Assembly: GCA_002429425.1 (NCBI GenBank) | Contig: DIZR01000087.1 | Location: 1 to 5,624, forward strand | Length of the DNA: 5,624 nucleotides | Origin: Patescibacteria group bacterium UBA6023 | GTDB lineage: Bacteria; Patescibacteriota; Minisyncoccia; Phycocordibacterales; UBA6899 | Reading direction: 5' to 3' | In this document: positions 1 through 5,624 of the stretch, piece by piece | Layout: the number at the start of each line of letters is the position of its first letter | Position numbering within the stretch: position 1 is the stretch's first letter | Made by a program: the position numbers and the translations under genes | Notes under the pieces: generated by a model | Databases searched by the model: none | Seen by the model: only the letters and a program-made list of their open reading frames with translations | What the model was told of the DNA's origin: nothing

Positions 1-516
1 CTTGGTGGTAGTCTCACCGTGGGTGTCGGTGCGAGTAACCAAGAACACGGATATATTTCAATACTCTCAGAGCGTCTTAGTGTACCCATCACAAACAAAG
101 GAGTAAGCGGGAACACAACAGTCGACGCATTGTTACGTCTCGATAGTGATGTGCTTCAGGAAAAGCCCGATATTGTCATTGTTTTTTTGGGAGGAAATGA
201 TTATCTTAAAAAAATCTCTCCACCAGAAACACGTGCAAATCTCCGATTGATCATCACAAAAATTCAATCACAAGGTGCTACTGTGCTTTTACTTGGATAC
301 ACCGCTCGTTTCGATAATTATCTGAATGACCTTGCAAAAAAAACAGGAGCATTATATGTACCAAACGTACTTGAGGGAATTGTCGGAAATGCCACTCTCA
401 TGAATAGTGACGGGATACATCCAAACGACGCGGGATATCTCAAAATCGCAGACAAGATCGCACCAGATCTCTTGGGTCTTATAAGTGGAGTACCTTCCGT
501 GCCCACTCACGAATAA
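1..516 (+). CDS. SGNH/GDSL esterase, TesA/arylesterase-like (5' truncated)
   Basis: Serine hydrolase of the SGNH fold, probably acting on acyl esters or thioesters or lysophospholipids; the substrate cannot be read from the sequence. The frame is open from base 1, so the start lies outside the window; the in-frame GTG at 19 falls after the catalytic serine and cannot be the real start. Counting from base 1, the family blocks are in order: block I LGGSLTVG with nucleophile Ser4; block II KGVSGNTT with oxyanion Gly37; block III LGGND with oxyanion Asn66; block V DGIHPND with Asp137 and His140. The segment PPETRANLRLII after block III is typical of the arylesterase/TesA group. The visible 171 residues are nearly a whole domain (family about 180-210), so only the N-terminus, perhaps with a signal or membrane segment, is missing. 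One oddity is that block I reads GGSL, not GDSL. The gene is convergent with the transpeptidase gene, 65 bases away. Confidence 0.9.
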   Translation, partial: LGGSLTVGVGASNQEHGYISILSERLSVPITNKGVSGNTTVDALLRLDSDVLQEKPDIVIVFLGGNDYLKKISPPETRANLRLIITKIQSQGATVLLLGYTARFDNYLNDLAKKTGALYVPNVLEGIVGNATLMNSDGIHPNDAGYLKIADKIAPDLLGLISGVPSVPTHE

Positions 517-581
517 CTTTATAAACTTTTTTATCACGTAAGAAATACATCACGTAAAAATCCAAATATCGTTGACATTGT
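517..581. other. Convergent intergenic gap with a 9-bp direct repeat
   Basis: Short AT-rich gap between the 3' ends of the esterase gene and the transpeptidase gene. ATCACGTAA occurs twice, at 533-541 and 549-557, 16 bases apart. The flanking T run (526-532) and A run (556-560) could pair weakly, but I see no strong GC stem and therefore no clear intrinsic terminator for either gene. Confidence 0.4.
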
Positions 582-2057
582 TCATACGTCTCGTTGGTAA
601 TCAATCACATCATTCAGCAACTGCTCAAGGTGCAAAAGATCCTTCGCCTTTTTTATTAAACTGGGTGTTGGTTCCGTATTTTCACGAATGAAGATACTCG
701 ACTGATTTTCAATCCCATAAATAAAATGTTCCTCCACAAACGCACGAAGTTTTGTCACATCACCAATAATATCGCTTGAATCAAGAAGTACGATACTTAT
801 TTTTCGAGAACCAAATTCAGTAACCGGTACATCAAATATGAGCATCGCACTTCCATTATTATCTTGACTCTTCGCAACAATGCCACCACGATATGCTCCG
901 TCATCAGAAAGTACAAATGGATTTTTATTTGACCATGCATATCGCTCATCCCCATTGCTATCGGAAAGTGTCCGCTCCTTTGCCATCGTGACATCAATCA
1001 AGAAATGCTTTTGTTTCTCCACATAACGCAATAATGTTGCAAGGTCTCGTGCGGTCGTCGTTGATTCATCAGTTGAAAGCGCTCCTCCGAATTTAGTTTC
1101 ATCCATACCGATTGCACGGCTCTTTTCATTCATATATCGCACAAATTGTCTGGTTCCATGTTCACGAGCAAATACTTTTGCAGCAGTGTCACTTTCATCA
1201 AACAAGAGCGGGTAGATAAGTGTCCCGACCGGCATTTCATCAATTGCGCCGATGGGATGCTTGCGCAAAATAGAAATACCAAGCAAGAGCTCGCTCATAC
1301 GTACCAACTTGTATTGGTTCACCGTTTCGAGTGCAGTAAGTGCAGTAACAAGGAGAGTCAAGCCCTTAGGATTTCTTGCTTCTCGTGCGCCATGTTCCCA
1401 CAATATCTTCCCCGAATCAATATCTTCAACCACGAATGTGCTTGCAGAAATCGTCGGAGGTGTACCCTCTCCGTGAAGATAGTATCGTGAGGATGTTGCA
1501 AAATCACTCGCATGAGCAGAATTAAGCACAATAAGTTTTGCACCCTTTGGAATAAATTTATACACTTCGCCCGCATCAACCGTTCCAAGTCGAATGCATC
1601 CGCCGGAATACCCCACGGGCACATCTTCCCCGTTTGTATATGTTGGCCAACCATGAATAAAAAAATTCCCATAAAACTGCATACTGTAAGGCATCCAAGT
1701 CCCACCGATCGAGGAGAGGTGCTTTACTTCTTTCAATTGAATCGCATAGGAACCTGATGGTGTCTCCCATGGAGTTCCGGGACGACCTTTTGAAAGAATA
1801 GGGAAAGTTTTTACAAGATTTGCATCCTCAAAAAGTGAGAGTTGCATCGTTTCGAGGTTTGCAATGAGCGCGCGACCCACCGTCGGTACTTTTTCCTCTT
1901 TTCGGGGCATATCATTCATTGCAAATTTATATAATAAGGCAGTTGAATGTGTACCCTCTTTTGCCGGCGGGAAAAGCATGCTTCCGCCGATAACAATTGC
2001 AACGAATGAGAACCATGCTCCGGCGAACATATATAATTGTCTATGACGATTATCCAT
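582..2057 (-). CDS. Membrane-anchored L,D-transpeptidase fused to degenerate S11 carboxypeptidase-like domain
   Basis: A 491-residue envelope protein. Residues about 9-29 form a single membrane anchor; the remainder is probably extracytoplasmic. Residues about 60-178 are a YkuD L,D-transpeptidase domain, which makes 3-3 peptidoglycan crosslinks: FIHGWP with His135, then YSGGCIRLG with catalytic Cys154. The family signature is H-X14-17-[S/T]HGC; here the spacing fits but the second His is Gly152. Residues about 203-447 align with the PBP5/DacA-type D,D-carboxypeptidase fold (VVEDIDSGKILWEHGAREAR, VTALTALE, MPVGTLI, STTTARDLATLL), but its catalytic motifs are gone: SxxK is GLTL (232-235), SxN is ESD (288-290), KTG is RGG (390-392). 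The second domain is therefore probably a non-catalytic ligand-binding or scaffold module. The start is ATG 2057: an in-frame TAG seven codons upstream excludes longer forms. No Shine-Dalgarno lies directly before it. It ends in TGA. Confidence 0.9.
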   Translation of the reverse strand: MDNRHRQLYMFAGAWFSFVAIVIGGSMLFPPAKEGTHSTALLYKFAMNDMPRKEEKVPTVGRALIANLETMQLSLFEDANLVKTFPILSKGRPGTPWETPSGSYAIQLKEVKHLSSIGGTWMPYSMQFYGNFFIHGWPTYTNGEDVPVGYSGGCIRLGTVDAGEVYKFIPKGAKLIVLNSAHASDFATSSRYYLHGEGTPPTISASTFVVEDIDSGKILWEHGAREARNPKGLTLLVTALTALETVNQYKLVRMSELLLGISILRKHPIGAIDEMPVGTLIYPLLFDESDTAAKVFAREHGTRQFVRYMNEKSRAIGMDETKFGGALSTDESTTTARDLATLLRYVEKQKHFLIDVTMAKERTLSDSNGDERYAWSNKNPFVLSDDGAYRGGIVAKSQDNNGSAMLIFDVPVTEFGSRKISIVLLDSSDIIGDVTKLRAFVEEHFIYGIENQSSIFIRENTEPTPSLIKKAKDLLHLEQLLNDVIDYQRDV

Positions 2058-2092
2058 TATTTCAAAATGAGCAAACTACCGACAAACAGCAT
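2057..2092 (-). CDS. Possible 11-residue leader ORF coupled to the transpeptidase gene
   Basis: ATG at 2092 opens an ORF encoding MLFVGSLLILK and ending in TAA (2059-2057). The last A of this stop is the first base of the transpeptidase ATG, giving the overlapping stop/start TAATG. An AGGAG Shine-Dalgarno core lies 10 bases upstream, at 2103-2107, while the transpeptidase ATG has none of its own. This arrangement would let ribosomes ending the short ORF restart on the main gene. The peptide is hydrophobic and I recognise no family. The ORF is short enough to arise by chance, so this is a proposal based on the SD, ATG and overlap occurring together. Confidence 0.4.
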   Translation of the reverse strand: MLFVGSLLILK

Positions 2093-2102
2093 GTGCACGC
2101 CA

Positions 2103-2107
2103 CTCCT
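2103..2107 (-). promoter_or_regulatory. Shine-Dalgarno site of the possible leader ORF
   Basis: Reads AGGAG on the minus strand, 10 bases before ATG 2092. It is the only good Shine-Dalgarno match near the transpeptidase gene and is 45 bases from that gene's own ATG, too far to serve it directly. Confidence 0.4.
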
Positions 2108-2170
2108 GATGGAAAAATGTGTGCGATAATCAAGGTAAAATCGGTGAAATACTGGCATAAGCATATGTAG

Positions 2171-2179
2171 AGTATAACA
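2171..2179 (-). promoter_or_regulatory. Candidate extended -10 promoter for the leader and transpeptidase genes
   Basis: Minus strand reads TGT-TATACT, an extended -10 element with five of six consensus bases. I find no good -35 at the usual distance. It would start transcription near 2164, leaving about 70 bases before the leader ORF and about 107 before the transpeptidase ATG. Confidence 0.35.
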
Positions 2180-2254
2180 AAATATTACCATTAATGGATC
2201 CCACGAGTACAACAATATTACACTGCCAAAAAAATTTTAAATGAATATCACTTG

Positions 2255-2282
2255 TTGACTTCTTTTTTCACATTGATACCAT
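2255..2282 (+). promoter_or_regulatory. Candidate promoter of the deoxyribosyltransferase gene
   Basis: TTGACT (2255-2260, five of six -35 bases), a 16-base spacer, then TACCAT (2277-2282, four of six -10 bases). The predicted start point is near 2289, which leaves a leader of about 22 bases holding the Shine-Dalgarno site. It would also put the upstream ATG at 2281 outside the transcript. Confidence 0.4.
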
Positions 2283-2297
2283 GGGCTCAGAATACAT

Positions 2298-2304
2298 AAG
2301 GAGG
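2298..2304 (+). promoter_or_regulatory. Strong Shine-Dalgarno that fixes the start at 2311
   Basis: AAGGAGG sits 6 bases before ATG 2311, near-ideal spacing. The in-frame ATG at 2281 has no such site and lies upstream of this one, so translation most likely begins at 2311. Confidence 0.85.
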
Positions 2305-2310
2305 ATTGTC

Positions 2311-2820
2311 ATGGATTTTTCTGTATATATTGCAAGTCCACTTGGATTTTCTGAAGCTGGAAGATATTTCTATTATGAGAAATTACTTCCGATGATTACC
2401 CGTGTAGGATTCCAAACAATACTTGACCCATGGGTACTCACTGACGCAGCGTTTATCGAGTCGGCGATACGTGCACCCGAAGGTCCAAAACGACGGAAGC
2501 GCTGGTCAGAAATAAATATCATCATCGGAAAGAATAATGCTGAAGCAATCAAGTCATGCACAGTAGTCGTTGCAATACTCGATGGCCCAGACGTTGATAG
2601 TGGCACTGCGGCGGAGGTTGGAAATGCCGCTGGACTTGGAAAGCTCATCATTGGATATCGCAATGATTTTCGACTCAGCGCTGATAACGTCGGTTCAATA
2701 GTCAATCTCCAAGTCGAATATTTTATTCGTGAAAGTGGTGGAGACATTGCTACCTCGCTTGTAGATCTTGAAGAAAAACTTTGTAGTACATATGTACAAT
2801 TAATGAAAAACCACACGTAA
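2311..2820 (+). CDS. Nucleoside 2-deoxyribosyltransferase
   Basis: Cytoplasmic salvage enzyme that moves the 2-deoxyribosyl group between nucleobases. The 169 residues are close to the usual family length of about 150-180. N-terminal VYIASPLGFSEAGR (5-18) matches the substrate-binding start of the family. The core AILDGPDVDSGTAAEVGNA (88-106) holds Asp91, Asp96 and Glu102; Glu102 corresponds to the catalytic nucleophile, Glu98 in the Lactobacillus leichmannii enzyme, with the same six-residue spacing from the conserved Asp. LGKLIIGYRNDFRLS and NLQVEYFI further on fit the C-terminal half. Start ATG 2311 is chosen for its AAGGAGG site; starting at 2281 would add ten residues that precede the family's normal beginning. 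It stands alone, with its own candidate promoter and a terminator on its stop codon. A role in base salvage is inferred from the family; base preference cannot be read here. Confidence 0.93.
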   Translation: MDFSVYIASPLGFSEAGRYFYYEKLLPMITRVGFQTILDPWVLTDAAFIESAIRAPEGPKRRKRWSEINIIIGKNNAEAIKSCTVVVAILDGPDVDSGTAAEVGNAAGLGKLIIGYRNDFRLSADNVGSIVNLQVEYFIRESGGDIATSLVDLEEKLCSTYVQLMKNHT

Positions 2821-2831
2821 GTGTGGTTTTT
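2806..2831 (+). terminator. Probably bidirectional intrinsic terminator with a stop codon in its loop
   Basis: AAAAACCACAC (2806-2816) pairs perfectly with GTGTGGTTTTT (2821-2831) around a GTAA loop: an 11-bp stem followed on the plus strand by more T residues to 2838. The TAA stop of the deoxyribosyltransferase gene (2818-2820) is in the loop. Read on the minus strand, the stem ends in five T residues 24 bases past the mscL stop, so it can serve both convergent genes. Confidence 0.9.
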
Positions 2832-2854
2832 ATTTTTTATAAATTAACACCGAA

Positions 2855-3226
2855 CTATTTTTTCAATAAATCACGTATTTCCATAAGAAGCTTCTCTTCG
2901 GGAGTCGGTTCAGGTGGAAGCACGGGATTTTTTTCTTCCTCTTTTTTTATTACAGAAATTCCTTTCACTGCCATAAATAATGCAAAGGCGACAACGACAA
3001 ACACAAACATCGCTTGAATAAACTTTCCATACGCCACGTGTGATTGTCCAATATCAACCGCAAGTCCCGAAAAATTTATTCCACCGGTAAAAGCACCAAT
3101 AATCGGCATGATAACATCCCCAACAAGTGAGGTAGTAATAGCACCAAACGCAGCACCAATTGCCACACCAACCGCAAGGTCAACAACATTCCCTTTTATT
3201 GCAAATTTTTTAAATTCTTGAAACAT
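2855..3226 (-). CDS. mscL: Large-conductance mechanosensitive channel MscL
   Basis: Inner-membrane pore that opens under high membrane tension and releases solutes during osmotic downshock; the family works as a homopentamer. The 123 residues fall within the usual 120-150. Residues 1-13 ([13 protein letters not shown]) form the amphipathic N-terminal helix, and the family hallmark [20 protein letters not shown] leads into the pore-lining first membrane helix (about 14-43, ending DVIMPIIG). A periplasmic loop covers about 47-66, the second membrane helix about 67-93 ([19 protein letters not shown]), then the charged IKKEEEK linker and the C-terminal helix [14 protein letters not shown] of the cytoplasmic bundle. 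The periplasmic loop is short, typical of compact members. Start ATG 3226 has no clear Shine-Dalgarno but gives the canonical N-terminus. It is divergent from the membrane-protein gene at 3353 and convergent with the deoxyribosyltransferase gene. Confidence 0.97.
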
Positions 3227-3251
3227 GTAAAAACTAAACTAGAAATAAATA

Positions 3252-3279
3252 TATATATAATTTTATCACGATGCTTCAA
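3252..3279 (-). promoter_or_regulatory. Candidate mscL promoter
   Basis: On the minus strand TTGAAG (3279-3274), a 16-base spacer and TATATA (3257-3252), each matching four of six consensus bases. The -10 lies in a run of AT dinucleotides (3249-3258), so its exact register is uncertain. Confidence 0.35.
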
Positions 3280-3287
3280 AGAATGCA

Positions 3288-3316
3288 TTGCCCACAGACA
3301 CTGAGAGTGCTAGTCT
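3288..3316 (+). promoter_or_regulatory. Weak candidate promoter for the gene at 3353
   Basis: TTGCCC (3288-3293), a 17-base spacer, then TAGTCT (3311-3316) preceded by TGC, an extended -10 context. Matches are only four and three of six bases. The spacing and the 30-base leader are reasonable. Confidence 0.25.
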
Positions 3317-3341
3317 TTGTGCAGGTAAGTTCATCAACACG

Positions 3342-3348
3342 TTGGAGG
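3342..3348 (+). promoter_or_regulatory. Shine-Dalgarno site of the gene at 3353
   Basis: TTGGAGG with a GGAGG core ending 4 bases before ATG 3353. The spacing is short but usable, and it supports this start over the internal Met codons at residues 10 and 14. Confidence 0.65.
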
Positions 3349-3352
3349 CCCT

Positions 3353-3931
3353 ATGCAAATATTTATACTCATTCTGGGTATGTGTATCATCATGACAATC
3401 TATTTCATTGCCATCAAGAGGCATCAGCTGAGGAGGGGGATATGGCATAATTTTATTTTGGAACTACTCAAAGTATGTACCAATGAACTGGAAAATGCAG
3501 CACGATATGCGATCATCATGCGCAGAAGTGAATCCTTTGCACAAGCCGAGCTTGCGTCACCGGAATTTAATTGCACATATGTATGGTCGACAAAGTCTAC
3601 GCAAACTAAGGACAACGAGCTATGGCTTCTGCGTACCATTGAAGGAAAAATATATCTCGGAACAAGTAGGTTCTATCATCTTGCAAATCATTTTCTACTC
3701 TGGAATAAGGATGTTCATGAAATTGTTTTTCAAATCACCCAATTAAGAAATGTAGGAATAGGTCCCAATCAGAATGGTATTTCGTACGAATTGTTGGTAT
3801 TCAATAAAAATGGGCATCAAGTCATCGCAGAAAATGGTGCATACACACCACTAAGCGAAGAGTGTCGCCTATTATTTAGCAGAATATTTCGAACACTTCA
3901 CGCGCGAATGTATTTTTCTTCTGATTTATGA
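3353..3931 (+). CDS. Hypothetical single-pass membrane protein
   Basis: I do not recognise this family. The 192-residue product begins with a hydrophobic segment (about 2-21, MQIFILILGMCIIMTIYFIA) followed at once by the basic stretch IKRHQLRR (21-28). This suggests an uncleaved N-terminal anchor with the rest on the cytoplasmic side under the positive-inside rule. The soluble part looks mixed alpha/beta: a helical 31-70 (ILELLKVCTNELENAARYAIIMRRS), then strand-rich LWLLRTIEGKIYLGTSRFYHL, VHEIVFQITQLRNVG and SYELLVFNKNG, and a final helix 167-187. The strand part loosely resembles small membrane-proximal PH-like or YcxB-like domains, but I see no diagnostic motif and assign no function. It has a good Shine-Dalgarno site and its own terminator at 3966. 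It is divergent from mscL, sharing a 126-base upstream region. It ends in TGA. Confidence 0.75.
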   Translation: MQIFILILGMCIIMTIYFIAIKRHQLRRGIWHNFILELLKVCTNELENAARYAIIMRRSESFAQAELASPEFNCTYVWSTKSTQTKDNELWLLRTIEGKIYLGTSRFYHLANHFLLWNKDVHEIVFQITQLRNVGIGPNQNGISYELLVFNKNGHQVIAENGAYTPLSEECRLLFSRIFRTLHARMYFSSDL

Positions 3932-3965
3932 GCTAACGGTATTTATGCTCATCATGTATATACTC

Positions 3966-3993
3966 AAAACACTACGTCACGTAGTGTTTTTTT
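3966..3993 (+). terminator. Intrinsic terminator of the gene at 3353
   Basis: AAAACACTACG (3966-3976) pairs perfectly with CGTAGTGTTTT (3980-3990) around a TCA loop, an 11-bp stem with seven T residues from 3987 to 3993. It begins 34 bases past the stop. On the minus strand it follows the stop at 4009 by 15 bases and could help end that gene too, though the minus-strand T run is only four bases, all inside the stem. Confidence 0.85.
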
Positions 3994-4008
3994 AACAACA
4001 GTTACACA

Positions 4009-4410
4009 CTAATTAGGATTCATGCGAGATTGCAAAAGCCTAATTTGTGCGCCAATTTTTACTTCCTCTTCTGTGTCTCCCGACATCTTTGCTTGTATTT
4101 CTCTTGTGCGCAATATTTCAAGAGTCTCCTTGTTCCATTGTTCACGAGTCTTTTCTTCTCCAGACTCTTCAAGGGGAGGAATATTCACCATGTCCTCGGG
4201 AGCGAAGTACGCAGGGGTCGTATCTACCTTTCCAAATGGATCATGTTTTGAAATGTTTGGTAGTGAATGTGCAAGTAGTCTTTCTGCAGCTCCAACTTGT
4301 TCTTCACTCACCCCTTCACCAGCATACTTGTGATCAGCATCACGCAATTTCCCGGCTGTTTCTCTACCGAACGTTGATTCCTCATCTCCAACTAGTGATA
4401 TTTTTTCCAT
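4009..4410 (-). CDS. Hypothetical small acidic protein
   Basis: I do not recognise this family. The 133-residue product is soluble, strongly charged and rich in Glu, with no signal peptide, membrane segment or cysteine. The N-terminal third (EESTFGRETAGKLRDADHKY, then VSEEQVGAAERLLAHSL) looks like short helices. The middle is Pro-rich (FGKVDTTPAYFAPEDMVNIPP, about 59-79) and probably extended. Residues about 82-128 (EESGEEKTREQWNKETLEIL, AKMSGDTEEEVKIGAQIRLL) should form one or two amphipathic helices. That it is a real gene is supported by a perfect TATAAT with an extended -10 just upstream and by balanced codon use. The composition suggests a cytoplasmic binding or regulatory protein, but nothing identifies a partner. 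Start ATG 4410 has no Shine-Dalgarno and a leader of only about 18 bases. It is in the same orientation as the upstream secreted-protein gene but separated from it by a terminator, so it is a separate unit. Confidence 0.7.
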   Translation of the reverse strand: MEKISLVGDEESTFGRETAGKLRDADHKYAGEGVSEEQVGAAERLLAHSLPNISKHDPFGKVDTTPAYFAPEDMVNIPPLEESGEEKTREQWNKETLEILRTREIQAKMSGDTEEEVKIGAQIRLLQSRMNPN

Positions 4411-4434
4411 ATAATGAAGGTTAATGATAGTAAA

Positions 4435-4463
4435 ATTATAGCATAGATTTATACAAAATGCAA
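4435..4463 (-). promoter_or_regulatory. Strong extended -10 promoter of the acidic-protein gene
   Basis: Minus strand reads TGC-TATAAT (4443-4435), a perfect -10 with the TGN extension, 17 bases after a weak -35 TTGCAT (4463-4458). The predicted start point is near 4428, leaving a leader of about 18 bases with no Shine-Dalgarno. Confidence 0.7.
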
Positions 4464-4472
4464 ATAATGAAT

Positions 4473-4507
4473 AACAAAAACACCAGCCCGTGGCTGGTGT
4501 TTTTGTT
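4473..4507 (-). terminator. Intrinsic terminator of the secreted SodC-like protein gene
   Basis: AACAAAAACACCAGCC (4473-4488) pairs perfectly with GGCTGGTGTTTTTGTT (4492-4507) around a CGT loop, a 16-bp stem. On the minus strand the 3' arm ends in TTTTTGTT, 16 bases after the TAG at 4523. It separates this gene from the acidic-protein gene downstream. Confidence 0.92.
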
Positions 4508-4522
4508 TAAGCAAGACAATAT

Positions 4523-5551
4523 CTAGTTTACTGTTGTCGTTGCTGATGGTGCCGTTGTGCTTCCCATCATCATTCCATGCTCGTCTCCCCCCTCCCTCTT
4601 CATTCCATGCTCATTCTTGTGTTCCTCTCTCTTCATCATCATTGAACCTTCATGCTCTCTACTCTTCATCATCGCAGGAGCAGTAATGTCTCCACATGCG
4701 AGATACACGCCAATTTCATCAGCGGACTTATGCACGTTGATACTCAATGGTAATCCTGCAAGTATATCCTTTGTTGAAACAGTAAGTACTGTCTCTGACT
4801 TCCCGTCAACCACCGATGAAAGTGGATATTTTACTGCACCAGGTGTTGGGCATGAACCAACATGAATGTGCGCTGGTTGACTCATTGTACCCGTTGCCAT
4901 CATGGCATCACCGGACAGGTGATTATCTCCCTTCATCATGTCATCACCATGCTCAAGTCTAATGCGCACTACTGCTTTTCCATCCGCATTATCCTTGATC
5001 ATCGCCATACCCTTAAGACCCGAATTATTCTGTGCACTGAAATGCACCACGAGCGTATTCTCCATGTTGCGAAGAAGCCCTTCGGGAATCTTTCCTGACT
5101 TTCCTGCTCCGCCCTCCATGAGAAAACGATTGAGGATCTCACGCGTCTTTGGTCCAACTTCACCAACTCCTTCAAGTCCTTGTTTTTCCTGGAAACGTTT
5201 TACTGCCTTTGCGGTCAAAGGACCAAATTTCCCCGTAATGAGACCCTCTGGATAGATTGCTGGATCTGTTGCAAGTGTCTCCTGAAGAACCTTCACATCA
5301 TCGCCTGAATCTCCAAGATGCAATTGCCTCTTCGCAAGTTGCAAATCACCTCGCATTGCAGTCATTGTTGTCTTCTGTGAAGCAATCGAAGCCTTCAATG
5401 ACTCAATGAGCTTCATAAGCATCTCAACTTTTGCCTGCAATGTAGCAATATCACCTGTTGGTGTTGTTGTACTTTCTGCGGAGGCAATCGATGCGCCACT
5501 CATAAACATGAGCGAAGCAATTGCCAGCGTAGCGGTTAAATTCTTTTTCAT
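4523..5551 (-). CDS. Secreted peptidoglycan-binding protein with SodC/CHRD-like domain and Met/His-rich tail
   Basis: Exported, probably wall-bound protein of 342 residues from ATG 5551 (in-frame ATGs at 5557 and 5569 would add 2 or 6). Numbering below is from ATG 5569. A signal peptide starts MKKNLTATLAIASLMFMSG and ends at an A29-S-A31 cleavage site. A coiled-coil helix spans about 40-82. A PG_binding_1 domain follows at about 82-150 (LHLGDSGDDVKVLQ, GLITGKFGPLTAKAVKRFQ). A beta domain at about 170-295 holds HIHVGSC (His234, His236, Cys240), INVHKSADE (His280) and YLACGDI (Cys292), in the order of the Cu/Zn superoxide dismutase HVH...C, VHxxADD and ACG motifs, but without the zinc loop; a CHRD domain is the alternative reading. 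A Met/His/Glu-rich tail covers 299-335. This suggests metal binding at the wall; enzyme activity is unproven. No Shine-Dalgarno is visible, and the sequencing adapter cuts the upstream region. Confidence 0.85.
   Translation of the reverse strand: MKKNLTATLAIASLMFMSGASIASAESTTTPTGDIATLQAKVEMLMKLIESLKASIASQKTTMTAMRGDLQLAKRQLHLGDSGDDVKVLQETLATDPAIYPEGLITGKFGPLTAKAVKRFQEKQGLEGVGEVGPKTREILNRFLMEGGAGKSGKIPEGLLRNMENTLVVHFSAQNNSGLKGMAMIKDNADGKAVVRIRLEHGDDMMKGDNHLSGDAMMATGTMSQPAHIHVGSCPTPGAVKYPLSSVVDGKSETVLTVSTKDILAGLPLSINVHKSADEIGVYLACGDITAPAMMKSREHEGSMMMKREEHKNEHGMKREGGDEHGMMMGSTTAPSATTTVN
4565..4672 (-). repeat. Degenerate Met/His-rich tandem repeat in the protein tail
   Basis: Encodes residues 300-335 (numbered from ATG 5569), about three imperfect units that each begin Met-Lys-(Ser)-Arg-Glu and carry His: MKSREHEGSM, MKREEHKNEHG and MKREGGDEHG. 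At DNA level CATTCCATGCTC recurs exactly at 4571-4582 and 4601-4612, 30 bases apart, both encoding EHGM. Confidence 0.7.
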
Positions 5552-5575
5552 ATTCATATAACAAATCATTAATTA

Positions 5576-5581
5576 TTTATA
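5576..5581 (-). promoter_or_regulatory. Possible -10 of the secreted SodC-like protein gene
   Basis: Minus strand reads TATAAA (five of six -10 bases), which would start transcription near 5569. That favours ATG 5557 or 5551 over 5569 as the translation start. The matching -35 would fall at about 5598-5604, inside the adapter sequence, so it cannot be seen. Confidence 0.3.
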
Positions 5582-5593
5582 ACGTATGTAGAC

Positions 5594-5624
5594 CTGTCTC
5601 TTATACACATCTCCGAGCCCACGA
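5594..5624. other. Nextera (Tn5) sequencing adapter, not genomic
   Basis: Bases 5594-5612 are CTGTCTCTTATACACATCT, the 19-base Tn5 mosaic end used in Illumina Nextera libraries. It is followed by CCGAGCCCACGA, the start of the standard Nextera adapter tail. Genomic sequence therefore ends at about 5593, and nothing past this point should be used for gene or promoter calls. Confidence 0.97.

What the first reader, a model, noticed from the sequence alone, without database searches (positions are those of the whole stretch)
715..1449. Carboxypeptidase-like domain with all three catalytic motifs lost, fused to an L,D-transpeptidase
The C-terminal half aligns with PBP5-type peptidase S11 along its length, yet SxxK is GLTL, SxN is ESD and KTG is RGG, while the fold-typical stretches between them remain. 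Losing every catalytic residue without frame damage suggests a retained non-catalytic role, such as holding pentapeptide stems or positioning the neighbouring L,D-transpeptidase. If conserved, this is a pseudo-penicillin-binding module working with a 3-3 crosslinking enzyme.
Basis: partly seen in the sequence, partly recalled or inferred. Interest (0 to 1): 0.72.

Follow-up and report, generated by a model that had tools for sequence, protein, structure and literature searches.

The report
Dead carboxypeptidase fused to wall crosslinker
In a group of tiny uncultured bacteria (Patescibacteria), a predicted cell-wall cross-linking enzyme is fused to a second enzyme domain whose catalytic motifs are missing on several separate branches of its family tree, yet which stays about as conserved as the intact version, so it likely now serves as a docking scaffold rather than an enzyme.

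The parts
582..2057 (-). gene of the LDT-pseudoS11 fusion, 491 aa
   Evidence: one open frame from ATG to stop
1977..2051 (-). N-terminal predicted membrane helix, residues 3-27
   Evidence: helix in the model; hydrophobic stretch seen in the translation; no membrane predictor was run
1527..1874 (-). YkuD L,D-transpeptidase domain, residues 62-177
   Evidence: Pfam PF03734 E 2.3e-15; G000:C43:1527-1874
1653..1655 (-). LDT His135 (FIHGW)
   Evidence: kept in 104 of 104 clade members
1596..1598 (-). LDT catalytic Cys154 (SGGCIRL)
   Evidence: kept in 97 of 104 clade members
708..1475 (-). PBP5-like S11 fold, residues 195-450, catalytic motifs lost
1353..1364 (-). former SxxK: G232-L-T-L235
   Evidence: Ser and Lys both present in 0 of 104 clade members
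1188..1196 (-). former SxN: E288-S-D290
   Evidence: Ser and Asn both present in 0 of 104; Asp at 290 in 91 of 104
873..881 (-). most likely former KTG: I393-V-A395
   Evidence: basic residue at 393 in 0 of 104
882..890 (-).
   Evidence: GG in 97 of 97 live-LDT clade members and 24 of 24 sister intact rows; R390 in 81 of 104
1398..1400 (-). W220, clade signature
   Evidence: W in 95 of 97 live-LDT pseudo members and 18 of 18 double-dead members; 0 of 24 sister and 0 of 59 other intact rows
1308..1316 (-). Q248-Y249-K250
   Evidence: 97, 97 and 93 of 97; Q248 already in 22 of 24 and Y249 in 12 of 24 sister intact rows

Best explanation
The C-terminal half is a conserved S11 (PBP5-type) domain without its catalytic motifs, fused to a predicted membrane-anchored L,D-transpeptidase, and it likely works as a docking scaffold rather than as an enzyme. 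Shown: the fold is kept (by model and profile), the catalytic motifs are gone, the domain diverges about as intact counterparts do, and degenerate copies lie on several branches. Inferred: the ancestor was a one-chain machine in which the DD-carboxypeptidase half made tetrapeptide donors for the LDT half; because every such genome checked also has a separate intact S11 gene, the fused half was free to lose catalysis and be kept for binding. Inferred and untested: it binds a partner (the separate DD-carboxypeptidase, a peptidoglycan synthase, or the LDT of a neighbouring chain) and so places what is usually the cell's only YkuD LDT where tetrapeptides are made, much as catalytically dead LytM domains dock and steer autolysins.
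Against: Some replaced positions are themselves fairly conserved in the clade (D290 87/97, G325 75/97, S328 72/97, N289 71/97), so the old site may have been remodelled rather than abandoned. The pooled slope of S11 on LDT divergence is a little higher in pseudo than in intact rows (1.60 vs 1.46), and for the closest pairs the ratio is 1.66 (131 pairs) vs 1.08 (15 pairs). The ten other degenerate rows examined largely lack the clade's signature; P0111 comes nearest. In the double-dead clade some shared scaffold positions also drift (K312 in 3 of 18, K350 in 0 of 18). Eight short forms have an eroded S11 half, and 2 of 8 genomes of the window's family lack the fusion, so it is dispensable in places. 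dS was undefined in 26 of 30 domain comparisons. No partner was identified. Pairwise divergences are not independent.
Confidence: 0.5

Rival explanations
1. Intramolecular role only: the dead domain is a spacer or fold partner that holds the LDT domain upright and stable, with no outside partner.
For: Fused to the LDT in the full-length members; no YkuD outside fusions in 31 of 35 genomes; median S11/LDT divergence ratio as in intact fusions.
Against: 18 double-dead members keep the pseudo-domain signature after the LDT cysteine is gone, and there the LDT half diverges about as fast as the S11 half (median distances 0.82 and 0.79; ratio 0.87, against 1.36 in 11 live references). Short forms keep a complete LDT motif with an eroded S11 half.
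Confidence: 0.25
2. Stem-peptide holding: the dead pocket still binds D-Ala-D-Ala stems and feeds them to the LDT.
For: The PBP fold is kept; some replaced positions near the old site are fairly conserved (D290 87/97, N289 71/97); a pocket on a non-catalytic accessory domain of an LD-carboxypeptidase binds peptidoglycan (Pgp2 NTF2 domain, PMC8038945, abstract).
Against: Catalytic positions invariant in intact relatives are replaced, variably at 232, 235, 288 and 395.
Confidence: 0.12
3. A new catalytic activity uses other conserved polar residues of the domain.
For: Some polar residues are fixed in the clade (D290 87/97, K250 93/97).
Against: Most near-invariant polar residues are shared with intact relatives and so probably structural; D290 is Asp in only 4 of 18 double-dead members.
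Confidence: 0.05
4. Neutral decay of a redundant domain that has not yet been deleted.
For: All 35 genomes checked have another intact S11; the half has eroded in some lineages.
Against: 104 full-length members down to below 40% identity, with many near-invariant positions and divergence close to that of intact copies.
Confidence: 0.05

Closest known systems
Peptidase S11 / PBP5-type DD-carboxypeptidase (DacA)
   Different: SxxK, SxN and KTG absent; fused to an LDT; predicted N-terminal membrane helix
YkuD-family L,D-transpeptidase (for example E. coli YcbB/LdtD)
   Same: YkuD domain with His135, Cys154, Arg156
   Different: carries an S11 domain without its motifs; YcbB instead depends on separate PBP5 (PMC5089857, abstract and passages)
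Intact LDT-S11 fusions of other Paceibacteria, some with a further CapA (PGA_cap) domain
   Same: same order of the two domains; this clade groups beside them
   Different: they keep SxxK, SxN and KxG and would be two-activity enzymes
Catalytically dead LytM regulators (EnvC, NlpD, DipM)
   Same: a peptidoglycan-peptidase fold without catalytic residues; proposed docking role (PMC10336132, abstract and passages)
   Different: different fold (LytM, not serine PBP); act on amidases and other autolysins; the docking role here is inferred only

Membership tests
Peptidase S11 (active DD-peptidase) | PBP5-like fold | tested here: met
Peptidase S11 (active DD-peptidase) | SxxK | tested here: not met
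   GLTL; both residues in 0 of 104 clade members
Peptidase S11 (active DD-peptidase) | SxN | tested here: not met
   ESD; both residues in 0 of 104
Peptidase S11 (active DD-peptidase) | KTG | tested here: not met
   most likely IVA; basic residue at 393 in 0 of 104
Peptidase S11 (active DD-peptidase) | penicillin acylation, D-Ala-D-Ala cleavage | not testable with these tools
   needs protein
YkuD L,D-transpeptidase | YkuD domain | tested here: met
   PF03734 E 2.3e-15
YkuD L,D-transpeptidase | catalytic His and Cys (HG...[ST]xGC[IV]R, motif recalled) | tested here: met
   FIHGW and SGGCIRL at 133-137 and 151-157
YkuD L,D-transpeptidase | 3-3 cross-linking activity | not testable with these tools
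   could also be LD-carboxypeptidase or anchoring activity (PMC12729407, passages)
Dead LytM regulators | LytM (M23) domain | tested here: not met
   Pfam lists only YkuD and S11 at E 0.001
Dead LytM regulators | binds and steers peptidoglycan enzymes | not testable with these tools
   proposed by analogy only

The most novel reading that the evidence does not exclude
A serine-PBP fold turned several times into a pure scaffold of cell-wall synthesis: a pseudo-PBP family whose binding role became so independent of chemistry that one whole clade carries two dead enzymes in one chain (dead LDT plus dead carboxypeptidase) and still conserves both folds.
Probability: 0.4. Interest if true: 0.82.

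Novelty: new variant of a known kind. Interest (0 to 1): 0.64.

Why it matters
Non-catalytic regulators of the cell wall are known from dead LytM domains; a conserved penicillin-binding fold without its motifs, fused to an L,D-transpeptidase, would extend this to the PBP fold. Because degenerate copies arose on several branches with intact sisters at hand, it becomes directly testable what a carboxypeptidase fold does for a cross-linker besides chemistry. It would also say something about how ultra-small bacteria with few wall enzymes organise wall synthesis.

Tried and rejected
Lone decayed copy: rejected, 104 full-length relatives share the loss. Frame damage or pseudogene: rejected, one open frame. 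A single loss shared by all degenerate copies: not supported, starred branches force 6 changes or 8. dN/dS from DNA of six genomes: dS was undefined in 26 of 30 domain comparisons; in the other four (dS 1.7-3.8) dN/dS would be about 0.17-0.33, which is not relied on. First regex scan of separate S11 genes missed most of them because its pattern was too narrow; replaced by alignment. On re-checking, one of the genes counted there (L169 of G358, 250 aa) runs off its contig end and may be part of a fusion; the genome's other S11 gene (L216, 308 aa) proved intact, so the count of 35 of 35 stands. Genomic context of the double-dead clade: searches of 397 and 383 genomes with P0103 gave no match above 42% identity and none recognised as double-dead, so whether such a gene sits beside a live copy is unknown. 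Contact mapping of signature residues: model coordinates were not in the script box. Paper searches (two of them empty; the rest seen as listings with abstract starts) showed no description of an LDT-S11 fusion or a pseudo-PBP of this kind; in the LDT review PMC12729407 (passages only) the terms 'fused', 'accessory domain' and 'Patescibacteria' do not occur. This is absence in those searches only.

Rows and choices: the 104 are the search hits to P0107 plus P0120 and five locus-derived rows, after removing P0002 (the window's own protein), four P rows that duplicate locus rows, and four under 420 aa (P0034, P0055, P0064, P0081); 17 duplicate rows were removed in all. One search used 138 of 214 rows: 96 of 98 locus-derived rows (without L096 and L023_p_3569) and 42 chosen of 116 P rows. 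One search used 57 chosen of those 138 and a narrower definition of degenerate (loss of SxxK Ser, SxxK Lys or KTG Lys); it left out the short forms, L142 (KVA, borderline) and L054/L061/L065. The 35 genomes were chosen by me from those with fusions; 12 carry degenerate fusions, and one more (G337) the borderline one. Several genomes are incomplete (the window's 82%), so a missing gene is not proof of absence. One search kept the best 80 of 138 relatives; one search scored 7993 candidates and listed 120 of 700 hits.

Full report

Motifs. G232-L-T-L235 replaces SxxK and E288-S-D290 replaces SxN. One pairwise alignment places it two residues later; neither gives KTG. Across 104 close relatives of at least 420 aa, Ser232 occurs in 8, Lys235 in 1, both in 0; Ser288 in 2, Asn290 in 3, both in 0; a basic residue at 393 in 0. 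LDT His135 is kept in 104 and Cys154 in 97.

Relatives and history. A protein search returned 700 relatives, 120 listed. A scan of genome contigs found 138 relatives and kept 79 distinct loci; where a fused locus names its host, the name is one that I know as Patescibacteria (recall). Outside the clade most LDT-S11 fusions examined keep SxxK, SxN and K-x-G, ten listed proteins with a further CapA domain (P0110 checked). A tree of 138 rows built without the motif columns needs at least 8 changes between intact and degenerate. A careful 57-row tree with a narrower definition of degenerate needs 6; 0% of 200 bootstrap trees show one (5-95%: 6-7). A count of changes does not tell loss from gain; as all 35 genomes checked have an intact separate S11 gene, I read them as losses (inference). 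Separate degenerate branches include L032, L086, L145, the L051/L055/L063 group (Ser to Ala with Lys kept) and L146/L150; P0111 and L131 join the main clade in the careful tree. Eight short forms have an eroded S11 half and a complete LDT motif.

Constraint. For residues 199-450 against 58-180 the median divergence ratio is 1.59 in 97 pseudo members with live LDT and 1.57 in 81 intact fusions; the slope through zero is 1.60 against 1.46, and in the closest class 1.66 (131 pairs) against 1.08 (15 pairs). So the dead domain drifts at most slightly faster than the intact one. What is replaced is the catalytic set and other positions near-invariant in intact rows: A231, S232, K235, S288, N290, D325, G328, N332, K393, G395, A400, T403, with I230, S289 and S334. 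At 232, 235, 288 and 395 the new residues vary; at 290, 325, 328 and 289 they are fairly conserved (87, 75, 72 and 71 of 97). Whether the positions outside the three motifs line the pocket was not mapped. What is fixed in the clade is W220, L257, F286, W381 and D290, all 0 of 24 in sister intact rows, and mostly R390; Q248, W375 and E414 were already common in the sister group. The window protein itself has F at 381. dS was undefined in 26 of 30 domain comparisons, so dN/dS is not claimed.

Genome setting. In 35 chosen fusion-holding genomes, 12 of them with a degenerate fusion, a separate S11 gene with intact motifs is present in 35 of 35. In the window's genome it lies between an ScpB gene and a glycosyltransferase-4 (MraY-like by recall) gene. 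A YkuD outside fusions was found in 4 of 35 (G288, G337, G294, G103). In the window's family 6 of 8 genomes have the fusion; G289 and G291 have YkuD and S11 matches on different contigs instead, the S11 intact.

Double-dead clade. P0103 and relatives form an 18-member group (support 99/94) that lost the LDT cysteine; 15 of 18 have Glu in place of Arg156, 17 of 18 keep His135, and none has an intact S11 motif. L219, W220, Y249, F286, N289, W375 and E414 are kept in 18 of 18, though other scaffold positions drift (K312 kept in 3 of 18, K350 in 0). Median distances are 0.82 (LDT) and 0.79 (S11), ratio 0.87, against 1.36 in 11 live references. P0063 lost the cysteine separately, and P0120 on a long branch of unsure place. 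The pseudo-domain therefore seems to have a role that outlives LDT catalysis (inference). No genome carrying such a gene was recognised.

Reading. In E. coli the DD-carboxypeptidase PBP5 makes the tetrapeptide used by the LDT YcbB (PMC5089857, abstract and passages). The intact fusions look like the two steps in one chain (inference). Where a separate S11 does the first step, the fused one can lose catalysis and stay for binding. The replaced catalytic set argues against stem holding; the double-dead clade argues against a role only in LDT catalysis; a docking scaffold is left as most likely, as with dead LytM domains (PMC10336132, abstract and passages). In DipM the degenerate catalytic site itself is proposed to be central to docking, so a remodelled old site could serve here too. 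An accessory domain that binds peptidoglycan is the other precedent (Pgp2, PMC8038945, abstract). The partner and the interface are not shown.

Noticed in passing
P0091, P0094, P0098, P0101, P0103, P0122-P0134 (18 proteins): Fusion proteins in which the LDT cysteine and all S11 motifs are lost while both domains stay recognisable.
   Followed up: yes
P0108-P0110, P0112, P0114-P0117, P0119, P0121: Ten triple fusions LDT - S11 - CapA (PGA_cap) of 766-816 aa by the precomputed Pfam domains; the S11 motifs are intact in them.
   Followed up: partly
L059, L064, L066, L068, L069, L072, L073, L074: Short LDT proteins (294-326 aa) with an eroded S11 half.
   Followed up: partly
window 1-516 (+) and 2855-3226 (-): Of 26 loci tested, a convergent SGNH/GDSL hydrolase beside the fusion is also found in L004 and L006 (and in L113 and L115, the same genes), and MscL upstream in L004, L005 and L006: a conserved neighbourhood.
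   Followed up: partly
window 4523-5569 (-): Protein with a PG_binding_1 domain (88-146) and a further C-terminal region without a Pfam match.
   Followed up: no
window 5594-5624: The contig ends in what I recall as the Nextera transposase adapter; its 19-base core occurs 11 times in this genome, 5 of them starting within the first 17 bases of a contig: probably untrimmed adapter.
   Followed up: partly
window 3353-3931 (+) and 4009-4410 (-): Two ORFs without any Pfam match.
   Followed up: no
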